The notes below the pieces were generated by a model, which had not been told where the DNA came from, ran no database searches, and worked only from the letters and a program-made list of their open reading frames with translations. Source: Streptomyces sp. CCM_MD2014 (GTDB taxonomy: Bacteria > Actinomycetota > Actinomycetes > Streptomycetales > Streptomycetaceae). From it: DNA of 64,000 bases. Below are positions 1-64,000 of this stretch, in pieces (position 1 is the first letter of the stretch; every line of letters begins with the position of its first letter). A program made the position numbers and the translations under genes. The stretch lies in the NCBI RefSeq assembly GCF_000772045.1, contig NZ_CP009754.1, positions 5,518,001 to 5,582,000 on the forward strand. The letters are read 5' to 3'.

Positions 1-374
1 AGCGGGAGTTTCAGATCGAGCGCGGCGGGACCTGGGACAAGGGCAAGAACTGCGAGACGTTCAACCCGCTGGGCCCGTGGCTGGTGACCGCCGACGAGGT
101 GCCCGACCCCCAGCGGTTGTCGCTGCGGCTGTGGGTCAACGGCGAGCTGAAGCAGGACGGGACGACGGCGGAGCAGATCTTCCCCGTGGGGGAGGTCGTG
201 CGGTACGTCAGCCAGTTCATGGTGCTGCGCCCCGGTGACGTCATCAACACCGGGACGCCGGCGGGCGTGGCGATGGGGCGGCCCGAGCCGAAGCCGTACC
301 TGCGGGCGGGGGACGTCGTCGAACTGGAGGTCGAGGGGCTGGGGCGGCAGCGGCAGGAGCTGAAGGGGGCCTGA
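1..374 (+). CDS. Fumarylacetoacetate hydrolase family protein, C-terminal part
   Basis: The reading frame is open from the left edge and ends at TGA 372-374, so only about 123 C-terminal residues are present. It contains the hallmarks of the FAH fold: a GPWLVTADEVPDPQ stretch, then LWVNGELKQ, and the metal- and substrate-pocket segment VINTGTPAGVAMG, ending in a GDVVELEVEGLG strand. FAH-family enzymes hydrolyse or hydrate 2-oxo acids with a Mg2+ or Ca2+ ion in the cytoplasm. The family includes 2-hydroxyhepta-2,4-diene-1,7-dioate isomerase and acylpyruvase, and the fragment cannot separate these. The gene is cut by the window edge, not broken. Confidence 0.9.
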   Translation, partial: REFQIERGGTWDKGKNCETFNPLGPWLVTADEVPDPQRLSLRLWVNGELKQDGTTAEQIFPVGEVVRYVSQFMVLRPGDVINTGTPAGVAMGRPEPKPYLRAGDVVELEVEGLGRQRQELKGA

Positions 375-496
375 GCGTGAGGGCGGGCGGTCTCCCGGCC
401 GGTCGGGTGTCCGTGCCGGGGCCGTCCGTGTGATGGTCGCCCGGCGAGGGAATGTTCTCCGGCGGGCGCGAGCGGCCGCCGGAGAGCCTGTGGGCC

Positions 497-3088
497 ATGC
501 ACTCCATCAGACAACGTATGGCCGCTCTCCGGCCCCGCATGGGCCGGACCGGGCTGGCCTGCGCCCTCGTGGCGGGCCTCGCGCCCGCCCTCGTCGTCGG
601 GGCCGGGGCCTCGCAGGCGCAGGCCGAACCGTTGCCGGGCGGACTCGGGCCGTGTGTCGGGACGCAGTGCCCCGACGAGTTCCCCGAGATCAACAACGGC
701 CCGTTCGCGGGGCGCGACAACGCCGTCAACGTCTTCGCCGGTGACGACTTCCGCGTCCGGGGACGGGCCGCCGAGGCCGAGGGCCGGGTCGTCGTCCTCG
801 ACGACTTCGACATGAACAAGAGCGAGGGCGGCAGCGCCGTCTACGACATCGGCATCGCGGGCGTCGGCTCGCGCGTGCCGCCGCCGGACGGGGCCGACTT
901 CCTGACCACCGGGAACGACATCACCGTCGCGCCGGGGCAGCGGCTGCTCGCCGACGGCGGGGTCGTCCGCTACGGCGGCACGGTGACCGGGACCGTGACC
1001 GGCGACCTCGAACACGACCCGGACGCCGCCGACCCCTACCTCGGTCTGCGCGACGAGCTCACCGCGGCCAGCCAGTGCTACGCCCGGGTGGACGGCGAGC
1101 TGCGGACCGCTACGGGAACGGCCGTCAACCAGGGCTACCAGACCGTCTTCACGGGCGACGGCACGTCGGACATCCAGGTGTTCAACGTGGACTTCGACCT
1201 GGCCAGTGCCTCCGGCGGGCAGCAGGGGATCGTCTTCGACGAGATCCCCGGCGACGCGACCGTCCTGGTGAACATGCTCGGCTCCGAGCGCACCGTCAAC
1301 ACCTACAGCGGCGGCATCGCCGACGACACCGACCCCCTCAACGGCTACCGCGAGCGTCTGCTCTGGAACTTCCCCGACGCCACCACGGCGAACTTCGCCG
1401 GCACGGGACAGTTCCAGGGCAGCGTGCTGGTCGGACCGCAGAACTCCATGTCCACGGTGTCGCTGCCCGGCATCAACGGGCGCTTCTACAGCGCCGGTTC
1501 CATCACCCACACCAGCGAGCAGTCGGGCGTCGAGTTCCACGCCTACCCGTTCAACGGCGACCTCCCGGACTGCGGTGACACACCTCCCGGTCCCGGCCCG
1601 GGCCCCGTGACGGGTGAGGTGCGGGTCGTCAAGACGGACGCGGAGTCCGGGGACGCGCTGGCCGGGGCGGAGTTCGAACTGTGGGAGGAGACCAACGGGG
1701 TCGACGGTCTTCAGACCGGCGGGGCGAACCCGGACACGCAGGTGGGAGACGTCTGCACGACGGACGCCGGCGGCGTGTGCGCGCAGACGGTGCCGACCGG
1801 TACGTACTACTGGCGTGAGACGGCCGTGCCCGACGGCTACGAGCTGCCCGACCCCAACGTCTTCGGCCCGCTGGAGCTGACGGAGGACAACGCCGCGGGC
1901 GGGGTGCGGCTCGAGGCGCGGAACACCCCCGAGGACGAGCCCGGTCCGGTGACGGGGCGGGTCCAGGTCGTCAAGACGGACGCGGAGTCCGGGGACGCGC
2001 TGGCCGGGGCGGAGTTCGAGCTGTGGGAGGAGACCAACGGGGCCGACGGTCTTCAGACCGACGGGGCGAACCCGGACACGCAGGTGGGAGACGTCTGCAC
2101 GACGGACGCCGACGGCGAATGCACCCGGGTGGTGCCGACCGGTACGTACTACTGGCGTGAGACGGCCGCGCCCGACGGCTACGAGCTGCCCGACCCCAAC
2201 GTCTTCGGCCCGCTGGTGCTGACGGAGGACAACGCCGGGGAGGGCGTCCGGGCCGAGGCGGAGAACACCGCCGGCGACGACGGCCTCGACACGGGACAGG
2301 TGCGGATCCGGAAGATCGACGCCGAGTCGGGCGCCGTGCTGCAGGGAGCGGTCTTCGAGCTGTGGGAGGAGACCAACGGCGTCGAAGGCCTCCAGACCGA
2401 CGGTGCCGACCCCGACACCCGGATCGGCGGCGACTGCGTGACCGGCCCCCTGGGGCGGTGCGCGCGGACGGTGGAGCCCGGCACGTACTACTGGCGTGAG
2501 ACCGCCGCACCCGACGGCTACGAGCTGCCCGACCCGAACGTCTTCGGCCCGCTGGTGCTGACCGAGGGGAACCTCGAGGACGGCGTGCAGATCGAGGCGG
2601 AGAACACCCCGGAGGACGAGCCCGGCCCGCCCGGACCCGACGACGAGGGCTCCATCGAGGTGGAGAAGACCGACGCGGGGAACGGCGAGCCGCTCGCCGG
2701 CGCGGAGTTCGAGCTGTGGGAGGAGACCAACGGGCTGGCCGGTCTCCAGACCTCCGGTGACAACGCCGACACCCTGACCGGGGACTGCACCACCGACGCT
2801 TCCGGCGGCTGTGTCTTCGAGGACCTCGAACCCGGGTCGTACTACCTGCGGGAGACCGCCGTGCCCGAGGGGTACGAGCTGCCCGCGGACCCGGTGACCG
2901 GCCCGATCAGGGTGACCGAGGCGAACGCCGGGGACGGCGTCACCGTGCGCATCGACAACGAGCGCGAGGGCGACGACGGCCACGGGGGCTACGGCGACGA
3001 CGGCGGTCACGGGGGTGACGACGGGCACGACGGGCACGACGGGCACGACGGCGGCTACGGCCACGGCTCCGACTACGGAACCAGGTAG
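497..3088 (+). CDS. Secreted choice-of-anchor A / SpaA-repeat surface protein
   Basis: About 863 residues. ATG 497 is chosen because it is followed directly by a signal peptide ([21 protein letters not shown], cut near AQA-EP); ATG 452 and ATG 518 are alternatives. A choice-of-anchor A type beta domain occupies roughly residues 60-360. Four SpaA-like prealbumin-fold repeats of about 114 residues follow, each opening with a KTDAESG-like strand and closing with an E-box such as [15 protein letters not shown]. In this fold the Lys and the E-box Glu can form an isopeptide bond. Each repeat also carries a pair of Cys. The C-terminus is a Gly/His/Asp-rich tail with no LPXTG or LAXTG motif and no membrane anchor, so wall attachment is unclear. 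Probable adhesin or extracellular matrix protein. Confidence 0.8.
1627..2970 (+). repeat. Four tandem SpaA-domain coding repeats
   Basis: The K-T-D core codons recur at about 1631, 1973, 2312 and 2666, giving unit lengths of 342, 339 and 354 bp. Units 1 and 2 are nearly identical at the DNA level over long stretches, while units 3 and 4 have diverged. This suggests a recent duplication or gene conversion of the first two units, and a locus prone to repeat-number change. Confidence 0.85.
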
Positions 3089-3115
3089 CGGCGGCGCGAC
3101 CCGGACGCACACCAC

Positions 3116-3147
3116 GCCGGCCGCGGGGACCTCACCCCGCGGCCGGC
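3116..3147. terminator. Bidirectional hairpin terminator
   Basis: A perfect 13-bp stem (arms 3116-3128 and 3135-3147) with a 6-base loop lies between two convergent genes. It has no T-tract, which is normal for Streptomyces terminators. It probably serves both the surface protein gene and the opposing oxidoreductase gene. Confidence 0.75.
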
Positions 3148-3173
3148 GTTCGCGCGTTCGCCCGCGCCCGCCG

Positions 3174-4046
3174 TCACGCCAGGAGCGCGGCGAGCCGGCG
3201 CCAGCCCTCCCGGGGGAGGCGGGCCGTGTCGTCCTCCACGAGCTGGAGGGCCACGTGATCGGCTCCCGCGGCGTGGAAGGCGTCGATGCGGGCGCGGATC
3301 GTGGCCTCGTCGCCCCAGGCGAACACGGCGTCGATGAGGCGGTCACTGCCGCCGCCCGTGACGTCGTCGTCCGTGAAACCGAGGTTCAGGAAGTTCCTCG
3401 TGTAGTTCGGCAGCTTCAGGTACATGGCGAGGTAGGCGCGGGCCGTCGCACGGGCGCGGGACGGGTCGGAGTCGAGGACGACCTTGAACTCCGGGGCCAG
3501 CAGCGGGCCCTCGCCGAGCCGTTCGCGGGCCTGCGCGGTGTGCTCCGGGGTGACCAGGTACGGGATCGCGCCCGCCGCCCGGTCCCGGGACAGGTCCAGC
3601 ATCTTCGGGCCCAGCGCCGCCAGCACCCGGTGCCCGGAGCGCATCCCGGCCCGGTCCAGCTCGTCCAGGTAGCCGACCATCGTCGAGTACGGGCGGCGGT
3701 AGCCCTCCGCGAGCGGGGCGTGGCTCACTCCGAGGCCGAGCACGAAGCGGCCCGGGTGGGACACCTCCAGCTCGGCGAAGCCCGCCGCCGCCTCGGACGC
3801 CTCGTGCTCCCAGATGCTCTGGATGCTGGTGCCGACCACGATCCGCTCGGTCGCCTCGATCAGCGGGGCCGCGTTCCGGGCGGAGCTGTTGCCGCCGAGC
3901 CACAGGGCGCCGTAGCCGAGCCGTTCCAACTCGGCGGCGGCCTCGGCGCGTTCGGTCGCGCCCTCCGGGTCCTCGGAGCGCAGGGGCACGCTCCAGACGC
4001 CGTACCGTCCGACCGATTCCTTCAGGGAAGCCGTCGCCTCGTTCAT
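3174..4046 (-). CDS. LLM class F420-dependent oxidoreductase
   Basis: 290 residues with the TIM-barrel pattern of luciferase-like monooxygenases: GVWSVPLR at the N-terminus, LGYGALWLGG, IVVGTSIQSIWEH, and GRFVLGLGVSH before the long insertion. Length and motifs fit the actinobacterial F420-dependent subgroup (TIGR03620-like), which use reduced F420 rather than FMN. The substrate is unknown. ATG 4046 has a GGAGGG about 10 bases upstream. It is transcribed toward the surface-protein gene and stands apart from the neighbouring MocA pair by about 100 bp, so it may be monocistronic. Confidence 0.82.
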   Translation of the reverse strand: MNEATASLKESVGRYGVWSVPLRSEDPEGATERAEAAAELERLGYGALWLGGNSSARNAAPLIEATERIVVGTSIQSIWEHEASEAAAGFAELEVSHPGRFVLGLGVSHAPLAEGYRRPYSTMVGYLDELDRAGMRSGHRVLAALGPKMLDLSRDRAAGAIPYLVTPEHTAQARERLGEGPLLAPEFKVVLDSDPSRARATARAYLAMYLKLPNYTRNFLNLGFTDDDVTGGGSDRLIDAVFAWGDEATIRARIDAFHAAGADHVALQLVEDDTARLPREGWRRLAALLA

Positions 4047-4143
4047 CGGTTGTGATCCCTCCGGTGGGCACCGTGATCATGCTGCGTGTCTGCCTGCCAA
4101 CCACGGGTACCCACCGCTGATTCCCCGACCGCGCCCGTCCGGG

Positions 4144-4620
4144 TCACTCGCCCAGGAACCGCTCCAGTGCCTCCACCACCAGCCGGTGGTCCTCCACCTG
4201 CGGCAGCCCGGAGACCGTCACCGCGCCGACGACACCGACGCCGGCCACCGTGACGGGGAAGGAGCCGCCGTGCGCCGCGTACGTGCCGGGGTCGAGCCGC
4301 GAGGACTCCTCGAAGGACGTGCCCTTGGCCCGGAAGCGCGAGCCGACCAGGTACGACGCCGAGCCGTACCGCTCCACGACGCGGCGCTTGCGGGCGATCC
4401 ACGCGTCGTTGTCGGGGGTGGAACCCGGCAGGGCGGCGTGGAAGAGCTGCTGCCCGGCACGGTGGATGTCGACGGCGACCGGGGCCTCGCGCTCCCGGGC
4501 CAGCTCGACGAGCAGGGAGCCCAGCGCCCACGCGTCGTCGTTCGTGAACCGGCGGAAGACCAGGCGGCGTTCCTGCTCCTCCAGCTCCGCGACGGTGGGG
4601 GGCGTCGGCGTGGTGCTCAC
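4144..4620 (-). CDS. UPF0303 / HbpS-like heme-degrading domain protein
   Basis: 158 residues, starting at GTG 4620, which overlaps the stop of the upstream oxidoreductase gene by 4 bases (GTGA). It shows the UPF0303 pattern: FTNDDAWALGSLLVELARE, VAVDIHRAGQQLFHAALPG, the SFEESSRLDPGTYAAHGGSFPV core and a GVVGAVTVSGLPQVEDH strand. The longer in-frame reading that extends upstream lies across the MocA gene and is not used. The family has the HbpS/GlcG fold; some members bind heme, but a role here is unproven. Translational coupling to the MocA oxidoreductase suggests a shared job under the ROK repressor. Confidence 0.8.
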   Translation of the reverse strand: MSTTPTPPTVAELEEQERRLVFRRFTNDDAWALGSLLVELAREREAPVAVDIHRAGQQLFHAALPGSTPDNDAWIARKRRVVERYGSASYLVGSRFRAKGTSFEESSRLDPGTYAAHGGSFPVTVAGVGVVGAVTVSGLPQVEDHRLVVEALERFLGE

Positions 4621-5699
4621 AGGGCCACCACCACTCCGTCGCGGGCGGACCGGCGGGCCGCCTCCAGTACGTCCAGGGCGGCGGCCGCCTCCCGCGCGTC
4701 CACCGGATTCGGGCCGCCCTCGCGCAGGGCCTTCGCCACCGCCGCGTAGTACGCGGGGTAGTCGCCCGCGACGGTCGCCGCCACCCGACCGCCGCCGGTC
4801 AGCGGGGAGTCGCCGGCGCCGACGCGGCCCCACAGCGACTCGTCCTCCTCGCCCCAGCCGGGGCCCGGCCGCTTGCCCTCGCGCAGCGCCGCCTCCTGCG
4901 GGTCGAGACCGTGCTTGACGTAACCCGCCGTCGAGCCGAGCACCCGGAAGCGGGGGCCGAGCTGGGCGGCGGTGGAGGAGACGTAGAGGTGGGAGCGGAC
5001 GCCGTTCGCGTGCGTGAGCGCGAGGAACGTGTCGTCGTCCGCCTCCGCGCCCGCCCGCCGGACGACGGACTCGGCGTACACCTGCGTGACCGGGCCGAAG
5101 AGGACCAGGGCCTGGTCGACGACGTGGCTGCCGAGGTCGTACAGGAGGCCGCCGATCTCCGCCGGGTCGCCGGACTCGCGCCAGCCGCCCTTCGGCTTGG
5201 GCCGCCAGCGCTCGAAGCGGGACTCGAAGCGCCACACCTCGCCGAGCGCGTCGTCGGCCAGCAGCTCGCGCAGGGTGAGGAAGTCGTTGTCCCAGCGGCG
5301 GTTCTGGAAGACGGAGAGGAGCAGGCCGCGCTCCTCGGCCAGGGCGGCCAGCGCACGTGCCTCGGCGGCCGTGCCCGCGACCGGCTTGTCCACCACGACC
5401 GGCAGGCCGGCCTCCAGGGCCCGCGTGGCGAGCGGTACGTGCGTCTTGTTCGGGGACGCGACGACGACCAGGTCCAGCTCGCCGGCCCGGTCGAACAGCT
5501 CGTCGGGCGTGGCGACGGTGCGCACGTCCGGGAACTCGGCGCGGGCCTGCTGCTGCCGCTCCGGGTGGGAGGTGACGACCGTGTCCAGGGCCAGGCCCTC
5601 GGTGGCGGCGATCAGCGGGGCGTGGAAGACGGAACCCGCGAGGCCGTAGCCGACGAGGCCGACGCGCACAGGGGGAGTGCCGGGAGGGGTAGCAGTCAT
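4617..5699 (-). CDS. Gfo/Idh/MocA family NAD(P)-dependent oxidoreductase
   Basis: 360 residues from ATG 5699, placed at MTATPPGTPPVRVGLVGYG. An upstream in-frame ATG at 5735 would run through the operator and is rejected. The N-terminal Rossmann fold has GLVGYGLAGSVFHAPLI, and the family signature VVVDKPVAGTAAEARAL supplies the catalytic-type EKP-like Lys. The C-terminal alpha/beta domain has GGLLYDLGSHVVDQAL. Such enzymes oxidise or reduce sugars, inositols or related polyols. It is divergent from the ROK regulator, shares its operator region and is followed by the overlapping UPF0303 gene, so a sugar-linked operon is likely. Confidence 0.88.
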   Translation of the reverse strand: MTATPPGTPPVRVGLVGYGLAGSVFHAPLIAATEGLALDTVVTSHPERQQQARAEFPDVRTVATPDELFDRAGELDLVVVASPNKTHVPLATRALEAGLPVVVDKPVAGTAAEARALAALAEERGLLLSVFQNRRWDNDFLTLRELLADDALGEVWRFESRFERWRPKPKGGWRESGDPAEIGGLLYDLGSHVVDQALVLFGPVTQVYAESVVRRAGAEADDDTFLALTHANGVRSHLYVSSTAAQLGPRFRVLGSTAGYVKHGLDPQEAALREGKRPGPGWGEEDESLWGRVGAGDSPLTGGGRVAATVAGDYPAYYAAVAKALREGGPNPVDAREAAAALDVLEAARRSARDGVVVAL

Positions 5700-5707
5700 G
5701 CGTCCTA

Positions 5708-5730
5708 CTTTCGCAACGGTGTTGCCAAAG
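5708..5730. promoter_or_regulatory. ROK-type operator between divergent genes
   Basis: CTTTCGCAAC (5708-5717) and GTTGCCAAAG (5721-5730) form an inverted repeat with 9 of 10 matches around a 3-base spacer. It lies in the 56-bp gap between the MocA gene and the ROK regulator. The form TTNGCAAC...GTTGCNAA is typical of operators bound by ROK/NagC-like repressors, so autoregulation plus control of the MocA operon is inferred. Confidence 0.72.
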
Positions 5731-5755
5731 TGCAAGCGCCGGGGACAATGGGGAT

Positions 5756-7159
5756 GTGAACAGGAGCAACGCGGGTGACGGTGCCAATCTGCTCGCCCTG
5801 CGCAGCCACAACACCGCCCTGGTGCTCGACCTGCTGCGCACCGCCGGCGCCGAGGGCATCAGCCGGCTGGAACTGGCCGAGCGCACCGGGCTCACCCCGC
5901 AGGCGGTCAGCAAGATCACCGCACGGCTGAGGGGCGAGGGCCTCGCCGCCGAGGCCGGACGCCGCGCGTCCACCGGCGGCAAGCCGCGCACGGTGCTGCG
6001 CCTGGTGCCGGGGGCGGGCCACGCCCTCGGCGTCCACCTGGACCGGGACGAGCTGCGGGCGGTGCTGGTCGACCTCGACGGCGCGGTGGTGGGGGAGCGG
6101 TGCGCTCCCCTCGACCTCGGCGCGGGGGCCGAGGTCGTGCTGGCGGGGGTGGCGCGGGCGGCGCGGGAACTCGTCGCGGAGGTACTGGGACCGCCTGTCG
6201 CGGAGCGCCCCGGCCCGCCCGGCGCGGAGGGCCCGCGGACGCCGGCGACGGAGGTGCCGGGCGCGTGGGTCGGGGGGGAGCGGGACTCCGGGGCGGGGGG
6301 GCCGGGGGAGCGAACCTCGGGGACGTCGGATCCGGGGGAGCGGGCCTCCGGCGAGCGGGAGCCGGGGGAGTCGGCCTCGGAGGAGAGGGTCTCGGAGGAG
6401 CGGGCCGCGGAGGGGCGGGTGTCCTGTGCCGGGGAGGGCGCGCCGCCGGGCGCCGCTCTGGACGCCGCGCCCACCCTCCTCGGCCTCGGCGTCGCCCTTC
6501 CCGGGCCGCTCGATCACGTCCGGGGTGTGCTGCACCGGGTCACCGGCTTCCCGGAGTGGGACGGTTACCCGCTGCGGGACGCGCTGGCGCGGCGGCTGGG
6601 CGTGCCGGTCGTCGTGGACAAGGACACCAACGCGGCGGCGCTCGGCCTCGCGATCGGAGGCGGGAGTGCCGACGGGGGGCGGGGCGGCGGCTCCTTCGCC
6701 TACCTGCACCTCGGTACGGGGCTCGGCGCCGGTCTCGTCTTCGGCGGCCGGGTGCACCGGGGCGCCCGGACCGGTGCCGGGGAGTTCGGCCACCAGGTCG
6801 TCCAGCTCGACGGGCCGCCCTGCACCTGCGGCGCCCGGGGCTGCATAGAGGCACTGTGCCTCGCCGCCGTCGCCCGCGGGGACCTCGCGGAGGCGGCGAG
6901 GGTGCTCGGGGCGGGCGCCGCGAACCTCGCCGGGCTGCTGGACATCGACCTGGTGCTGCTGGGCGGCCGCACCGTCGCCGCCGCGTCCGAGGCCTTCGTC
7001 CACGGCGTCGGCGCGGTCCTCGACGCCCGCGCCCGGCGCGAGGGCGGCCACACGGGCGCCGTACCGGTGCGGATCGCCCCGGGCGGGACGCGGGCGGTCG
7101 CGGAGGGCGCGGCCCAACTGCTGCTCGCGCCGCTGTTCGGGCGCGGGGACGGCGGCTGA
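5756..7159 (+). CDS. ROK family transcriptional repressor with low-complexity insertion
   Basis: 467 residues from GTG 5756. An N-terminal winged helix (about residues 10-80, LELAERTGLTPQAVSKITARL) precedes a ROK sugar-kinase-like domain. The domain has VDKDTNAAALG, LGTGLGAGLVFGGRVHRG, GEFGHQVV and the zinc cluster CTCGARGCIEAL. Between the two halves, residues about 144-238 are a Gly/Glu/Pro/Ser-rich stretch with repeated PGERTSG/PGERASG-like units that the family does not normally have. It probably represses the divergent MocA operon through the operator at 5708-5730 and responds to a sugar ligand. The low-complexity block is likely a disordered linker. Confidence 0.88.
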   Translation: MNRSNAGDGANLLALRSHNTALVLDLLRTAGAEGISRLELAERTGLTPQAVSKITARLRGEGLAAEAGRRASTGGKPRTVLRLVPGAGHALGVHLDRDELRAVLVDLDGAVVGERCAPLDLGAGAEVVLAGVARAARELVAEVLGPPVAERPGPPGAEGPRTPATEVPGAWVGGERDSGAGGPGERTSGTSDPGERASGEREPGESASEERVSEERAAEGRVSCAGEGAPPGAALDAAPTLLGLGVALPGPLDHVRGVLHRVTGFPEWDGYPLRDALARRLGVPVVVDKDTNAAALGLAIGGGSADGGRGGGSFAYLHLGTGLGAGLVFGGRVHRGARTGAGEFGHQVVQLDGPPCTCGARGCIEALCLAAVARGDLAEAARVLGAGAANLAGLLDIDLVLLGGRTVAAASEAFVHGVGAVLDARARREGGHTGAVPVRIAPGGTRAVAEGAAQLLLAPLFGRGDGG

Positions 7160-7342
7160 GCCGGCCGGATTCCCACAGCCGGACAGGCCGGCCCGGCCCG
7201 CCGCGTGACCCGCGCCGGGGGGGTACCGACCTGCGCGGGCTGTCGATCCGGCCCGTCCCGGTGGCAGGACCGGCCCGCCCGCCCCGGTGGCCGAGCCGGC
7301 CGTCTCCGTTCACCCCGTCTCCCGTGTCTCGAACATCCCCGC

Positions 7343-7588
7343 GTGGACTGTCCGAACGACCAGGCCCCCGGCGCTCCCGTCCGCTCCGGGATTCCCGAGC
7401 ACGGACGCGTGCCGAAGTACTACGCCGTCAAGGCACGGATCGACCTTCTCGTCCGCAGACCGGCTGAGGGCGGCGCCATCCCCACCGAGCGGGACCTCTC
7501 CGAGCGGTACGGGGGCGCCCGCGAGACCGTGCGGCAGGCCCTGTGCGAACTCGTGTTCGACGTCTGGAAGGAAGCCACCGGAAGCTGA
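7343..7588 (+). pseudogene. Truncated GntR-family (DasR-like) regulator remnant
   Basis: The segment VPKYYAVKARID...IPTERDLSERYG...RETVRQALCELV is the N-terminal GntR winged helix and resembles that of DasR. It then runs into FDVWKEATGS and a stop. The whole effector-binding UTRA domain, about 170 residues, is missing. GTG 7343 is one possible start (81 residues), GTG 7409 is another, and no good ribosome site is visible. It could be a decayed gene or a small DNA-binding protein; I favour decay. It sits between the ROK gene and the HAD gene. Confidence 0.55.
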
Positions 7589-7664
7589 GACGGCCGTTCC
7601 CACAAGATCCGGCACTGTTTAGGCTGAGGCACACGCAGGACCGCCCAGGCAGGAGACCGAGCAC

Positions 7665-8444
7665 ATGGCAGACCGCAAGCCCATCGAGTCGTGGCTCACC
7701 GACATGGACGGGGTCCTCATCCACGAGGGCGTGCCGATCCCCGGCGCCGACGCCTTCATCAAGAGGCTCCGTGAATCCGGCAAGCCCTTCCTGGTCCTGA
7801 CCAACAACTCGATCTACACCCCGCGCGACCTGCACGCCCGGCTGCGCCGCATGGGCCTCGAAGTGCCGATCGAGTCCATCTGGACCTCGGCCCTGGCCAC
7901 CGCCCAGTTCCTGGAGGACCAGCGGCCCGGCGGCTCGGCGTACGTCATCGGCGAGGCCGGTCTGACCACGGCCCTGCACGACATCGGCTACATCCTCACC
8001 GACCACGACCCCGACTACGTGGTCCTCGGCGAGACCCGCACCTACTCCTTCGAGGCCATGACGAAGGCGGTACGGCTGATCAACGCCGGCGCCCGCTTCA
8101 TCTGCACCAACCCCGACGAGACCGGCCCCTCCACCGAGGGCCCGCTCCCGGCGACCGGCGCGGTGGCCGCCCTGATCACCAAGGCGACCGGCAAGCAGCC
8201 GTACTTCGCGGGCAAGCCCAACCCGCTGATGATGCGCACCGGGCTCAACGCGATCGGCGCCCACTCCGAGACCAGCGCCATGATCGGCGACCGCATGGAC
8301 ACCGACGTGCTGGCGGGCATGGAGGCCGGGATGCAGACCTTCCTCGTCCTGACCGGCCTCACCCGGCCCGAGCAGGTCGAAAACTTCCCGTACCGCCCGT
8401 CGCAGGTGGTCGACTCCATCGCGGACCTCGTGGAACGGGTCTGA
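7665..8444 (+). CDS. HAD-IIA family hydrolase (NagD-like phosphatase)
   Basis: 259 residues from ATG 7665, with a purine-rich stretch upstream. HAD motif I is LTDMDGVLIHEG, motif II is LTNNS, and the C-terminal motif IV is MIGDRMDTDVLAGMEAG. The cap region between them is the C2b type of the NagD, AraL and PGP group. These Mg2+-dependent cytosolic phosphatases act on small sugar phosphates, nucleotides or phosphoglycolate. It probably stands alone; the next gene has its own GGAGG site about 100 bp downstream. Confidence 0.92.
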   Translation: MADRKPIESWLTDMDGVLIHEGVPIPGADAFIKRLRESGKPFLVLTNNSIYTPRDLHARLRRMGLEVPIESIWTSALATAQFLEDQRPGGSAYVIGEAGLTTALHDIGYILTDHDPDYVVLGETRTYSFEAMTKAVRLINAGARFICTNPDETGPSTEGPLPATGAVAALITKATGKQPYFAGKPNPLMMRTGLNAIGAHSETSAMIGDRMDTDVLAGMEAGMQTFLVLTGLTRPEQVENFPYRPSQVVDSIADLVERV

Positions 8445-8547
8445 AACCCGGACCTCCTCCGCATGACCCGATCGGAGTAGCCCCGCCCCCGCGCAGGATG
8501 CGGTGACGGGGCCCGCGGGGGAGCCTCCAGGTAACTGGAGGTACACG

Positions 8548-9102
8548 ATGGGCTCACTGAAAGTAACCCTCTGCGCGGGAGCCGCGCTGGCCACCGCGCT
8601 GTGCGCACCGGCGGCCCACGCCTACGCGGCGGAGGGCGGCGGTGTCTCCGTGTCGCCGTCCTCGCCCGCCCCCGGCACCGACGTCACGCTCCGCGTGCCC
8701 GACTGCACCGAGAGGACGGCCGTCGCGGTCTCCGCGGCCTTCGAGTCGGACGTACGGCTCAGCCTGGCCGCGGAGGACGGCGTCCTCGTCGGCTCCAGCC
8801 GGGTCCGCACCAGCGTGCGGGCCGGTGCGTACGCCGTGCAGGTCAAGTGCGGCGAGCAGGCACGCAAGGGCACCATCACCGTCCACGACGAGAGGCGCCC
8901 GACCGCGCCCGCCTCGCCCGTCGCCCCCGTCGACGCGGGCGGCGGCGGCACCGCGGAGCTGGCCGCGTCGGGGACCGGGGACGGGGCGCGCGTCGATCCC
9001 CCCGGCACGGCGCACACCGTGACCGGCCTGGTGCTCGCGGGCATCGCCGCCGTCGCCGTGGCACTGCGCAGCGTCCGCAGCCGGAGCCGCGGGACGGACT
9101 GA
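8548..9102 (+). CDS. Small exported protein with LAASG-type putative sorting signal
   Basis: 184 residues. ATG 8548 has GGAGG 8 bases upstream and starts a signal peptide (MGSLKVTLCAGAALATALCA, cut near AHA-YA). The mature part is a short beta-rich domain with two Cys (residues 53 and 101), probably disulfide-linked. A Pro-rich linker, LAASG (residues 138-142), a hydrophobic segment (about 158-173) and an Arg-rich tail follow. That order matches a sortase sorting signal, with LAASG in place of the LAXTG used in Streptomyces. The class F sortase gene starts 3 bases after its stop, so it is the likely substrate. This inference rests on the motif and the position. Confidence 0.78.
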   Translation: MGSLKVTLCAGAALATALCAPAAHAYAAEGGGVSVSPSSPAPGTDVTLRVPDCTERTAVAVSAAFESDVRLSLAAEDGVLVGSSRVRTSVRAGAYAVQVKCGEQARKGTITVHDERRPTAPASPVAPVDAGGGGTAELAASGTGDGARVDPPGTAHTVTGLVLAGIAAVAVALRSVRSRSRGTD

Positions 9103-9104
9103 CC

Positions 9105-9854
9105 ATGTCCGGACAGGACGAGCGGGACGAGCGGGGCACCGCACGGAAGACGGTGCCCGAGACCGCCTCGGAGACCACGCCGACGACCGCCGCCGCCGGC
9201 GGGCGTCTGGTCACCGGCATCGCCTGGGCGGTGCTGCTCCTCGGGCTGTGGCTCTGGGGCCGCGAGGCCACCGACGTGCGCGAGGGCATATCGCGGCCGG
9301 CCACCGGGGACATGGCGGCGGCCGGGCGGCCCCCCGACGTCCCCCTGCCCCCGGCCCACGCGCCCCTCGACGACGCCCGGCCGCAGCGGCTCGACGTCCC
9401 CGGACTCGACATCGACGCCCCCGTCGTGGCCCGCGGCCTCGACGCCGAGGGCGCCATCGAACCACCGCCCTTCGACCAGCCCGGCACCGTCGGCTGGTAC
9501 GCGGCCGGGGTCACCCCCGGAGCCGCCGGGACCGCCCTGATGGTGGGTCACGTCGACACCGAGACCCGGCCCGCCGTGTTCTACCGGCTCAGCACCCTCG
9601 AACCCGGCCAGACGATCCGGGTGACCCGCGACGACGCGGAGGTCGCCGAGTTCACCGTCGACGACGTCCAGGTCCTCACCCGCGACGGCTTCGACGCCCA
9701 GCAGGCCTACGGACCCCGCGACACGGACCGCTCCGAACTCCGCCTCATCACCTGCGGCGGCACCTTCGACCGGGCCACCGACAGCTACACGGCCAACGTC
9801 GTCGTCTCCGCCTACCTGACCGGAACCGGCTCCGCCGGCCACGCCACCCGGTGA
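9105..9854 (+). CDS. Class F sortase
   Basis: 249 residues from ATG 9105, which follows the stop of the upstream gene by 2 bases. A single N-terminal membrane segment (RLVTGIAWAVLLLGLWLWG) anchors it, and a Pro-rich stalk leads to the sortase beta-barrel. The catalytic His is in ALMVGHVDTETRP, the Cys in ELRLITCGGTFD, and the downstream Arg in FDRATDSY. These spacings are those of class F (srtF-like) actinobacterial transpeptidases, which join surface proteins to the wall outside the membrane. Its partner is probably the upstream LAASG protein. The SpaA-repeat protein at 497-3088 has no sorting signal and is a less likely substrate. Confidence 0.9.
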   Translation: MSGQDERDERGTARKTVPETASETTPTTAAAGGRLVTGIAWAVLLLGLWLWGREATDVREGISRPATGDMAAAGRPPDVPLPPAHAPLDDARPQRLDVPGLDIDAPVVARGLDAEGAIEPPPFDQPGTVGWYAAGVTPGAAGTALMVGHVDTETRPAVFYRLSTLEPGQTIRVTRDDAEVAEFTVDDVQVLTRDGFDAQQAYGPRDTDRSELRLITCGGTFDRATDSYTANVVVSAYLTGTGSAGHATR

Positions 9855-10067
9855 GCGGTCCCGTCTCCCGCGCCGCCGGACCATGTCGGCGGCAGATTCT
9901 TCGCGCCCCTCCCCGTCCGGCGTCCCGGTCGGCGACGAGGAGGGCGGCGGCGAGGGCACTCGGGCCGGCCCGTTTCGCCTCCCGACGTCCGTCGAGCGAT
10001 GACCCCGTGGGCGCACGAGGCGTATGTCAGGATTGAGCCTCGGAACAGTGCACCCATGGGGGGTTGG

Positions 10068-11099
10068 ATGTACGGCAGCAAGCCGGCCGGAAGCATGTCC
10101 AGGAGGCGGGCTGCGTCGGCGGCGGTGCTCGGAGCGGCGGCACTGCTGCTCGCGGGCTGCTCCTCGTCCGGTGACGGGGACGGCGGGGGCAAGGGTGCGG
10201 GCGCCGGGATCACGCAGCAGCCCAAGGAGGCCGACCCGTTCTGGGTCAACCCCGACGGCACCGCGGCCCGGCAGGTGGCCTCGCTGACCGAGGCGGGCGA
10301 GAAGGACCAGGCCGAACAGATCCGCAAGATCGCCCAGCAGCCGACCGGCGAGTGGATCAGCCCGGAGAACCCCGAGGAGCAGGCCCGCGGCTTCACCGAG
10401 GCCGCCGACGAGGCCGGCCGCACCGCGCTGCTCGTCCTCTACAACATCCCGCACCGCGACTGCGGCCAGTACTCCGAGGGCGGCGCCGCGGACGGCGACG
10501 CCTACCGCTCCTTCGTCGACGGCGTCGCCAAGGGCATCGGCGACCGCGCCGCCACCGTCGTCCTGGAGCCGGACGCGGTGCTCCACCTCGTCGACGGCTG
10601 CACCCCGCAGGAGTTCCACGAGGAGCGCTACGACCTCCTCAAGGGCGCGATCGACAAGCTCACCGCCCTGAAGAACACCAAGGTGTACCTGGACGCGGGC
10701 AACGCCGGCTGGGGCCACCCCGACCAGATCTTCGACCCCCTGAAGCGGGCCGGCATCGACCGGGCCGACGGCTTCGCGGTCAACGTCTCGAACTTCTACA
10801 CCACCGAGGACTCCATCGCCTACGGCAAGCAGCTCTCCGCCAAGGTGGGCGGCAAGCACTTCGTCATCGACACCAGCCGCAACGGCAACGGCCCCTACAC
10901 CGAGGGCGCCCCGGACGAACGCTGGTGCAACCCCCCGGGCCGAGCCCTCGGCGAAACCCCGACGACGAAGACGGCCGACCCCCTGGTCGACGCCTACCTG
11001 TGGGTCAAGCGCCCGGGAGAGTCCGACGGCGAATGCAAGGGCGGCCCGAAGGCGGGGGAGTGGTGGCCGGAGTACGCCTTGAAACTGGCGCAGGGATAA
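10068..11099 (+). CDS. cslZ: GH6 endoglucanase/cellobiohydrolase lipoprotein (CslZ-like)
   Basis: 343 residues. ATG 10068 is chosen because it follows a GGGGGG tract; an in-frame ATG at 10056 is an alternative. The signal sequence SRRRAASAAVLGAAALLLAGC ends in a lipobox (LLAGC), so the enzyme should be membrane-tethered outside the cell. The GH6 fold shows FWVNPDGTAARQV, the catalytic-loop segment IPHRDCGQYS and the acid motif VVLEPDAVLH, then YLDAGNAGWGHP and HFVIDTSRNGNGP. GH6 enzymes cut beta-1,4-glucans by inversion. It is convergent with glxA-cslA; in Streptomyces this trio makes and trims the cellulose-like glycan at hyphal tips. Confidence 0.9.
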   Translation: MYGSKPAGSMSRRRAASAAVLGAAALLLAGCSSSGDGDGGGKGAGAGITQQPKEADPFWVNPDGTAARQVASLTEAGEKDQAEQIRKIAQQPTGEWISPENPEEQARGFTEAADEAGRTALLVLYNIPHRDCGQYSEGGAADGDAYRSFVDGVAKGIGDRAATVVLEPDAVLHLVDGCTPQEFHEERYDLLKGAIDKLTALKNTKVYLDAGNAGWGHPDQIFDPLKRAGIDRADGFAVNVSNFYTTEDSIAYGKQLSAKVGGKHFVIDTSRNGNGPYTEGAPDERWCNPPGRALGETPTTKTADPLVDAYLWVKRPGESDGECKGGPKAGEWWPEYALKLAQG

Positions 11100-11104
11100 A
11101 CGCC

Positions 11105-11181
11105 CCAGGGGTGCGGGGCTGTGACATGTGCGGCTACCGCCGCGTGCCCGTGGCAAGCCACAGTGCTTTCCGCACCCCTGG
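11105..11181. terminator. Long-range inverted repeat between cslZ and glxA
   Basis: CCAGGGGTGCGG (11105-11116) and its exact reverse complement (11170-11181) enclose 53 bases, which hold a further small hairpin (GTGGC-AA-GCCAC). The structure lies between convergent genes and probably ends transcription in both directions. It is more elaborate than the single hairpins elsewhere in the window. Confidence 0.55.
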
Positions 11182-11199
11182 TCGCACCCCGCCAGAGCG

Positions 11200-13137
11200 C
11201 TACGGCACCCGCACCCACTCCGCCTTCGAAGGCGTCCCCTCCCCGTCCGTCACGAACATCATGTACCACCCCGACTGCACCAGGTTCTCGTTCTTCGGCA
11301 CCGTCACCGTCAGCTTGTCCCCCTCCGCCTCGAAGTCCAGCGCGATGGACCGCTGATCCACGTCCGTGACATGCGTGGACGCGCTCGGCCGGATCAACCG
11401 CACCTTCTTGACGGTGGACGCCGCACGCGAGGTGAACGTCCCCGACTCGCCGCGCCCGATGGTCTGCGGGCCCCCGGAGAGATCCGGCCGCGAGTCGCGG
11501 TACAGGTACGGCGGGGTGTAGATCTCGATCCGCTGCTCGAACTTGCCCGGCTTGGTGTTCGCCTTGTCGGCGTAGAGCGAGTCCGAGCCGAAGAACATCA
11601 GGCGTCCGTCGGGCAGCAGGATCGAACCGGAGTGGTAGTTGCGGCCCACCAGCGGATCGGCGACCCGCTCGAACGAGTTGGTGTCCGGGTGGTAGAGCCG
11701 CGCCTGGAGGATGTTGGAGTCGCTGCGGCCGCGGTAGTCCTCCGAGCCGCCGGAGACCAGCACGCTGTCGTCGGGCAGGACCGAGGCCTGCGGATAGCGC
11801 GTGCCCTTCTCCAGTGACGGCCCGTCGACGAACTTCGGGTCGTCCGCCTTGAGGTCGACGATCCGGGTCTTCTCGCTGGACAGCTTGGACTCGCCGACCC
11901 CGCCGCCGCCGATCACCATGAACCTCTCGTCCTGCGCCGGAGGCAGCAGCACGGTGTTCGCCGTCTCCAGCATGTTCGCGTCGCTCATGCCGGGGACCTC
12001 GGTGAACTTGTTGGTCTCCACGTCCCAGATGCCCGGGGTGCGGCCCACGTCGTCGGGGCCGTAGCCGGCGTTCGCGCCCGAGTAGAAGATCTTGCCGTTC
12101 TGCATCAGGAACAGCGCCGGGTACGTCGGGAACTGGCGGACCTTGTCGGTGTAGGTCCACTCCTTGGTCTTCGGGTCGTAGATCTCGTTCTTGCCCGGGA
12201 CCAGCTGGCCGATGTCGTCGAGGCCGGAGACGCTGAGGATCTTGCCGTCGCTCAGGGTGGTGAGCGTCGGGTACCAGCGGGCCTCGTGCATCGGGTCGAC
12301 CTTGATGTACTTCTCGGCGACCGGGTCGAACTCGAAGGCGTCCCGGATGCCCTGGAAGTCCTTCTTGTCGAGGGCGAGCTTCTGCGCGATGCCGTACGTG
12401 TTGCGCGCGTCGGCACCCGACAGGCCCTGGACGCGGTAGTTGTCCTCGGTGCCCGTCTCGTACTTGTGGCCGCTCTTCTGCGCCTCGACGTAGATCCGGC
12501 CGAGACCCGGGTCGTTGCGCAGGAACTTCCCGGTCTCCTTGTCGAAGACCTTCTCGGCGCGGGGCACCAGGACCGGGTCCTTGGAGACGAAGGTCTTGCC
12601 GTTCTCCTTGCCGGTGAACTTGGTGCCCGCCGGGAGGGTGATCGGCTTGTCCGGGTTCTCGTTGTGGACGACCATCAGGCCGCCCGCCTTGGTGACGTCG
12701 CCCTTGAGCTTCTCGTACCGCTTGGTACCGCCCGCGATCAGCAGATTGCCGTTGGCGAGCTGGGTGTGCCCGGTGCAGAACAGGTCGGTGGGCGTCGGCA
12801 CCTTCTTGATGGTGCCCTTGACGGGGTCCCAGATCCGGGTGTCGTACTGCTTGTCGTCGGAGTTGTCCTGGTTGTTGCCGGACCCGGCGACCATCAGCAC
12901 CTTGCCGGTGCGCAGCAGGGCCGCGTGGATGGTGTTCTGCCGGTACTTCTCGGGAAACTCGATGATCTCCCACTTGCCGTTGGCGGCCTTGTACTCCGGC
13001 TGGTTGATCTTGTACTGGTGGTATTTCTCGGTTCCGAAGCGGTAGAGCCACGGTCCGTTCATCCCGGCCAGCGCGACTACCACCGCCGTACCTATCGCGA
13101 AGCGACGGGCCCGGCGGCGGCCGGCACGGTCTTTCAT
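11200..13137 (-). CDS. glxA: Radical copper oxidase GlxA (galactose-oxidase-like)
   Basis: 645 residues. A short cytosolic Arg-rich tail and one membrane segment (RFAIGTAVVVALAGMNGPW) precede a seven-bladed kelch domain and a C-terminal galactose-oxidase-type Ig-like domain. Comparison with galactose oxidase places the cofactor at Cys121 (LFCTGH) and Tyr289 (ARWYPT), with Trp288 beside it, and copper ligands Tyr501-His502 (RNYHSGS) and His589 (ASTHVTD). These fit GlxA, which oxidises glycans made by CslA and is needed for their deposition at hyphal tips. Its ATG overlaps the cslA stop by 4 bases (ATGA), so the two are translationally coupled. Confidence 0.95.
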   Translation of the reverse strand: MKDRAGRRRARRFAIGTAVVVALAGMNGPWLYRFGTEKYHQYKINQPEYKAANGKWEIIEFPEKYRQNTIHAALLRTGKVLMVAGSGNNQDNSDDKQYDTRIWDPVKGTIKKVPTPTDLFCTGHTQLANGNLLIAGGTKRYEKLKGDVTKAGGLMVVHNENPDKPITLPAGTKFTGKENGKTFVSKDPVLVPRAEKVFDKETGKFLRNDPGLGRIYVEAQKSGHKYETGTEDNYRVQGLSGADARNTYGIAQKLALDKKDFQGIRDAFEFDPVAEKYIKVDPMHEARWYPTLTTLSDGKILSVSGLDDIGQLVPGKNEIYDPKTKEWTYTDKVRQFPTYPALFLMQNGKIFYSGANAGYGPDDVGRTPGIWDVETNKFTEVPGMSDANMLETANTVLLPPAQDERFMVIGGGGVGESKLSSEKTRIVDLKADDPKFVDGPSLEKGTRYPQASVLPDDSVLVSGGSEDYRGRSDSNILQARLYHPDTNSFERVADPLVGRNYHSGSILLPDGRLMFFGSDSLYADKANTKPGKFEQRIEIYTPPYLYRDSRPDLSGGPQTIGRGESGTFTSRAASTVKKVRLIRPSASTHVTDVDQRSIALDFEAEGDKLTVTVPKNENLVQSGWYMMFVTDGEGTPSKAEWVRVP

Positions 13138-15149
13138 TCCTTACGTCCCCCAAGTCCACCAAGGGCGATCTGCATCGTCTGGTCGTCGCCCCCGTCGGCG
13201 GAGGCGGCCCAGTTGGGCGTCTGCTGCGGCGCGTGCTGTCCGTACGGCTGTCCGTAGGGCGCCTGCTGCCGCCCGTACGGCGCGTCGGCCGGTCCGGGCG
13301 CGGGCTGCTGCGACGGGGCCCGAGGCGCGGGCTCCGCCGCCGCGACCGGCGGTTGCTTCTTCGCCTTCCTCAGCTCGTGACGCCAGGCGAACATCGGCGA
13401 GGCGGTGATCAGCAGCGCGAACGTCGCCCAGACGATCATCGCGGGGTGCGAGTGGCCGAGGACGAGGCCGGCGGCGATCGAACCGGCGAAGATCACGATG
13501 AAGTACCAGTGGTACCGGAAGGTGCCGAACAGGGTGTCGGGGCTGGCCGAGTCGCCCTTCGGGGTCACCACGAACTTGCTCTTGCGGCGCAGCACGGAGT
13601 CGACGAGCGCCTTCGCGTACAGCGGCGCCGACAGCGCGGACATGATCATGCCGGCCACGCCGCCGGAGCCCTCCGGCTCGTGCGGGGAGACGTTGTGGCG
13701 GCGGTTCCAGACGTACAGGCCGATCTGGAGCGCGGAGGCGTTGCCGTAGAGCATCAGCCAGACCGCCGGGTCGATGTTGACGCCGGATGCGCCCAGGCCC
13801 AGGAACAGGCAGCAGCTCAGCGCCGCCAGGATCCAGTTCAGGGCCGACATCGGATAGAAGATGATCATCATGGTGTAGTTGAAGAGCTTGCTCGGCGGCA
13901 GCGAGTACCAGCCCTTCCAGTACTGCTTGAGGATCGTCTCGTACGTCCCTCGCGACCAGCGCATCTGCTGGGTGAAGAAGTCGGTCCAGGCGTTCGGGCC
14001 CTCGCCGACCGCGAGCACGTCCGGGGTGTAGACCGAGCGCCACTTGCGGCCGGTGGCCGGGTTCTTGTGGCGGTGCATCTCGAACCCGGTCGCCATGTCC
14101 TCGGTGATCGAGTCGTACAGGCCGCCGATCTGCTTGAGCGCCCGGATGCGCACCGCGTTGGAGGTGCCCACGAACATCGGCCCGCCGTAGCGGTTGCCGG
14201 CGCGCTGGATCAGCGCGTGGAAGAGGAACTGCTGCGACTCGGCGGCCTTGGTGATCGGGTTGTCGTAGTTGCCGTAGACCTGCGGGCCGATGACGAAGCC
14301 GACGTCCGGGTCGCGGAAGAAGCCGAGCATCCGCTCCAGGTAGTTGGGCAGCGGCACGTGATCGGTGTCGACGGAGGCGAAGAAGTCGTAGTCGTCGCCG
14401 TGCGCCTCCAGCCAGGCGTTGTAGTTGCCGTGCTTGGTCTTGGCGCGGTGCGGGCCCTTCTTCCGGTTCCACTTGGCGACGCCCTTGCGGGAGAAGTGGT
14501 GCACGCCCAGGCGCGCGCACACCTCCTTCACCTCCGGGTCGTCGCCCTCGTCGAGGAGCCAGACGTGCATCAGACCGCGGTGGCGGATCTTCACGGCCGC
14601 CTCCAGGGTCTTCGTCACCATCTCCAGCGGCTCCTTGCCGGGCACGAAGGAGGTGAGGAAGGCGACCCGGGTGCCGGTCTCGGGCACCACCGGGACCGGG
14701 TCGCGGGCGACCAGGGTGGCGTGCGCGTTCGACAGCACGTTCAGGCAGCGGAACAGCTCGATCAGGCCGATCGCGACGAGCATCACGATGTCGAGCGCGG
14801 GCAGCCAGGAGAAGGCCGGGTAGTCGCGCTCCGTCCAGTGCTCGGGCTGGAGCAGCCAGACCAGCAGCACCACCGAGAGCAGCGGCGCGGCGGCCAGCAT
14901 CAGGGCGACCCGGATGCGGTGCGGCTCCTGCGAGATCAGCGAGCGGTACTGCACCCGGTACGGCTTGTTCGGGTCGGGCTGGGTGAGGGGGCCCGCGAGG
15001 CGGCTGTAGTGCTCGTAGTCGTACTTCGGCAGCGTCTTCTTTATCCGGCGGAACGAACCGGTGTTCCAGTTCCGGTGCCCGGGCACCCGGAGCTGGGTGG
15101 TCTGGGACGGGTCGTGGTCCGGCCCGGCGCCCGTCGGCGTCGACGTCAT
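13134..15149 (-). CDS. cslA: Cellulose-synthase-like GT2 glycosyltransferase CslA
   Basis: 671 residues with about six to eight membrane segments: an N-terminal pair around LMLAAAPLLSVVLLVWLL and DIVMLVAIGLIEL, and a C-terminal group after the catalytic domain. The processive GT2 motifs are all present: LLDEGDD, the DxD-type SVDTDH, ITED and QQMRW. It should polymerise a beta-glucan from a UDP-sugar while extruding it. A Gln/Pro-rich cytoplasmic tail closes the protein. ATG 15149 is chosen by the family start MTSTPTG. It is followed by glxA with a 4-base overlap; known function in Streptomyces is apical glycan synthesis for hyphal growth and development. Confidence 0.95.
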   Translation of the reverse strand: MTSTPTGAGPDHDPSQTTQLRVPGHRNWNTGSFRRIKKTLPKYDYEHYSRLAGPLTQPDPNKPYRVQYRSLISQEPHRIRVALMLAAAPLLSVVLLVWLLQPEHWTERDYPAFSWLPALDIVMLVAIGLIELFRCLNVLSNAHATLVARDPVPVVPETGTRVAFLTSFVPGKEPLEMVTKTLEAAVKIRHRGLMHVWLLDEGDDPEVKEVCARLGVHHFSRKGVAKWNRKKGPHRAKTKHGNYNAWLEAHGDDYDFFASVDTDHVPLPNYLERMLGFFRDPDVGFVIGPQVYGNYDNPITKAAESQQFLFHALIQRAGNRYGGPMFVGTSNAVRIRALKQIGGLYDSITEDMATGFEMHRHKNPATGRKWRSVYTPDVLAVGEGPNAWTDFFTQQMRWSRGTYETILKQYWKGWYSLPPSKLFNYTMMIIFYPMSALNWILAALSCCLFLGLGASGVNIDPAVWLMLYGNASALQIGLYVWNRRHNVSPHEPEGSGGVAGMIMSALSAPLYAKALVDSVLRRKSKFVVTPKGDSASPDTLFGTFRYHWYFIVIFAGSIAAGLVLGHSHPAMIVWATFALLITASPMFAWRHELRKAKKQPPVAAAEPAPRAPSQQPAPGPADAPYGRQQAPYGQPYGQHAPQQTPNWAASADGGDDQTMQIALGGLGGRKE

Positions 15150-15400
15150 GTGTCATCCCCCCACACGCGGGTCAGTGCGTGTTTGGTCGCTTCCTTCGCC
15201 TGCTCGGGTCCCCCTCGACCGTCACGGACGTGTCAGTGGTGGGTCATGGTCACCACGGCATGCACACCATATAGACATGGAAATGGCGACCCCCGGTTGC
15301 ATGATGCCCCCCTCGGCATCCCCTCCGCATCCGGCCCCCAGCCGGACCAGGGTTCTACGGCGTTCGTCATGATCGCAAGACGTTCCGGAGCCGAATGCAC

Positions 15401-15433
15401 CGAAGGCCCCTCGTGTGATACGAGAGGCCTTCG
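15401..15433 (-). terminator. Hairpin downstream of tRNA-Lys
   Basis: CGAAGGCC (15401-15408) with CTCGT (15410-15414) pairs with ACGAG (15420-15424) and GGCCTTCG (15426-15433), giving a 13-bp stem with one mismatch. It lies just past the 3' end of the minus-strand tRNA-Lys, in the right place to end its transcript. Confidence 0.65.
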
Positions 15434-15441
15434 ACCGTCTG

Positions 15442-15515
15442 TGCGCCGCCAGGGACTCGAACCCCGGACCCGCTGATTAAGAGTCAGCTGCTCTAACCAA
15501 CTGAGCTAGCGGCGC
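15442..15515 (-). tRNA. tRNA-Lys (anticodon CTT), copy 1
   Basis: A 74-base cloverleaf: acceptor GCGCCGC/GCGGCGC with discriminator A, D arm GCTCAGTTGGTTAGAGC, anticodon arm GCTGA-CTCTTAA-TCAGC (anticodon CTT), T arm CGGGG-TTCGAGT-CCCTG. CCA is not encoded. The sequence is identical to the copies at 18871-18944 and 31575-31648. The rest of the 563-bp gap around it holds only the terminator at 15401-15433 and presumed promoters. Confidence 0.97.
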
Positions 15516-15713
15516 CTGCTGACCTGCACAACTCTACCCGATGCCGACCGGTGCTCCGGACCACCGCCGGCCGTCCCCGGTGCAGGCCTCATCGGCCCGG
15601 GTACATCATTCGGACCGTCAACATGCGCGTGATGTGGACAGTTGAGAAACTGACCGACATGTACCGAAGTGCGCCGCCGCGGACATTTCCACCGGGAGTG
15701 TGAGGGGAATCGC

Positions 15714-16802
15714 ATGGAGACTCCCGTATTCGAGGAAATCGATCCCGCGATCGATTGCGAATGTCCCGGCTGCCGTCACTGGCGGTGCGTTCTGCCGCAT
15801 TCCCCGGCAGGCCGCGCGCTCGCCCATCCGGCGGCGTACCGCACGCTGGTCGTGGCCACCGCCGCCGCTTCCGCGACCGTCGTGTCCGCCCTCGGCGCGG
15901 GGCCGGCGGCGGCGCTCCCGGCGGCCGCCCACGCGCCCCACCGGCCGGGTGTCCCCGCGGATTCCGCTTTCGCGGATTCGGCGGATCCGGCGCGTGACGA
16001 GCCGGGCACCCCTCAGGGGCCAAGGTCCCCGCTGTACGGCGCGACCGGGCGGCCCGCGGCGCCCCCGGCCGGCGCGGAACTGGCCGGCATCACCCGTACG
16101 GAGATCATCGACCGGGCCAAGACCTGGGTGGCCGCGAAGGTCCCCTACAGCCTGACCGCGTACTGGTCCGACGGTTACCGGCAGGACTGCTCGGGCTTCG
16201 TGTCGATGGCCTGGAAGCTGCCCGCCAACGAGTGGACCGGCAGCCTCGGCACCGTCGCCGACCGCATCACCAAGGAGGAGCTGCGGCCCGGCGACATCCT
16301 GCTGTTCCACAACGCGTCCGACCCGGAGAAGGGCTCCCACGTGGTGATCTTCGGCGGCTGGACGGACGGGACGCGCACCGCCTACACGGCCTACGAGCAG
16401 ACCCCGCCGCACACCCGCAAGCTGGATACGCCGTACGCCTACTGGAGCAACTCCGCCAAGTACCTGCCGTACCGCTACAAGGGGGTCGTCGCGGACCAGG
16501 CGGGCAAGGCCGGGACGCCCCCGGACGCGCCGGACGCGGCCGCCGGGCCCGCCTCGCACGGAGTGGCGGGCTACCCCGGGCGGGGCATGTTCCGGCCGGG
16601 CGCCGACAACGTGTACGTCACCCGGCTCGGCAGGCAGCTGGTGAAGAAGGGGTTCGGCGCCCACTACACGAAGGGCCCGGGGCCGCGCTGGAGCGAGGCG
16701 GACCGGCTGGGCGTCCAGGCCTTCCAGCGTGCGCAGGGCTGGCGCGGCGGGGCGGCGGACGGCTTCCCGGGCCCGGAGACCTGGCGGCGGCTCTTCTCGT
16801 GA
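15714..16802 (+). CDS. Secreted NlpC/P60-like protein with peptidoglycan-binding-like C-terminus
   Basis: 362 residues from ATG 15714. The N-terminal Cys-rich patch CECPGCRHWRCVLPH precedes a hydrophobic segment (LVVATAAASATVVSALGAGPAAA). The catalytic-type domain has QDCSGFVSMAWKLP with the nucleophile Cys, LRPGDILLFHN, and a His in GSHVVIFGGW, which together resemble NlpC/P60 or amidase-type cell-wall hydrolases. The C-terminal 60 residues (TRLGRQLVKKG...SEADRLGVQAFQRAQGW...ETWRRLF) form a peptidoglycan-binding-like repeat. It lies beside the csl genes and may remodel the wall where the glycan emerges. No hydrolase activity is shown. Confidence 0.8.
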   Translation: METPVFEEIDPAIDCECPGCRHWRCVLPHSPAGRALAHPAAYRTLVVATAAASATVVSALGAGPAAALPAAAHAPHRPGVPADSAFADSADPARDEPGTPQGPRSPLYGATGRPAAPPAGAELAGITRTEIIDRAKTWVAAKVPYSLTAYWSDGYRQDCSGFVSMAWKLPANEWTGSLGTVADRITKEELRPGDILLFHNASDPEKGSHVVIFGGWTDGTRTAYTAYEQTPPHTRKLDTPYAYWSNSAKYLPYRYKGVVADQAGKAGTPPDAPDAAAGPASHGVAGYPGRGMFRPGADNVYVTRLGRQLVKKGFGAHYTKGPGPRWSEADRLGVQAFQRAQGWRGGAADGFPGPETWRRLFS

Positions 16803-16862
16803 CCCGCACCCCGCAGGTGATCACCCGTTCATGACGCGTCTGGCGCGGAGGCTGGAGCACGC

Positions 16863-18080
16863 ATGAGTACGAACACGACATCCTCGACCGACTCCTCGAC
16901 CCCGTCGGCCGGTTCCTCGGCCGTCCCGTCGGCCGGCTCCTCGACCGCCCCCTCGACCGGCTCGTCGGCCGAGTCCTCCACGGGGGCGCGGGCCGCGGTA
17001 CCCGAGGCCGGGACCCGGCCCGCCCGGCTCATTCACAACGAGGCCACCACGGAGATCCCCGTCCACCTGCTGTTCCGGGACGACCCCGACCCGGCGCCGG
17101 TCCCGCTGCGGCCCGCGGTCGTCGCGCGGCGGCAGGGTCCGGGGGAGCGGCCCGGGACCCGGCGCCCCGTCAACGCCCGCCCCCGCACCGTGCCGTCGGT
17201 CGACCCGGAGCTGAGGGAACGTCCGGCCCGGGTGCTGCCCGGCGCGGCGGGCGTGGCCGCGGGGCTGTGCGGGGTGGCCGGGTGTGCGGCGACCTCCTGG
17301 TGGGCCGGTCTCGTACCTCCGCTCGCCGCGCAGGCGCTGGGACTGCCGGCGTACGCGGGAGCCGGGCTCGGGCCCGCGCAGTGGGCGGCGTACGCGGCCG
17401 CCGGGGCGCTGGGGATGTTCGGATTCGGCGGGCTGGCCCGGGGGCGCACCGGGCGGGCCTGGGTGCTCGGCCTGTTCGGCCGCTACCGCGGGACGGTGCG
17501 GCGCACGGGTCTGATGTGGGTGAACCCGTTGCTGCTGCGCCGCCGGGTGGACGTACGGCTGCGGCACTGGCGCAGCGAGCCGATGCCCGCGGCCGACGGC
17601 AACGGGGTCGCGCTCAGGGCGGTGACGCTGGTGGTGTGGCGGGTGCGGGACACCGTGAAGGCCACGCTGGGCGTCGAGGACCACGAGACGTATCTGCGGG
17701 AGTGCGTCGAGGCGGCGCTGGCCCGGGTTCCGGTGGAGCCGCTCGGCACGGTCCGCAGCTCGGCGGACGTGGCCGGGGACACGCTGACCCGGCTGGTGGC
17801 GGCGGACGCGGCGCCGGTCGGCCTGGAGGTGTTCTCGGTACGGCCGGTCCGGGTGGAGTACGCCCCCGAGGTCGCCGCCGCCATGCACCGGCGACGGATC
17901 GCGGCGCTGGACGCGGCGCAGCGGGCGAGTGTGCTGACCTCGGTCGTGGACTCGGTGGAGGACACGGTGACCCGGCTGACCATGCGCGGCCTGGTCGAAC
18001 TCGACGACTACGAGCGCAAGGTGCTGGTGAAGGACCTGACCGTGGCGTTCTGCGCGGGACGGGGGGACACCGGGGCGTGA
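16863..18080 (+). CDS. SPFH/Band 7 domain membrane protein
   Basis: 405 residues from ATG 16863 with GGAG 5 bases upstream. The N-terminal 45 residues are almost pure Ser/Thr/Ala/Gly. Two or three membrane segments (VAAGLCGVAGCAATSWWAGLVPP, WAAYAAAGALGMFGFGGLA) are followed by a Band 7 domain: GLMWVNPLLLRRRVDVRLRHW, VTLVVWRVRDTVKATLGV, YLRECVEAALARV and VEVF-like strands. SPFH proteins oligomerise at the membrane inner face and organise membrane domains, so a scaffold for the neighbouring tip glycan machinery is plausible but unproven. The long membrane insertion between Ser-rich head and SPFH domain is typical of Streptomyces members. Confidence 0.82.
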   Translation: MSTNTTSSTDSSTPSAGSSAVPSAGSSTAPSTGSSAESSTGARAAVPEAGTRPARLIHNEATTEIPVHLLFRDDPDPAPVPLRPAVVARRQGPGERPGTRRPVNARPRTVPSVDPELRERPARVLPGAAGVAAGLCGVAGCAATSWWAGLVPPLAAQALGLPAYAGAGLGPAQWAAYAAAGALGMFGFGGLARGRTGRAWVLGLFGRYRGTVRRTGLMWVNPLLLRRRVDVRLRHWRSEPMPAADGNGVALRAVTLVVWRVRDTVKATLGVEDHETYLRECVEAALARVPVEPLGTVRSSADVAGDTLTRLVAADAAPVGLEVFSVRPVRVEYAPEVAAAMHRRRIAALDAAQRASVLTSVVDSVEDTVTRLTMRGLVELDDYERKVLVKDLTVAFCAGRGDTGA

Positions 18081-18163
18081 CCCGTCCGGCTGCCCGGCGC
18101 GGGCGGGCAGCGCGTTCCGCCTTTGGTATGGACATGTTCAACTCACGGCAATAATCTGAAACT

Positions 18164-18175
18164 TGGTCTAGACCT
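18164..18175. promoter_or_regulatory. DasR-responsive element (dre)
   Basis: TGGTCTAGACCT matches the dre core TGGTCTAGACCA at 11 of 12 positions, 44 bp upstream of the LPMO start. A degenerate second copy, TGGTATGGACAT, lies at 18124-18135 (8 of 12). DasR represses chitin and GlcNAc genes through such sites in Streptomyces, so GlcNAc-controlled expression of the LPMO is inferred. Confidence 0.75.
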
Positions 18176-18219
18176 GCACGGCTCACTGAACTTCCCCACA
18201 CGTCACAGGGAGCAGCAGT

Positions 18220-18825
18220 ATGCGCACAAGGACCAAGTTGTACGCGGCCGCGCTGGGCATGGCGACCACCGGAGCCCTCGTGCTCTCGTCCGGCGGCGCC
18301 AGCGGTCACGGCTACACCGACCTGCCCGTCAGCCGGCAGAAGGTGTGCCAGAACGGGACCGTCGGCGGGTGCGGTGCCATCCAGTGGGAGCCGCAGAGTG
18401 TCGAGGGCCCCAAGGGGTTCCCGGCCTCCGGGCCGGCCGACGGAAAGATCTGTTCCGCGGGCCACGGGTCGTTCGCCGCGCTCGACAGCCCCAAGCAGCC
18501 GAACGGCCAGGCGTGGCCGACCACCCGGGTGAACGGCGGGCAGAGCTACACCTTCCGCTGGCAGTTCACCGCCCGGCACGCCACGACCGACTTCAAGTAC
18601 TACGTCACCAAGCCGGGCTGGAACCAGAACCACAACCTCGCCCGGTCCGACCTCAACCTCACGCCGTTCTTCACGGTGCCCTACGGCGGCAAGCAGCCCC
18701 CGGCCACGCTCTCCCACACCGGCACCCTGCCGTCCGGGCTGAGCGGGCACCACGTGATCCTCGCGGTGTGGACGATCGCCGACACGGGCAACGCGTTCTA
18801 CGCGTGCTCGGACGTCACCTTCTGA
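18220..18825 (+). CDS. lpmP: AA10 lytic polysaccharide monooxygenase
   Basis: 201 residues; ATG 18220 has AGGGAG upstream. Signal peptide 1-29 (LYAAALGMATTGALVLSSGGASG) leaves His30 as the mature N-terminus. His30 and the second histidine (TARHATTDF) form the copper brace that defines LPMOs. Other AA10 landmarks are HGYTDLPVSRQKVCQNG, CGAIQWEPQSVEG and NAFYACSDVTF, with Cys pairs. AA10 enzymes cleave chitin or cellulose oxidatively; here there is no extra binding module. Placement near cslA-glxA-cslZ supports a role like LpmP in wall and tip glycan processing. A dre site upstream links it to GlcNAc sensing. Confidence 0.93.
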   Translation: MRTRTKLYAAALGMATTGALVLSSGGASGHGYTDLPVSRQKVCQNGTVGGCGAIQWEPQSVEGPKGFPASGPADGKICSAGHGSFAALDSPKQPNGQAWPTTRVNGGQSYTFRWQFTARHATTDFKYYVTKPGWNQNHNLARSDLNLTPFFTVPYGGKQPPATLSHTGTLPSGLSGHHVILAVWTIADTGNAFYACSDVTF

Positions 18826-18834
18826 ACAGGAGAA

Positions 18835-18861
18835 AGGCCCCCTCGCTCGGCGAGGGGGCCT
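18835..18861. terminator. Bidirectional terminator between LPMO and tRNA-Lys
   Basis: Perfect 11-bp stem AGGCCCCCTCG (18835-18845) with its complement at 18851-18861 and a 5-base loop. It begins 9 bases after the LPMO stop codon and lies 9 bases beyond the tRNA 3' end on the other strand, so it can serve both. Confidence 0.8.
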
Positions 18862-18870
18862 ATCCTGCTG

Positions 18871-18944
18871 TGCGCCGCCAGGGACTCGAACCCCGGACCC
18901 GCTGATTAAGAGTCAGCTGCTCTAACCAACTGAGCTAGCGGCGC
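18871..18944 (-). tRNA. tRNA-Lys (anticodon CTT), copy 2
   Basis: Same 74-base cloverleaf as copies 1 and 3, with anticodon CTT in loop CTCTTAA and no encoded CCA. The flanks differ from the other copies, so duplication is limited to the tRNA itself. Confidence 0.97.
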
Positions 18945-19045
18945 ATGACTCCCGCCGTCCGCTTTCCGCGGCCGGCGACGAAGAAAATACTACCCGGTCC
19001 CGGGCAGTGCTCGTGACCAGCCCCGGACGGGCCGCCGGGCAGACC

Positions 19046-19804
19046 CTAGATCGCCATGGACAGCAGTACCGGCGCCGCGCTCCGGTTCAGCTCGTCCGCG
19101 GCCTCGCGCAGCCGGTGCGCGTGCTCGACCGGGAGCGACAGGGCCAGGCAGCCCGCGGCGGAACCGGCGGTGATCGGGACGGCCGCGCAGACCGTGCCCA
19201 CCGCGTACTCCTGGAGGTCGAGGACCGGCACGGTGGCCGGCTGGGACTCCAGTCGGGACAGCAGCAGCTTGTCGCTGGTGATGGTGCGCGAGGTCAGGCG
19301 GGCCATCTTGTGCCGGGCGAGGTGGTCGAGGCGGCCCGCGTGGTCCAGCTGGGTCAGCAGGCTCTTGCCCACCGCGGTCGCGTGCGCCGAGACCCGGAAG
19401 TCCACCCACTCGTTCACCCTGGGCGTGGCCGGGCTGTCGGCGTACTGGGTGACGCTGACCTCGCCGTCGACGTACCGGCTGATGTAGACGGCGGCGCCCA
19501 CCGAGTCGCGCAGCCGGTCCAGGGTGCGCTGGAGCTTGTCGCGCAGCGCCTGCTCCCGGCCGTGGGCCGAGCCGAGGCGGGCCAGCGACTCCCCGGTGAC
19601 GTACGTGCCGTCGGCGGTCTGCTCGACGTAGCCCTCGCGGCGCAGCATGCGCAGGAGCGGGGTCAGTCGCTCCCGGTCGAGGCCGCTTCGGCGGGCTATC
19701 TCGGTGTCGGTGACACCGGAGGTGTGCCGCGTCACCGTCTCCAGGACGCGCAGGGCGTCCTGGGCCGAGTGGTGCGGCGCGGTCGGCTTGTGCTGCAGCG
19801 CCAC
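19046..19804 (-). CDS. IclR family transcriptional regulator
   Basis: 252 residues. GTG 19804 is chosen since GGGGAG lies 7-8 bases upstream and homologous sequence starts there; the longer frame runs through intergenic DNA. The N-terminal winged helix is ALRVLETVTRHTSGVTDTEIARRSGLDRERLTPLLRMLRREGYVE. The effector domain has DSVGAAVYISRYVDGE, FRVSAHATAVGKSLL and VCAAVPITAGSAAGCLALSL. IclR proteins control catabolic and uptake operons in response to small carboxylates. Its gene points away from the ehu operon terminator, with a 20-bp palindrome in between, and it is the obvious regulator of that module. Confidence 0.88.
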   Translation of the reverse strand: MALQHKPTAPHHSAQDALRVLETVTRHTSGVTDTEIARRSGLDRERLTPLLRMLRREGYVEQTADGTYVTGESLARLGSAHGREQALRDKLQRTLDRLRDSVGAAVYISRYVDGEVSVTQYADSPATPRVNEWVDFRVSAHATAVGKSLLTQLDHAGRLDHLARHKMARLTSRTITSDKLLLSRLESQPATVPVLDLQEYAVGTVCAAVPITAGSAAGCLALSLPVEHAHRLREAADELNRSAAPVLLSMAI

Positions 19805-19957
19805 GGTGGTCTCCCCCTGCGCTAGCTGATGGGCCCCTCCCCCTGTCCCTGCCTGTGCCCCCGGTGCGGACAGCGGATGACGTCCACGATAGCCGCCAAA
19901 GTGCCCGATGTGAGGGGGTGTTGGCCGAATTTCAGGGCCCCCAACTGCGGCGCTGGC

Positions 19958-19977
19958 CCGCTGGCATATGCCAGCGG
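19958..19977. promoter_or_regulatory. Perfect 20-bp palindrome upstream of the IclR gene
   Basis: A perfect palindrome with core CTGGCATATGCCAG lies about 150 bp upstream of the iclR start and 50 bp past ehuA. It could be an IclR autoregulatory operator. It has no loop, so it is less likely to be a terminator; a separate hairpin at 19981-20011 does that job. Confidence 0.5.
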
Positions 19978-19980
19978 AAT

Positions 19981-20011
19981 GCCCCAACGTCCCGACCTCG
20001 GACGTTGGGGC
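19981..20011 (-). terminator. ehu operon terminator
   Basis: A perfect 12-bp stem, GCCCCAACGTCC (19981-19992) and complement (20000-20011), with a 7-base loop, starts 16 bases after the ehuA stop codon on the minus strand. Confidence 0.8.
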
Positions 20012-20026
20012 AGTCGCGCCGTGTGG

Positions 20027-20812
20027 TCACAGGACCGCGCTGAGGAACTCCCGCGTACGGTCGTGCTCCGGCTCGCTGAAGATCTTCTCCGGCGCTCCGG
20101 CCTCGATGACCCGGCCCGAGTCGAACATCAGGACCTGGTCCGAGATGTCCCGGGCGAAGTTCATCTCGTGGGTCACGCAGAGCATCGTGATGTCCGTGCT
20201 GCGGGCGATGTCCCGCAGCAGGTCCAGGACGCCGGCGACCAGCTCCGGGTCGAGCGCCGAGGTCACCTCGTCCAGCAGCAGCACCTTCGGGCGCATCGCC
20301 AGTGCCCGGGCGATCGCCACCCGCTGCTGCTGGCCGCCGGAGAGCTGGGCCGGGCGGGCGTCGCACTTGTCGGCCAGGCCCACCATGTCGAGCAGGCCCT
20401 TGGCCCGCTCCACGGCCTCGTCCTTGGACATCCCGAGCACCGTCACCGGCGCCTCGGTGATGTTGCGCAGCACGCTCATGTTCGGGAACAGGTTGAACTG
20501 CTGGAACACCATCCCGATCTGCTTGCGGACCTCGCGGCGCTCCTTCTCGGTCGCCGGGAAGAGCTTCTGCCCGTCCACGGTGATCGTGCCCTCGTCGGGC
20601 TTGAGCAGCGTCATCAGCAGCCGCAGGATCGTCGTCTTGCCCGACCCGGACGGGCCGATCAGGGTGACGTGCTTGCCGGCGTCGACGGAGAAGTCCAGGT
20701 GGTCGAGGACGGTGTTGTCCCCGAACCGCTTGGTGACCTGCTCCAGGCGTATCAGTTCGCCGGAGCTGCGCTCGGGGCTTTTCTCGGGGTTGGGAAGAGT
20801 GTCAGTGGGCAA
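20027..20812 (-). CDS. ehuA: Amino acid/ectoine-type ABC transporter ATPase (EhuA-like)
   Basis: 261 residues from TTG 20812, which has GGAG 7 bases upstream; a TTG at 20839 is also possible. Both overlap the end of ehuD, indicating coupling. Walker A is GPSGSGKTT, the Q-loop FQQFNLFPNMSVLRN, the ABC signature LSGGQQQRVAIARAL, Walker B VLLLDEVTSALDPE and the H-loop CVTHEMNFA. It belongs to the polar amino acid uptake (PAAT) class and resembles EhuA of ectoine/hydroxyectoine importers. It powers the EhuCD permease from the cytoplasmic face. It is the last gene of the operon and is followed by a strong hairpin. Confidence 0.9.
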   Translation of the reverse strand: MPTDTLPNPEKSPERSSGELIRLEQVTKRFGDNTVLDHLDFSVDAGKHVTLIGPSGSGKTTILRLLMTLLKPDEGTITVDGQKLFPATEKERREVRKQIGMVFQQFNLFPNMSVLRNITEAPVTVLGMSKDEAVERAKGLLDMVGLADKCDARPAQLSGGQQQRVAIARALAMRPKVLLLDEVTSALDPELVAGVLDLLRDIARSTDITMLCVTHEMNFARDISDQVLMFDSGRVIEAGAPEKIFSEPEHDRTREFLSAVL

Positions 20813-21452
20813 GGCGTCGCTCCAGGGCTCGCAGGGCAAGGGAGGCCAGGTAGGAGATGACGATGAAGGCCACGCCGATCACCGTCAGGGGCTCGGTGAA
20901 CTGGAAGTTCTGCTGCGAGAACAGCCGCGCCTCGCCGAGCATCTCCAGCACCGTGATCGCCATCAGCAGCGGCGTGTCCTTCAGCATGGAGATCACGTAG
21001 TTGCCGAGGGCGGGGGCCACCCGGCGGATCGCCTGCGGCAGGATGACCGCCGTCCAGGTCCGCCGCATCGGCAGGTTCAGCGCCGTCGCGGCCTCCCACT
21101 GGCCGACCGGCACTCCCTCGATGCCGGCCCGGTAGACCTGCATCGTGTACGTCGAGTAGTGCAGACCGATGGCGACCACACCGGTGGTCAGCGCCGAGAA
21201 GGTGATGTTCCACTCGGGCAGCACGTAGAAGAGGAAGAACAGCTGCACCAGCAGCGGGGTGTTCCGGACGAACTCGGTGATCACACCGACCGGCCAGGTC
21301 ACCCAGCGGCTCGGCACCCGCATCAGCAGCGCCCACACCAGGCCGAGGCCGAAGGAGACCAGCGAGCCGAGCACCAGGATCTGCAGGGTGACCAGCAGGC
21401 CGTCCCAGAAGTGCGGCATGAAGTCGGAGACCGCGCTCCAGTCCCAGTTCAC
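20802..21452 (-). CDS. ehuD: ABC transporter permease EhuD-like
   Basis: 216 residues, with about five membrane helices of the HisMQ type, starting MNWDWSAVSDFMPHFWDGLLVTLQI. The EAA loop that contacts the ATPase reads VPVGQWEAATALNLPMRRTWTAVILPQAIRR over positions 21040-21115. The start overlaps the ehuC stop by 4 bases and the end overlaps ehuA, so all are translated together. The protein pairs with EhuC to form the membrane channel. The name follows resemblance to ectoine transporters; the real ligand may be another polar amino acid derivative. Confidence 0.88.
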   Translation of the reverse strand: MNWDWSAVSDFMPHFWDGLLVTLQILVLGSLVSFGLGLVWALLMRVPSRWVTWPVGVITEFVRNTPLLVQLFFLFYVLPEWNITFSALTTGVVAIGLHYSTYTMQVYRAGIEGVPVGQWEAATALNLPMRRTWTAVILPQAIRRVAPALGNYVISMLKDTPLLMAITVLEMLGEARLFSQQNFQFTEPLTVIGVAFIVISYLASLALRALERRLAH

Positions 21453-22150
21453 GACACACCACTTCCCTCAGGCACCCGCACGGCCGCCGTCTTCTTCTGC
21501 GGCGCCTTGCCGACGCCCGCCTTCAGCTTCTTCTCCAGGCCGCGCATCACCCGCGTGAGCAGGAACGCGATCACGAAGTAGATCAGCAGGATGTACGTGT
21601 AGATCTCCGCGCTCTCCTGCAGCGCCAGGCGGACCAGGTTGCCGCTGAAGGCCAGGTCGCCCATGCCCATGATCGACACCAGGGCGGTGCCCTTGAGCAG
21701 CTCGATCAGCAGGTTGGAGAAGGGCGGGATCATCTCCGGCACCGCCTGCGGCAGCAGGATCAGCTTCATCCGCTGCCAGGGCGTGAAGCTGAGGGCGATG
21801 CCGCCCTCCTTCTGCGCCGGATCGACCGCGCCGAGCGCGCCGCGCACGATCTCGGAGCCGTACGCCCCGTAGGTCAGGCCGAGCGCCAGCGTGCCCGCCC
21901 ACATCGGCACCAGCTGCCAGCCGAAGGCCGGGGGCAGCACGAAGAAGACCCAGAAGATCATCACCAGCGCGGAAGTGCCGCGGAACACCTCGGTGTAGAA
22001 GCCCGCGAGGAAGCGGACGATCCACAGCCGGTGGGTGCGCGCGATGCCGACCACGAAGGAGACGCCCGCCGCGAGCAGGGCGCTGAAGAAGAGCAGCTGA
22101 ATGGTGACCCAGACGCCCTGGAGTACGAGTTCCCACAGTCCCGAGGTCAT
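21449..22150 (-). CDS. ehuC: ABC transporter permease EhuC-like
   Basis: 233 residues from ATG 22150, which overlaps the ehuB stop (ATGA). The longer in-frame reading upstream crosses ehuB in another frame and is not used. It has five or so helices (VWVTIQLLFFSALLAAGVSFVVGIA, LVMIFWVFFVLPPAFG) and an EAA-type loop (DPAQKEGGIALSFTPWQRMKLILLPQAV). A basic Lys-rich tail ends the protein. It is the second permease of the ehu set, forming a heterodimer with EhuD. Confidence 0.88.
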   Translation of the reverse strand: MTSGLWELVLQGVWVTIQLLFFSALLAAGVSFVVGIARTHRLWIVRFLAGFYTEVFRGTSALVMIFWVFFVLPPAFGWQLVPMWAGTLALGLTYGAYGSEIVRGALGAVDPAQKEGGIALSFTPWQRMKLILLPQAVPEMIPPFSNLLIELLKGTALVSIMGMGDLAFSGNLVRLALQESAEIYTYILLIYFVIAFLLTRVMRGLEKKLKAGVGKAPQKKTAAVRVPEGSGVS

Positions 22151-23076
22151 CCGCCGCAGAGCTCCTTCGCGGTCAGATCGGTCATCTCGTTCTGGGTGAA
22201 ACCGAAGGGCTTGAGGATGCGCAGCAGTTCGCCGCTCTTCTTGAGCTTCTGCAGCTCGACGTTGAAGGCGTCCCGCAGGTTGGTCTCGTCCGGTCGGAAG
22301 GCGAATCCGCCGCCGTCGACGTGCGGCTTGCCGTCGACGACCGGCGCGAACGCCTCGGTCGCCTCCGCCTTGGTGGACTTCTTGACCACTTCGCGGACGG
22401 TCAGTGCCGTACCGGCGAAGACGTCCACGCGCCCGGACTCGACGGCGTTGAGTCCGGCCACCTGGTCGGGGACGATCAGGATGTCGTCCTCCTTGTACCC
22501 GTGCTCCACCGCGTAGGCGATCTCGGCGTAGCCGGTGCCGGTCGCGAACTTGGCCTTCTTCTTGACGACGTCCTCGTAGTCGTGCAGCCCGAGCGGGTTG
22601 CCCTTGCGCACGATGTACGCGTCGAGCATCTGGTAGTCGGGGTCGGAGAAGATGACCTGCTGGCACCGGTCGGGGTTGATGTACATCCCGGCCGCCACGA
22701 CGTCGAACTGCTGCGAGGCCAGGCCCGGGATCAGGGAGCCGAACTCCGTCGGCACCGGCTGCACCCGGTCCACTCCGAGCCGCTTGAAGATGACCTTCGC
22801 CAGCTCCGGCGCCTCACCGGTCAGCTCGCCGTTCTTGTCGATGTACCCGAAGGGGATCTCGCCCGCGATGCCGAGCCGGGCGACTCCCTGTGCCCTGAGC
22901 CGGCCGAGCAGGTCACCCCCCTTGACGTCGGACGCCGTGGCCACCCGCGAGCAGCCGGCCGCCCCCAGTGCGCCGAGCGCCGCGACCCCCGCGAGCAGCG
23001 ACCGGCGGGTGGGCCCGGCTGTCCTGGACCTTTGGTCGGATATACCCCATGGCGGGGTTCTGTGTGGTGGAGCCAT
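22147..23076 (-). CDS. ehuB: Substrate-binding lipoprotein EhuB-like
   Basis: 309 residues from ATG 23076. The twin-arginine-like signal TRRSLLAGVAALGALGAAGC ends in a lipobox, so it is anchored outside the membrane. The SBP type 3 fold follows: ARLGIAGEIPFGYIDKNGELTGEAPELAKVI, FGSLIPGLASQQFDVVAAGMYI, and VPDQVAGLNAVESGRVDVFAG. Sequence and operon order (B-C-D-A) match EhuB of ectoine/5-hydroxyectoine uptake systems. No ectoine hydrolase (doeA/eutD) genes are seen nearby, so the physiological ligand is open. First gene of the operon; a short inverted repeat lies in the divergent promoter region. Confidence 0.88.
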   Translation of the reverse strand: MAPPHRTPPWGISDQRSRTAGPTRRSLLAGVAALGALGAAGCSRVATASDVKGGDLLGRLRAQGVARLGIAGEIPFGYIDKNGELTGEAPELAKVIFKRLGVDRVQPVPTEFGSLIPGLASQQFDVVAAGMYINPDRCQQVIFSDPDYQMLDAYIVRKGNPLGLHDYEDVVKKKAKFATGTGYAEIAYAVEHGYKEDDILIVPDQVAGLNAVESGRVDVFAGTALTVREVVKKSTKAEATEAFAPVVDGKPHVDGGGFAFRPDETNLRDAFNVELQKLKKSGELLRILKPFGFTQNEMTDLTAKELCGG

Positions 23077-23125
23077 GGGCGCGCAGCTACCCGAAGGCGG
23101 GCAGGTTATGCCGATCTTTTTCAGT

Positions 23126-23137
23126 CCGATACATCGG
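23126..23137. promoter_or_regulatory. Inverted repeat in ehuB/DUF3830 divergent promoter
   Basis: CCGAT-AC-ATCGG is a perfect 12-bp inverted repeat in the 107-bp gap between the divergent ehuB and DUF3830 genes. It is a candidate operator for the IclR protein, on position alone. Confidence 0.35.
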
Positions 23138-23183
23138 CCCGGCGCCCTTGACCGCGGGGCCGTTCGGCACTGCCATGGAGGGC

Positions 23184-23678
23184 ATGGCTGATCGCTACAT
23201 CGAAGTCTCGCTGGTCAAGCGTGGAATCACCTGCACGGCCCAACTGCTCGACGACCGGGCCCCGATCACCTGCGCGGCCGTCTGGGACGCGCTCCCCCTC
23301 GGCGGCGACGTGTATCACGCCAAATACGCCCGCAACGAGATCTACGCCCTTTTCCCGCCCTTCGCGACATCCGAACCGCCCCTGGAGAACCCGACGGTCA
23401 CGCCCATTCCGGGTGACCTGTGCTATTTCGCCTTCGCGGGCGCCGAGTTGGGCACGAAGGCGTACGGCTACGACCGCGAGGTCCGCCCCGGCACCACCCT
23501 CGTCGACCTGGCCCTCTTCTACGAGCGCAACAACCTCCTCCTCAACGGCGACGTCGGCTGGGTCCCCGGCACCGTCTGGGGCCGCATCACCGAAGGCCTG
23601 GAAGACATGGCCGAGGCCTGCAACGACCTGTGGCGCACCGGTGCCGCGGGGGAGACGCTCAGCTTCCGCCGGGCGTAG
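23184..23678 (+). CDS. DUF3830 family protein (cyclophilin-like fold)
   Basis: 164 residues from ATG 23184 (MADRYIEVSLVKRGI); ATG 23175, three codons upstream, is also possible. It has the DUF3830 pattern: CTAQLLDDRAPITCAAVWDALPLGGDVYHAKYARNEIY, GDLCYFAFAG and ALFYERNNLLLNGDVGWVPG. The fold resembles cyclophilin-like domains; no reaction is assigned. In other bacteria it is often found beside amidases and Asp/Glu-racemase-type enzymes, which matches its neighbours here, so I infer a step in the same catabolic route. Its last 20 bases overlap the convergent gene at 23659. Confidence 0.82.
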   Translation: MADRYIEVSLVKRGITCTAQLLDDRAPITCAAVWDALPLGGDVYHAKYARNEIYALFPPFATSEPPLENPTVTPIPGDLCYFAFAGAELGTKAYGYDREVRPGTTLVDLALFYERNNLLLNGDVGWVPGTVWGRITEGLEDMAEACNDLWRTGAAGETLSFRRA

Positions 23679-24156
23679 CCGACGACACGGAGAACCCCTC
23701 ACCGCCGTACAGCGACTCGTACTCGATCTCGATGACGAGCCGCCGGTCGATCAGGTGCCAGAACTCCTGGAGCCGGTCGGGGCCGGTGCTGCCGGACCGG
23801 TCCAGGAGCACCAGGAACGTCTCCTGTCCGGCGAGCACGACGGAGCCCGCCCGCAGGGAGTACGTCTTCGGCCGCAGCCCGGGGGCGAAGATCGCCCCCT
23901 TGACCTCCCGGTTCCACTCCCCGGCCGCCGCGCCGTCCAGGCGCACCACGGTGCGCGTCACGACGGCCGGGCCCAGGCCGGCGTTGACGAGTTTCAGCCC
24001 GACCCCGTCGTCCTGGCGTATCCGCCGGATCTGCAGCAGGGGTCTGACCGACTGCCGGTTGTGCAGCCGGGTCGCCCTGGTCTGGGCCCAGCTGACCCAC
24101 AGCGATCCGAGCGCGATGACGGTGGCGGCCACGGCGATGACCGTCTCCGCGTTCAA
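23659..24156 (-). CDS. Small membrane-anchored protein of unknown function
   Basis: 165 residues. One N-terminal membrane helix (VIAVAATVIALGSLWVSWA) leads to a soluble beta-rich domain (RPLLQIRRIRQDDGVGLKLVNAGLGPAVVTRTVVRLDG). The domain looks like an Ig-type fold seen in uncharacterised bacterial membrane-anchored proteins. It overlaps the 3' end of the convergent DUF3830 gene by 20 bp, and its start is 17 bp past the amidase stop on the same strand, so it may be the third gene of that operon. Confidence 0.65.
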   Translation of the reverse strand: MNAETVIAVAATVIALGSLWVSWAQTRATRLHNRQSVRPLLQIRRIRQDDGVGLKLVNAGLGPAVVTRTVVRLDGAAAGEWNREVKGAIFAPGLRPKTYSLRAGSVVLAGQETFLVLLDRSGSTGPDRLQEFWHLIDRRLVIEIEYESLYGGEGFSVSSATPGGS

Positions 24157-24172
24157 CCGGCGTTCCGTATGG

Positions 24173-25555
24173 TCATGAGGCGGCGTCCGCCCCGTACAGC
24201 GCGTGCGCGGCCCGCAGCACGAGGTCGTCGCGATGCCGCGCCGCGACGATCTGGAGGCCGACGGGCAGCCCGTCGCCGTCGGTCCCCACCGGCACCGTCG
24301 CCGCCGGCTGCTGTGTCAGGTTGAACGGATAGGTGAACGGCGTCCATCCGGTCCACCGCCGGTACCCGGACCCCTTCGGCACCTCCGCCCCCGCCTCGAA
24401 CGCCGTGATCGGCAGCGTCGGCGTCACCAGCAGGTCGTACCCCTGATGGAAGACCCCCATCCGCCGCCCCAGCTCCATCCGCACGTCCACCGCCGCCAGA
24501 TAGTCCAGCGCCGAGTACCGCGCCCCCGCCCCCACGATCTCCCGCAGCCCCGGGTCCAGCAGCTCCCGCTGCCCCGCCCGCAGATGCTGCACCACCCGCG
24601 CCGCCCCGCTGAACCACAGGGTGTGGAAGGCGTCCACCGGGTCGGCGAAGTCCGGGTCGGCCTCCGTCACGTACGCGCCCAGCTCCGCCAGACGTTCCAC
24701 CGCCCGCCGCACCGGCCCGGCCACCGCGGGACGCACCGCCACCTGCCCGCCGAGCGAGGGCGAGTACGCCACCCGCAGCCCCCGCACCCCGCCCGACAGC
24801 GCCTCGGTGTACGAGCCCGGCGCCGGTCCGAGCGCCGACCAGTCCCGGGCGTCCGGGGTGCCGATGACGTCCAGCATCAGCGCCGCGTCCGCCGCGTCCC
24901 GGGTCATCGGGCCGACGTGCGCCAGCGTGCCGAACGCGCTCGCGGGGTACAGCGGCACCCGCCCGTACGTCGGTTTCAGGCCGAAGACGCCGCAGAAGGA
25001 GGCGGGGATGCGCACGCTGCCGCCGCCGTCCGTGCCCAGCGCCAGCGGCCCCGCCCCGAGCGCCACGGCCGCCGCCGCGCCCCCGCTGGAACCGCCCGCC
25101 GTGCGGGACGGGTCGTGCGGGTTGCGGGTGACGCCGGACAGGGGCGAGTCCGTCACGCCCTTCCAGCCGTACTCCGGCGTCGTGGTCTTGCCGACGAACA
25201 CCGCGCCGTGCTCGCGCAGCCGGGCGACGGACGGCGCGTCCTCGTCCCAGGGGCCGTCCGGCGAGACGGCCCGCGAGCCGCGCAGGGTGGGCTGACCGCG
25301 CGTCAGCAGGATGTCCTTCACCGTGACCGGCACCCCGTCGAGCCGCCCGCACGGCTCCCCGCGACGCCACCGTTCCTCGGCCCGGCGGGCCCGGTCCAGC
25401 GCCTCGTCGCCGGTCAGCCGGACGAACGCGTTCACCTCTGGCTGGATCCGCTCGGCCCGCTCCAGGACCGCCCGGGTCGCCTCCACGGGGCTGAAAGCAC
25501 CCTTGCGGTAGCCGTCGACGAGCTGTACGGCGGTCAGCTCGGTGAGGTCGGTCAT
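24173..25555 (-). CDS. Amidase (amidase signature family)
   Basis: 460 residues. The Ser-cisSer-Lys triad is visible: Lys in GVPVTVKDILLTRG, cis-Ser and flanks in TAGGSSGGAAAAVALG, and the nucleophile Ser in GTDGGGSVRIPASFCG. Amidases of this family hydrolyse carboxamides or ureido groups to free acid and ammonia. Substrate cannot be read from the sequence. The 2-hydroxyacid dehydrogenase gene lies 46 bp upstream on the same strand, so they are probably co-transcribed. With the ehu importer and maleate-isomerase-like genes, release of ammonia from an amide intermediate is a reasonable guess. Confidence 0.9.
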   Translation of the reverse strand: MTDLTELTAVQLVDGYRKGAFSPVEATRAVLERAERIQPEVNAFVRLTGDEALDRARRAEERWRRGEPCGRLDGVPVTVKDILLTRGQPTLRGSRAVSPDGPWDEDAPSVARLREHGAVFVGKTTTPEYGWKGVTDSPLSGVTRNPHDPSRTAGGSSGGAAAAVALGAGPLALGTDGGGSVRIPASFCGVFGLKPTYGRVPLYPASAFGTLAHVGPMTRDAADAALMLDVIGTPDARDWSALGPAPGSYTEALSGGVRGLRVAYSPSLGGQVAVRPAVAGPVRRAVERLAELGAYVTEADPDFADPVDAFHTLWFSGAARVVQHLRAGQRELLDPGLREIVGAGARYSALDYLAAVDVRMELGRRMGVFHQGYDLLVTPTLPITAFEAGAEVPKGSGYRRWTGWTPFTYPFNLTQQPAATVPVGTDGDGLPVGLQIVAARHRDDLVLRAAHALYGADAAS

Positions 25556-25601
25556 GCAGCACCCTCCCGCAGGTCTTGGGACGTCGGTGTCGTCGGCGAC
25601 G

Positions 25602-26579
25602 TCAGTGTCCGGGCACGTATCCGCGCTTCTTGTCGACCACGTTGGCCAGCGGTCCGCCCGCCGCCCAGCTCTCGAACAACTCCACGAACTGGTCTCCCAG
25701 TTCGTCCCGCCAGCCGATCGTGTCCCCGCTCATGTGCGGTGAGACGATCAGCCCCGGCACCTCCCACAGCGCGCTGTCCGGCGCGAGCGGCTCGTCGTTC
25801 AGCACGTCCAGGGCGGCGCCCGCGATCCGGCGCGCGGTCAGCGCCTCGACCAGGTCCTCCTCGACGACCAGCGGGCCCCGCCCCACGTTCACGAACCGGG
25901 CGGAGGGCCGCATCAGAGCGAACCGCCGGGCGTCGAACATGCCGCGCGTGTCGTCGGTGAGCGGGGCCGCCGCCACCACCCAGTCGGCCCCGGCCAGCAG
26001 CCGGTCCAGCTCCTCGGTCCCGTGCACGCCGGGACGCGCGGTGCGGCCGACCAGCGCGGTGGTGACGCCGAGCGCCTCCAGCGTGCTCGCGATCGCCCGC
26101 CCGATCGGCCCGGTGCCCACCACGCAGGCGCGGGTTCCGGCCACCCGCATCGACTCGCGGTGCCGCCAGGTCCGCTCGCCCTGCAACCGCAGGGTGGCCG
26201 GCAGGTCCTTGGCCATCGCCAGGACGAGCGCGGCGACGTACTCGGCGATCGGCCGGTCGAAGACGCCGCGCGCGTTGGTCACCACCGTGTCCGACTCGGC
26301 CAGCTCCGGGCACATCAGATGGTCCACGCCGGCGCTGGCCGTGTGCACCCAGCGCGGGCGCGGGCCGCCGCCGGGCCACGCCTCGCGCACCGCGTGGGAG
26401 GTGAAGTCCCACACCAGCAGGACGTCGGCGTACGGCAGCCGCTCGGCCAGCGTCGCCGCGTCGGCGTGCTCGACGCGGGCCCGGCCGGTCAGCCGGCCCA
26501 GACGGGGGAGCGGCTCGGCGTCCAGGACGAGGAGCGTGGGCACGGGCGGGGACGCGGGCGTGGGCGAGGGCATGGTCAT
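25602..26579 (-). CDS. D-2-hydroxyacid dehydrogenase family protein
   Basis: 325 residues from ATG 26579 (MTMPSPTP); ATG 26573 is an alternative. The catalytic domain opens with LLVLDAEPLPRLGRL. The NAD-binding domain has CVVGTGPIGRAIASTLEALG, and the catalytic residues are Arg in VNVGRGPLVVEEDLVEAL, Glu in LDVLNDEPL and His in LIVSPHMSGDT. Such enzymes reduce 2-oxo acids to D-2-hydroxy acids with NAD(P)H, or the reverse. It is divergent from the maleate-isomerase-like pair and lies upstream of the amidase gene in the same direction. Confidence 0.9.
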   Translation of the reverse strand: MTMPSPTPASPPVPTLLVLDAEPLPRLGRLTGRARVEHADAATLAERLPYADVLLVWDFTSHAVREAWPGGGPRPRWVHTASAGVDHLMCPELAESDTVVTNARGVFDRPIAEYVAALVLAMAKDLPATLRLQGERTWRHRESMRVAGTRACVVGTGPIGRAIASTLEALGVTTALVGRTARPGVHGTEELDRLLAGADWVVAAAPLTDDTRGMFDARRFALMRPSARFVNVGRGPLVVEEDLVEALTARRIAGAALDVLNDEPLAPDSALWEVPGLIVSPHMSGDTIGWRDELGDQFVELFESWAAGGPLANVVDKKRGYVPGH

Positions 26580-26766
26580 CGGCGGGCCTGTCTCCGGTCG
26601 GGGAAAGCGGGGCGGTTCAGGAGTTGACGGGGGACTTAACCAGCTGTTGACCTGGAGGTGATGCGGGCGGATTGACCACGCTCGCACCGGAACCTACCTT
26701 CGTCAACACGGCCGTTCATAACGGTGCGTTGCCCTCTCCTTCCTCAGTGTGAGGCCGGTGCGTGCC

Positions 26767-27669
26767 ATGGACATCTCCTTTCTCGGCGGACCAGCTCCGC
26801 AACGCGGGGTCGGCGTGGTCGCCCCGTTCGACTTCGCACTCGATCGCGAGCTGTGGCGATGGGTGCCCGACGACGTGTCACTCCACATGACACGGACACC
26901 CTTCGTACCCGTCGAGGTCAGTCTGGACCTCGCCCGGATGGTCAGCGAGCACGAGACCCTGGGCGAGGCGGTCCGCACCCTCAACGCCATCGCACCCCAG
27001 GTCGTCGCCTACGCCTGCACCTCGGGCAGCTTCGTCGGCGGCATCGCAGGGGAACGCGCCATGTGCGAGGCGATGACCTGGGCGGGCGCCGTCCCGTCCG
27101 TCACCACCTCCGGCGCACTGCTGGACGCGCTGACGGAGCTGGGCGTACGCCGGGTCGCGCTGGTGACGCCGTACACCGTGTCCGTGACCCGGGCGCTGGA
27201 GGCGTACGTCGCCGAGGCCGGCGTCACGATCAGCGGCTGCGCCTTCATGGGGCTGACCCGGCACATCTGGAAGGTCCCGTACCGCGACGTGTCCGACATG
27301 GCCCGCCGGGCGGTGCCCAGGCCCGGGGCGGCGGACGCCCTGTTCATCTCCTGCACCAACCTCCCCACCTACGACGTCATCCCGCAGCTGGAGGCCGAGC
27401 TGCGGATCCCGGTGATCTCGGCCAACCAAGTGACGATGTGGGCGGCGCTGCGCCGACTGGGTACCCCTGCGGTGGGGCCGTACCAGGCGCTGACCGATCC
27501 GTCGGCGCGCATCGGCCCCGCGGCGAGGGGTGCGGCCGGTCCCGCGGTGGTGGGGCCCGCCGGTCCCGTCGACCCCGCGGTGGCGGGCCCGGTCGGACCC
27601 GCCGCGGCGGACCTGCCGGGCGTCGGTGACGTCCCGGACTCGGAACAGCAGCAGGAAGGGTGGACATGA
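26767..27669 (+). CDS. Maleate isomerase / EutA-type Asp-Glu racemase superfamily enzyme, two-Cys form
   Basis: 300 residues from ATG 26767. Two cysteines stand where this family has its catalytic pair: YACTSGSFVGG and FISCTNLPTYDVIP. The maleate cis-trans isomerase and EutA/arylmalonate decarboxylase groups share this fold. With both Cys present, maleate isomerase or racemase chemistry is possible. The C-terminal 60 residues are an added Pro/Ala/Gly/Val-rich tail of repeating PVG/PAV units not needed by the fold. The stop overlaps the start of the next gene by 4 bases (ATGA), so the two paralogues are co-translated and may form a heteromer. Confidence 0.8.
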   Translation: MDISFLGGPAPQRGVGVVAPFDFALDRELWRWVPDDVSLHMTRTPFVPVEVSLDLARMVSEHETLGEAVRTLNAIAPQVVAYACTSGSFVGGIAGERAMCEAMTWAGAVPSVTTSGALLDALTELGVRRVALVTPYTVSVTRALEAYVAEAGVTISGCAFMGLTRHIWKVPYRDVSDMARRAVPRPGAADALFISCTNLPTYDVIPQLEAELRIPVISANQVTMWAALRRLGTPAVGPYQALTDPSARIGPAARGAAGPAVVGPAGPVDPAVAGPVGPAAADLPGVGDVPDSEQQQEGWT

Positions 27670-28397
27670 CAGCACTGGGAATCCTGTACCCGGGCCACTC
27701 CGGCGAGGACGACTACCCACGCATCGAGCAGCTCCTGAGCAGCGGCATCCGGGTGGACCTGGTGCACACGGACATCGGCGAGGACGCCCACCGGGTGGAC
27801 GCGCTGCTCGAGATGGGCTCGCCGCAGCGGCTCGAGGCGGGCGTGGCCGAGCTGCGGCTGGCCGGTGCCGACGCGGTGGTCTGGGCCTGCACCAGCGGCA
27901 GCTTCGTACACGGCTGGGACGGCGCCCACGAACAGGTGCGTGCGCTGGCCCGGACGGCGGGCATGCCGGCCTCGTCCACCTCCTTCGCCTTCGTGCACGC
28001 GGTGAAGGAGATCGGGGCGCGACGGGTCTCGATCGGCGCGACCTACCCGGAGGACGTGGCCCGGATCTTCGCGGACTTCCTCGGCACCGCCGGCATCGAG
28101 GTGACCGGCGTCGTCAGCTCGGGCATCATCACGGCCGCGGAGGTCGGCACCTGGACCGAGAAGGAGGTACTTGCGCTGGCCCGCGCCGCCGACCGCCCGG
28201 ACGCCGAGGCGGTCCTCCTCCCGGACACGGCCCTGCACACGGCGGCCCACATCCCGGCCCTGGAGAAGGAACTGGGCAAGCCCGTCCTCACCGCCAACCA
28301 GGTCACCATCTGGGAGGCCCTGCGCCTGGCCGACCGCCGCGTCAACGCCCCCGAGCTGGGCGCGCTGTTCACCCGGGAGCCGGTGGTGCAGGTCTGA
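27666..28397 (+). CDS. Maleate isomerase / EutA-type superfamily enzyme, one-Cys paralogue
   Basis: 243 residues from ATG 27666. It aligns by eye with the preceding protein: WACTSGSFVHG keeps the first Cys, but the second catalytic region reads VLLPDTALHTAAHIP, with Asp where the partner has Cys. Such a change would block two-Cys racemase or isomerase chemistry. It instead resembles decarboxylases and hydratases that use a single Cys, or a non-catalytic partner. The shared NQVT(I/M)W motif near the C-terminus is kept in both. A strong hairpin terminator follows at 28420. Confidence 0.8.
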   Translation: MTALGILYPGHSGEDDYPRIEQLLSSGIRVDLVHTDIGEDAHRVDALLEMGSPQRLEAGVAELRLAGADAVVWACTSGSFVHGWDGAHEQVRALARTAGMPASSTSFAFVHAVKEIGARRVSIGATYPEDVARIFADFLGTAGIEVTGVVSSGIITAAEVGTWTEKEVLALARAADRPDAEAVLLPDTALHTAAHIPALEKELGKPVLTANQVTIWEALRLADRRVNAPELGALFTREPVVQV

Positions 28398-28419
28398 GCG
28401 AGCGCCGTACGGAACGGAA

Positions 28420-28453
28420 GAACCCCGGTCCCGCGTGAGCGGGACCGGGGTTC
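28420..28453. terminator. Strong hairpin terminator
   Basis: A perfect 15-bp stem (28420-28434 and 28439-28453) closed by a GTGA tetraloop, 22 bp after the stop of the second maleate-isomerase-like gene. It could also end a minus-strand transcript through the structured region next to it. Confidence 0.85.
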
Positions 28454-28463
28454 TCGTCGAGCG

Positions 28464-28570
28464 CTGGGCAGGCCTTGCACCTGCATTTCCCCACGGGAAG
28501 TGGGGCGTCTTTCCTTGGACCACCAACGCGCTGCCTGCTGCGGGAGGTTGGCCTCCGTGATCAGGCAGGA
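28464..28570. ncRNA. Candidate structured RNA: four consecutive hairpins
   Basis: No good coding frame; the 397-bp gap between the isomerase gene and the pectate lyase gene holds this block plus the pectate lyase promoter. Hairpins: GCAGG/CCTGC (28468-28484, 7-base loop), CCCCAC/GTGGGG (28489-28505), TTGG/CCAA (28515-28526), and CTGCCTG/CAGGCAG (28531-28568) enclosing GGAGG/CCTCC. Either strand is possible. On the minus strand the order ends at the strong hairpin 28420-28453 and the first hairpin resembles a T-arm with a long variable arm beside it, but no full tRNA cloverleaf can be drawn. A short minus-strand frame beginning at 28621 also crosses it. Confidence 0.45.
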
Positions 28571-28672
28571 TGATCGTATCGCAGCTTCGGCCGAGGTGCA
28601 CATCGAGGCACTTTCGTTCATGTAGAAGAAGACCGTTCCTCATGCTGAACGTTCGAGATCTCGCCTGACCTC

Positions 28673-28721
28673 TTGTCAGCTTCCGGGGGGATCCCTATTC
28701 TCACGCTGAGAAAGCGCTTTC
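28673..28721 (+). promoter_or_regulatory. Pectate lyase promoter with LacI-type operator
   Basis: TTGTCA (28673-28678) and TATTCT (28696-28701) are spaced by 17 bp, a good vegetative sigma promoter. GAAAGCGCTTTC (28710-28721) is a perfect 12-bp palindrome at the expected transcription start, in the style of LacI-family operators. A second palindrome, TGAC-A-TGATCA-C-GTCA (28736-28751, 14 of 16 symmetric), lies in the leader. Repression in the absence of pectin-derived sugar is inferred. Confidence 0.65.
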
Positions 28722-28794
28722 CGCCATGATGTGATTGACATGATCACGTCATGGTTTCCGTTCCGGCATGTGAAGGCGAATGGGGAGACCGAGG

Positions 28795-30363
28795 ATGAGA
28801 CGACCAGTCGCGCTGCGACTCCAAGCGGCACTGGGCACGCTGGCCCTCGCGGCCGCGGCCGGTGTGGTGCTGACGATGCCCGAGACGGCGTCGGCGGCGG
28901 CCGGCGGCGCCACCGGCTACGCGACCCAGAACGGCGGCACCACCGGCGGCGCGGGCGGGGAGACCGTCCGCGCCACCACCGGCACGGCGATCCACGAGGC
29001 CCTGTGCGGCCGGGCCAGCAGCTCCACCCCGATCGTCATCGAGGTCGAGGGCACCATCAACCACGGCAACACCAGCAAGGTGTCGGGCGACAGCTGCAAC
29101 ACGGCCGCCGACAAGATCGAGCTCAAGCAGGTCAGCAACATCACGATCGTCGGCGTCGGCAGCGGCGCCGTCTTCGACCAACTGGGCATCCACATCCGGG
29201 AGTCCAGCAACATCGTCATCCAGAACGTGACCGTCCGGAACGTCAAGAAGTCCGGCTCGCCCACCTCCAACGGCGGCGACGCCATCGGCATGGAGAGCGA
29301 CGTCCGCAACGTCTGGGTCGACCACTCCACCCTGGAGGCGTCGGGCGGGGAGTCGGAGGGCTACGACGGCCTCTTCGACATGAAGGACAACACCCAGTAC
29401 GTCACCCTGTCCTACAGCGTCCTGCGCGACTCCGGGCGCGGCGGACTCATCGGCTCCAGCGAGAGCGACCGCTCCAACGGCTACGTCACCTTCCACCACA
29501 ACCTGTACGAGAACATCGACTCCCGGGCACCCCTGCTGCGCGGCGGCGTCGCCCACATGTACAACAACCACTACGTGAGCCTGAACGAGTCCGGGATCAA
29601 CTCCCGCGCGGGCGCCAAGGCCAAGGTCGACAACAACTACTTCGAGGACTCCAAGGACGTCCTCGGCACCTTCTACACCGACCAGGCCGGCACCTGGCAG
29701 GTCAGCGGCAACATCTACGACAACGTGACCTGGTCCGAGCCCGGCGAGGACAACAACCCGGCCGGCCCGGACCCGCAGTCCACCACCACGGTGTCCATCC
29801 CTTACTCCTACACCCTGGACGACGCCTCCTGCGTGCCGTCCGTGGTGAGCGCCACGGCGGGCGCGAACAAGGGCCTGAAGGTGTCGGACGGCAGTTGCAC
29901 GCCGCAGACCCCGGACCCGACCGACCCCACCGACCCGGGCCCGACCGACCCGACGGACCCCACGGACCCGACCGACCCGGATCCGACCGATCCGCCGAGC
30001 GGGACCAACCTCAGCATCGGCGCCGGCTCCGACGGCTCGTCCAAGGCGAGCGGCACCAGCTACGGCAACGTCCGCGACGGTGACCTCGGCACCTACTGGT
30101 CCCCGGCCGGCACGACGGGCTCCGTCTCCGTCAAGTGGTCCTCCGCCCAGACCGTCGGCAAGATCAACATCAGGGAGGCGGCGGGCTCCGAGGGCACGAT
30201 CGGCTCGTACCGCGTCCTCGACCACGGCACCGGCGCCGTCCTGGCCTCCGGCAGTGGAGCGGGCGTGATCACCTTCTCCCCGGTCTCGCTGGAGAAGATC
30301 ACCTTCGAGATCACCGGCGCCTCGGGCACCCCGAGGATCGCCGACGAGACGTACGCCGGCTGA
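28795..30363 (+). CDS. Secreted PL1 pectate lyase with C-terminal carbohydrate-binding-like domain
   Basis: 522 residues from ATG 28795. Signal peptide LRLQAALGTLALAAAAGVVLTMPETASA, cut near ASA-AA. The PL1 beta-helix (about 35-370) has AIGMESDVRNVWVDHSTL, the vWiDH signature region, YDGLFDMKDNTQYVTLSYS and the SRAPLLRGG / GINSRAGAKAKVDNNYF segments that carry the calcium- and substrate-binding residues. A (DPT)n linker follows, then a 115-residue beta-sandwich (NLSIGAGSDGSSKASGTSYGNVRDGDLGTYWSP) of the galactose-binding/F5-8C type. It cleaves polygalacturonate outside the cell by beta-elimination. Known counterpart is the S. coelicolor secreted pectate lyase. Confidence 0.92.
   Translation: MRRPVALRLQAALGTLALAAAAGVVLTMPETASAAAGGATGYATQNGGTTGGAGGETVRATTGTAIHEALCGRASSSTPIVIEVEGTINHGNTSKVSGDSCNTAADKIELKQVSNITIVGVGSGAVFDQLGIHIRESSNIVIQNVTVRNVKKSGSPTSNGGDAIGMESDVRNVWVDHSTLEASGGESEGYDGLFDMKDNTQYVTLSYSVLRDSGRGGLIGSSESDRSNGYVTFHHNLYENIDSRAPLLRGGVAHMYNNHYVSLNESGINSRAGAKAKVDNNYFEDSKDVLGTFYTDQAGTWQVSGNIYDNVTWSEPGEDNNPAGPDPQSTTTVSIPYSYTLDDASCVPSVVSATAGANKGLKVSDGSCTPQTPDPTDPTDPGPTDPTDPTDPTDPDPTDPPSGTNLSIGAGSDGSSKASGTSYGNVRDGDLGTYWSPAGTTGSVSVKWSSAQTVGKINIREAAGSEGTIGSYRVLDHGTGAVLASGSGAGVITFSPVSLEKITFEITGASGTPRIADETYAG
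29918..29998 (+). repeat. (DPT/DPTDP) linker repeats in pectate lyase
   Basis: Imperfect tandem units of 9 to 12 bp encoding Asp-Pro-Thr and Gly-Pro-Thr steps join the catalytic and binding domains. This is a flexible, probably O-mannosylated, linker in exported Streptomyces enzymes. Confidence 0.8.
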
Positions 30364-30373
30364 CCCGGCCGGG

Positions 30374-30422
30374 AGAGGGCGGGGTGTGTCCGGGCCGCGG
30401 TGCCGGACACGCCCCGCCCTCT
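30374..30422 (+). terminator. Pectate lyase terminator
   Basis: A 20-bp stem with one G-T wobble (arms 30374-30393 and 30403-30422, 9-base loop) starts 11 bp after the pectate lyase stop codon. Confidence 0.88.
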
Positions 30423-30513
30423 TGCGCGGGCGCGGGACAATGGACGGTGGCCCGCTCCACCGGAGTGCCCCGCGTCCCGGGGAGGGCCGTCGCGACGTAC
30501 GAGGAGGACAGAC

Positions 30514-30861
30514 ATGGCGGAGCCCACGCCGCGTCGGCACGAACCGCGGCTACGCCCCGCGCCCCTGCTCTTCGAGCCGGCCGAGGCGGCCGCCGATCCC
30601 GAGCACTTCTTCGACCTCGAGTCGATCGACGACCCCCGGGCCCTGCTGGAACGGGCCACCGAGCTGACCCACGCGTTCCGCGCCGCGGCGGACCGGGCGA
30701 TGGAGTTCCAGGCGGTCGCGGCGGCACAGCTGGCCGATCCGAGGCGGTTCGACCGCCTGACCACCGCCGACATCGCGGAACGCGCCGAGTGGACCGAGGA
30801 CTACGCCAAGAAGATGGTGGAGTTCGGCCGCGACCTGATGCGCGGCGAACCGGCCGAGTAA
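30514..30861 (+). CDS. Conserved small cytosolic protein, function unknown
   Basis: 115 residues from ATG 30514, with GAGGAGG about 9 bases upstream. The sequence is mostly helical and charged (HFFDLESIDDPRALLERATELTHAFRAAADRAMEFQAVAAAQLADPRRFDRLTTADIAERAEWTEDYAKKMVEFGRDL over 30602-30835). The segment LTTADIAERAEWTEDYAKKMVEFGR looks like a small DNA-binding helix-turn-helix, but no family is recognised. No signal peptide or membrane helix. It is followed by an unrelated hypothetical gene 111 bp downstream. Confidence 0.7.
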   Translation: MAEPTPRRHEPRLRPAPLLFEPAEAAADPEHFFDLESIDDPRALLERATELTHAFRAAADRAMEFQAVAAAQLADPRRFDRLTTADIAERAEWTEDYAKKMVEFGRDLMRGEPAE

Positions 30862-30972
30862 CCGGGGCGCATATGACAGGAGGGTGGGCAAGATACTCCC
30901 TTCCCGGTCGTCGTGTCACCGTTTCCCGTAACCCGGCGGAGCGTGTCGTTCACACACGGTAGATATTTGCGT

Positions 30973-31584
30973 ATGAGCAGCACACGCAACGCCACGCCCC
31001 ACGTCTCGGACGTCACCTCGGACGGCGCCGCCTGGCTGGCGTCGGCGGGCGCGTACCCGCGCCACACGCTCGCGCTGTGGGAGGAGCGGCCGGGGGCGCC
31101 GGTCGTCCTGCCCTGCGGCTCCGCCTTCGACGTGGTGAGCGCTCCGGCGATCTTCGGCCGCCGGATGCTCGACCGGATGTGGGAGGACGGCCCGGGGTCG
31201 GGGCCGGTGGCGGAGTTCCGCGGCCGGATGCTGCTGTTCGCGGCGCCGGGCACCGCCCAGCGCCTGCCCTCGCTCCTCGACTGGGAGGAGTGGGGCGCCC
31301 GCGGCCGGGAGAGCGGCCGTACGGGTGCGGTACCGCCCCTGCTGTGCCACGGCGCCGGGGACGCGGTGACCGTCCCGCCCCCCGCGGGTACGGCCCCCGC
31401 GGACGCGCCGCCGCGGTCCGGGTCCCGCTGGCTGGTGGCCCCGGACACCCGCCGGCCCTGGCTGCCCGGCCCGGAGATCCTGCTCTGGGCGGCGGTGCGG
31501 GCGGCCCGGGCGGCGGTGCGGATTTCGATTTTTCCTCCCGCCGAGCAGGATGCTAAGGTCTACGACGTCAGCAGGCGCCGCTAG
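30973..31584 (+). CDS. Bifunctional primase/polymerase-like protein, partial domain
   Basis: 203 residues from ATG 30973. It shares a layout with the C-terminal half of the prim-pol proteins common in Streptomyces: GAPVVLPCGSAFDVVSAP, GPVAEFRGRMLLFAAPGTAQRLPSLLDWEEW, DAVTVPPP and SRWLVAPD...PGPEILLWAAVRAARAAV. The usual N-terminal part with its catalytic Asp motif is short or absent, so activity is doubtful. The family call is by eye and tentative. Its stop codon lies inside the tRNA-Lys gene (10-bp overlap with 31575), so the tRNA's 5' processing would cut the message. Confidence 0.55.
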   Translation: MSSTRNATPHVSDVTSDGAAWLASAGAYPRHTLALWEERPGAPVVLPCGSAFDVVSAPAIFGRRMLDRMWEDGPGSGPVAEFRGRMLLFAAPGTAQRLPSLLDWEEWGARGRESGRTGAVPPLLCHGAGDAVTVPPPAGTAPADAPPRSGSRWLVAPDTRRPWLPGPEILLWAAVRAARAAVRISIFPPAEQDAKVYDVSRRR

Positions 31585-31648
31585 CTCAGTTGGTTAGAGC
31601 AGCTGACTCTTAATCAGCGGGTCCGGGGTTCGAGTCCCTGGCGGCGCA
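31575..31648 (+). tRNA. tRNA-Lys (anticodon CTT), copy 3
   Basis: 74-base cloverleaf identical to the two minus-strand copies; anticodon CTT, no encoded CCA. It overlaps the 3' end of the preceding open frame by 10 bp and is followed after 6 bases by a strong intrinsic terminator. Confidence 0.97.
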
Positions 31649-31654
31649 CGATGG

Positions 31655-31709
31655 CGATGGCGAGGCGTGTTCGCGGAAAGCGCGAAGCGGCCTCGCCATC
31701 GTTGTTTTT
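31655..31709 (+). terminator. Intrinsic terminator of tRNA-Lys
   Basis: Perfect 12-bp stem CGATGGCGAGGC (31655-31666) and complement (31690-31701), then TTGTTTTT (31702-31709). This is the only classical hairpin-plus-T-tract terminator noticed in the window. Confidence 0.9.
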
Positions 31710-31850
31710 GCGCGGCTTCGCCGCGCGTCGTGGGGGCTTCGCCACCCACACCCCCGTGCGCGGTGGGCCGGGGGTGCCGGGCTCGCCCGATGCCGGTGTG
31801 GGCCGGGAGCGAGTGGGTTGCCGGGGATCTGTGGGCCGGGGACGAGTGGG

Positions 31851-33155
31851 TCAGCCGGGTGTGATCCGTACGGTCCAGGCGCCCGACTCCGTGCGGGCCT
31901 CGACCTCCACCCTCACGCCGTCTCCCGGCACCGTGAAGCTCTCGCCGAGGCCCACCGGGGCGTCGGCGAGCGGGGGGTAGACCGAGCCGGCCCAGCAGGC
32001 CTCGGTGTCCGGGTGGGCGTCGACCACCTCGATCGGCCCGCCCCCCGACTGCTCCCCGCTGCGCACCCGGTACACCAGCACCCCCGCCCGGCACGCGGAG
32101 ACGTCGTTGCCGACCGGCGTGCGCACCTCGAAGGCCAGCGCGCTGCCCGCTCCCGTACGCACCACCGCGAGCTTCGTACCCCGTCCGAGGCCGAAGGCCG
32201 GGGCGCCGGCGGCACCGGTCACCACCACCCCCGGGCCCGCGCCCAGCGGCTCCAGCGTCAGCCGGGTCGGCTCGCCGCCCCGCACGCACGCCACCTGCCG
32301 GAGCTGCAGCCAGCCCAGCTTCCACTTGTGCCAGCCGAAGAGGTCCGGGGCCAGTCCGAACTGGCTGCCCATCAGGTCCCAGTCGCCGACATGTGTGTCC
32401 CAGTCGCCCTTGCCGTCGACCGGACGGTGGTACAGGTCGGGCAGGTCGAAGACGTGCCCCGTCTCGTGGGCCAGGACCAGCCGGTCCGGCGGATGGTTCT
32501 CGAAGACCGTGACGACGCGCCGGATGTCCGTGCCGTCGGCCCGCATCGGGGTGTCCAGGTTGACGACCTTCGTGGCGTCGGAGTCCACCCCCGGCGCGTC
32601 CGGGTCCGCGACGAAGTAGACGACGTCGTACCGGGAGAAGTCGACGTGCGGGTCGGCCGCGGCCAGCGCGTCGCGCAGGTAGGCGGCCCGGTGCTCCGGG
32701 CTCCAGTCGCGCCGTATGGCGTACGACGTCGACGGGCTCGGCATCCGGATCCAGTCCCGCAGCGGGTGCGGACGCAGCGTGAAGGCGCCGTAGGAGGCGC
32801 GCCGGAAGAAGTCGCCGGTGGCGGGGAAGTGGTCGGCGGCGAGTTCGGCCGGTGCCGTCAGCGGCTGGGAGTCGGGGAAGGACAGGAACACCATCACCGC
32901 GTCCAGGGCGCGGGCCGGCCGCGGGTAGGCGGCGTTCCAGGTGTCCAGGCCCTCGGAGTGGTGCACGTCGGTGCGCTGGAGGGCGCAGGGCTCCGGGGAG
33001 AAGGGCTCGGCGACCGAGGGCGCGGTGATCAGGGACGTCGCGGCGAGCGCCGACATCGTGGTGCACACCGCGGCGGTGCTGCGCAGCCTCGTCCGCGCCC
33101 CCCGTGCCGTGCCCGCCTCCCGGGGAAGTCGCCTCAGGGGGAACTGGCGCGGCAC
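31851..33155 (-). CDS. Secreted M6-like zinc metalloprotease
   Basis: 434 residues. GTG 33155 is preferred: GGAGG lies 6 bases upstream and a signal peptide follows (STAAVCTTMSALAATSLITAPSVA). The zinc site is HETGH at residues 230-234 (LVLAHETGHVFDLPDLYH), with WDLMGSQFG as the Met-turn-like region. The N-terminal part has FLSFPDSQPLTAPAELAADHFPATGDFFRRASYGAFTL, typical of M6 immune-inhibitor-A-like peptidases. A C-terminal beta domain carries Cys. It should act outside the cell. Divergent from the GGDEF-EAL gene with a BldD-like box in the shared region, so developmental control is possible. Confidence 0.85.
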   Translation of the reverse strand: MPRQFPLRRLPREAGTARGARTRLRSTAAVCTTMSALAATSLITAPSVAEPFSPEPCALQRTDVHHSEGLDTWNAAYPRPARALDAVMVFLSFPDSQPLTAPAELAADHFPATGDFFRRASYGAFTLRPHPLRDWIRMPSPSTSYAIRRDWSPEHRAAYLRDALAAADPHVDFSRYDVVYFVADPDAPGVDSDATKVVNLDTPMRADGTDIRRVVTVFENHPPDRLVLAHETGHVFDLPDLYHRPVDGKGDWDTHVGDWDLMGSQFGLAPDLFGWHKWKLGWLQLRQVACVRGGEPTRLTLEPLGAGPGVVVTGAAGAPAFGLGRGTKLAVVRTGAGSALAFEVRTPVGNDVSACRAGVLVYRVRSGEQSGGGPIEVVDAHPDTEACWAGSVYPPLADAPVGLGESFTVPGDGVRVEVEARTESGAWTVRITPG

Positions 33156-33207
33156 ATGAACCTCCGGACGCGGTCGACGGGACACCGCACCCAGCTTGTG
33201 CATGATT

Positions 33208-33220
33208 GTCGTATTACGAC
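33208..33220. promoter_or_regulatory. 13-bp palindrome in metalloprotease/cdgA intergenic region
   Basis: GTCGTA-T-TACGAC is a perfect inverted repeat 53 bp upstream of the metalloprotease start. The binding protein is unknown. It differs from the BldD-like site nearby. Confidence 0.35.
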
Positions 33221-33294
33221 CTGTTCGCCTGCACCGGATGGGTGAGCCGGCCGGGATTTCGCCGGAGTTCTCCCGAACGACATCCCGAAGACAC

Positions 33295-33307
33295 TCACGG
33301 AACGTCA
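33295..33307. promoter_or_regulatory. BldD-like box upstream of the c-di-GMP gene
   Basis: TCACGGAACGTCA fits the BldD half-site layout TNAC-N5-GTNA. It lies about 190 bp upstream of the chosen cdgA start (127 bp upstream of the alternative ATG 33422). A c-di-GMP enzyme gene of this type is a reported direct BldD target in S. coelicolor, which supports the call. Confidence 0.55.
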
Positions 33308-33487
33308 CAACTGGTCGGAGGGGTGACGGACCCGTCCAGGTGTGGGCAGAAACGATCTGCCAGAGGGGTCGCTCGGTCCGAAGCGCGGAACGGCGGCTGG
33401 AAGGGCCCGGTGTCAGCCTCTATGATCGGCACACTTTCCTGCACGAACAGAGCACGAACAGAGATCGAGGCACTGCGGGAGCGAGCG

Positions 33488-35413
33488 GTGAACGGAACCT
33501 CCGAAGGGCCGGCGCCCGCGACAGACCTCGGCCCGTCGGCCACCACAGACAGTGACGAAGGTCTGGCTCCTCGTGCCGGGCGTACGGAGCCCCCGGCCTA
33601 CCGGTCGGTGTTCACCACGGCCCCGCTCGCCATGGCCGTCGTCGACGCCGAGGGCCTGGTCGTCAGCGCCAACGACTCCCTGGGCGCCCTGCTCGGCACC
33701 GACCCGGACGCGCTGGCCGGGTCCGTCGCGGCCGACCTCGTCGACCTCGCCTCCGACGCCGGCACCTGGCACGCGTACCGCGAGGTGCTGCGCGGGCACC
33801 GGTCCCGGCTGCGCTGCACCAGACGGCTCAAACGGGCCGACGGGCACTCCCTGTGGGCCCAGGTGACGGTCGAACCACTGGCCGGCTCCGGGGGCGAGGG
33901 GCACGGCGACGCCGAGGGGCTGCTGCTCTCCGTCGCCGACGTCAGCGCCCGGCGCGAACTCCAGGCGCGGCTGCGCCACCTCCAGATGCACGACCCGGTG
34001 ACCCGGCTGCCCAACCGCGCCCTGTTCTTCGAACGTCTGACGGCCGCGCTGGAGGCGGAGTCGTACGAGAACGGCGGCACCGGCCGGATCGGCGTGTGCT
34101 ACCTCGACCTGGACGGCTTCAAGGCCGTCAACGACACCCACGGCCACCGCGTCGGCGACCGGCTGCTGGCCGCCGTGGCCGAACGGCTGACCAGGTGCGC
34201 GGAGGAGGCCGCCCACGCCCGCTCCGGTCCGCCGCTGGTCGCCCGGCTCGGCGGCGACGAGTTCGCCCTCCTGGTGGAGGACTCCACCGGCACCGACCAG
34301 CTCGCCGACCTGGCCGGGTCGGTCCTGGCGGCCCTCCAGCCGCCCTTCGAGCTCTGCGACCGGCGTCTGTCGGTCACCGCCTCGGTCGGCGTCGTCGAAC
34401 GCCACACCGCCGGCACCACCCCCACCGCCCTGATGCAGGCCGCCGACACCACCCTGTACTGGGCCAAGGCGGACGGCCGGGCCCGCTGGACCCTCTTCGA
34501 CCCCGAACGCAACGCCAGCCGCATGACCCGCCAGGCGCTGGCCGCCACCCTCCGGCCCGCCATCGAACGCGGCGAGTTCGCGCTGGAGTACCAGCCGCTG
34601 GTCGGCATGGAGGACGGCCGGGTGCGGGGCGTCGAGGCGCTCATCCGCTGGAATCATCCTCAGTTCGGCGTACTTGCGCCGAATCGGTTCATCGCACTGG
34701 CGGAGGAGGATGGTTCGATCGTTCCCCTCGGCCGCTGGATCCTGCGCACCGCCTGCCACCAGGCCCGCCGCTGGCAGCTGGCCCACCCCGACGAGCCGCC
34801 GATCTTCGTCAGCGTCAACGTGGCCGTCCGCCAGGTCTGGGACTCCGACCTGGTCGCGGACGTGGCCCGCACCCTGGAGGAGACGGGCCTCGCCCCGGAG
34901 CTGCTCCAGCTGGAGCTGACGGAGTCGGCGGTGATGGGGTCGGCCGGACGCCCGCTCCAGGTCCTCAAGGCGCTCAGCGACATGGGCGTCCACATCGCCA
35001 TCGACGACTTCGGCACCGGCTACTCGAACCTGGCCTACCTCAGCCGGCTGCCGGTCTCGGTGCTGAAGCTGGACGGCGCGTTCGTACGGGGCTTCCAGTA
35101 CGAGGCCGTGTCCGAGGCCGCCGTTTCAGAGGCTGCCGGGACCGGGACGGGTGCCGGTGCCGGAGAGGGCGCCGGGGTCGCCAATCCGGCCGACGAGGTC
35201 ATCGTCGAGGCGATGGTCCAGCTCGCCCACCGCCTCGGCCTGACCGTCACCGCCGAGTGCGTGGAGACCTCCGACCAGGCGAGCCGCCTGCGCCGCATCG
35301 GCTGCGACACCGGCCAGGGCTGGCTCTACTCCCGGCCGGTGGCACCGGACCGCATCTCCGCGCTGCTGGGCTCGGGACCGGCGGGCGTTCAGGCCGGCGT
35401 CGGCAACCCGTAG
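33488..35413 (+). CDS. cdgA: PAS-GGDEF-EAL c-di-GMP turnover protein (CdgA-like)
   Basis: 641 residues from GTG 33488 (GGGAG 6 bases upstream); ATG 33422 in the same frame would add 22 residues. A PAS domain (about 35-155, FTTAPLAMAVVDAEGLVVSANDSLGALLG) is followed by a GGDEF domain with the intact LGGDEF (residues 254-259) and an EAL domain with the VEAL motif (382-385), LELTES, DDFGTGYSNL and KLDGAFV. Both catalytic sets look complete, so it could make and break c-di-GMP. A Gly/Ala-rich stretch (AAGTGTGAGAGEGAG) interrupts the EAL domain late. No membrane helix. In Streptomyces c-di-GMP holds BldD active and blocks development. Confidence 0.92.
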   Translation: MNGTSEGPAPATDLGPSATTDSDEGLAPRAGRTEPPAYRSVFTTAPLAMAVVDAEGLVVSANDSLGALLGTDPDALAGSVAADLVDLASDAGTWHAYREVLRGHRSRLRCTRRLKRADGHSLWAQVTVEPLAGSGGEGHGDAEGLLLSVADVSARRELQARLRHLQMHDPVTRLPNRALFFERLTAALEAESYENGGTGRIGVCYLDLDGFKAVNDTHGHRVGDRLLAAVAERLTRCAEEAAHARSGPPLVARLGGDEFALLVEDSTGTDQLADLAGSVLAALQPPFELCDRRLSVTASVGVVERHTAGTTPTALMQAADTTLYWAKADGRARWTLFDPERNASRMTRQALAATLRPAIERGEFALEYQPLVGMEDGRVRGVEALIRWNHPQFGVLAPNRFIALAEEDGSIVPLGRWILRTACHQARRWQLAHPDEPPIFVSVNVAVRQVWDSDLVADVARTLEETGLAPELLQLELTESAVMGSAGRPLQVLKALSDMGVHIAIDDFGTGYSNLAYLSRLPVSVLKLDGAFVRGFQYEAVSEAAVSEAAGTGTGAGAGEGAGVANPADEVIVEAMVQLAHRLGLTVTAECVETSDQASRLRRIGCDTGQGWLYSRPVAPDRISALLGSGPAGVQAGVGNP

Positions 35414-36489
35414 GCGTCGGCGATCAGCTCGTAGGAGCGCAGCCGTACGTCGCCGCCGTGGGCGTTGGCGGTGAGCATCAGCTCGTCGGCTCCGGTGCGC
35501 TTCTGCAGGTCGTCGAGGCCGGCCCGGACCTCGTCGGCCGTGCCGTGGATGACATTGCTGTTCCAGGACCGCACGAACTCCTCCTCCATCGGGCTGAAGT
35601 CGTACGCCTCGGCCTCCTCCGGCGTCGGCACCAGCCCCGGGCGTCCGGTACGCAGCCGGACCATGTTCAGCGCGGCCGCGAGCACCTGCCTGCGCGCCTC
35701 CTTCTCGTCGTCGGTCGCGAGCGCGGAGACGCCGATGAGGGCGTACGGCGCGTCCAGCACGGCGGACGGCCGGAAGGACTCCCGGTACAGGTCGAGCGCG
35801 GGGATCGTGTTCTGCGCCGAGAAGTGGTGCGCGAAGGCGAACGGCAGCCCGAGGGTGCCGGCCAGCCGCGCGCTGAACCCGGAGGAGCCGAGCAGCCACA
35901 CCGGCGGCCGGTGCGCCGACTGCACACCCCCGGGGGAGGTCGCCTGCACGGGTCCCGGCACGGCGTGGATACGGGCGTACGGGTGCCCGTCCGGGAAGTC
36001 GTCGTCCAGGAACCGGATCAGCTCGGCGAGCTGCTGCGGGAAGTCGTCGGCGCCCTCGTTGAGCCGGTCCGTGCGGCGCAGGGCGGCGGCGGTGGCCCCG
36101 TCCGTGCCGGGCGCCCGCCCGAGCCCGAGGTCCACCCGCCCCGGCGCCATCGCCTCCAGCGTCCCGAACTGCTCCGCGATGACGAGCGGCGCGTGGTTGG
36201 GCAGCATGACGCCGCCGGACCCGAGCCGGATGCGGTCGGTGTGGGCCGCCAGGTGGGCGAGGATCACCGCGGGGGAGGAGGAGGCGACGCCGGGCATGGA
36301 GTGGTGCTCGGCGACCCAGTACCGCTGGAACCCGCGCGCCTCGGCGAGCCGCACGATGTCCACGCTGGTCCGCAGCGCGTCGGTGGCGGTCCGGCCGGCC
36401 CCGACGGTCACCAGGTCCAGTACGGAGAGGGGGACGGGAGCGGTGCCGTGGGCGGTGCCCCGGATCTCCTCTGCGGCGTCTGCGGCCAT
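35389..36489 (-). CDS. LLM class flavin-dependent oxidoreductase
   Basis: 366 residues from ATG 36489. It belongs to the luciferase-like family subgroup marked by LSVLDLVTVGAGRTATDALRTSVDIVRLAEARGFQRYWVAEHHSMPGVASSSPAV over 36270-36430, GGVMLPNHAPLVIAEQFGTLEAMAPGRVDLGLGRAPG, and WLLGSSGFSARLAGTLGLPFAFAHHF. These FMN-dependent monooxygenases need a separate reductase; the substrate is unknown. The 3' end overlaps the convergent cdgA by 25 bp. It is not closely related to the F420-type gene at 3174. Confidence 0.88.
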   Translation of the reverse strand: MAADAAEEIRGTAHGTAPVPLSVLDLVTVGAGRTATDALRTSVDIVRLAEARGFQRYWVAEHHSMPGVASSSPAVILAHLAAHTDRIRLGSGGVMLPNHAPLVIAEQFGTLEAMAPGRVDLGLGRAPGTDGATAAALRRTDRLNEGADDFPQQLAELIRFLDDDFPDGHPYARIHAVPGPVQATSPGGVQSAHRPPVWLLGSSGFSARLAGTLGLPFAFAHHFSAQNTIPALDLYRESFRPSAVLDAPYALIGVSALATDDEKEARRQVLAAALNMVRLRTGRPGLVPTPEEAEAYDFSPMEEEFVRSWNSNVIHGTADEVRAGLDDLQKRTGADELMLTANAHGGDVRLRSYELIADAYGLPTPA

Positions 36490-36730
36490 GGTGGGGTGCC
36501 TCCTGTGATTGACGTACTCGTACGCGGGTCGCTTCGCGACGTAACAGGAGGGGGTCTCCGGTTATTCCCGGGCGGGGAGCGGAGTGGGGATCAGGTGATC
36601 CGGATAGGCCGGGCACGACGGTTCCCGTGAGGACCCGCGCCTTCACCGCCGTCTTCGCGAACCGGTCGAGGCAGCGCTCGGCCACGAATCCGTCGAACGC
36701 GGCGAAGTGTGCGTGCGGCAGTCCCTTGGC
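36490..36730. other. Intergenic stretch, possible decayed coding fragment
   Basis: The gap before the tandem repeat shows no convincing gene. On the minus strand, positions about 36631-36713 read as LPHAHFAAFDGFVAERCLDRFAKTAVKARV, which looks protein-like but has no start and is followed by unrelated sequence; it may be a remnant. The first 60 bases hold the promoter of the LLM gene. Confidence 0.25.
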
Positions 36731-36820
36731 ACGGCTCCACGGGGCACGGCTCCGCGGGGCACGGCTCCGCGGGGCACGGCTCCGCGGGGCACGGCTCCGC
36801 GGGGCACGGGTCAGCGGGTC
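36731..36820 (+). repeat. 15-bp tandem repeat, five copies plus one degenerate
   Basis: The unit ACGGCTCCGCGGGGC is repeated at 36731, 36746, 36761, 36776 and 36791 (first copy has one change), with a degenerate sixth at 36806-36820 that contains the stop codon of the minus-strand reductase gene. Length may vary between strains. Confidence 0.9.
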
Positions 36821-37377
36821 ACGCGGTGGCGGAGGCGGACGACGCCTGATGCGAAGGTGTGGGCCTCCACGAGCTCGAGCTTCACCCGGCGCTCGTCCCG
36901 GGTGAAGTACGGGGTGCCGCCGCCGACCAGTACCGGGTGGACCACGGGCCGGTACTCGTCGATGAGGCCGGACGCGGCGGCCTCCGCGGCCAGGGTCGCG
37001 CCGCCGATCGCGATGTCGCCGTCGCCGGGTTCCGCCCGTAGGCGCTCGATTTCCTCCGCCAGGGTGCCGGAGGCCAGGCGGGTGTTGGTGCCCCGCACCG
37101 TCGTCAGCGTCCTGGAGAAGACCACCTTCGGCAGCGCCTTCCAGAGCGCCGCCCACTCCAGTTCCGCCGCGTCGAGCGACTCGTCCTGCTCGGCGGTCTC
37201 CCAGTACAGCATCGTCTCGTACAGGCGCCGGCCCAGCAGGTGGACGCCGGTCTGCCGCAGCTCGTCGGTGAAGTGGCGGAAGACCTCCTCGTCCGGGTCG
37301 CTCCAGTCGATGCCGCCGTCCGGATCGGCGATGTAGCCGTCGAGGGAAACGTTCATCGAATAGGTCACCCTGCGCAT
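36811..37377 (-). CDS. Dihydrofolate reductase / RibD C-terminal domain family protein
   Basis: 188 residues from ATG 37377 (MRRVTYSMNVSLDGYIADPDGG). An upstream in-frame ATG gives an unlikely extension. It has the RibD-C pattern: VHLLGRRLYETMLYWET, KVVFSRTLTTVRGTNTRL, GDIAIGGATLAAEAAASGLIDEYRPVVHPVLVGGGTPYF. It should bind NADPH, but family members are small stand-alone reductases of unknown substrate. Its stop codon is in the last degenerate copy of the 15-bp tandem repeat, so the repeat may have grown from or replaced the original 3' end. Confidence 0.9.
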   Translation of the reverse strand: MRRVTYSMNVSLDGYIADPDGGIDWSDPDEEVFRHFTDELRQTGVHLLGRRLYETMLYWETAEQDESLDAAELEWAALWKALPKVVFSRTLTTVRGTNTRLASGTLAEEIERLRAEPGDGDIAIGGATLAAEAAASGLIDEYRPVVHPVLVGGGTPYFTRDERRVKLELVEAHTFASGVVRLRHRVTR

Positions 37378-37660
37378 CGGAAGGCCTCCTCGGTAGCCGT
37401 TCGGGTCCGACGGTACGGCTGCCGGGCGAGCGCCGCAGCGGCTTCTGCGCGGAACCGTTCGGTGTGAGGAGATCTCCCGGACCGCGGCCCAAGACCCCCC
37501 GTCCGTGCCGGGCACCGGGGCGGCCCCCCCGGCTCCTGCTCGGCATCGGTGTCGAGGACGTCGGCGAGACGCTGCGCCGGGTGCGGACGCCGGGCGGGTG
37601 GCGGTGCCCGGGCCTGTCCGGCACAGGACCTTGGCGGCTCACGCGCGGGCCGGGGCCGCG

Positions 37661-38407
37661 TCAGGTGGTGGGGCGGGCCCCGGGGGTGTGGCCGAAGGTG
37701 CGGCGGAAGACGCTGATGAAGGTGCTGGCGGACGACCAGCCGCAGCGGTGGGCGACGGCGGTGACGGGGATGTCGTCGGCCAGGAGGATCAGGGCGTGGT
37801 GGAGTCTGATCTGGGTGCGCCACTGGGGGTAGGTGAGGCCGAGGTCGTCGTGGAGGCGGCGGGAGAGGGTGCGGGCGCCGGCGCCGATCTGGCGTCCGAG
37901 GGCGTCGAGGGAACGGTTGTCGGCCGGGTCGGTGCGCAGGATGTCGTGCAGTGCGCGGAGCAGGGGGTCGGTGGGGGCCGGCAGGTGCAGGGGGAGTTCG
38001 GTGGAGAGGGCGAGCCGGTCGAGCATGACGGCGCGCAGGCGGCGGTGGGGCGGGGTGTCGTCGCCGGGATCGCGGGTGTAGGCGACGATGAGTTCGCGCA
38101 GGAGGGGGCTGACGGCGAGGACGGCGGGCTTGTCCAGGCCGAGGGGGTTGTCGGTGGTGGGCAGGCCGACGAGGTGGAGGTCGAGTTCTCCGTGGGCCTG
38201 GTGCCGGTGGACGGTGCCGGCGGGGATCCAGAGCGCGCGGTTGGCGGGCGCGATCCAGGAGCCCGCGTCGGTGGTCACCGCGATGGTGCCGCGGCTGGCG
38301 TAGACGATCTGATGGTCGTCGTGGCGGTGGGCGTCGATCTCACCGCCGGAAGCCAGGCGCTGAGTCCGGGTCGGCGCGACGGGGGTGTGGCGGATTTTCT
38401 GCATCAT
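37661..38407 (-). CDS. AraC family regulator with N-terminal cupin domain
   Basis: 248 residues, starting MMQKIRHTP at ATG 38407. The cupin effector domain (DAHRHDDHQIVYASRGTIAVTTDAGSWIAPANRALWIPAGTVHRHQAHG over 38150-38350) is followed by two AraC helix-turn-helix motifs: RSLDALGRQIGAGARTLSRRLHDDLGLTYPQWR and IPVTAVAHRCGWSSASTFISVFRRTFGHTPG. It belongs to the NimR-like group. It is divergent from the MFS gene with only 43 bp between them, so it probably controls that exporter and itself. The 283 bp past its start-side neighbour (37378-37660) shows nothing convincing. Confidence 0.9.
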   Translation of the reverse strand: MMQKIRHTPVAPTRTQRLASGGEIDAHRHDDHQIVYASRGTIAVTTDAGSWIAPANRALWIPAGTVHRHQAHGELDLHLVGLPTTDNPLGLDKPAVLAVSPLLRELIVAYTRDPGDDTPPHRRLRAVMLDRLALSTELPLHLPAPTDPLLRALHDILRTDPADNRSLDALGRQIGAGARTLSRRLHDDLGLTYPQWRTQIRLHHALILLADDIPVTAVAHRCGWSSASTFISVFRRTFGHTPGARPTT

Positions 38408-38450
38408 CTGTCAATCTATCGAAAGCGCGACACCGGGTGCGCCTTCCAGC

Positions 38451-39647
38451 ATGGGTGGGGTGCGAAGGAAAACACCGATCTTGCTGCTGGCCGTGGGGCA
38501 TGCCTGCGTCGACGTCTACCAGGGCGCCGTCGCGGCGTTGATCCCGTTCTTCGTGGCCGAACGGGACTACACCTACGCGGTCGCCTCCGGCATCGTGCTG
38601 GCCGCGTCCCTGCTGTCGTCGGTGGCCCAGCCGCTGTTCGGGCTGCTCACCGACCGGTGGGGTATGCCGTGGCTGCTGCCGGTCAGCACCCTGCTGGCCG
38701 GGGCGGGCATCGCGCTCAGCGGCCTGAGCGGCTCCTACGGGCTCACCCTGTTCTTCGTCGCCGTCTCCGGGATCGGCGTGGCCGCCTACCACCCGGAATC
38801 CGCCCGTGCGGCCCGGCAGGCGAGCCGGGGCAGTCACAGTGCGATGAGCTGGTTCTCCCTCGGCGGGAACATCGGCTTCGCGATCGCCCCGCTCATGGTG
38901 GCGGCCTCGATCGGACACGGCTCCCTGCGCTGGACACCCGTCCTGGTCCTGCCCGCGCTCACCGGCACCGCCCTGTGCGTGCCCGTCCTGCGGATGCTCG
39001 CCCGGCCCCAGACCGCTACGGCCAAGACCCGGAAGCCCCCCGGCCCGGACGACGTGGCCTCGTTCGTGAAGCTGTCCCTGGCGGTCGTCTTCCGCTCCAT
39101 CGTCTTCACCGGCCTGAGCACCTTCATCTCCCTCTACGCCCGGCAGCGCATGCAAGGCAGCGCCACCGCGGGCACCGTCGCCCTGTTCCTGCTGTTCCTC
39201 GGCGGTGCCGTCGGCTCGGTCCTGGGCGGGTTCCTGGCCGGCCGCTACGACCGCGTCCGCGTCTCGCGCTGGTCCTACCTGCTCTCCATCGCCGCCGTCA
39301 CCGGCGTGATCTACATACCGGGCCCGGCCCTGTTCCTCTTCGTGGCCCTCACTTCCGCCGGCCTGTACGTCCCCTTCTCCCTCCAGGTCACCCTCGGCCA
39401 GGACTACCTGCCCTCCCGCATCGGCACCGCCAGCGGCATCACCCTCGGTCTCACGGTCAGTATCGGCGGCCTCGTCAGCCCCCTGCTGGGCCACCTCGCC
39501 GACACCACCACCCTCCGGACCGCCCTCACGCCCCTGATCGCCATGCCCGCGCTGAGCTGGCTCCTCTTCCGCGTCCTGCCCGAACCCGCCTCCCCCGGCA
39601 GTCGGACCGTCACGCCCGTGCCCGCGCCCGCACGGCAAGACGGGTAG
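38451..39647 (+). CDS. MFS exporter of the fosmidomycin-resistance (Fsr) type
   Basis: 398 residues from ATG 38451, twelve helices. It resembles E. coli Fsr at several points: LLLAVGHACVDVYQGAVAALIPFF, SVAQPLFGLLTDRWGMPWLLPVSTLLAGAGIALSGL, and GIGVAAYHPESARAARQASRG. The YHPESARAAR motif is the best family marker. Fsr proteins expel fosmidomycin and other small compounds by proton antiport; the true substrate here is not known. It is the presumed target of the divergent AraC regulator. No ribosome site is obvious, so the mRNA may start close to the ATG. Confidence 0.88.
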   Translation: MGGVRRKTPILLLAVGHACVDVYQGAVAALIPFFVAERDYTYAVASGIVLAASLLSSVAQPLFGLLTDRWGMPWLLPVSTLLAGAGIALSGLSGSYGLTLFFVAVSGIGVAAYHPESARAARQASRGSHSAMSWFSLGGNIGFAIAPLMVAASIGHGSLRWTPVLVLPALTGTALCVPVLRMLARPQTATAKTRKPPGPDDVASFVKLSLAVVFRSIVFTGLSTFISLYARQRMQGSATAGTVALFLLFLGGAVGSVLGGFLAGRYDRVRVSRWSYLLSIAAVTGVIYIPGPALFLFVALTSAGLYVPFSLQVTLGQDYLPSRIGTASGITLGLTVSIGGLVSPLLGHLADTTTLRTALTPLIAMPALSWLLFRVLPEPASPGSRTVTPVPAPARQDG

Positions 39648-39721
39648 CCCGGCGCCGGCCAGTGGAGGGCCGGGCGTACCCGCCCCGCGCGGCCGGCGGC
39701 GGGCCATCGGTCGTCGACGCT

Positions 39722-40087
39722 CTAGTCGACCGGCGCGACCCGGATCAGGTTGCCGTCCGGGTCCGTGATCGCGAAGGTGCGGCCGAAGGGCTCGTCGTGG
39801 GGTTCTTCCGCCACCGTGACGCCCTTGGCGACCCACTCGGCGTGGAGGGCGTCGATGGCCGCCGAGGAGCCGGGGACCATCAGACCGACCTCCGAGGTGC
39901 GCGGGGTCCGTGGCGTGACCTGGTCGGCGCGGCCGCTCCAGAGGGCGAAGAGGACTCCGGGCGCGACCTCGAAGGGGACGTAGCGGGGGGTGGTGATCAC
40001 CGGCTTGATGTCGAACAGGTCGGAGTAGAAGGCGGTCGCGCGCTCGACGTCGGTGACGTAGACGAGGAAGAGGTTGGGTGCGGACAT
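39722..40087 (-). CDS. VOC family (glyoxalase-like) protein
   Basis: 121 residues, one glyoxalase/bleomycin-resistance unit: NLFLVYVTDVERATAFYSDLFDIKPV, FEVAPGVLFALWSG, EVGLMVPGSSAAIDALHAEWVAKGVTVAEEPHDEPFGRTFAITDPDGNLIRV. The DPDGNLIRV ending is the family mark. Two such units normally make one active site, so it should dimerise. It is divergent from a WYL-domain regulator, with an inverted repeat between them, a common pairing in Streptomyces. Confidence 0.9.
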   Translation of the reverse strand: MSAPNLFLVYVTDVERATAFYSDLFDIKPVITTPRYVPFEVAPGVLFALWSGRADQVTPRTPRTSEVGLMVPGSSAAIDALHAEWVAKGVTVAEEPHDEPFGRTFAITDPDGNLIRVAPVD

Positions 40088-40156
40088 GGGTGACTGCTCC
40101 TTCCGGGGCGGGCCGGTCGGTTCCGGCCCTTGGTGCCAGCCTCGCCTGAGAACATG

Positions 40157-40172
40157 ACAGGAGTTGTCCTGT
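40157..40172. promoter_or_regulatory. Operator ACAGGA-N4-TCCTGT
   Basis: A perfect inverted repeat (ACAGGA 40157-40162, TCCTGT 40167-40172) in the 128-bp gap between divergent VOC and WYL-regulator genes. This form is typical for YafY-type WYL regulators, so it is the likely binding site for the neighbour. Confidence 0.65.
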
Positions 40173-40215
40173 TCGGGGCTACGGGTCTTCGGGTCTTCGG
40201 GTGAGGGGGCTGTCG

Positions 40216-41193
40216 ATGAGTCGGCCGCAGCGGTTGATCGAGCTTCTCGCGGCCCTGCAGGCGCGGCCGCGGACCACCGCCGAGGAGTTGGCCGAGGAGC
40301 TGGGGGTGTCGACGCGGACCGTGCTGCGCGATGTGCGGGCGCTCGTCGACGCGGGGATCCCCGTCTTCACCGAGCGAGGGAAGTACGGCGGCATCAGTCT
40401 GCTGCCCGGTGACCAGGCCGACCTGTCGAAGCTGACGACCGGCGAGGCGGACCTGCTGCGGGCGGTCGGGCTCGACCTGGAGCGGGCCCGGCAGCTCGGC
40501 GGCGAGGCGGCCGCCCGGTCGGCGCTGCGCAAGCTCACCTCGCGCAGACGGCCGCCGTCCGCCCGGGACGAGCTGCCGCTCGCGCTGACGGACGTGATCG
40601 CGATCGACAACCGTCCCTGGTTCGGGGAGGCCGCGCCCCTGCCCGATGTCGCGGGGCTGGTGCGGGACGTGCGCACGGGGAGGCGGTTGCGGATCGTCTA
40701 CCGCAGGAGCGGGGCCGCGTCCGCGCGGGAGTTCGTGGTCGATCCCTACGGGCTCGTGCAGCGGGGCGGGCGGTGGTATCTCGTGGCCGACCGGGACGGC
40801 GAGCCACGTCTGTTCCTGCTCACCCGGCTCCGGCGGTGGGCCGTGCTCGACGACGGGCGCCGGCTGCGGCCGGGTGCCGACCTCGCCGGTACGGCACGGG
40901 AGTTGGGCGAGGCGCTGGAGAGCAGGGAACGTGTGATGGTCACGGCGCGCGTCGACGCCGGCAGCCTCGACCTCGCCCGCCGGATCCTGGGCGCCAGGCT
41001 CAGGGCGGCGGGCGATCGGGGGGCGGACGGACGGGTCGAGATCACCGTGGCGTACGACGGGGTGGACGGCGTGCGGCAGTTGCTCCAGTTCGGCGAGCAC
41101 ATCGAGGTCGTCGGCCCGGAGGCGGCCCGCCGGCTGGTCGCGCGGCTCGCCGCCCACCTCGCCGGCACCCACGCCCCCCTCGGCGAAACATGA
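40216..41193 (+). CDS. YafY-type HTH/WYL-domain transcriptional regulator
   Basis: 325 residues from ATG 40216 with GAGGGGG upstream; GTG 40201 is a weaker alternative. The N-terminal HTH is SRPQRLIELLAALQARPRTTAEELAEELGVSTRTVLRDVRALVDAGIPV. The WYL domain has RLRIVYRRSGAASAREFVVDPYGLVQRGGRWYLVADRD and a WCX-type C-terminus. WYL proteins sense ligands or nucleic acid. It is divergent from the VOC gene with a good operator between them. Its end is 52 bp from the convergent MFS gene. Confidence 0.9.
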   Translation: MSRPQRLIELLAALQARPRTTAEELAEELGVSTRTVLRDVRALVDAGIPVFTERGKYGGISLLPGDQADLSKLTTGEADLLRAVGLDLERARQLGGEAAARSALRKLTSRRRPPSARDELPLALTDVIAIDNRPWFGEAAPLPDVAGLVRDVRTGRRLRIVYRRSGAASAREFVVDPYGLVQRGGRWYLVADRDGEPRLFLLTRLRRWAVLDDGRRLRPGADLAGTARELGEALESRERVMVTARVDAGSLDLARRILGARLRAAGDRGADGRVEITVAYDGVDGVRQLLQFGEHIEVVGPEAARRLVARLAAHLAGTHAPLGET

Positions 41194-41245
41194 GCGCTCG
41201 CCCCGCATCCGTCGCCGAACCGCACTCGCCGCGCGAGTACAGCCC

Positions 41246-42673
41246 CTACGGCGCCACGTCCTCCAGCGTGCGGCCGCTCGTCTCCTCGGCCCAGGCCGCC
41301 GCCGACAGGGAGCCCGCGACGGCGACGACCGCGAGGGTCACGAACACCGTGCCGATCGCGCCCCCGGCGTAGATGGCGCCCACGACGATCGGGCCCAGGA
41401 TGACGCCCAGGCGGTTCGTCGCGCCGCCCACGCTGGAGCCCAGCGCCCTGATGCGGGTGGGGAACAGCTCCGGCGTGTACAGGTAGAGGCAGATGTTGGA
41501 GCCGAAGAGGAAGACCGCCGCCAGGGACGTCCAGGCCAGGACGCCGCCCGCCGAGTCGCCGGCGGTCAGGCCCAGGACGAGCAGGCACAGTGCCGCCGCC
41601 GCCATGCACCAGATCACCGTGTTGCGGCGGCCGGCCCGGTCGACGGTGAGGGCCACGAGCAGACAGCCGGCCAGCCCCGCGCAGCTCGTCACCGTCGAGT
41701 AGAGCAGTGCCGTGGACAGGTCGAGGCCGAAGTGGTCCTTGTAGATGGTCGGCAGCCAGGACGTGATGCCGTAGTTGGCGAAGTAGCCCGTGAACCACAG
41801 GGACCCGACGACGAGCGTGCGCCGGCCGTACCTGCCGGTGAGGAGTTCGCGCAGGCCGCCGCTGCCGCCCTTGCCCGAGGGCGTGGTGCCGGGGCGCACC
41901 GGGGCGGGCTCCGGGAGCGGGGCTCCCGTGATTCGCTCCACCTTCCGCTCGATCGACGCCATCGTCGCCACGGCCTCTTCGTGCCTGCCGTGGTCGGCGA
42001 GCCACCGCGGTGACTCCGGGACCCAGCGGGCGAGGGCGAAGCACAGCAGGCCGGGGACGGCCGCCAGGCCGAACATCCAGCGCCAGCCGAGCAGCGGCAC
42101 CAGCCACGCGGCGAGGAGCGCGCCCGCGGTCAGACCGGCCGGGAACACCAGCTCGTACAGGAGGACGAAGCGGCCGCGCTGGTGGGCGCGGGTGATCTCC
42201 GCGATGAAGGTGGCCGCGATCGGCACCTCGCCGCCGATGGCCATGCCCTGGACGAAGCGGAGTGCCATGAAGGGCTCGGGGGAGGTGCACAGGGTCAGGG
42301 CCAGGTTGCAGACGCCGGACAGCGCGATGCAGCCGGCGATGACCTTCACGCGGCCGATCCGGTCCGCGAGCCGGCCCGAGACCAGGGCGCCGATCAGCAT
42401 GCCGACCGAGCCGACCGTCATGAGGGCGGTGACCTGGGCCGTGCCGAGGTGCCACTCGCCGCGCAGGTCGGGCAGCGCGTAGGCGATCAGAAGCTGGTCG
42501 AACGCCTCGAAGAACGTGACGGCGCCGACGACGAGCCGGACCATCACCTGCCAGCGGCACAGCGGCAGGCGTTCGAAGCGGGCGCCGATGGTGGCCGCGA
42601 GCGCCGCCGAGTCGTCGTCGTTCTCGCCGTCGTCCTGTCGGCCCGGGGTGTCACGGGCTGCGTCGATCGTCAT
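41246..42673 (-). CDS. MFS transporter of the aromatic-acid/sugar porter type
   Basis: 475 residues, twelve helices. Markers: GRLADRIGRVKVIAGC, the RFVQGMAIGGEVPIAATFIAEITRAHQRGRFVLLYE helix 5 region, WVPESPRWLADHGRHEEA, and SNICLYLYTPELFPTRIRALGSSVGGATNRLG. These fit the family that imports aromatic acids and related carboxylates with protons. It is divergent from the eleven-gene catabolic operon and shares its regulatory region of four TNAGNNCTNA-type sites, so it probably imports the substrate. Confidence 0.9.
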   Translation of the reverse strand: MTIDAARDTPGRQDDGENDDDSAALAATIGARFERLPLCRWQVMVRLVVGAVTFFEAFDQLLIAYALPDLRGEWHLGTAQVTALMTVGSVGMLIGALVSGRLADRIGRVKVIAGCIALSGVCNLALTLCTSPEPFMALRFVQGMAIGGEVPIAATFIAEITRAHQRGRFVLLYELVFPAGLTAGALLAAWLVPLLGWRWMFGLAAVPGLLCFALARWVPESPRWLADHGRHEEAVATMASIERKVERITGAPLPEPAPVRPGTTPSGKGGSGGLRELLTGRYGRRTLVVGSLWFTGYFANYGITSWLPTIYKDHFGLDLSTALLYSTVTSCAGLAGCLLVALTVDRAGRRNTVIWCMAAAALCLLVLGLTAGDSAGGVLAWTSLAAVFLFGSNICLYLYTPELFPTRIRALGSSVGGATNRLGVILGPIVVGAIYAGGAIGTVFVTLAVVAVAGSLSAAAWAEETSGRTLEDVAP

Positions 42674-42821
42674 GGGTGGGTCTCCGGTGTCCCGTGCGTC
42701 GGAGTGCGCGAGCCCGCACGGAAGGGTTCGGGCCGCACGGCACGGCGGAGCGGCCGCGTGCCGGCGGCGATGAGGGTTGGAGAGGTGCGGCGACGCCCCA
42801 CTTATGTAGGCGCTGAATGTC

Positions 42822-42831
42822 TCAGTGCTTA
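42822..42831. promoter_or_regulatory. MarR-type site: TCAGTGCTTA
   Basis: Fits TNAGNNCTNA, shared with 42922-42931, 42937-42946 (one base off) and the marR promoter at 53663-53672. It lies 149 bp upstream of the MFS start and 140 bp upstream of the ALDH start. Confidence 0.5.
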
Positions 42832-42852
42832 AGTTCTACCGGTAGCCCGCCG

Positions 42853-42870
42853 AGGTTAGGCAAGCCTTAC
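42853..42870. promoter_or_regulatory. Possible iron box (DmdR/IdeR type)
   Basis: AGGTTAGGCAAGCCTTAC has a GTTAGGC/GCCTTAC inverted repeat with 6 of 7 matches and resembles the TTAGGTTAGGCTAACCTAA iron-box consensus on its left half. Iron control would make sense for a cluster with Rieske and extradiol iron enzymes, but the match is partial. Confidence 0.4.
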
Positions 42871-42921
42871 TCTCGACGTCGTCAAAAATTCCCCGGCCAG
42901 GGCCCTTGCGGGAAAATTATT

Positions 42922-42946
42922 TAAGCCCTTAGATTTCTAGCGCTTA
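42922..42946. promoter_or_regulatory. Two spaced MarR-type sites upstream of the catabolic operon
   Basis: TAAGCCCTTA (42922-42931) and CTAGCGCTTA (42937-42946) are 15 bp apart centre to centre, on nearly the same helix face, and sit 26-50 bp upstream of the ALDH start, where a repressor would block transcription. The first matches TNAGNNCTNA fully, the second has C for T at position 1. Confidence 0.6.
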
Positions 42947-42971
42947 GACACGCCCCTTCCCGGAGGTCCCC

Positions 42972-44459
42972 ATGCCGCGCATCCCAGCCGACGAGATCCT
43001 CATCGCGGGGCAGTGGCGGCTTGGCGGCGGTCTGCCGATCCACACCGTCGACCCGGCCGACGGCACCGTCCTCGCCACCGTGCACGCCGCCTCGCCGGAG
43101 GACGTGAATGAGGCCGCGCACGCCGCCGCCGCGGCCGCCGCCGCCCCCGAGTGGCGCGACCTGCGGCCCCACCGCCGGGCCCGCGTCCTGTACCGGATCG
43201 GCGACCTGATCGAGGAACACGCCGACGACCTCGCCGCGCTCCAGACCGCCGACACCGGCAAGACGCTCGCCGAGACCCGCGCGCTCGCCCTGAGCGCCGC
43301 CGGCACCTTCCGGTACACGGCCGCGGCGCTGGAGACCGCCGAGGAGGCGATCACCCCCTCGCGCGGCCCGTACCTGACCATGAGCACCTACGAGGCGATC
43401 GGCGTCGTCGGCGCGATCAACCCGTGGAACTCCCCGATCGCCTCCGACGCGCAGAAGGTCGCCCCGGCGCTGGGCGGCGGCAACGCCGTGCTGCTCAAGC
43501 CCGCCGAGTGGACCCCGCTGGTCTCCCTCGCCTTCGGGCGGCTCGTCCACCGGGTGCTGACCGAGGAGGGGCTGCCGACCGCGCTGCTCGCCGTACTGCC
43601 GGGCAAGGGCCGCGTCGTCGGCGACGCGATCGTCCGGCATCCGCTGGTCGGCCGGATCGGCTTCACCGGCGGCACCGCCACCGGGCGCGCCATCGCCCGC
43701 GCCGCCGCCGACAAGCTCGTCCCCGCCTCGCTCGAACTGGGCGGCAAGTCGCCGACGATCGTGCGCGAGGACGCCGACGTCGAACAGGCCCTGGCCGGCG
43801 TCATGTACGGGATCTTCTCCTCCAGCGGCCAGTCCTGCATCGCGGGCTCGCGGCTGTTCGTGCACCGCTCGCTGTACGACTCCTTCGTCGGCGAACTGGT
43901 GGAACGGGTGCGCGAACTGCGCGTCGGACCCGGCACGGACCCCGGCACCCAGGTCGCGCCGCTCGTGCACCACGCGCACCGCGACGCCGTCGCCGCGGCC
44001 GTCGACCGCGCCCTGGAGGAGGGCGGCCGGGTGCTGTGCGGCGGCGCCGCCCCCGAGGGCGAGCGGTACGCCGGGGGCGCCTACTACCTGCCGACCGTCA
44101 TCGACTCCCTGCCGAACTCCGCCCGCGTCTGCCAGGAGGAGGTCTTCGGCCCGGTCCTGGTCGCCCTGCCCTACGCCGACGAGGACGAACTGGTCGCCCT
44201 GGCCAACGACTCCGTCTACGGCCTCGCCTGCGGCATCTGGACCCGGGACGCGCGCGCCGCCTGGCGGCTCGGGCGGCGCATCGAGGCCGGAACGGTCTGG
44301 ATCAACACGTACAAGCAGTTCTCCATCTCCACCCCCTTCGGCGGGATGAAGGACTCCGGGCTCGGCATCGAGAAGGGCCGCGACCTGATCCGCGCCTACC
44401 AGCGGCAGAAGTCCCTGTACTGGGGCACCGACGCCACGCCCCTGCCCTGGGCCAACTGA
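42972..44459 (+). CDS. Aldehyde dehydrogenase family protein
   Basis: 495 residues from ATG 42972 with GGAGG 6 bases upstream. Catalytic Cys289 (SSGQSCIAGSR) and Glu255 (LELGGKSP) are present, with AINPWNSPIA, the FTGGTATGRA NAD motif and CQEEVFGPV. The best family likeness is to semialdehyde and hydroxymuconic-semialdehyde-type dehydrogenases, so it may oxidise a ring-cleavage aldehyde. First gene of the operon; a stop-to-start gap of only 23 bp separates it from the next. Confidence 0.9.
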   Translation: MPRIPADEILIAGQWRLGGGLPIHTVDPADGTVLATVHAASPEDVNEAAHAAAAAAAAPEWRDLRPHRRARVLYRIGDLIEEHADDLAALQTADTGKTLAETRALALSAAGTFRYTAAALETAEEAITPSRGPYLTMSTYEAIGVVGAINPWNSPIASDAQKVAPALGGGNAVLLKPAEWTPLVSLAFGRLVHRVLTEEGLPTALLAVLPGKGRVVGDAIVRHPLVGRIGFTGGTATGRAIARAAADKLVPASLELGGKSPTIVREDADVEQALAGVMYGIFSSSGQSCIAGSRLFVHRSLYDSFVGELVERVRELRVGPGTDPGTQVAPLVHHAHRDAVAAAVDRALEEGGRVLCGGAAPEGERYAGGAYYLPTVIDSLPNSARVCQEEVFGPVLVALPYADEDELVALANDSVYGLACGIWTRDARAAWRLGRRIEAGTVWINTYKQFSISTPFGGMKDSGLGIEKGRDLIRAYQRQKSLYWGTDATPLPWAN

Positions 44460-44482
44460 CCCACCCCGAGGGAGATCCCGCC

Positions 44483-45478
44483 ATGAACCAGCCCCCGATG
44501 CCCCCGATCGGCCGCCTGCGCGCCCTGCGCTCGGTCGAGCTGCTCACCCCGAACTTCGCCGACGCCGTGGACTTCTACGAGGAGGTCTGGGGCCTGGAGG
44601 TCGTCGAGGCCGAACACAGCGCCAGCTGGCTGCGCGGCACCGGCGAGGAACACCACGCCCTCAGGCTGACCCGCTCCGACACGATCGGCCTCGGCCGGCT
44701 CGTCTTCGCCCTCGGCACCCCGGCCGAGGTGGACGAGGCCGCGCGGCGGCTGCGGGCGCGCGGCATCGCCCTCGTCACCGAACCCGGCCCCCTCGACCAG
44801 GTCGGCGGCGGCTACGGGCTGCGCTTTTACGACCTCGACGGACGGCTGATCGAACTCTCCGCCGACACCTGGGCGGTCACCGCACGCGGCCGGGACACGC
44901 CCCTGCCGGTCGGCGTCACCCACGCCGTCCTCAACACCCCCGACATCGACGCCTCCGTCGCCTTCTACCAGGACGTGCTCGGCATGCGCGTCTCGGACTG
45001 GTCCGAGCACCAGATGGCGTTCCTGCGCTGCGGCACCGACCACCACTGCGTCGCCTTCAACCAGGCGCCGTGGGTCTCCCTGAACCACGTCGCCTACGAG
45101 ATGACGTCGCTGGACCACTTCATGCGCGGCCTCGGCCGGCTCCGGCACCACGGCATCACCCCCGAGTGGGGCCCCGGCCGGCACGGGCCCGGCAACAACA
45201 CCTTCTCCTACTTCACCGACCCCACCGGCCTGGTGTGCGAGTACACCACCGAGGTCGCGCAGATCGTCGAGGACACCTGGATCTGCAAGGTGTGGCGGCG
45301 CACCCCCGAGCTGTCCGACCTGTGGGGCACCGCCGGCCCGCCCTCGGCGCGGATCCGCGCCCACATGGCAGGCACCCCCGACGGCAGCCCGGTCACCGAA
45401 CCCGTCACCCCGCCCGTGGACGCCCCGGCGGACGCCCCCGCCCGTACGAGCACCGGCACCGAAGGAGCAGCGGCATGA
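44483..45478 (+). CDS. Extradiol ring-cleavage dioxygenase-like VOC protein
   Basis: 331 residues, two VOC modules as in 2,3-dihydroxybiphenyl/catechol 2,3-dioxygenases. The C-terminal module holds all three Fe(II) ligands by pattern: His147 (GVTHAVLN), His202 (SLNHVAYEM) and Glu253 (LVCEYTTEV). A C-terminal Pro/Thr/Ala-rich tail is extra. It should cleave a catechol-like ring next to the diol. ATG 44483 has GAGGGAG upstream, and its stop overlaps the next start by 4 bases. An aromatic intermediate in the pathway is therefore likely. Confidence 0.85.
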   Translation: MNQPPMPPIGRLRALRSVELLTPNFADAVDFYEEVWGLEVVEAEHSASWLRGTGEEHHALRLTRSDTIGLGRLVFALGTPAEVDEAARRLRARGIALVTEPGPLDQVGGGYGLRFYDLDGRLIELSADTWAVTARGRDTPLPVGVTHAVLNTPDIDASVAFYQDVLGMRVSDWSEHQMAFLRCGTDHHCVAFNQAPWVSLNHVAYEMTSLDHFMRGLGRLRHHGITPEWGPGRHGPGNNTFSYFTDPTGLVCEYTTEVAQIVEDTWICKVWRRTPELSDLWGTAGPPSARIRAHMAGTPDGSPVTEPVTPPVDAPADAPARTSTGTEGAAA

Positions 45479-46275
45479 ACGGCGGCACACGCAAGGTCGG
45501 CCTCATCGGCTGGGGCGCCATCGGCCGTACCGTCGGCGGCGCCCTCGCCGCCGGCGAGGTGCCCGGCGCCGAACTCACCGGCATCGTCGACAACCGCCCC
45601 CTCGGCGACGCCGTTCCCGCGCCGCAGCTCACGGTGGAGCAGGCCCTCGCCGCCTGCGACCTGATCGTCGAGGCCGCGGGACAGGGCGTCGTACGGGAAT
45701 GGGGCGAGACGGTCCTCGCCTCCGGCACCGACCTGCTCGTGGCCTCCACCGGAGCGCTCACCGACGAGGAGCTGGCCAAGAAGCTCCTCGCGGCCGGGCC
45801 CGGCCGGGTCTACTTCACCGGCGGGGCGGTCGGCGGACTCGACCTGCTCCAGGCCGTACGAGCCATGGGGCCGCTCGGCGAGGTCACGCTGACCACCACC
45901 AAGCTGCCGTCCACCCTCGAACAGCCCTGGATGGACGAGGAGACCCTCGCCCGGCTGCGGTCCGCGACCGCGCCGGTGGAGGTCATGACCGGCACCGCAC
46001 GCGACGTACCGGTCAAGTTCCCCAAGTCCACGAACGTCGCCGCCTCCGTCGCCCTCGCGGTCGGGGACCTCGACGCCGTACGGGTACGGGTCGTGGCCGA
46101 CCCCACCGCCTCCCACACCTGCCACGTCGTCGAGGCGAGCGGACCGCAGGGCTCGTACCGCTTCGAGGTGCGGCACGTCCCCGACCCGGGCAACCCGGCC
46201 ACCAGCCAGGTCGTCCCGTACGCCGTACTGCGCTCGCTCGCGGCCCTCGCCGGACGCCGGGGGCAGATCCTGTGA
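45475..46275 (+). CDS. Aspartate dehydrogenase (NadX)-like protein
   Basis: 266 residues from ATG 45475, with AAGGAG upstream and a 4-base overlap with the dioxygenase stop. A Rossmann N-terminus (KVGLIGWGAIGRTVGGALAAGE) and the C-terminal domain with VPVKFPKSTNVAASVALAVGDLDAVRV and a Cys/His stretch (SHTCHVVEASG) match L-aspartate dehydrogenases. A role in NAD synthesis is unlikely here because no nadAC genes lie nearby. The location suggests deamination or reduction of an amino- or imino-acid intermediate of the pathway. Confidence 0.8.
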   Translation: MNGGTRKVGLIGWGAIGRTVGGALAAGEVPGAELTGIVDNRPLGDAVPAPQLTVEQALAACDLIVEAAGQGVVREWGETVLASGTDLLVASTGALTDEELAKKLLAAGPGRVYFTGGAVGGLDLLQAVRAMGPLGEVTLTTTKLPSTLEQPWMDEETLARLRSATAPVEVMTGTARDVPVKFPKSTNVAASVALAVGDLDAVRVRVVADPTASHTCHVVEASGPQGSYRFEVRHVPDPGNPATSQVVPYAVLRSLAALAGRRGQIL

Positions 46276-47084
46276 CCGCCCACGACCTCGCCGGGCTGCA
46301 CCTGGCGGAGACCGGCGACGCCGGGCCGCTGGTGCTGTGCCTGCACGGCATCGGCTCCTCGTCCGCCGCCTTCGCGCCCCAGACCGGGGCCCTCGCCGCC
46401 GCCGGTCACCGGGTCGTCGCCTGGGACGCCCCCGGATACGGCAGGTCCGCCGACCCGGACGGCGACCTCACCCTCGACGACTACGCCGACACCGCGGCCG
46501 CCGTCATCCGCGCCCGCGCCGCCGACGCCCACGTCGTCGGCGTCTCCTGGGGCGGCGTGATCGCACTGCGGCTCGCCACCCGGCACCCGGAACTCGTCGC
46601 CTCCCTCACCGTCGCCGACTCCACCCCCGGATCCGGCACCAGCCCCGAGAAGGCCGCCGCCATGCGCGCCCGCGTCCCGGAGCTGGAGCGCCTCGGCCCG
46701 CGCGCCTTCGCCGAGGAACGCGGCCCCCGGCTGCTGTCGCCGGACGCGCCGCCCGAACTGGTGCGCCGGGTCGTCGACACCATGGCCGACTCGATCCGCA
46801 CGCCCGGCTACCGGCAGGCGGCCGAGTCGATGGCCGCCACCGACCTGCGCGGCGAACTCGCCGACGTCATCGCGCCCACCCTCGTCCTGTGCGGGGACCA
46901 GGACCGGATCACCGGCCCCGACGCCTCACAGGTCCTGGCCGGCGGTCTGCACCGGACCGCCTACGTGATCGTCAAGGACGCCGGTCACCTGGCCAACCAG
47001 GAGCGGCCCGAGCACTTCAACGCCTGGCTGCTCTCCCACCTCCACATCGTCACCGACACCCGCAACCACCTCCAGAAGGGCTGA
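46272..47084 (+). CDS. Alpha/beta hydrolase
   Basis: 270 residues from GTG 46272 (4-base GTGA overlap with the preceding stop). The oxyanion HGIGSSSAAF, the nucleophile elbow GVSWGG (Ser), a catalytic Asp in LCGDQDRITGP and the final His in KDAGHLANQERPEHF are all present. Its likeness to meta-cleavage product hydrolases and 3-oxoadipate enol-lactonases fits a step after ring opening. The family covers many ester and C-C hydrolyses, so the exact reaction is open. Confidence 0.88.
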   Translation: MTAHDLAGLHLAETGDAGPLVLCLHGIGSSSAAFAPQTGALAAAGHRVVAWDAPGYGRSADPDGDLTLDDYADTAAAVIRARAADAHVVGVSWGGVIALRLATRHPELVASLTVADSTPGSGTSPEKAAAMRARVPELERLGPRAFAEERGPRLLSPDAPPELVRRVVDTMADSIRTPGYRQAAESMAATDLRGELADVIAPTLVLCGDQDRITGPDASQVLAGGLHRTAYVIVKDAGHLANQERPEHFNAWLLSHLHIVTDTRNHLQKG

Positions 47085-47089
47085 TCACC

Positions 47090-47611
47090 ATGCCGCTGAC
47101 CACCGACGAGTACGACAACGGCTCGGACCTCGCCAAGTACACCGACTCCCTGATCGCCACCAAGGCCTCCCGCGAGCCGGACTGGGGCACGCTGTCCTTC
47201 CAGGAGAAGGCGGGCCCGCAGTACAAGCGGGCGCAGATCCGCTACGTCGGTTCCGGCGCCACCGGCAACCACGAGGACGACGGCCGGATCCTGCCCTCGG
47301 GCGGCTTCACCTTCTCCAACATGCTGCTGCCGCCCGGCGCCGAGGGCCCCGCCCACACCCACCACGACGTCGAGGAGGCCTTCTTCGTCCTGGAGGGCCG
47401 GGTCCGCGTCGGCATCCACCGCGGCCCCGACGAGACCGAGTACCGCACCCTCGGCTACCGCGACATGATCGTGGTCCCGGCCGGGGTGACCCGCTCGCTG
47501 AAGAACGAGGGCGACACCGACGCGCTGTTCTGCGTCATCATCGGCACCCGGAAGCCGCAGGTGCCGACCTACCCCGAGTACTCCCCGCTGTACGGCGTCA
47601 CCCGTGACTGA
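47090..47611 (+). CDS. Cupin domain protein
   Basis: 173 residues from ATG 47090. A single cupin with the metal site HTHHDVEEAFFVLEGRVRVGIH and the second motif YRDMIVVPAGVTRSLKN. Cupins of this size bind Fe2+ or Mn2+ and can be dioxygenases, isomerases or plain binding proteins. Its end overlaps the next gene by 8 bases. It could act on a ring or enol intermediate, but no reaction is assigned. Confidence 0.85.
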   Translation: MPLTTDEYDNGSDLAKYTDSLIATKASREPDWGTLSFQEKAGPQYKRAQIRYVGSGATGNHEDDGRILPSGGFTFSNMLLPPGAEGPAHTHHDVEEAFFVLEGRVRVGIHRGPDETEYRTLGYRDMIVVPAGVTRSLKNEGDTDALFCVIIGTRKPQVPTYPEYSPLYGVTRD

Positions 47612-48371
47612 CCCGGCGGGCGCACGCCCCACCGTCGTCGTGACCGGCGCCGGCCGTGGCCTGGGGGAGGCCATGGCCCGCCGGGCGGCGGCCGACGGGT
47701 ACCGCGTCGTCGTCGCCGAGCTCAACGAGGAGTGGGGCGCCCGTACGACGGCGGCGATCCGGGCGGCGGGCGGCGCGGCCGACTTCGTCGCGCTGGACGT
47801 CGCCGACCCCGCCTCCGTCGAGGCGCTGGCCGCCCGCGTCGCGCCCGGCGGACCCGCGTACGGCGGCCCCGTGTACGGCCTGGTCAACAACGCGGCGCTG
47901 GCCAACGGCGTCGGCGGCCGGGAGTTCCAGGACCTCGACGTCGAGACCTGGGACCGGCTGATGACCGTCAACGCCCGCGGCCCCTGGCTCGTCGCCAAGC
48001 ACCTGCTGCCCCTGATGTCCGGCCCCGGACGCATCGTCAACATCGCCTCCGACGCCGCCCTCTACGGCTCCCCGCGCCTCGCCCACTACATCGCCTCCAA
48101 GGGCGCGGTCCTGGCCCTGACCCGGGCGATGGCCCGCGAACTGGGCGAGCGGGGCATCACCGTCAACGCGGTGGCGCCCGGCCTGACGGAGGTCGAGGCG
48201 ACCGAGACGGTACCGGCCGAGCGGCACGCGCTGTACGCGGCGAACCGCGCGATCCCCCGGCCGCAGCAGCCCGACGACCTGGTGGGGCTCGTCTCCTTCC
48301 TGCTCGGCGAGGAGTCCCGCTACCTCACCGGACAGGTGGTCGCCGTCAACGGCGGCTTCACCATGCACTGA
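47604..48371 (+). CDS. Short-chain dehydrogenase/reductase (SDR)
   Basis: 255 residues from GTG 47604. Cofactor motif TGAGRGLG, NNAA segment, Ser in NIASDAALYGSP, and the catalytic YIASK are present. The ending YLTGQVVAVNGGFTMH is that of the FabG-type classical SDRs. It should oxidise or reduce a hydroxyl/keto group with NAD(P)H. A second SDR 46 bp downstream lacks these residues. Confidence 0.92.
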   Translation: MTDPAGARPTVVVTGAGRGLGEAMARRAAADGYRVVVAELNEEWGARTTAAIRAAGGAADFVALDVADPASVEALAARVAPGGPAYGGPVYGLVNNAALANGVGGREFQDLDVETWDRLMTVNARGPWLVAKHLLPLMSGPGRIVNIASDAALYGSPRLAHYIASKGAVLALTRAMARELGERGITVNAVAPGLTEVEATETVPAERHALYAANRAIPRPQQPDDLVGLVSFLLGEESRYLTGQVVAVNGGFTMH

Positions 48372-48417
48372 ATCCCGCTCCCCGCCCCCTCCACACCCCC
48401 GTTCGCAAGGAGTACCC

Positions 48418-49209
48418 ATGGACCTCGGCCTCGCCGACCGCACCGTCCTGGTCACCGGCGGCAGCTCCGGCGTCGGCCTGGCCACGGTCCGCGCCCTGCT
48501 CGACGAAGGCGCCCGCGTCGCCACCTGCGGCCGCGACGCCGACCGGCTCGCCAAGGCCGCCGCCGGTCTCGGCGCCGGCCGGGACCGCCTGTACACGGGC
48601 GTCTGCGACGTCCGGGACGCCGACGCCGTACGGGACTTCACCGAGCGCGCCGCCGACCGCCTCGGCGGACGGCTCGACGGGCTCGTCAACAACGCGGGCC
48701 AGTCGCGGATGAAGACCCTCGACGAGACGACCGGGGACGACTGGCGCGACGAGCTGGAGCTGAAGTTCGCGGGCGTGCTCCATCCCCTGGCCGCCGCCCG
48801 CGGCCGGCTCCGCGCCTCCGACGCCGCCGCGATCGTCAACGTCAACGCCGTCCTCGCCAAGCAGCCGGAGACCCGGCTGATCACCACCAGCGCCGCCCGC
48901 GCCGGCATCCTCAACCTCTCCGCCTCGCTGGCCCGCGAACTCGCCCCCGAGGGCATCCGCGTCAACTCCGTCTGCCTCGGCCTGGTCGACACCGGCCAGT
49001 GGACGCGCCGCCACGCCGCCGCCGACAGCGGGCTCACCTACGAGGAGTGGCAGGCGGAGATCGCCGCCGACCGGGGCATCGCGCTGGGGCGCCTCGGCCG
49101 TGCCGAGGAGGTCGCCTACGCGATCGTCTCGCTGCTCTCGCCGCGCGCCTCCTACATCACCGGAACCAGCATCGACGTCTGCGGCGGAGTCGGCCGCGGC
49201 ATCCTCTGA
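48418..49209 (+). CDS. SDR-fold protein lacking the catalytic Tyr-x-x-x-Lys
   Basis: 263 residues from ATG 48418 (AAGGAG upstream). The NAD(P) motif TGGSSGVG and NNAGQS are kept. Where classical SDRs have a YxxxK pair this protein reads LITTSAARAGIL, so both the Tyr and the Lys are replaced (by Thr/Ser and Arg). The usual preceding Ser region is NVNAVLAKQPE. It may bind cofactor without classical chemistry, use other residues, or serve as a partner of the first SDR. The C-terminus YITGTSIDVCGGVGRGIL is otherwise normal. Confidence 0.85.
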   Translation: MDLGLADRTVLVTGGSSGVGLATVRALLDEGARVATCGRDADRLAKAAAGLGAGRDRLYTGVCDVRDADAVRDFTERAADRLGGRLDGLVNNAGQSRMKTLDETTGDDWRDELELKFAGVLHPLAAARGRLRASDAAAIVNVNAVLAKQPETRLITTSAARAGILNLSASLARELAPEGIRVNSVCLGLVDTGQWTRRHAAADSGLTYEEWQAEIAADRGIALGRLGRAEEVAYAIVSLLSPRASYITGTSIDVCGGVGRGIL

Positions 49210-49218
49210 GGAGTTCGC

Positions 49219-50850
49219 ATGCGTTACGACCACGGTGGCGGACTCCTGACCGCCCATCTCAAGTCCCTCGGCGTCGACACCGTCTTCGGCATCGTCTCCG
49301 TGCACAACCTGCCGCTGGTGGAGGCCGTCGAGGCCGACCCGGAGCTGCGGTTCGTGCCGGTGCGGCACGAGGCGAGCGCCGTCAACGCCGCCGACGCGTA
49401 CGGCCGGGCCCGCGGCTCGATCGGCTGCGCGCTCACCTCCACCGGCACCGGCGCGGGCAACGCGGCGGGCTCCCTGATCGAGGCGCTGTCCTCCGGGACG
49501 GCGGTGCTGCACATCACCGGCCAGGTGGAGTCCGCGTACCTCGGCAGCGGGCGCGGCTTCATCCACGAGACCAAGGACCAGCTCGGCATGCTCGCCGCGG
49601 TGTCCGCGTACGCCGCCACCGTCACCTCCGCCCGCGACGCCGGCCGCGTCCTGCGCGAGGCGTCCGCCGCCGCGCTCGCCGTGCCGGGCGGTCCGGCGAG
49701 CGTGGAGTGGCCGATCGACCTCCAGTACGCCGTCCAGGAGGACGACGGCGAGACCGCGCCCCTCGCCGGACCCCCGGTGCCGGACCCGTCCGAGCTGGCG
49801 GCGGCACGCGAGCTGCTGGCCTCCGCCCGACGCCCGCTGATCTGGGCCGGGGGCGGCGCGAGCACCGCCCGCGAGCACCTGCTCGCCCTGCTGGAGGCGA
49901 CCGGCGCGGGCCTGCTCACCTCCAACTCCGGTCGCGGCGCCGTACCCGAGGACCACGACCAGGTCGTCGGCAACTTCGCCACCACGCCCGCCGGACGCGC
50001 GCTCCTGGCCGACGCGGACGTGCTTGTCACCGTCGGCACCCACTTCCGCTCCAACGAGACCGCCGACTACGGGCTCCGCCTCCCCGAGGCGCACATCCAG
50101 ATCGACGCCGACGCCGCCGCCCTCGGCCGGGTGTACCCCGCACGGCACGGTCTGCACGGCGACGCGCGGGCCGTCCTGCCGTCGCTCACCGGGGCCGCCG
50201 TACGGGCCGACGCGCACTGGACGGACCGGGTCCGCCGGGTGCGCGACGAGGTGCGGGCCGCCCTGCACGACGGCATCGGCCCGCAGGCCGCGATCTGCGA
50301 CGCCCTCGCCGCCGCCCTGCCGCGCGGCAGCGTCGTCGCCCGGGACGTGACCATCCCGTCCTCCTCCTGGGGCAACCGCCTGCTGCCGGTCCACGACCCG
50401 CGCGCCAACGTCTTCCCGCGCGGCGGCGGCATCGGCCAGGGCCTCGCCATGGGCATCGGCGCCGCCCTCGCCCGGCCCGACGAGCCCACGGTCGTCATCG
50501 CGGGCGACGGCGGCCTCGCCGTGCACCTGGGCGAACTGCTCACCCTCGCCCAGGAGCGGCCCCGCCTCACCCTGATCGTCTTCAACGACGGCGGCTACGG
50601 CGTACTGCGCAACATGCAGGCCACCTACACCGAACGCCGCTCCGGAGTCGACCTGTTCACCCCCGACTTCGCCGGGCTCGCCGCCGCCTGCTCCCTCCCG
50701 TACGCACGCATCGGCGACGCGAGCGAGGCCGCCAAGGTGATCGACGCCGCCGTCGCCTCCGACGGGCCGACCCTCGTCGAGGTCGACCTGGCCGCGCTCG
50801 GCCCGATGAAGAACCCGTTCACCCCGCCCGTCAAGATCCCCGCCCGGTAG
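49219..50850 (+). CDS. Thiamine pyrophosphate-dependent enzyme (acetolactate synthase / benzoylformate decarboxylase type)
   Basis: 543 residues from ATG 49219 with GAGGAG upstream. The N-terminal pyrimidine domain has VFGIVSVHN and the catalytic Glu51 (VRHEASAV). The C-terminal TPP motif is AGDGGLAVHLGELLTLAQERPRLTLIVFNDGGYG. Such enzymes decarboxylate or split/join C-C bonds at 2-oxo acids. It may cleave a cyclic or linear diketone intermediate. It sits between the SDR pair and the oxygenase electron-transfer genes. Confidence 0.9.
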   Translation: MRYDHGGGLLTAHLKSLGVDTVFGIVSVHNLPLVEAVEADPELRFVPVRHEASAVNAADAYGRARGSIGCALTSTGTGAGNAAGSLIEALSSGTAVLHITGQVESAYLGSGRGFIHETKDQLGMLAAVSAYAATVTSARDAGRVLREASAAALAVPGGPASVEWPIDLQYAVQEDDGETAPLAGPPVPDPSELAAARELLASARRPLIWAGGGASTAREHLLALLEATGAGLLTSNSGRGAVPEDHDQVVGNFATTPAGRALLADADVLVTVGTHFRSNETADYGLRLPEAHIQIDADAAALGRVYPARHGLHGDARAVLPSLTGAAVRADAHWTDRVRRVRDEVRAALHDGIGPQAAICDALAAALPRGSVVARDVTIPSSSWGNRLLPVHDPRANVFPRGGGIGQGLAMGIGAALARPDEPTVVIAGDGGLAVHLGELLTLAQERPRLTLIVFNDGGYGVLRNMQATYTERRSGVDLFTPDFAGLAAACSLPYARIGDASEAAKVIDAAVASDGPTLVEVDLAALGPMKNPFTPPVKIPAR

Positions 50851-50864
50851 GGAGGCCCGCCGAC

Positions 50865-51809
50865 ATGAGCACCACCGAAGAGCAGGAACTGGACCTCCTC
50901 GTCCACCGCACGACCTGGGAGGCGCAGGGCGTCCTCTCCGTCGAGCTGGTCCACCCGGACGGCAAGCCGCTGCCCGCCTGGACACCCGGCGCCCACCTCG
51001 ACCTGCACGTGGGCGGTCACGTCCGCCAGTACAGCCTGTGCGGTGACCCCGAGGACGCCGGGAGGTACCGGCTCGGCATCCTCGACGAGCCCGCCTCGCG
51101 CGGCGGTTCGCGCCATGTGCACACCAGGCTGCGGCCCGGCCAGACTGTGCGGGTGGCCGGGCCGCGCAACCACTTCGCCCTCGAACCCGCCGCCTCCTAC
51201 GTCTTCGTCGCCGGCGGCATCGGCATCACCCCGATCCTCGCCATGGCCCGCCGGGCCGAGCGGGACGGCATCCCCTACCGGCTGGTCCACGGCGGCCGGA
51301 CCCGCGCCTCGATGGCCTTCGGCGGCGAACTCGCGGCGCTCGGCGGCGAGGTGACCCTCGTACCGCAGGACGAGCAGGGGCACATCGACGTGGCCGGCAT
51401 CCTCGCGGACCTCCCGGCGGACGCGCTCGTGTACTGCTGCGGACCCGAGCCCCTGCTCAAGGCCGTCGAGGAGGCGGCGCCCGAGGGACGGCTGCGCACC
51501 GAGCGGTTCGCCGCGCCCGCCGTGACCCGCGAGGGCGACGACGGCGCCTTCGACGTCGAGTGCCGGGCGTCGGGCGTGACCCTGCGCGTGGAAGGCGGCA
51601 CCTCGATCCTGGAGGCCGCCGAGAACGCCGGACTGGCCGTCACCTCCTCCTGCCGGGACGGCATCTGCGGCTCCTGCGAGACCCGCGTCCTCGCCGGCAC
51701 CCCCGACCACCGCGACTTCCTGCTCAGCGACGCCGAACGCGCCGCGGGCGAGACGATGATGATCTGCGTCTCGCGCTGCGCCTCGGACCGCCTCGTCCTG
51801 AACCTCTGA
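50865..51809 (+). CDS. PDR/VanB family oxygenase reductase (FMN/NAD/2Fe-2S)
   Basis: 314 residues from ATG 50865 (GGGAGG upstream). The N-terminal flavin domain has PGAHLDLHVGGHVRQYSLCGDP, the NAD domain FVAGGIGITPILAMARRAE and YCCGPEPLLKAVEEA, and the C-terminal plant-type ferredoxin domain SSCRDGICGSCETRVLAG with a last Cys near CVSRC. This is the one-component reductase of class IA Rieske oxygenases (VanB, PobB). It should pass electrons from NADH to the Rieske oxygenase two genes downstream. Confidence 0.93.
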   Translation: MSTTEEQELDLLVHRTTWEAQGVLSVELVHPDGKPLPAWTPGAHLDLHVGGHVRQYSLCGDPEDAGRYRLGILDEPASRGGSRHVHTRLRPGQTVRVAGPRNHFALEPAASYVFVAGGIGITPILAMARRAERDGIPYRLVHGGRTRASMAFGGELAALGGEVTLVPQDEQGHIDVAGILADLPADALVYCCGPEPLLKAVEEAAPEGRLRTERFAAPAVTREGDDGAFDVECRASGVTLRVEGGTSILEAAENAGLAVTSSCRDGICGSCETRVLAGTPDHRDFLLSDAERAAGETMMICVSRCASDRLVLNL

Positions 51810-51837
51810 CCGCCTCACGCCTGCGATGGAGAACGCC

Positions 51838-52065
51838 GTGCCCGAGACCGCCTGGCCGTACCTGGACCCCCACCAGACCCGTGACCACGAGCCCACCCCG
51901 TACGAGCTGAAGCTCGCCCGCACGCTCGAGGACATCTTCACCAAGGACGGTCACGAACTGACCGACGTGATCGACGGACTCAACTCCCGCCAGCTGCGCA
52001 CGCCCACCGGCGAGCCCTGGACCGAGGAGTCCTTCCGCGCCGAGATGAACCGCCTGGGAGCCTGA
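51838..52065 (+). CDS. Recombinase-like helix-turn-helix mini-protein
   Basis: 75 residues from GTG 51838, which has GGAG 6 bases upstream; an ATG at 51826 lacks one. The second half, LTDVIDGLNSRQLRTPTGEPWTEESFRAEMNRLG, copies the helix-turn-helix at the end of serine recombinases, where it normally chooses N-terminal partners for a large catalytic domain. There is no such domain here. It is co-translated between the reductase and the Rieske oxygenase (1-base gap to the next start), so it is probably a small partner or fold-borrowed subunit, not a recombinase. Confidence 0.75.
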   Translation: MPETAWPYLDPHQTRDHEPTPYELKLARTLEDIFTKDGHELTDVIDGLNSRQLRTPTGEPWTEESFRAEMNRLGA

Positions 52066-52066
52066 C

Positions 52067-53095
52067 ATGACCCTCTCGACCCACGACTCCGCCGACCACA
52101 TCTACGCCCACGGCCTGCGCAACCAGTGGCACCCCGTCGTACCGTCCCACTTCGTCGCGCCCGGCGGCATGCGCAGGGTGACCGCGCTCGGCGAGAACTG
52201 GCTGCTCTTCCGCAAGTCCGACGGCGGCCTGTCCATGCTCGCCGACCGCTGCCCCCACCGCGGCGCGCCCCTGTCCCTCGGCAAGCACCTGGGCGACCGA
52301 GTCGCCTGCTGGTACCACGGCGTCGAGGTCGACACCGCCGGCACGGTCACCTCGGTGCCCGGACTGCCCGGCTGCAACCTGGAGGGCAAGACGCTGGTCA
52401 CCTCGCTGCCCGTGCGCGAGGTCGGCGGCGCGGTCCTCGCCTACTTCGGCGACGAGGAGCATCCCGAGCCGGTCGAACTCACCCTCCCCGAGCCGCTGGC
52501 CGACGACGAGATCTCCGCGTTCCTCTGCTACGCGGAGTGGGACGTGCCGTGGCGGTTCGCCATGGAGAACCTGCTCGACCCGATGCACGGCGCGTTCCTG
52601 CACTCCGAGTCACACACCATGTTCGCCGGTGACACCACGGCCAAGTTCCGCATCCGGGAGACCGGGCGGGGTTACTTCTTCGAGAAGACCGACCAGCGGG
52701 GCGTCAACTTCGACTGGGTCGAACTGTGCCGCACCGGCGTCGACTGGGTGGACCTCTCCATCCCCTACCCGCCGTCCGCGGGCCCCGGCGGACCCTTCGG
52801 CATCGTCGGCATGGCCTGCCCCGTGGACGCGGGGCGCACCGGCGTCTTCTTCTGGCGCTACCGCAAGGTGAGCGACTGGCAGCGCGACACCTGGCGGCTC
52901 CTGTACAAGACCCTCATCGAGGCCCGCCACTGGGAGGTGCTGGAGCAGGACCGCGTGATGCTGGAGAACATGCCCGCGGACGCCGACCAGCGCGAGAACC
53001 TCTACCAGCACGACCTGGGAGTGGTCCGGCTGCGCCGGCTGTACCGGGCGCAGGCGGAACAGCAGTCGGCGGTTCAGCCCGTCCCGGCCGGCTGA
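52067..53095 (+). CDS. Rieske 2Fe-2S aromatic-ring-hydroxylating oxygenase
   Basis: 342 residues from ATG 52067 (GGGAG upstream). The Rieske cluster is Cys62-Pro-His64 and Cys81-Trp-Tyr-His84 (CPHRG and CWYHG). The mononuclear iron site is marked by Asp171, His174 and His179 in ENLLDPMHGAFLH. This is the class of VanA-type demethylases and ring oxygenases. With its reductase it should hydroxylate or O/N-demethylate an aromatic ring. Its 3' end overlaps the convergent marR gene by 22 bp. Confidence 0.93.
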   Translation: MTLSTHDSADHIYAHGLRNQWHPVVPSHFVAPGGMRRVTALGENWLLFRKSDGGLSMLADRCPHRGAPLSLGKHLGDRVACWYHGVEVDTAGTVTSVPGLPGCNLEGKTLVTSLPVREVGGAVLAYFGDEEHPEPVELTLPEPLADDEISAFLCYAEWDVPWRFAMENLLDPMHGAFLHSESHTMFAGDTTAKFRIRETGRGYFFEKTDQRGVNFDWVELCRTGVDWVDLSIPYPPSAGPGGPFGIVGMACPVDAGRTGVFFWRYRKVSDWQRDTWRLLYKTLIEARHWEVLEQDRVMLENMPADADQRENLYQHDLGVVRLRRLYRAQAEQQSAVQPVPAG

Positions 53096-53625
53096 TCCGG
53101 GGCGGCGTCGTCGGAGTCCACGATCGAGCGCTCCAGCTTCGACAGCAGACGGCTCAGCTGACGGTGCTCGGCGGGGGAGAGCCCGCCGAGCATCCGGCGT
53201 TCGTTCTCCAGGTGCTCGGCGAACACCTCGTCCACCTTCGCCAGGCCCGCCTCGGTGAGCCGCGAGTACACCACGCGCCGGTCCTCGGCGTCCCGTTCGC
53301 GCACCAGCAGGCCGTCCTTCTCCAGCCGGTCGAGCCGCAGCGTCACCCCCGCCGAGGAGACCAGCCCGGAGGCGGCGAGCTGTCCGGCGGTCAGCCGGTA
53401 CGGGGCACCGGACCTGCGCAGCGCGGTCAGCACGTCGAACCCGGCGACGGACAGCCCGTGCTCGTCGAGCCGCGAGGTCATCCGTTGCTGGTACTGCAGA
53501 TACGACCGGTGCAGCCGGGCCAGCACCTCCAGCGGCGAGGTGTCCAGCTCGGGCCGCTCCCGCGCCCAGTCCGCGACGATCCCCGCCACCGCGTCCGGCC
53601 GCCTCGCCGCCCTGCCCTGCGCCAT
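53074..53625 (-). CDS. MarR family transcriptional regulator
   Basis: 183 residues from ATG 53625 (MAQGRAARRPDAV); a longer frame upstream has no support. The winged helix is LSVAGFDVLTALRRSGAPYRLTAGQLAASGLVSSAGVTLRLDRLEKDGLLVRERDAEDRRVVYSRLTEAG over 53270-53480. It lies convergent to the Rieske gene and its promoter has a TNAGNNCTNA palindrome like those in front of the catabolic operon and the MFS gene. It should repress all three and be released by a pathway compound. Confidence 0.9.
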   Translation of the reverse strand: MAQGRAARRPDAVAGIVADWARERPELDTSPLEVLARLHRSYLQYQQRMTSRLDEHGLSVAGFDVLTALRRSGAPYRLTAGQLAASGLVSSAGVTLRLDRLEKDGLLVRERDAEDRRVVYSRLTEAGLAKVDEVFAEHLENERRMLGGLSPAEHRQLSRLLSKLERSIVDSDDAAPDQPAGTG

Positions 53626-53662
53626 ATCATCCCCTCGCGGCGTACGTTCAGATGGAGAAATC

Positions 53663-53672
53663 TTAGCCCTAA
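53663..53672. promoter_or_regulatory. MarR-type autoregulatory site TTAGCCCTAA
   Basis: Core of the perfect palindrome CTTAG-CC-CTAAG (53662-53673), 37 bp upstream of the marR start. It shares TNAGNNCTNA with the sites at 42822, 42922 and 42937. Confidence 0.6.
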
Positions 53673-53722
53673 GGGAAATCCCCCGTCCGCCGGTCCGCTC
53701 CGACTCCCGGGCGCCCGGCGGG

Positions 53723-53987
53723 GCTGCGGGTCGGGTGGGAGGGGTGGTGGTCAGGGCCGCCAGGTCACCCGGTGTTTCCGCGGGGTGGGCCGGCACCGCG
53801 TGGTTGGCCTCCCATCCGTCGGGGCTGTGTCGTTCGGCCGCCTCCGGCGGCGTGCCGGACTCCGTCCGGCGGTTGGGCGGCGCGGCGCTGCGGGTCGGGT
53901 GGGAGGGGTGGTGGTCAGGGCCGCCAGGTCACCCGGTGCTCCGCGAGGTGGGCGAGCACCGCGTGGTTGGCCTCCCAGCCGTCGGGG
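53723..53987. repeat. Direct repeat: duplicated 3' end of the helicase gene
   Basis: Copy A (53723-53824) and copy B (53887-53987) are close to 90% identical over about 100 bp, offset by 163-164 bp. Copy B carries the last codons of the helicase gene, ending TWRP-stop at 53915; copy A is a degenerate copy outside the gene with a 1-bp insertion. Between them are 62 bases of unrelated sequence, and nothing else is seen in the gap 53626-53914 except the marR promoter. Confidence 0.85.
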
Positions 53988-55276
53988 AACTTCACCAGCG
54001 TTCCCAGCTGGACCGGTTCCGTGGACGGGTAGTCGTCCAGCAGGGCGCCCACGCCCTCGCGGCAGACCACGATGCACGCGTGCCGGTGCCGGGAGGCGAG
54101 GACGCACAGGCGGCCGGTCTCCAGGTGGAAGGCGGTGGCGTCGGGGCGGCCGGAGAGCGGGTGCAGGACGACCGTGACGTCGTACTCGCGGCCCTGGAGG
54201 CGGTTGGCCGTGTCCACGGTCACGTCGTGCACGCCGAGGTCGGCCAGCGCCGCGCGGACCGCCGCCGCCTGGTCCCGGTGCGCCGTGCCGACGGCGACAC
54301 GGGCGGCGGTCAGGGGAGCGGGGTCGGGGGAGCGCTCGGACGTCGCCCGTCCCTCCCGGTCGAGCAGGCGCCGGACCACCGCCGCCACCGCCCGCACCGC
54401 CTCCGGGTCGGTGCGCGGGGTGTGCCGGGGCGGCAGTTCCAGCAGGCCCCAGCCCGAGGCGGCCGCCTCGTCGATCACCCGGTCGGGACCCGAGCCGTCC
54501 GACGGCACCGCGAAGGCCAGGCGCCGGTCGCCGTGGTCCGTGCCGCTGCGGAAGGGCGTGTACGGGTAGAAGGCGTCCGAGACCAGCCGGGCCGCCGACG
54601 CGGGCAGGCGCCAGGAGACCGGGAGACGGTGCTGGGGGAGCCCGGGGTTGTGGGCCAGGAGGGTCGTCACCGCCGAGGACGACGGGTCGTAGGCCAGGCC
54701 TGCCCACTGCTCGCCGCCCACCGTCGAAAACGGGTCCAGCTGGCCCGGGTCGCCCACGAACAGCGCCCGTTCGAAGAGCCCGGCGACCGCGAGCAGGGAG
54801 TCCGAACGCATCTGGTACGCCTCGTCGACGATCGCGTGCCGCCACGGCTCGTCCACCGTGACGTGCGCCCACTTCGCCGCCGTGGACAGGACGACGGACA
54901 GCCCGGCGAGGTCGGCGGCCTTCGCCGACTTGCGGACGTTCTCCAGAGCGTCGAGCGCCTTGTCGTACGGGTCGGCGTCACTGCTGTGCAGGCGGCCCAC
55001 CGGAAGGTCCGGGTTCTTCTCGGCCAGGCGCAGCACCAGGTCGTCCACCTGCGCGTTGGTCTGCGCCACCACCATCAGGGGGCGGCCCGCCTCGGCCAGC
55101 TCCAGCGCCGCCCGCACCACGAGCGTGGACTTCCCGGCGCCGGGCGGGGAGTCCACGACGACGCCGCGCTCGGTGCCGTGCAGGGTGTCGTGGAGGATCG
55201 CCGCGGTGGCGCGGGCCGCCTCCGCGCCCGGGTCGAAGGGCGCGGGTGCGGGTGCGGACAGGGCCTCGGCGGTCAC
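53915..55276 (-). CDS. SF1 (Dna2/Upf1-like) helicase
   Basis: 453 residues from GTG 55276 (GTGA overlap with the upstream gene). Motif I DSPPGAGKSTL (about 43-52), motif Ia VVAQTNAQVDDLV, motif II AIVDEAYQM, motif III VGDPGQLDPF, motif IV-like LPVSWRLPASA, motif V VDTANRLQGREYDVTVVLHP and motif VI LCVLASRHRHACIVV are all present. It is shorter than Dna2 and has no nuclease domain; the nuclease is a separate gene in this operon. Third of three coupled genes. Expected role is unwinding DNA together with the Fe-S nuclease. Confidence 0.85.
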   Translation of the reverse strand: MTAEALSAPAPAPFDPGAEAARATAAILHDTLHGTERGVVVDSPPGAGKSTLVVRAALELAEAGRPLMVVAQTNAQVDDLVLRLAEKNPDLPVGRLHSSDADPYDKALDALENVRKSAKAADLAGLSVVLSTAAKWAHVTVDEPWRHAIVDEAYQMRSDSLLAVAGLFERALFVGDPGQLDPFSTVGGEQWAGLAYDPSSSAVTTLLAHNPGLPQHRLPVSWRLPASAARLVSDAFYPYTPFRSGTDHGDRRLAFAVPSDGSGPDRVIDEAAASGWGLLELPPRHTPRTDPEAVRAVAAVVRRLLDREGRATSERSPDPAPLTAARVAVGTAHRDQAAAVRAALADLGVHDVTVDTANRLQGREYDVTVVLHPLSGRPDATAFHLETGRLCVLASRHRHACIVVCREGVGALLDDYPSTEPVQLGTLVKFPDGWEANHAVLAHLAEHRVTWRP

Positions 55277-56916
55277 AGCAGGTCCTCCTCGGTCTGGGCG
55301 TCGGCGGCCTCCGGCACCGCGGCCGCCTCACCGGGCGGGCCGCCGTGCGTCCACGGGGTCTGCTCCGGGTCGGGGAGCTTCGCGCCGCCCCGCTGCTCGT
55401 GCTCGAAGAGCGTGAAGCAGACCAGGTCGCCCTTCTCGGGCACCGACCCGGCCTCGGGCTCCTTGCCGCGGCCCATCTTGTCCATGATCCGCAGGACCAG
55501 CGTCCCGCCCACGGCCCCGGCCCCGTCGTCCGGGCCGTCGTCCGACGGCGCGGGGCCGACGTACTCCGCCGTCTGGGGTTTGCCGCCCAGCGAGCGGTAC
55601 ACCTTCACCCGCTCGCCCAGGTGCGGGCGGTCGTCCGTGCGGACCGTCACCAGCGGGCGCGGACTGGGCCGCTTGCTCTCGCTGTACGCCATCACCACGT
55701 CGACGACCTCACCCGCGAACGCCTCCCCGGACAGCCGGCGCCCCGCCATCACCAGCGGGTCGTCCAGCGCCTCCTGGGCCTCCAGACGGGCCTGCTCGCG
55801 CTCGCGCGTGGCCAGCTTGTTCGCCGCCGTCACCGCGTCGTCCCGGCGGGGCTGCGGGGGCTCACCGGCCAGGATGCGGTCGCGGTGCGAGGTGAACGAC
55901 CAGCGGTCGCGGGTCCAGCGCTCCTCGACGTGCGCCCCTTCGGGCAGCTCGCCCAGCAGGTCCAGGCCCCGCCACACCGCGTCCCAGGTGGGGCGGGTAC
56001 GGCTCTCGACCAGGACGCGGATCTCCCGCTCGGCGGCCACGAGCGCGCCGAGCCGGTCGTCCGCCTCCAGTCCGTCCTCGGCGGCGGCCAGCGCGGTACG
56101 GGCGCGGTCGTAGCGCTCGATGGCGGGGGCGAGCAGCTTGTTGTCGAAGGCCGGGTCGGTCGCCGGGCCCGCCGGCGGGCACAGCAGCTGCCCGTCGGCG
56201 TCGCGGGCCAGCTCGGCGCGGCGGGCCGCCTCGGCGCCGGTCGGGCCGGGGTCCTCGGCGTCCTCCGGCGCGATCCACGCGAGCAGGGCGCCCAGGTGCT
56301 GGTCCTCCAGCGTGGACTGCCCGGTCGCCCAGTGCCGGCCCAGCAGGTCGGTCATGGCCAGGAGGAGGGAGGAGCCGGGCACGCGGGCCCGCTCGCCGTA
56401 GTGGGTCAGCCACCGGCCGAGCAGCGGCACCCGGGGCGGCGCGGGGTGCGGGGTCTCCGGGTCCTGCTCCGCCGTACGCCGAAAGCGCATGGAGCGGCCC
56501 AGCAGCCGTACGAAGTCGATGCCCGCGCGGCTCGGCACGACCAGCTGCGCGGCGTCCGCGCACAGGTCGACCTCGACCTTGACCCGCTTGCCCGTCTCCG
56601 GGTCGGTCTCGGTGCGCTCGGCGGCCTCTACGCGCTCCGCGTACGCCTCGACGTGCGGCAGCACGATGTCGGCCAGCTCGGCCAGGAACGCGAAGCGCAG
56701 GTCGCGGTCGCGGGGCTGCGGCACGACCAGCAGCCGCGGCGCGTCCCGGTCGGTGCCGACCAGCGCGCCGAGCGGGGCCCCGGCCTCACCGGCGGTGATC
56801 AGCGGCACGAAGACCAGCGGACGGTCGGACAGGTGCCGGTGCCGGACGGTGGCGGCGGGCTGGGCACGGCCGGTGCGCACGGCCTCCAGCCGGGCGAGCG
56901 TGGTGATCAGCGACAC
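55273..56916 (-). CDS. Large protein of unknown function between nuclease and helicase genes
   Basis: 547 residues from GTG 56916, which lies within the last 10 bases of the nuclease gene. The longer frame upstream is the wrong frame of the nuclease gene and is not used. No family recognised. The N-terminal third has beta-rich segments (RHLSDRPLVFVPLITAGEAGAPLGALVGTD, RLLVVPQPRDRDLRFAFLAELADIVLPHVEAYAERV), then a Cys pair near LLCPPAG, a helical/Arg-Glu-rich middle and a late OB-like piece (PLVTVRTDDRPHLGERVKVYRSLGG). Its overlap with both neighbours shows one functional unit. Probably an adaptor, scaffold or DNA-binding subunit. Confidence 0.75.
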   Translation of the reverse strand: MSLITTLARLEAVRTGRAQPAATVRHRHLSDRPLVFVPLITAGEAGAPLGALVGTDRDAPRLLVVPQPRDRDLRFAFLAELADIVLPHVEAYAERVEAAERTETDPETGKRVKVEVDLCADAAQLVVPSRAGIDFVRLLGRSMRFRRTAEQDPETPHPAPPRVPLLGRWLTHYGERARVPGSSLLLAMTDLLGRHWATGQSTLEDQHLGALLAWIAPEDAEDPGPTGAEAARRAELARDADGQLLCPPAGPATDPAFDNKLLAPAIERYDRARTALAAAEDGLEADDRLGALVAAEREIRVLVESRTRPTWDAVWRGLDLLGELPEGAHVEERWTRDRWSFTSHRDRILAGEPPQPRRDDAVTAANKLATREREQARLEAQEALDDPLVMAGRRLSGEAFAGEVVDVVMAYSESKRPSPRPLVTVRTDDRPHLGERVKVYRSLGGKPQTAEYVGPAPSDDGPDDGAGAVGGTLVLRIMDKMGRGKEPEAGSVPEKGDLVCFTLFEHEQRGGAKLPDPEQTPWTHGGPPGEAAAVPEAADAQTEEDLL

Positions 56917-58211
56917 GCGGACACCTCGCCGGCCCCGACTCCGGTCCCCGCCCCGGCGCCGATCCCGCGAGCGCCGCCGTCGCCCGCCGTTCCGCCGGGT
57001 GCCGCACCGGCCGTCGCGAGCGCCTCCGCGCGCAGCCGGGCCGCCCTGCGCAGCGCGGCCACCGCCGGGTCGTCCGGGTCGCCGGCCTCCCCGCGGGCCG
57101 CGGCCAGCACCTCCTCGACCGTGGACAGCCCGCCCAGCTCGGCCCGCACCGGGCGGCCCAGGCAGGTCACCGCACCGGCGTCGCGGGAGCGGGCACGGCA
57201 GTGGAAGGCCAGCTCGCACGCGGACAGGCACTCCGGCGCGTACGTCGCCGGAACCGCCTCGACCGCCGCCGCGAGCTCCTCGGCCGACTGGTCGGGGGAG
57301 AAGCAGACGCCCTCCGGGAGCGCGTCGGCGATCTCCTCGATACGGGTCAGCCGGGCCAGTTGGCGGTCGGTGACGGCGCGCTGCTTGCGCACGTCGACGG
57401 CGGACGCGGTGGGCAGGTTGGAGAAGTCCTTGGGGCAGACCAGCAGGACGCGGTGGCGCACGCGCGGGGCCGGGTCCAGCCGGGCCGCGACCCGCTCCAG
57501 GGCCAGCACGTACACCGCGGCCTGCCGTGCCGCGGCGCCGACCTTCGCCGGGTCGGCGGAGCCGTCCAGCATGGGGAAGGACTTGATCTCGACGACCGTC
57601 CAGCTGCCGTCCGGGTGCACCACCACGGCGTCCGGCTCCAGGAAGGCGGGAGAACCGGCGACCTCGAGGGCGAGCATCGGATGGTCGAGCAGCGTCCACG
57701 CACCGGCGGTGCCGGTGGCCTCGCGCAGGGCCAGCGACGTGCGCGCCGCACGCCCCTCGGGGCCGGTGGCGGACAGGTCGGGCACCTCCACCCGGGCCTC
57801 GGCGGGCGGCTCGGCACCGCGGTCCAGCTTCTCGTGCACGAGCCGCAGCAGCTCGGCGCCGCCGTCCGCCTTCACCTTCGCCTCGAAGGCGTTGCCCCGG
57901 ACGAGGGCGAACTGCGACTGCCCGAAGACCGACGGAGAGCCCAGCGCGCTCGCCAGCGAGCCCTTGTCCACCCCGGCGCCGTCGAGGATCGCCCGTCGGC
58001 GACACCCAGGGTTGGCGGCGAGGGCGGCCAGGGCGCGCGCGTCCAGCGCCTTGGCCGGTACGTCGGGACCGCGCAGCTCAGCGAGCCGGTGCCGGAGTCT
58101 CGTCCCCTGCGTCCGAGGGGGCGGGGTCCGGCTCGGCTCCCGCTCCGAGCCGCTGCTCGCGCTGCCGTGGAAATCGCTCACCCGCGGAAGTCTGGCATCC
58201 GCCACTGACAT
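56907..58211 (-). CDS. PD-(D/E)xK Fe-S nuclease (Cas4/AddB/RecB-like)
   Basis: 434 residues from ATG 58211. Nuclease motifs: RGNAFE (residues 106-110), PD in LEPDAVVV (Asp194), ExK in VVEIK (Glu208-Lys210) and RQAAVYVLAL (Gln230-Tyr234). Four cysteines, Cys70 (NPGCRR) and Cys328, 332, 338 (ECLSACELAFHC), fit an iron-sulfur staple as in Cas4, AddB and Dna2. A low-complexity Gly/Ala tail ends the protein. The N-terminal 45 residues overlap the PAP2-type gene by 134 bp in another frame; no later start is available. First of three coupled genes. Function is probably DNA end processing in repair or phage defence. Confidence 0.83.
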   Translation of the reverse strand: MSVADARLPRVSDFHGSASSGSEREPSRTPPPRTQGTRLRHRLAELRGPDVPAKALDARALAALAANPGCRRRAILDGAGVDKGSLASALGSPSVFGQSQFALVRGNAFEAKVKADGGAELLRLVHEKLDRGAEPPAEARVEVPDLSATGPEGRAARTSLALREATGTAGAWTLLDHPMLALEVAGSPAFLEPDAVVVHPDGSWTVVEIKSFPMLDGSADPAKVGAAARQAAVYVLALERVAARLDPAPRVRHRVLLVCPKDFSNLPTASAVDVRKQRAVTDRQLARLTRIEEIADALPEGVCFSPDQSAEELAAAVEAVPATYAPECLSACELAFHCRARSRDAGAVTCLGRPVRAELGGLSTVEEVLAAARGEAGDPDDPAVAALRRAARLRAEALATAGAAPGGTAGDGGARGIGAGAGTGVGAGEVSACR

Positions 58212-59091
58212 TCGCGGAACCCGCGCCGTCGGCGGCGGTGGCGGAGGCGGTCGCCGGGGCGGAACCGGCGGCGGCCGCGGGGGCGTCGCCGGAGGCGGTC
58301 CCGGCCGGTGCGAGACGGGCCGGGAGCCGGGAGCGCAGCCGCTGGGCGGTCCGCAGCACGAACGGCGTCAGCAGCAGCCCCGCACCCATCACGGCCGCGC
58401 CCGCGACCGCGTCGAGGAAGTAGTGGTTCGCGGTGCCCATGACCACGATCGTGGTCCCCAGGGGGTAGACGACGGCGACCACCTTCGCCGCGCGCGTGCC
58501 GCCGTAGCGCCACAGCATCACCCCGCACCACAGGGCCCAGCCCACGTGCAGGCTCGGCATCGCCGCGTACTGGTTGGTCATGCCGCCCATGCCGCGCGGC
58601 GCGCTCGCCGCGCCGCCCCACCAGCCGTACGAGCTGTACTGGGCCATCGTGTCGACGAAGCCGTGGGAGGCGTCCAGCAGCCGGGGCGGGCAGGTCGGCA
58701 GGAGGGTGAAGCCGATGAGACCGATGAACGTGGACGTCATCAGCCAGGTGCGGGCGGCCCGGTAGCGCACCGCGCGGGAGCGGAACAGCCAGATCAGGAC
58801 CGCCGGGGTGACGAGGTAGTGCAGCGACGCGTACCAGAAGTCAGCCGGGACGCCGATCCACGGCTCCCTGGTGAACAGACGGTTGAGGGGGTGCTCAGCG
58901 TTGAGGAAGAGCGCCTTCTCGATGTCCAGGATGGCCAGGCCGTGGTCGACGGCGTCCGCGACGTCGCCCCGCACGAGCAGGCGCCCGGCGCTGTAACAGG
59001 CGTACACGAGGACGATGAGCGGCAGCTCGGTCCACCAGCGCAGCCGAGTCTTCGGGGCCGTCTCGGTGCCCGGTTTCTCGGTGTGCCGCAA
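58078..59091 (-). CDS. PAP2-type membrane phosphatase / inositolphosphotransferase-like
   Basis: 337 residues from TTG 59091 (GGGGGAGGG 8 bases upstream). Six membrane helices. The phosphatase motifs are GGMTNQYAAMPSLHVGWALWCG and GTANHYFLDAVAGAAVMGAG, the SxxHxGW and H-x3-D patterns of the PAP2_3/Aur1-like group. The C-terminal 80 residues are Ala/Gly/Asp/Pro-rich and overlap the start of the nuclease gene by 134 bp; such a tail may be unimportant or a sign that the stop moved. Expected substrate is a lipid or isoprenoid phosphate at the outer membrane face. Confidence 0.85.
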   Translation of the reverse strand: MRHTEKPGTETAPKTRLRWWTELPLIVLVYACYSAGRLLVRGDVADAVDHGLAILDIEKALFLNAEHPLNRLFTREPWIGVPADFWYASLHYLVTPAVLIWLFRSRAVRYRAARTWLMTSTFIGLIGFTLLPTCPPRLLDASHGFVDTMAQYSSYGWWGGAASAPRGMGGMTNQYAAMPSLHVGWALWCGVMLWRYGGTRAAKVVAVVYPLGTTIVVMGTANHYFLDAVAGAAVMGAGLLLTPFVLRTAQRLRSRLPARLAPAGTASGDAPAAAAGSAPATASATAADGAGSANVSGGCQTSAGERFPRQREQRLGAGAEPDPAPSDAGDETPAPAR

Positions 59092-59295
59092 TCCGATCGC
59101 CCTCCCCCTTCTCACTTCTCGTTCACTCGTGCGCCCGGACGGACACGGACGAGCCACTCTACGGCCTGGCCGGGCCCGCTCCTCGAAGCGCCCTCGGACC
59201 GGATAGACGCCGGCAGTGCCCCTCGGGTTGCCCGCACGGACAGTACGGGATGATGGAGAGGTCCTCTCAGACATTTCTCCCGGAAAGGCCTCTTC

Positions 59296-59892
59296 ATGGC
59301 ACCGCGCATTCTGCTGGCCCGGCACGGACAGACGGAGTGGTCGCTGTCCGGCAGACACACCGGCAGGACCGACGTGCCGCTCCTGGAGGAGGGCCGGCGC
59401 GGCGCGAAGCTGCTCGGCGAGCGGCTGCACCGGGCGCCGCTGGACGGGCTGGACGGCGTGGAGGTGCGGACCAGTCCGCTGGTGCGCGCGAGCGAGACCT
59501 GCGAGCTGGCGGGCTTCGGGGAGCGCGCACGCGCGTGGGACACGTTGATGGAGTGGGACTACGGCGCGTACGAGGGCATGACGCCGGACCAGATCCAGGC
59601 GGTGCGGCCCGGCTGGCTGATCTGGCGGGACGGGGTGCCCGAGGGGGAGAGCGTGGCGGACGTCACGGCGCGCGCGGACGAGGTGGTGGCGTGGGCGCGG
59701 GAGGCGGACCGGGACGTGCTCGTCTTCGCCCACGGGCACGTGCTGCGGGCGATCGGGGCGCGGTGGCTGGGGCTGCCGGTGTCGTTCGGGGCGCGGATAC
59801 GGCTGAATCCGACGTCGCTGTCGGTGCTGGGGTGGGCGTACGGGGAGCCGGCGGTGGAGAGCTGGAACGACGTGGGGCACCTCGTCGGCTGA
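59296..59892 (+). CDS. Histidine phosphatase family protein
   Basis: 198 residues from ATG 59296, with a purine-rich site (GGAAAGG) upstream. The catalytic RHG is [24 protein letters not shown], the second Arg [17 protein letters not shown], the acid [11 protein letters not shown] and the second His [11 protein letters not shown]. It is the phosphoglycerate-mutase-like phosphatase branch (CobC/PhoE/SixA). The substrate is unknown. Divergent from the PAP2 gene. Confidence 0.93.
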
Positions 59893-59897
59893 CGGTT

Positions 59898-59957
59898 GGT
59901 GCGGGTGCGGGTGCGGGTGCGGGTGCGGGTGCGGGTGCCGGTTCCGGTGCCGGTGGC
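59898..59957 (+). repeat. GGTGCG hexamer tandem repeat
   Basis: Six exact GGTGCG units (59898-59933) and then degenerate ones (GGTGCC, GGTTCC, GGTGCC, GGTGGC) follow just after the histidine phosphatase stop. It is a simple microsatellite-like tract, not a gene. Confidence 0.9.
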
Positions 59958-60075
59958 GTGCTTGGCGGTGCACGGCGTCGGGGCTGGGCGAGGTGGGGTG
60001 CGCGGCCCGGCGTTGCGGGGTGCCGCCGCGCCCACCCGTGCCGCCCCAGCGGCACGACTGCCCGCAGCGGCGGCG

Positions 60076-60150
60076 GGGGACGGCGGGGGCGGTGCGGCTG
60101 CCCGCGGCGGCCGGGGGGACGGCGGGGGCGGTGCGGCTGCCCGCGGCGGC
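60076..60150 (+). repeat. 39-bp direct repeat, two copies
   Basis: Copies at 60076-60111 and 60115-60150 (offset 39 bp) are identical over about 35 bases, in GC-rich intergenic DNA before the NsdA-like gene's stop. With the hexamer tract this fills the 263-bp gap; nothing coding is seen. Confidence 0.8.
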
Positions 60151-60155
60151 GGTGG

Positions 60156-61586
60156 TTACGCCGGGCGGGGGAGCGCTGCGTGGCGGTCCAGGAAGGCGGA
60201 GACGCCCGAGGAGCGGCGGTGGGGGAGGAGGACGCGGGTCGTGCCCGCCAGCATCGTGTGGATGCGGGAGGACTGGACCTCGCCCAGCAGGTCCAGGACT
60301 CGCATCCCCGCCCCCGCCGCCTCGTCGGGGCGCCCGCCCCGGGCCAGGTCGTCCGCCAGCTCCGCCGAGTACAGCGCGAGGTTCCGGGTGAAGTGCGGGT
60401 CCTGGAGGTCCGCCGCCCGCCGCGCGTGCCGGGCGGCCCGGGGCCAGTCGCCCAGGGTGGACCAGCACTGGGCCTCGAGTCCCTCCAGTTCGGCCTCGCC
60501 GTAGAAGCTCATCCACTCGGGGTCGGTGTCCGAGGGACCCCGCCCGTAGAAGGTCTGTGCGCGGACCAGCGCCTGCTCGCAGCCGACCCGGTCGGCGAGC
60601 CCCGCCCAGCCGCCCGCCTCGCGCAGCGCCAGCAGGGACATCAGCCGGTGGGAGCCCAGCGGGCGGGCGGCGCGCTGCGCGGCCTGCGCCGCCCGTACCG
60701 CCTCGCGCGGGCGGCCGGCGTCGCGGGCCAGGAACGCCATGTTGCAGAAGGCGTGCGCCTCCAGGCCCGCGTCGCCGTTCATGCGCGCGGTGGCGAGGGC
60801 CTCGGCGTAGTGGGAGCGCGCGTCGTCGAAGCGCCCCGAGTCGTGCGCCAGCCAGCCCACGGAGATCGCCAGTTCACCGGCGCCCGTGTAGAGCCGGTCC
60901 GCGGTCGCCTGCCGGGACGCGCCGGCGTCCAGGAGTGCGTACGCGGTGCGCAGCGGGGCCGCCGCGCGCCGGTAGAGCCCGTCCGCGCCGTGCCGGTCGT
61001 CCAGCAGCCGGATCCGGCGGACGGCTTCCTCGAGGGCGCCGGCCTCGCCCGTCCCGGCCCTGCGCGTGGGGCGCCCGGCCGCCGCGGCGTCGAGGGCGAG
61101 TCCCAGGGGGCCGAGCGAGGCGGCGGCCACCGTGGCACCGCTCGTCATGAATGCGCGACGCAGCACGTCGCTCTCCTCGTTGTTGTCGTGCGTTTCGTAC
61201 AGGTCTTCCAGGTCTTGCGTGTCTCCGACGTCATGCGTGTCGTACGTGTCGTACGGCTCACCCGCCCCCCGCGACTCAACGGTGGCGCGCGCCTGGCGTC
61301 CGCGCACCGACGAGCGGGGTGCGAACCCCAGGTCGGTGAGCGTGCGGCCGGGGAACATGTGCAGGAACACCCGTTCGTAGGCGTAGTTGGGGCAGCGGAT
61401 CTCGCCCGCCTCGACCCGGCCGACGTAGCGCGCGTCGCAGCTGACCCGCTCGCCGATCTCGCGCGCGGCCCGGCGGACCGCCGCCGCGAACTCCGCCGGG
61501 GAGCGCTTGCCGCGCAACCGCCTGAAGGCGAGGTTCGGCCGCGGGGGCCGTTCTGGCTGGGCGGAGGTCACCGTTGACGACGCCAT
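60156..61586 (-). CDS. NsdA-like TPR transcriptional regulator
   Basis: 476 residues from ATG 61586 (MASSTVTSAQ). The N-terminal domain is an HTH-like module (RGKRSPAEFAAAVRRAAREIGERVSCDARYVGRVEAGEIRCPNYAYERVF). An acidic linker and a hydrophobic helix (SGATVAAASLGPLGLAL) lead to TPR-like repeats (LYTGAGELAISVGWLAHDSGRFDDARSHYAEAL, AHAFCNMAFLARDAGRPREAVRAAQAAQ, GDWPRAARHARRAADL). This is the layout of NsdA and kin, which negatively regulate sporulation and antibiotic production in Streptomyces. It is divergent from a small hypothetical gene with 265 bp between them. Confidence 0.82.
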   Translation of the reverse strand: MASSTVTSAQPERPPRPNLAFRRLRGKRSPAEFAAAVRRAAREIGERVSCDARYVGRVEAGEIRCPNYAYERVFLHMFPGRTLTDLGFAPRSSVRGRQARATVESRGAGEPYDTYDTHDVGDTQDLEDLYETHDNNEESDVLRRAFMTSGATVAAASLGPLGLALDAAAAGRPTRRAGTGEAGALEEAVRRIRLLDDRHGADGLYRRAAAPLRTAYALLDAGASRQATADRLYTGAGELAISVGWLAHDSGRFDDARSHYAEALATARMNGDAGLEAHAFCNMAFLARDAGRPREAVRAAQAAQRAARPLGSHRLMSLLALREAGGWAGLADRVGCEQALVRAQTFYGRGPSDTDPEWMSFYGEAELEGLEAQCWSTLGDWPRAARHARRAADLQDPHFTRNLALYSAELADDLARGGRPDEAAGAGMRVLDLLGEVQSSRIHTMLAGTTRVLLPHRRSSGVSAFLDRHAALPRPA

Positions 61587-61851
61587 GGCCGGGTCCTCTC
61601 GTGCGAACCGTCGAACCATGCCGGGGAAGGACACGACCGTGCGGCCCTGTTTCCGGCGAGCAAGAACGTACCGGCTGTGACGGAGTCGGTACGCACTGTT
61701 TGGCTACAAACCGGATATCTCATCCACGATCTGCCATGAAGTGCCATCCTTTGCGGCGGCCCCGTGCCGTAGCCGTTGACGGTCCGCCGCGTTGAACCGG
61801 GTGGACCGGGAGGCCCCCGACTCCCGATCCGCTCGTCCGAGGAGGAGTTCC

Positions 61852-62247
61852 GTGGTGGAGGCCGGGATGGACACCAGCATCAGCGTTCCCCCCTGCGACG
61901 CCTGTGACGTCGTCACCGTGCCGACCCGGCAGGGTCTGGAGGCGGTCGACATCATCAGGCGGGGAGCCGGTGAGGGGGTGGGCTCGGTGCTCCACGACGA
62001 CGGCTGCGACACCCTGGGCTTCCTGGTGCCGCCGGGCACCGCCGCCGCGTGGGACGTGCCGGGCAGCACCTGCACGGAGACGGACGGCCGGGGCCTGAGC
62101 ATCGTCCCGGAGCCCGAGCCGCCCGTGGAGGGCTCCGACTGGCTGCTGCCGCCCGGCGAGGCGGACCTGGCGACCGACCCCGCCGTCCTGCGGGCCGCGC
62201 TGGGCGAGGCGGCCCGGCTGATCAGGGCCGCGGACAGCTGCCGCTGA
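61852..62247 (+). CDS. Hypothetical protein, Cys-containing
   Basis: 131 residues from GTG 61852 (GAGGAGGAG upstream); ATG 61867 is also possible. It has Cys in PPCDACDVVTVP, in GCDTLGF and in GSTCTETDG, and a Pro-rich middle (PEPEPPVEGSDWLLPPGE). No signal peptide or membrane helix. Similar small proteins are found beside NsdA-like regulators in Streptomyces, but I cannot assign a family. The stop lies inside a partial copy of the 40-bp repeat. Confidence 0.7.
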   Translation: MVEAGMDTSISVPPCDACDVVTVPTRQGLEAVDIIRRGAGEGVGSVLHDDGCDTLGFLVPPGTAAAWDVPGSTCTETDGRGLSIVPEPEPPVEGSDWLLPPGEADLATDPAVLRAALGEAARLIRAADSCR

Positions 62248-62340
62248 GGAAGGCCCGCGGACGGCTGCCGCTGCGGAGGCCCGCCCGCGCGGTCCGACAG
62301 ACGGCTGCCGCTGCGGAGGCCCGCCTGCCCGGTCCGACAA
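62233..62340 (+). repeat. 40-bp tandem repeat, two copies plus a partial
   Basis: Copies at 62261-62300 and 62301-62340 differ at about three or four bases; a partial copy at about 62233-62260 contains the preceding gene's stop codon. The repeat lies directly upstream of the spermidine-synthase-like gene and may carry its promoter. Confidence 0.85.
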
Positions 62341-62347
62341 TGGACCC

Positions 62348-63220
62348 ATGGGAAAGTCCAGGAACAACGCCCGTCGCGGGCGCGCCGCCGCCGAAGCCGT
62401 CGTCGAGGACGTGGACGGAGGACGCGCCGAGCTGGTGCCCGACCGGGACCGGCCCCGGGCCTGGACGCTGCTGATCGACGGCGCCCCGCAGTCGCACGTC
62501 GACCTCGACGACCCGGCGTACCTGTCCTTCGAGTACCAGCGCCGCATCGGCCACGTCATCGACCTGGCCGCCCCGCCGGGCAGGCCCGTCCGGGCCGTGC
62601 ACCTGGGAGGCGGCGCACTCACCCTCGCCCGCTACGTCGCCGCCACCCGCCCCCGCTCCACCCAGCAGGTCGTCGAGCGCGACGCCGCCCTCGTCCACCT
62701 GGTCCGCCGGGAGCTCCCGCTGGACCCGGCCGCGCGGATACGGGTGCGTTCCACCGACGCCCGCGCCGGGCTGGCCAAGGTGCCCGACGGCTGGGCGGAC
62801 CTCGTCGTCGCGGACGTCTTCGCCGGCGCCCGCACGCCGGCCCACCTGACCTCCGCCGAGTTCCTCGACGAGGTGCGGCGCGCGCTCGCGCCCGGCGGGG
62901 TCTACGCCGCCAACCTCGCGGACGGTCCGCCGCTCGCCCACCTGCGCGGCCAGATCGCCACCGCGGCCGCCCGGTTCGCCGGACTCGCCCTCGTCGCCGA
63001 CCCGGCCGTACTGCGCGGCAAACGCTTCGGCAACGCGATCCTGGTCGCCTCCGACCACCCGCTGCCCCTCGCCGAACTCACCCGCCGCGCCGCCTCCGAC
63101 CCGCACACCGCACGCGTGGAACACGGCCGCGCGCTCACCGACTTCAGCGGCGGCGCCCAGCCCGTGACGGACGCGGCGGCGGTGGACTCGCCCGCGCCGC
63201 CGGAGTCCGTCTTCAAGTGA
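62348..63220 (+). CDS. Spermidine synthase-like (PAPT-domain) protein
   Basis: 290 residues from ATG 62348. The Rossmann-like methyltransferase fold shows SFEYQRRIGHVID, VRAVHLGGGALTLARYVA (cofactor loop), QQVVERDAALVHLVR, and the DVFAGARTPAHLTSAEFLDEVRRAL region with VVADVF. The typical polyamine synthase start (EIxY motif) and full N-terminal domain are short. Many Streptomyces proteins of this kind are called spermidine synthases without proven activity; an S-adenosylmethionine-binding protein is the safer statement. The tandem repeats upstream could affect expression. Confidence 0.85.
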   Translation: MGKSRNNARRGRAAAEAVVEDVDGGRAELVPDRDRPRAWTLLIDGAPQSHVDLDDPAYLSFEYQRRIGHVIDLAAPPGRPVRAVHLGGGALTLARYVAATRPRSTQQVVERDAALVHLVRRELPLDPAARIRVRSTDARAGLAKVPDGWADLVVADVFAGARTPAHLTSAEFLDEVRRALAPGGVYAANLADGPPLAHLRGQIATAAARFAGLALVADPAVLRGKRFGNAILVASDHPLPLAELTRRAASDPHTARVEHGRALTDFSGGAQPVTDAAAVDSPAPPESVFK

Positions 63221-63245
63221 GCCCGTAGGGGGGGGGCGGCTCGGG

Positions 63246-63821
63246 TCAGTAACTGCCGATCTCCACCCGCGGCGGCCCGTCGTGCCAGGTGCAGAACACC
63301 GACACCCGGTCCGCGCCCGAGGTGAACTCCACCCGGATCCACGACTCCGTCTTCCACACCTGCATCGACCAGCCCGCACCCGGCGTCGCCGACACCAGGG
63401 ACGCGGACGACGTACCGAGGTCGAAGACCGCGCGGCCCCCGTCGGTGTCGTAGCTCCTGACCCGGCCGGACGTCGCGGGGGCGGGGCTCGCCGGGTCCGC
63501 GGGCGGCGAGGTGGACGGCGCGGTGCGCGAAGGGGCGGGGTCCGGCTCGCGGGGCGTCCCGCTCGGCACCGGCGACGCGCTGTCCGAGGGCGAGGGCGAG
63601 GGCGACGGCCGGCTGGTGGACGACGCCAGGGACTCACCGGCGTCGCCGTCGTCCCCCTCCCGCACGCTCGCGTCGGCGGCCGTGATGGGCAGCGCTCGGG
63701 GGGCGTCGTAGGCCGTTCCGGCCATCACCGTGTGGACACCCCACCACGACAGGGTGACCGCGGCGCCGGTGGCGAGCAGCCAGGCGATCACGTGGACGAG
63801 TCCTCTGCGCATCGCCGCCAT
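63246..63821 (-). CDS. Membrane-anchored hypothetical protein with Pro/Ser-rich linker
   Basis: 191 residues from ATG 63821 (GAGG upstream); ATG 63812 is possible. One N-terminal membrane helix (VHVIAWLLATGAAVTLSWWGV) is followed by a Ser/Pro/Asp-rich linker (about residues 50-115) and a C-terminal beta-rich domain (SASLVSATPGAGWSMQVWKTESWIRVEFTSGADRVSVFCTWHDGPPRVEI over 63254-63400). The function is unknown. It is divergent from a response regulator gene that runs off the right edge. Confidence 0.8.
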   Translation of the reverse strand: MAAMRRGLVHVIAWLLATGAAVTLSWWGVHTVMAGTAYDAPRALPITAADASVREGDDGDAGESLASSTSRPSPSPSPSDSASPVPSGTPREPDPAPSRTAPSTSPPADPASPAPATSGRVRSYDTDGGRAVFDLGTSSASLVSATPGAGWSMQVWKTESWIRVEFTSGADRVSVFCTWHDGPPRVEIGSY

Positions 63822-63931
63822 ACTGCCTCACCCGCCCCACGCGTGTCGCCCGAACGTCGTGTGGCCCGGGCCCGGGCGGAGTTGTCCACAGGCCCGGACC
63901 GGGTCGGTCCGCATGGCGTACGGTGCCGCCC

Positions 63932-64000
63932 ATGGCAAGTGTGCTCGTGGTCGAGGACGACCAGTTCGTACGCTCGGCGCTCATCCGGCAGCTCACCGAC
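63932..64000 (+). CDS. Response regulator, N-terminal start only
   Basis: 23 codons are present, reading MASVLVVEDDQFVRSALIRQ and on to the right edge. This is the start of a receiver domain: the acidic VVEDD is the Mg2+ site near the phosphorylatable Asp. The type of output domain is out of view. Confidence 0.85.
   Translation, partial: MASVLVVEDDQFVRSALIRQLTD

What the first reader, a model, noticed from the sequence alone, without database searches (positions are those of the whole stretch)
53915..58211. Coupled Fe-S nuclease / unknown protein / SF1 helicase operon
A Cas4/AddB-like nuclease with four Cys and a PD-(D/E)xK core, a 547-residue protein of no recognised family, and a Dna2/Upf1-like helicase are joined by 4- to 10-base overlaps. 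In eukaryotic Dna2 the nuclease and helicase are fused; here they are split with an extra subunit. Such sets are often phage defence or DNA-end repair systems.
Basis: partly seen in the sequence, partly recalled or inferred. Interest (0 to 1): 0.7.

Follow-up and report, generated by a model that had tools for sequence, protein, structure and literature searches.

The report
Dna2-like DNA enzyme in three parts
Three overlapping genes carried by most Streptomyces look like the pieces of one DNA-unwinding-and-cutting machine that eukaryotes make as a single protein (Dna2), and diverged extra copies of the set sit beside known DNA-break or anti-phage genes, which suggests an undescribed DNA-end-processing module with repair-like and defence-like versions.

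Summary
The trio is real: nuclease 56907-58211, middle protein 55273-56916, helicase 53915-55276, minus strand, overlapping by 10 and 4 bp; these overlaps recur in 70 and 71 of 79 related loci. The nuclease has RecB-family motifs plus four invariant cysteines (iron-staple pattern). The motor is an Upf1/Dna2-like SF1B helicase without the stalk and barrel of that branch. The middle protein matches no family; its C-terminal part is predicted as helices plus a six-strand barrel. Top structural matches are IGHMBP2 and Senataxin (Z 9.1, 8.3), with Sen1 and Dna2 listed; flavoprotein barrels are statistically tied. Gene order equals Dna2 domain order. I read the set as a Dna2-type helicase-nuclease split over three chains. 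This copy is core: 140 of 150 genomes of the genus carry all three, 6 none, in fixed synteny, so it is not in a defence island. Diverged copies with a fourth gene are: all 13 second copies examined lie divergent to SbcD or to pPIWI-RE genes, three with Wadjet behind; three viral contigs show Vsr and a 5mC methylase. In the four pPIWI-RE copies the nuclease active site is lost. Function is inferred, not tested.

The parts
56907..58211 (-). Gene 1: RecB-family nuclease with iron-staple cysteine pattern, 434 aa
   Evidence: no Pfam, NCBIfam, PADLOC or PHROGs family at E<=1
58002..58004 (-). Cys70, first predicted Fe-S ligand
   Evidence: Invariant in 23 sequences and in 19 that include the distant L119 and L120
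57582..57632 (-). Catalytic stretch D194 ... E208-x-K210
   Evidence: In one search, of 28 copies read: E208 and K210 both kept in 22, E208 replaced by D in two (L119, L120), both lost (E208L, K210R) in the four pPIWI-RE-linked copies
57198..57230 (-). C328-x3-C332-x5-C338, predicted Fe-S ligands 2 to 4
   Evidence: Invariant and in all 28 copies
56907..56916 (-). 10-bp overlap of genes 1 and 2
   Evidence: Sequence; 10 bp in 70 of 79 loci
55273..56916 (-). Gene 2: middle protein, 547 aa
   Evidence: homologous to the middle gene of L119/L120 (hhalign prob 98.4, E 6e-15) and, more weakly, to the gene before the helicase on four actinobacterial plasmids (prob 93.5, E 2e-7)
55375..55827 (-). Residues 364-514 of gene 2: predicted helices plus six-strand barrel, candidate stalk and 1B barrel of an SF1B helicase
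   Evidence: AF2 models, VIA-align
55273..55276 (-). 4-bp overlap of genes 2 and 3
   Evidence: Sequence; 4 bp in 71 of 79 loci
53915..55276 (-). Gene 3: SF1B (Upf1/Dna2-like) helicase motor, 453 aa, about 40 residues before the Walker A motif
55127..55150 (-). Walker A SPPGAGKS of gene 3
   Evidence: P45-K49 invariant in 26 sequences

Best explanation
The operon encodes a Dna2-type helicase-nuclease divided over three polypeptides in the order of the Dna2 domains: iron-staple nuclease, then stalk and barrel (C-terminal part of the middle protein), then the SF1B motor. The motor would run 5' to 3' along single-stranded DNA, the barrel subunit would hold the strand and tie motor to nuclease, and the nuclease would cut the strand as it is fed through. 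Shown here: the sequence motifs, the missing stalk/barrel in the motor chain, shared presence and loss, conserved overlaps and order. Supported but not settled: the barrel and stalk identity. Inferred: complex formation, polarity, DNA rather than RNA as substrate. In Streptomyces it most likely trims DNA ends or forks as a dispensable repair enzyme; diverged copies with a fourth gene are probably used next to end-sensing or defence nucleases.
For: Nuclease motifs and four Cys. Motor profile closest to IGHMBP2, Dna2 and Upf1, weaker to RecD2 (6e-6); the Dna2 structure paper says the Upf1-like branch has barrel and stalk, the RecD2 branch lacks them, and the barrel, held by two long helices, lies between nuclease and helicase (PMC4716839, passages). 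That the middle protein might supply it was written down before the model existed; the top VIA rows are then IGHMBP2 (Z 9.1) and Senataxin (8.3), with Sen1 (7.8) and Dna2 (7.6, rmsd 2.9 A) further down; domain alone: Senataxin 8.4, Sen1 7.9 on top. Co-occurrence in 150 genomes of the genus: nuclease 143, helicase 143, middle 142, all three 140, none 6. In two f37 genomes the helicase is 37 and about 50 kb away yet present. SbcD of SbcCD (the Mre11-Rad50 homologue, recalled) lies divergent to 9 of the 13 second copies examined, with a separate origin suggested for one, a long branch.
Against: Foldseek gives no match at E<=0.001 for either model. VIA rows for ferredoxin-NADP reductase barrels are tied within 1 Z unit and outnumber the helicases. 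The Dna2 row covers the barrel only (99 residues from 378), and a few reductase rows also reach into the preceding helix. IGHMBP2 and Dna2 are not among the 50 rows of the second search. Models are of modest confidence (mean pLDDT 56.5 and 72.8; in the second the barrel blocks are 46-86). Residues 1-255 of the middle protein are unexplained. Profile comparison of the nuclease with PDDEXK_1 is modest (prob 55) and with Cas4 nil (prob 4). No functional data. Four actinobacterial plasmids carry the motor plus a middle-like gene with no nuclease annotated directly beside it.
Confidence: 0.58

Rival explanations
1. The chromosomal trio is itself an anti-phage or anti-plasmid system that Streptomyces has fixed, degrading incoming DNA.
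For: Diverged copies sit beside SbcCD, Wadjet, pPIWI-RE (one with HmaA) or Vsr/5mC-methylase genes; genus-wide fixation of a defence gene is possible; 6 of 150 genomes show none of the three, so it looks dispensable.
Against: This copy has fixed synteny (histidine phosphatase gene in 77 of 80 loci, PAP2 gene in 77 of 80), lacks the fourth gene found in the mobile copies (no match in 14 of 16 same-genus genomes searched, the two matches being at second copies), and seven core copies form one clade.
Confidence: 0.2
2. The barrel of the middle protein is an unrelated OB-like or flavoprotein-like barrel; the protein is a DNA-binding or adaptor subunit and the set is a new kind of helicase-nuclease, not a split Dna2.
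For: Reductase barrels tie in Z; no sequence profile link to helicases.
Against: The highest row in both searches is a Upf1-like helicase; most reductase alignments start at the barrel and cover 94-110 residues (a few start earlier, up to 116), while those to IGHMBP2, Senataxin, Sen1 and aquarius start in the preceding helices and cover 117-152 (Dna2 is the exception); the partner motor is of the branch that has such a domain and carries none.
Confidence: 0.28
3. The machine acts on RNA (Upf1, Senataxin and IGHMBP2 are RNA or RNA/DNA helicases).
For: Motor and barrel resemble RNA helicases as much as Dna2.
Against: Iron-staple nucleases known to me (AddB, Dna2, Cas4, Bad) act on DNA (partly recalled); neighbours of the diverged copies are DNA enzymes.
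Confidence: 0.08

Closest known systems
Eukaryotic Dna2
   Same: Iron-staple nuclease, barrel on a stalk, SF1B motor, in that order (PMC4716839, passages)
   Different: Three chains, not one; no N-terminal OB domain recognised; large unexplained N-terminal part on the barrel chain; barrel identity not settled
Bad, bacterial Dna2-like helicase-nuclease (PMC7430649: abstract, one section and passages seen)
   Same: Bacterial Fe-S nuclease plus SF1B helicase; its biochemistry gives testable predictions (5'-3' motion, ssDNA endonuclease)
   Different: Bad is one fused chain, reported as few and sporadic; 'Streptomyces' occurs 0 times in the main text
AddAB / AdnAB
   Same: Helicase-nuclease with Fe-S nuclease domains (recalled); four PDDEXK_1 matches occur elsewhere in the window's own genome
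   Different: SF1A UvrD-type motors fused to nuclease domains (recalled); the trio is encoded apart from them
Wadjet, pPIWI-RE, Hma
   Same: Neighbours of diverged copies
   Different: No PADLOC 2.0 model matches gene 1 or gene 2 at E<=1; the L119 middle protein has one marginal match (PDC-M02B, E 0.0077)

Membership tests
Dna2 | Nuclease with four-Cys iron-staple pattern and D, ExK, QxxxY motifs | tested here: met
   Spacing is C-x3-C-x5-C; the PDDEXK_1 set has x2 and x5; Dna2/AddB spacing is recalled
Dna2 | Bound 4Fe-4S cluster | not testable with these tools
   Needs protein
Dna2 | Upf1-like SF1B motor | tested here: met
   Profile E 4e-14 to Dna2, 1e-14 to IGHMBP2
Dna2 | Barrel on a helical stalk between nuclease and motor | tested here: inconclusive
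   Position and topology fit; best VIA Z 9.1, tied with unrelated barrels
Dna2 | Nuclease and helicase in one polypeptide | tested here: not met
   Three ORFs; an apparent middle-helicase fusion in G431 lies in a stretch with runs of N and a frame change
Known anti-phage system (PADLOC 2.0) | Hit to a listed component for nuclease or middle protein | tested here: not met
   No family at E<=1
Defence-island gene | Moves between genomes beside defence genes | tested here: not met
   For the window copy: fixed synteny. The diverged copies do lie beside such genes
Cas4 | Profile match to Cas4 | tested here: inconclusive
   hhalign prob 4 against eight actinobacterial Cas4 domains; PDDEXK_1 prob 55 over 43 columns

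The most novel reading that the evidence does not exclude
An undescribed modular enzyme: a three-chain Dna2 that exists as a core repair enzyme in Streptomyces and relatives and, with a fourth gene, as a mobile effector module that plugs into different DNA-sensing partners (SbcCD with or without Wadjet, pPIWI-RE, Vsr/5mC methylase); when paired with pPIWI-RE, which brings its own nuclease, it keeps the nuclease subunit as a dead scaffold with its cysteines.
Probability: 0.4. Interest if true: 0.8.

Novelty: new variant of a known kind. Interest (0 to 1): 0.62.

Why it matters
Dna2-like enzymes are reported as one fused chain; a three-part version in most Streptomyces would let nuclease, barrel and motor be assayed apart. 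It would also link a core repair-like machine to phage defence through traceable diverged copies, and adds an unannotated candidate component to pPIWI-RE and SbcCD/Wadjet neighbourhoods. Whether the barrel can be supplied in trans to an SF1B motor is a direct test of how these helicases work.

Tried and rejected
Phage and viral origin: no tblastn match in the phage collection for P0001, the L114 helicase or the L119 middle protein; viral contigs gave only three contigs with the set or part of it (L119, L120, partial L123; L121 and L122 are the same two contigs again). On plasmids the middle protein was found in 3 of 72,556 records, the helicase family in 52.

Wider spread: a profile search of 246 genomes of the phylum found the middle protein in 11, ten of them in the same class; the eleventh (G198, E 4e-4, stops inside) is probably chance.

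Gene fusion in G431: one open frame spans middle and helicase, but the 12-kb stretch holds 3612 N and the barrel reading changes frame; rejected. Other incomplete genomes: G526 has the helicase at a contig edge; G422 and G517 (630 and 1420 contigs, partial hits) were not inspected. Of the six genomes with none of the genes, G470 is only 82% complete in 1770 contigs and G534 has 950 contigs, so their absence is less sure.

Comparison of the barrel with bacterial IGHMBP2-family helicases: the TIGR00376 search gave no member over the cut-off in 119 genomes, so no profile was built. Nuclease against Cas4: nil. A link of the middle protein to 6q1h (E 0.13) and of the nuclease to designed repeat proteins was judged chance. 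Fourth gene: weak match to the UvrB C-terminus (E 0.0026) and one ZorF match in one of ten members (E 3.6e-4), taken as coiled coil only; a winged helix is my reading by eye. IGHMBP2 and Dna2 do not appear among the 50 rows of the second VIA search.

Rows dropped or flawed: L118 was left out of the plasmid middle-gene alignment A7 (short, 23% identical); A3 holds one frame-shifted row (L099) and rows cut by locus ends (L104, L106); A10 leaves out L110.

Literature: no paper on this trio was seen in the listings of searches (open-licence library only, no preprints; two returned nothing; most listed papers were not opened). PMC12839542 has no Dna2, Upf1 or Wadjet in its text (passages).

Full report
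WHAT IS THERE. The three ORFs lie on the minus strand as stated and overlap by 10 bp and 4 bp. Of the 80 loci (79 titled Streptomyces, one 'Actinobacteria bacterium'), 79 hold all three genes (in L069 the locus begins at the contig end). In these 79 the 10-bp overlap is kept in 70 and the 4-bp overlap in 71 (for the helicase the start nearest the preceding stop was taken), which argues for translational coupling. Gene 1 (434 aa) and gene 2 (547 aa) match no family in Pfam, NCBIfam, PADLOC 2.0 or PHROGs above noise; gene 3 matches AAA_11, AAA_12 and AAA_30 and an unnamed PHROG. That the window's genus is Streptomyces is inferred from the titles.

NUCLEASE. Across 23 sequences down to 43% identity C70, D194, Q230, Y234, C328, C332 and C338 are invariant; E208 and K210 change only in L110, a second copy. 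With the much more distant L119 and L120 the four cysteines, D194, K210 and Q230 stay invariant, E208 becomes D and Y234 is replaced. This is the pattern described for iron-staple nucleases: four nuclease motifs and four Cys spanning the domain (PMC7430649, one section read). Profile comparison with twelve PDDEXK_1 domains from actinobacterial genomes gives only prob 55, over the 43 columns around D, ExK and QxxxY, and nothing useful with Cas4. The assignment therefore rests on the motif pattern.

MOTOR. The 26-row helicase profile finds IGHMBP2 (1.3e-14), Dna2 (4.2e-14), Upf1 (2.8e-12), a Senataxin-type helicase and Sen1, and RecD2 more weakly (6e-6). The Walker A stretch begins at residue 43, so there is no room for the stalk and barrel that precede the motor in IGHMBP2 and Dna2: residues 39-86 align with IGHMBP2 208-255 and residues 41-184 with Dna2 647-796.

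MIDDLE PROTEIN. In L119 and L120 a 466-476 aa gene stands at the same place and is homologous to it (hhalign prob 98.4, E 6e-15 over 427 columns). The nuclease neighbours are homologous too (prob 98.8). On four plasmids (Rhodococcus, Mycolicibacterium, Euzebya) a roughly 400-450 aa gene in front of the related helicase is a weaker relative (prob 93.5), with no nuclease annotated directly beside it (in L117 a PDDEXK gene lies about 4 kb away on the other strand). Before modelling I noted that the C-terminal part could be the stalk and barrel of a Dna2/Upf1 helicase. AlphaFold2 on 42 rows gave a low-confidence whole (pLDDT 56.5); blocks from about 381 to 500 are mostly 68-90 with a dip to 45 near 461-470: helices, then six strands. 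VIA-align puts IGHMBP2 first (Z 9.1, 118 residues, chain residues 12-152) and Senataxin second (8.3), with Sen1 (7.8, rank 8) and Dna2 (7.6, rank 27, rmsd 2.9, 99 residues, chain residues 461-568) among ferredoxin-NADP reductase barrels at 7.3-8.2. Modelled alone (pLDDT 72.8, mostly from the helices; barrel blocks 46-86) the region ranks Senataxin (8.4, 123 residues) and Sen1 (7.9, 126) first, with aquarius at 7.7 over 152 residues and reductases at 7.7 or less. What tips the balance for me is that a Upf1-like helicase ranks first in both searches, that most helicase alignments are longer because they start in the helices before the barrel, and that the partner motor belongs to the branch that has such a domain but lacks it. 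Against this, the Dna2 alignment covers the barrel alone and some reductase alignments also start early. That the matched IGHMBP2, Senataxin and Sen1 residues are the stalk and barrel is recalled, except for what the Dna2 paper says: order nuclease, barrel held by a stalk of two long helices, helicase 1A and 2A; same barrel and stalk in Ighmbp2; neither in the RecD2 branch (PMC4716839, passages).

DISTRIBUTION OF THIS COPY. In 197 genomes of the class the middle protein is found in 29, of which 16 are of the same genus and 13 belong to four other families; in 246 genomes of the phylum in 11, one doubtful. The trio stays together: of 30 loci the nuclease is adjacent in 30 and the helicase in 27; the exceptions are two f37 genomes and one short locus. 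In the f37 genomes the helicase is 37 and about 50 kb away. In 150 genomes of the genus the nuclease is found in 143, the helicase in 143, the middle protein in 142; all three in 140, none in six (G457, G470, G527, G534, G535, G548). Of the four partial cases one has a run of N, one a contig edge, and two are fragmented assemblies not inspected. Joint loss points to one functional unit that is not essential. Synteny is fixed: the phosphatase gene and the PAP2 gene are each found upstream in 77 of 80 loci, and the two loci without either begin at contig ends. So this copy is core and vertical, not a defence-island gene.

DIVERGED COPIES. Second copies, 36-43% identical in the middle protein (tblastn), were seen in 11 of the 150 genomes (listings were truncated, so at least 11) and related sets on two Streptomyces plasmids. 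All 13 have a fourth gene (about 280 aa, no family) just before the nuclease. Nine of the 13 lie divergent to SbcD (SbcC also seen in eight; the SbcCD genes are fragmentary at least in L112 and L218), and three of those are followed by all four Wadjet genes jetABCD (L111 and L112 by annotation; L111 by PADLOC; L219 by tblastn). The other four lie divergent to the PD-(D/E)XK and DinG genes of a pPIWI-RE system; in L149 a HmaA helicase follows. In all four pPIWI-RE copies the nuclease has lost its catalytic residues (E208L, K210R) but kept the four Cys; in all nine SbcD-linked copies it is intact. Three viral contigs carry the set, or its end, followed by Vsr and a 5mC methylase on the other strand. 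In the helicase tree seven core copies form one group (100/99), the four pPIWI-RE copies another (99/100), and SbcD linkage needs two origins because L150 stands apart (L150 is a long branch). Five further copies with the fourth gene (L113, L137, L138, L144, L147), and the f18 and f37 copies without it, show none of these neighbours within about 8-10 kb in the same tblastn screen; a transposase lies near L138. Wadjet is common in Actinobacteria (42% of genomes, PMC10482375, passages), but here it is directly adjacent.

READING. The best-supported account is a Dna2-type helicase-nuclease on three chains. For the Streptomyces core copy I favour DNA-end or fork processing; the link of diverged copies to SbcCD, the Mre11-Rad50 homologue (recalled), fits end resection, and the link to Wadjet, pPIWI-RE and Vsr/methylase genes fits DNA degradation or end handling in defence. 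None of this is tested. What the first 255 residues of the middle protein and the fourth gene do is unknown.

Noticed in passing
window 53718-53824 and 53882-53987: The last ~105 bp of the helicase gene are repeated about 164 bp downstream (92-98% identical). Repeats of the C-terminal 20-24 codons, one or two further copies, are seen in up to 30 of 80 loci at a loose threshold (a few doubtful), often with changes shared between the copies of one species; looks like recurrent duplication or gene conversion, perhaps an old integration site.
   Followed up: partly
window 53074-53796: The MarR-family ORF as listed starts inside that repeat; the likely start is the ATG near 53625.
   Followed up: no
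L149, L216, L222, L223: pPIWI-RE-linked copies have a nuclease without its catalytic residues that keeps its four cysteines, beside the PD-(D/E)XK gene of pPIWI-RE.
   Followed up: partly
L111, L112, L215: Some second copies lie within 2-16 kb of a record end: a linear plasmid (L111), a plasmid record marked circular (L112) and a one-contig chromosome (L215).
   Followed up: no
L114, L115, L117 (upstream of the helicase): On Rhodococcus and Mycolicibacterium plasmids the middle-like gene and helicase follow an AAA ATPase, a VWA-like gene and a small gene in a conserved five-gene row.
   Followed up: no
L119:4106-10315, L120:1-6278: Four-gene set followed by Vsr and a 5mC methylase, with an integrase upstream in L119: a candidate unlisted restriction or defence island.
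   Followed up: partly
window 15441-15515, 18870-18944, 31575-31649: Three tRNA-Lys (CTT) genes within about 16 kb, possibly duplicated integration sites.
   Followed up: no
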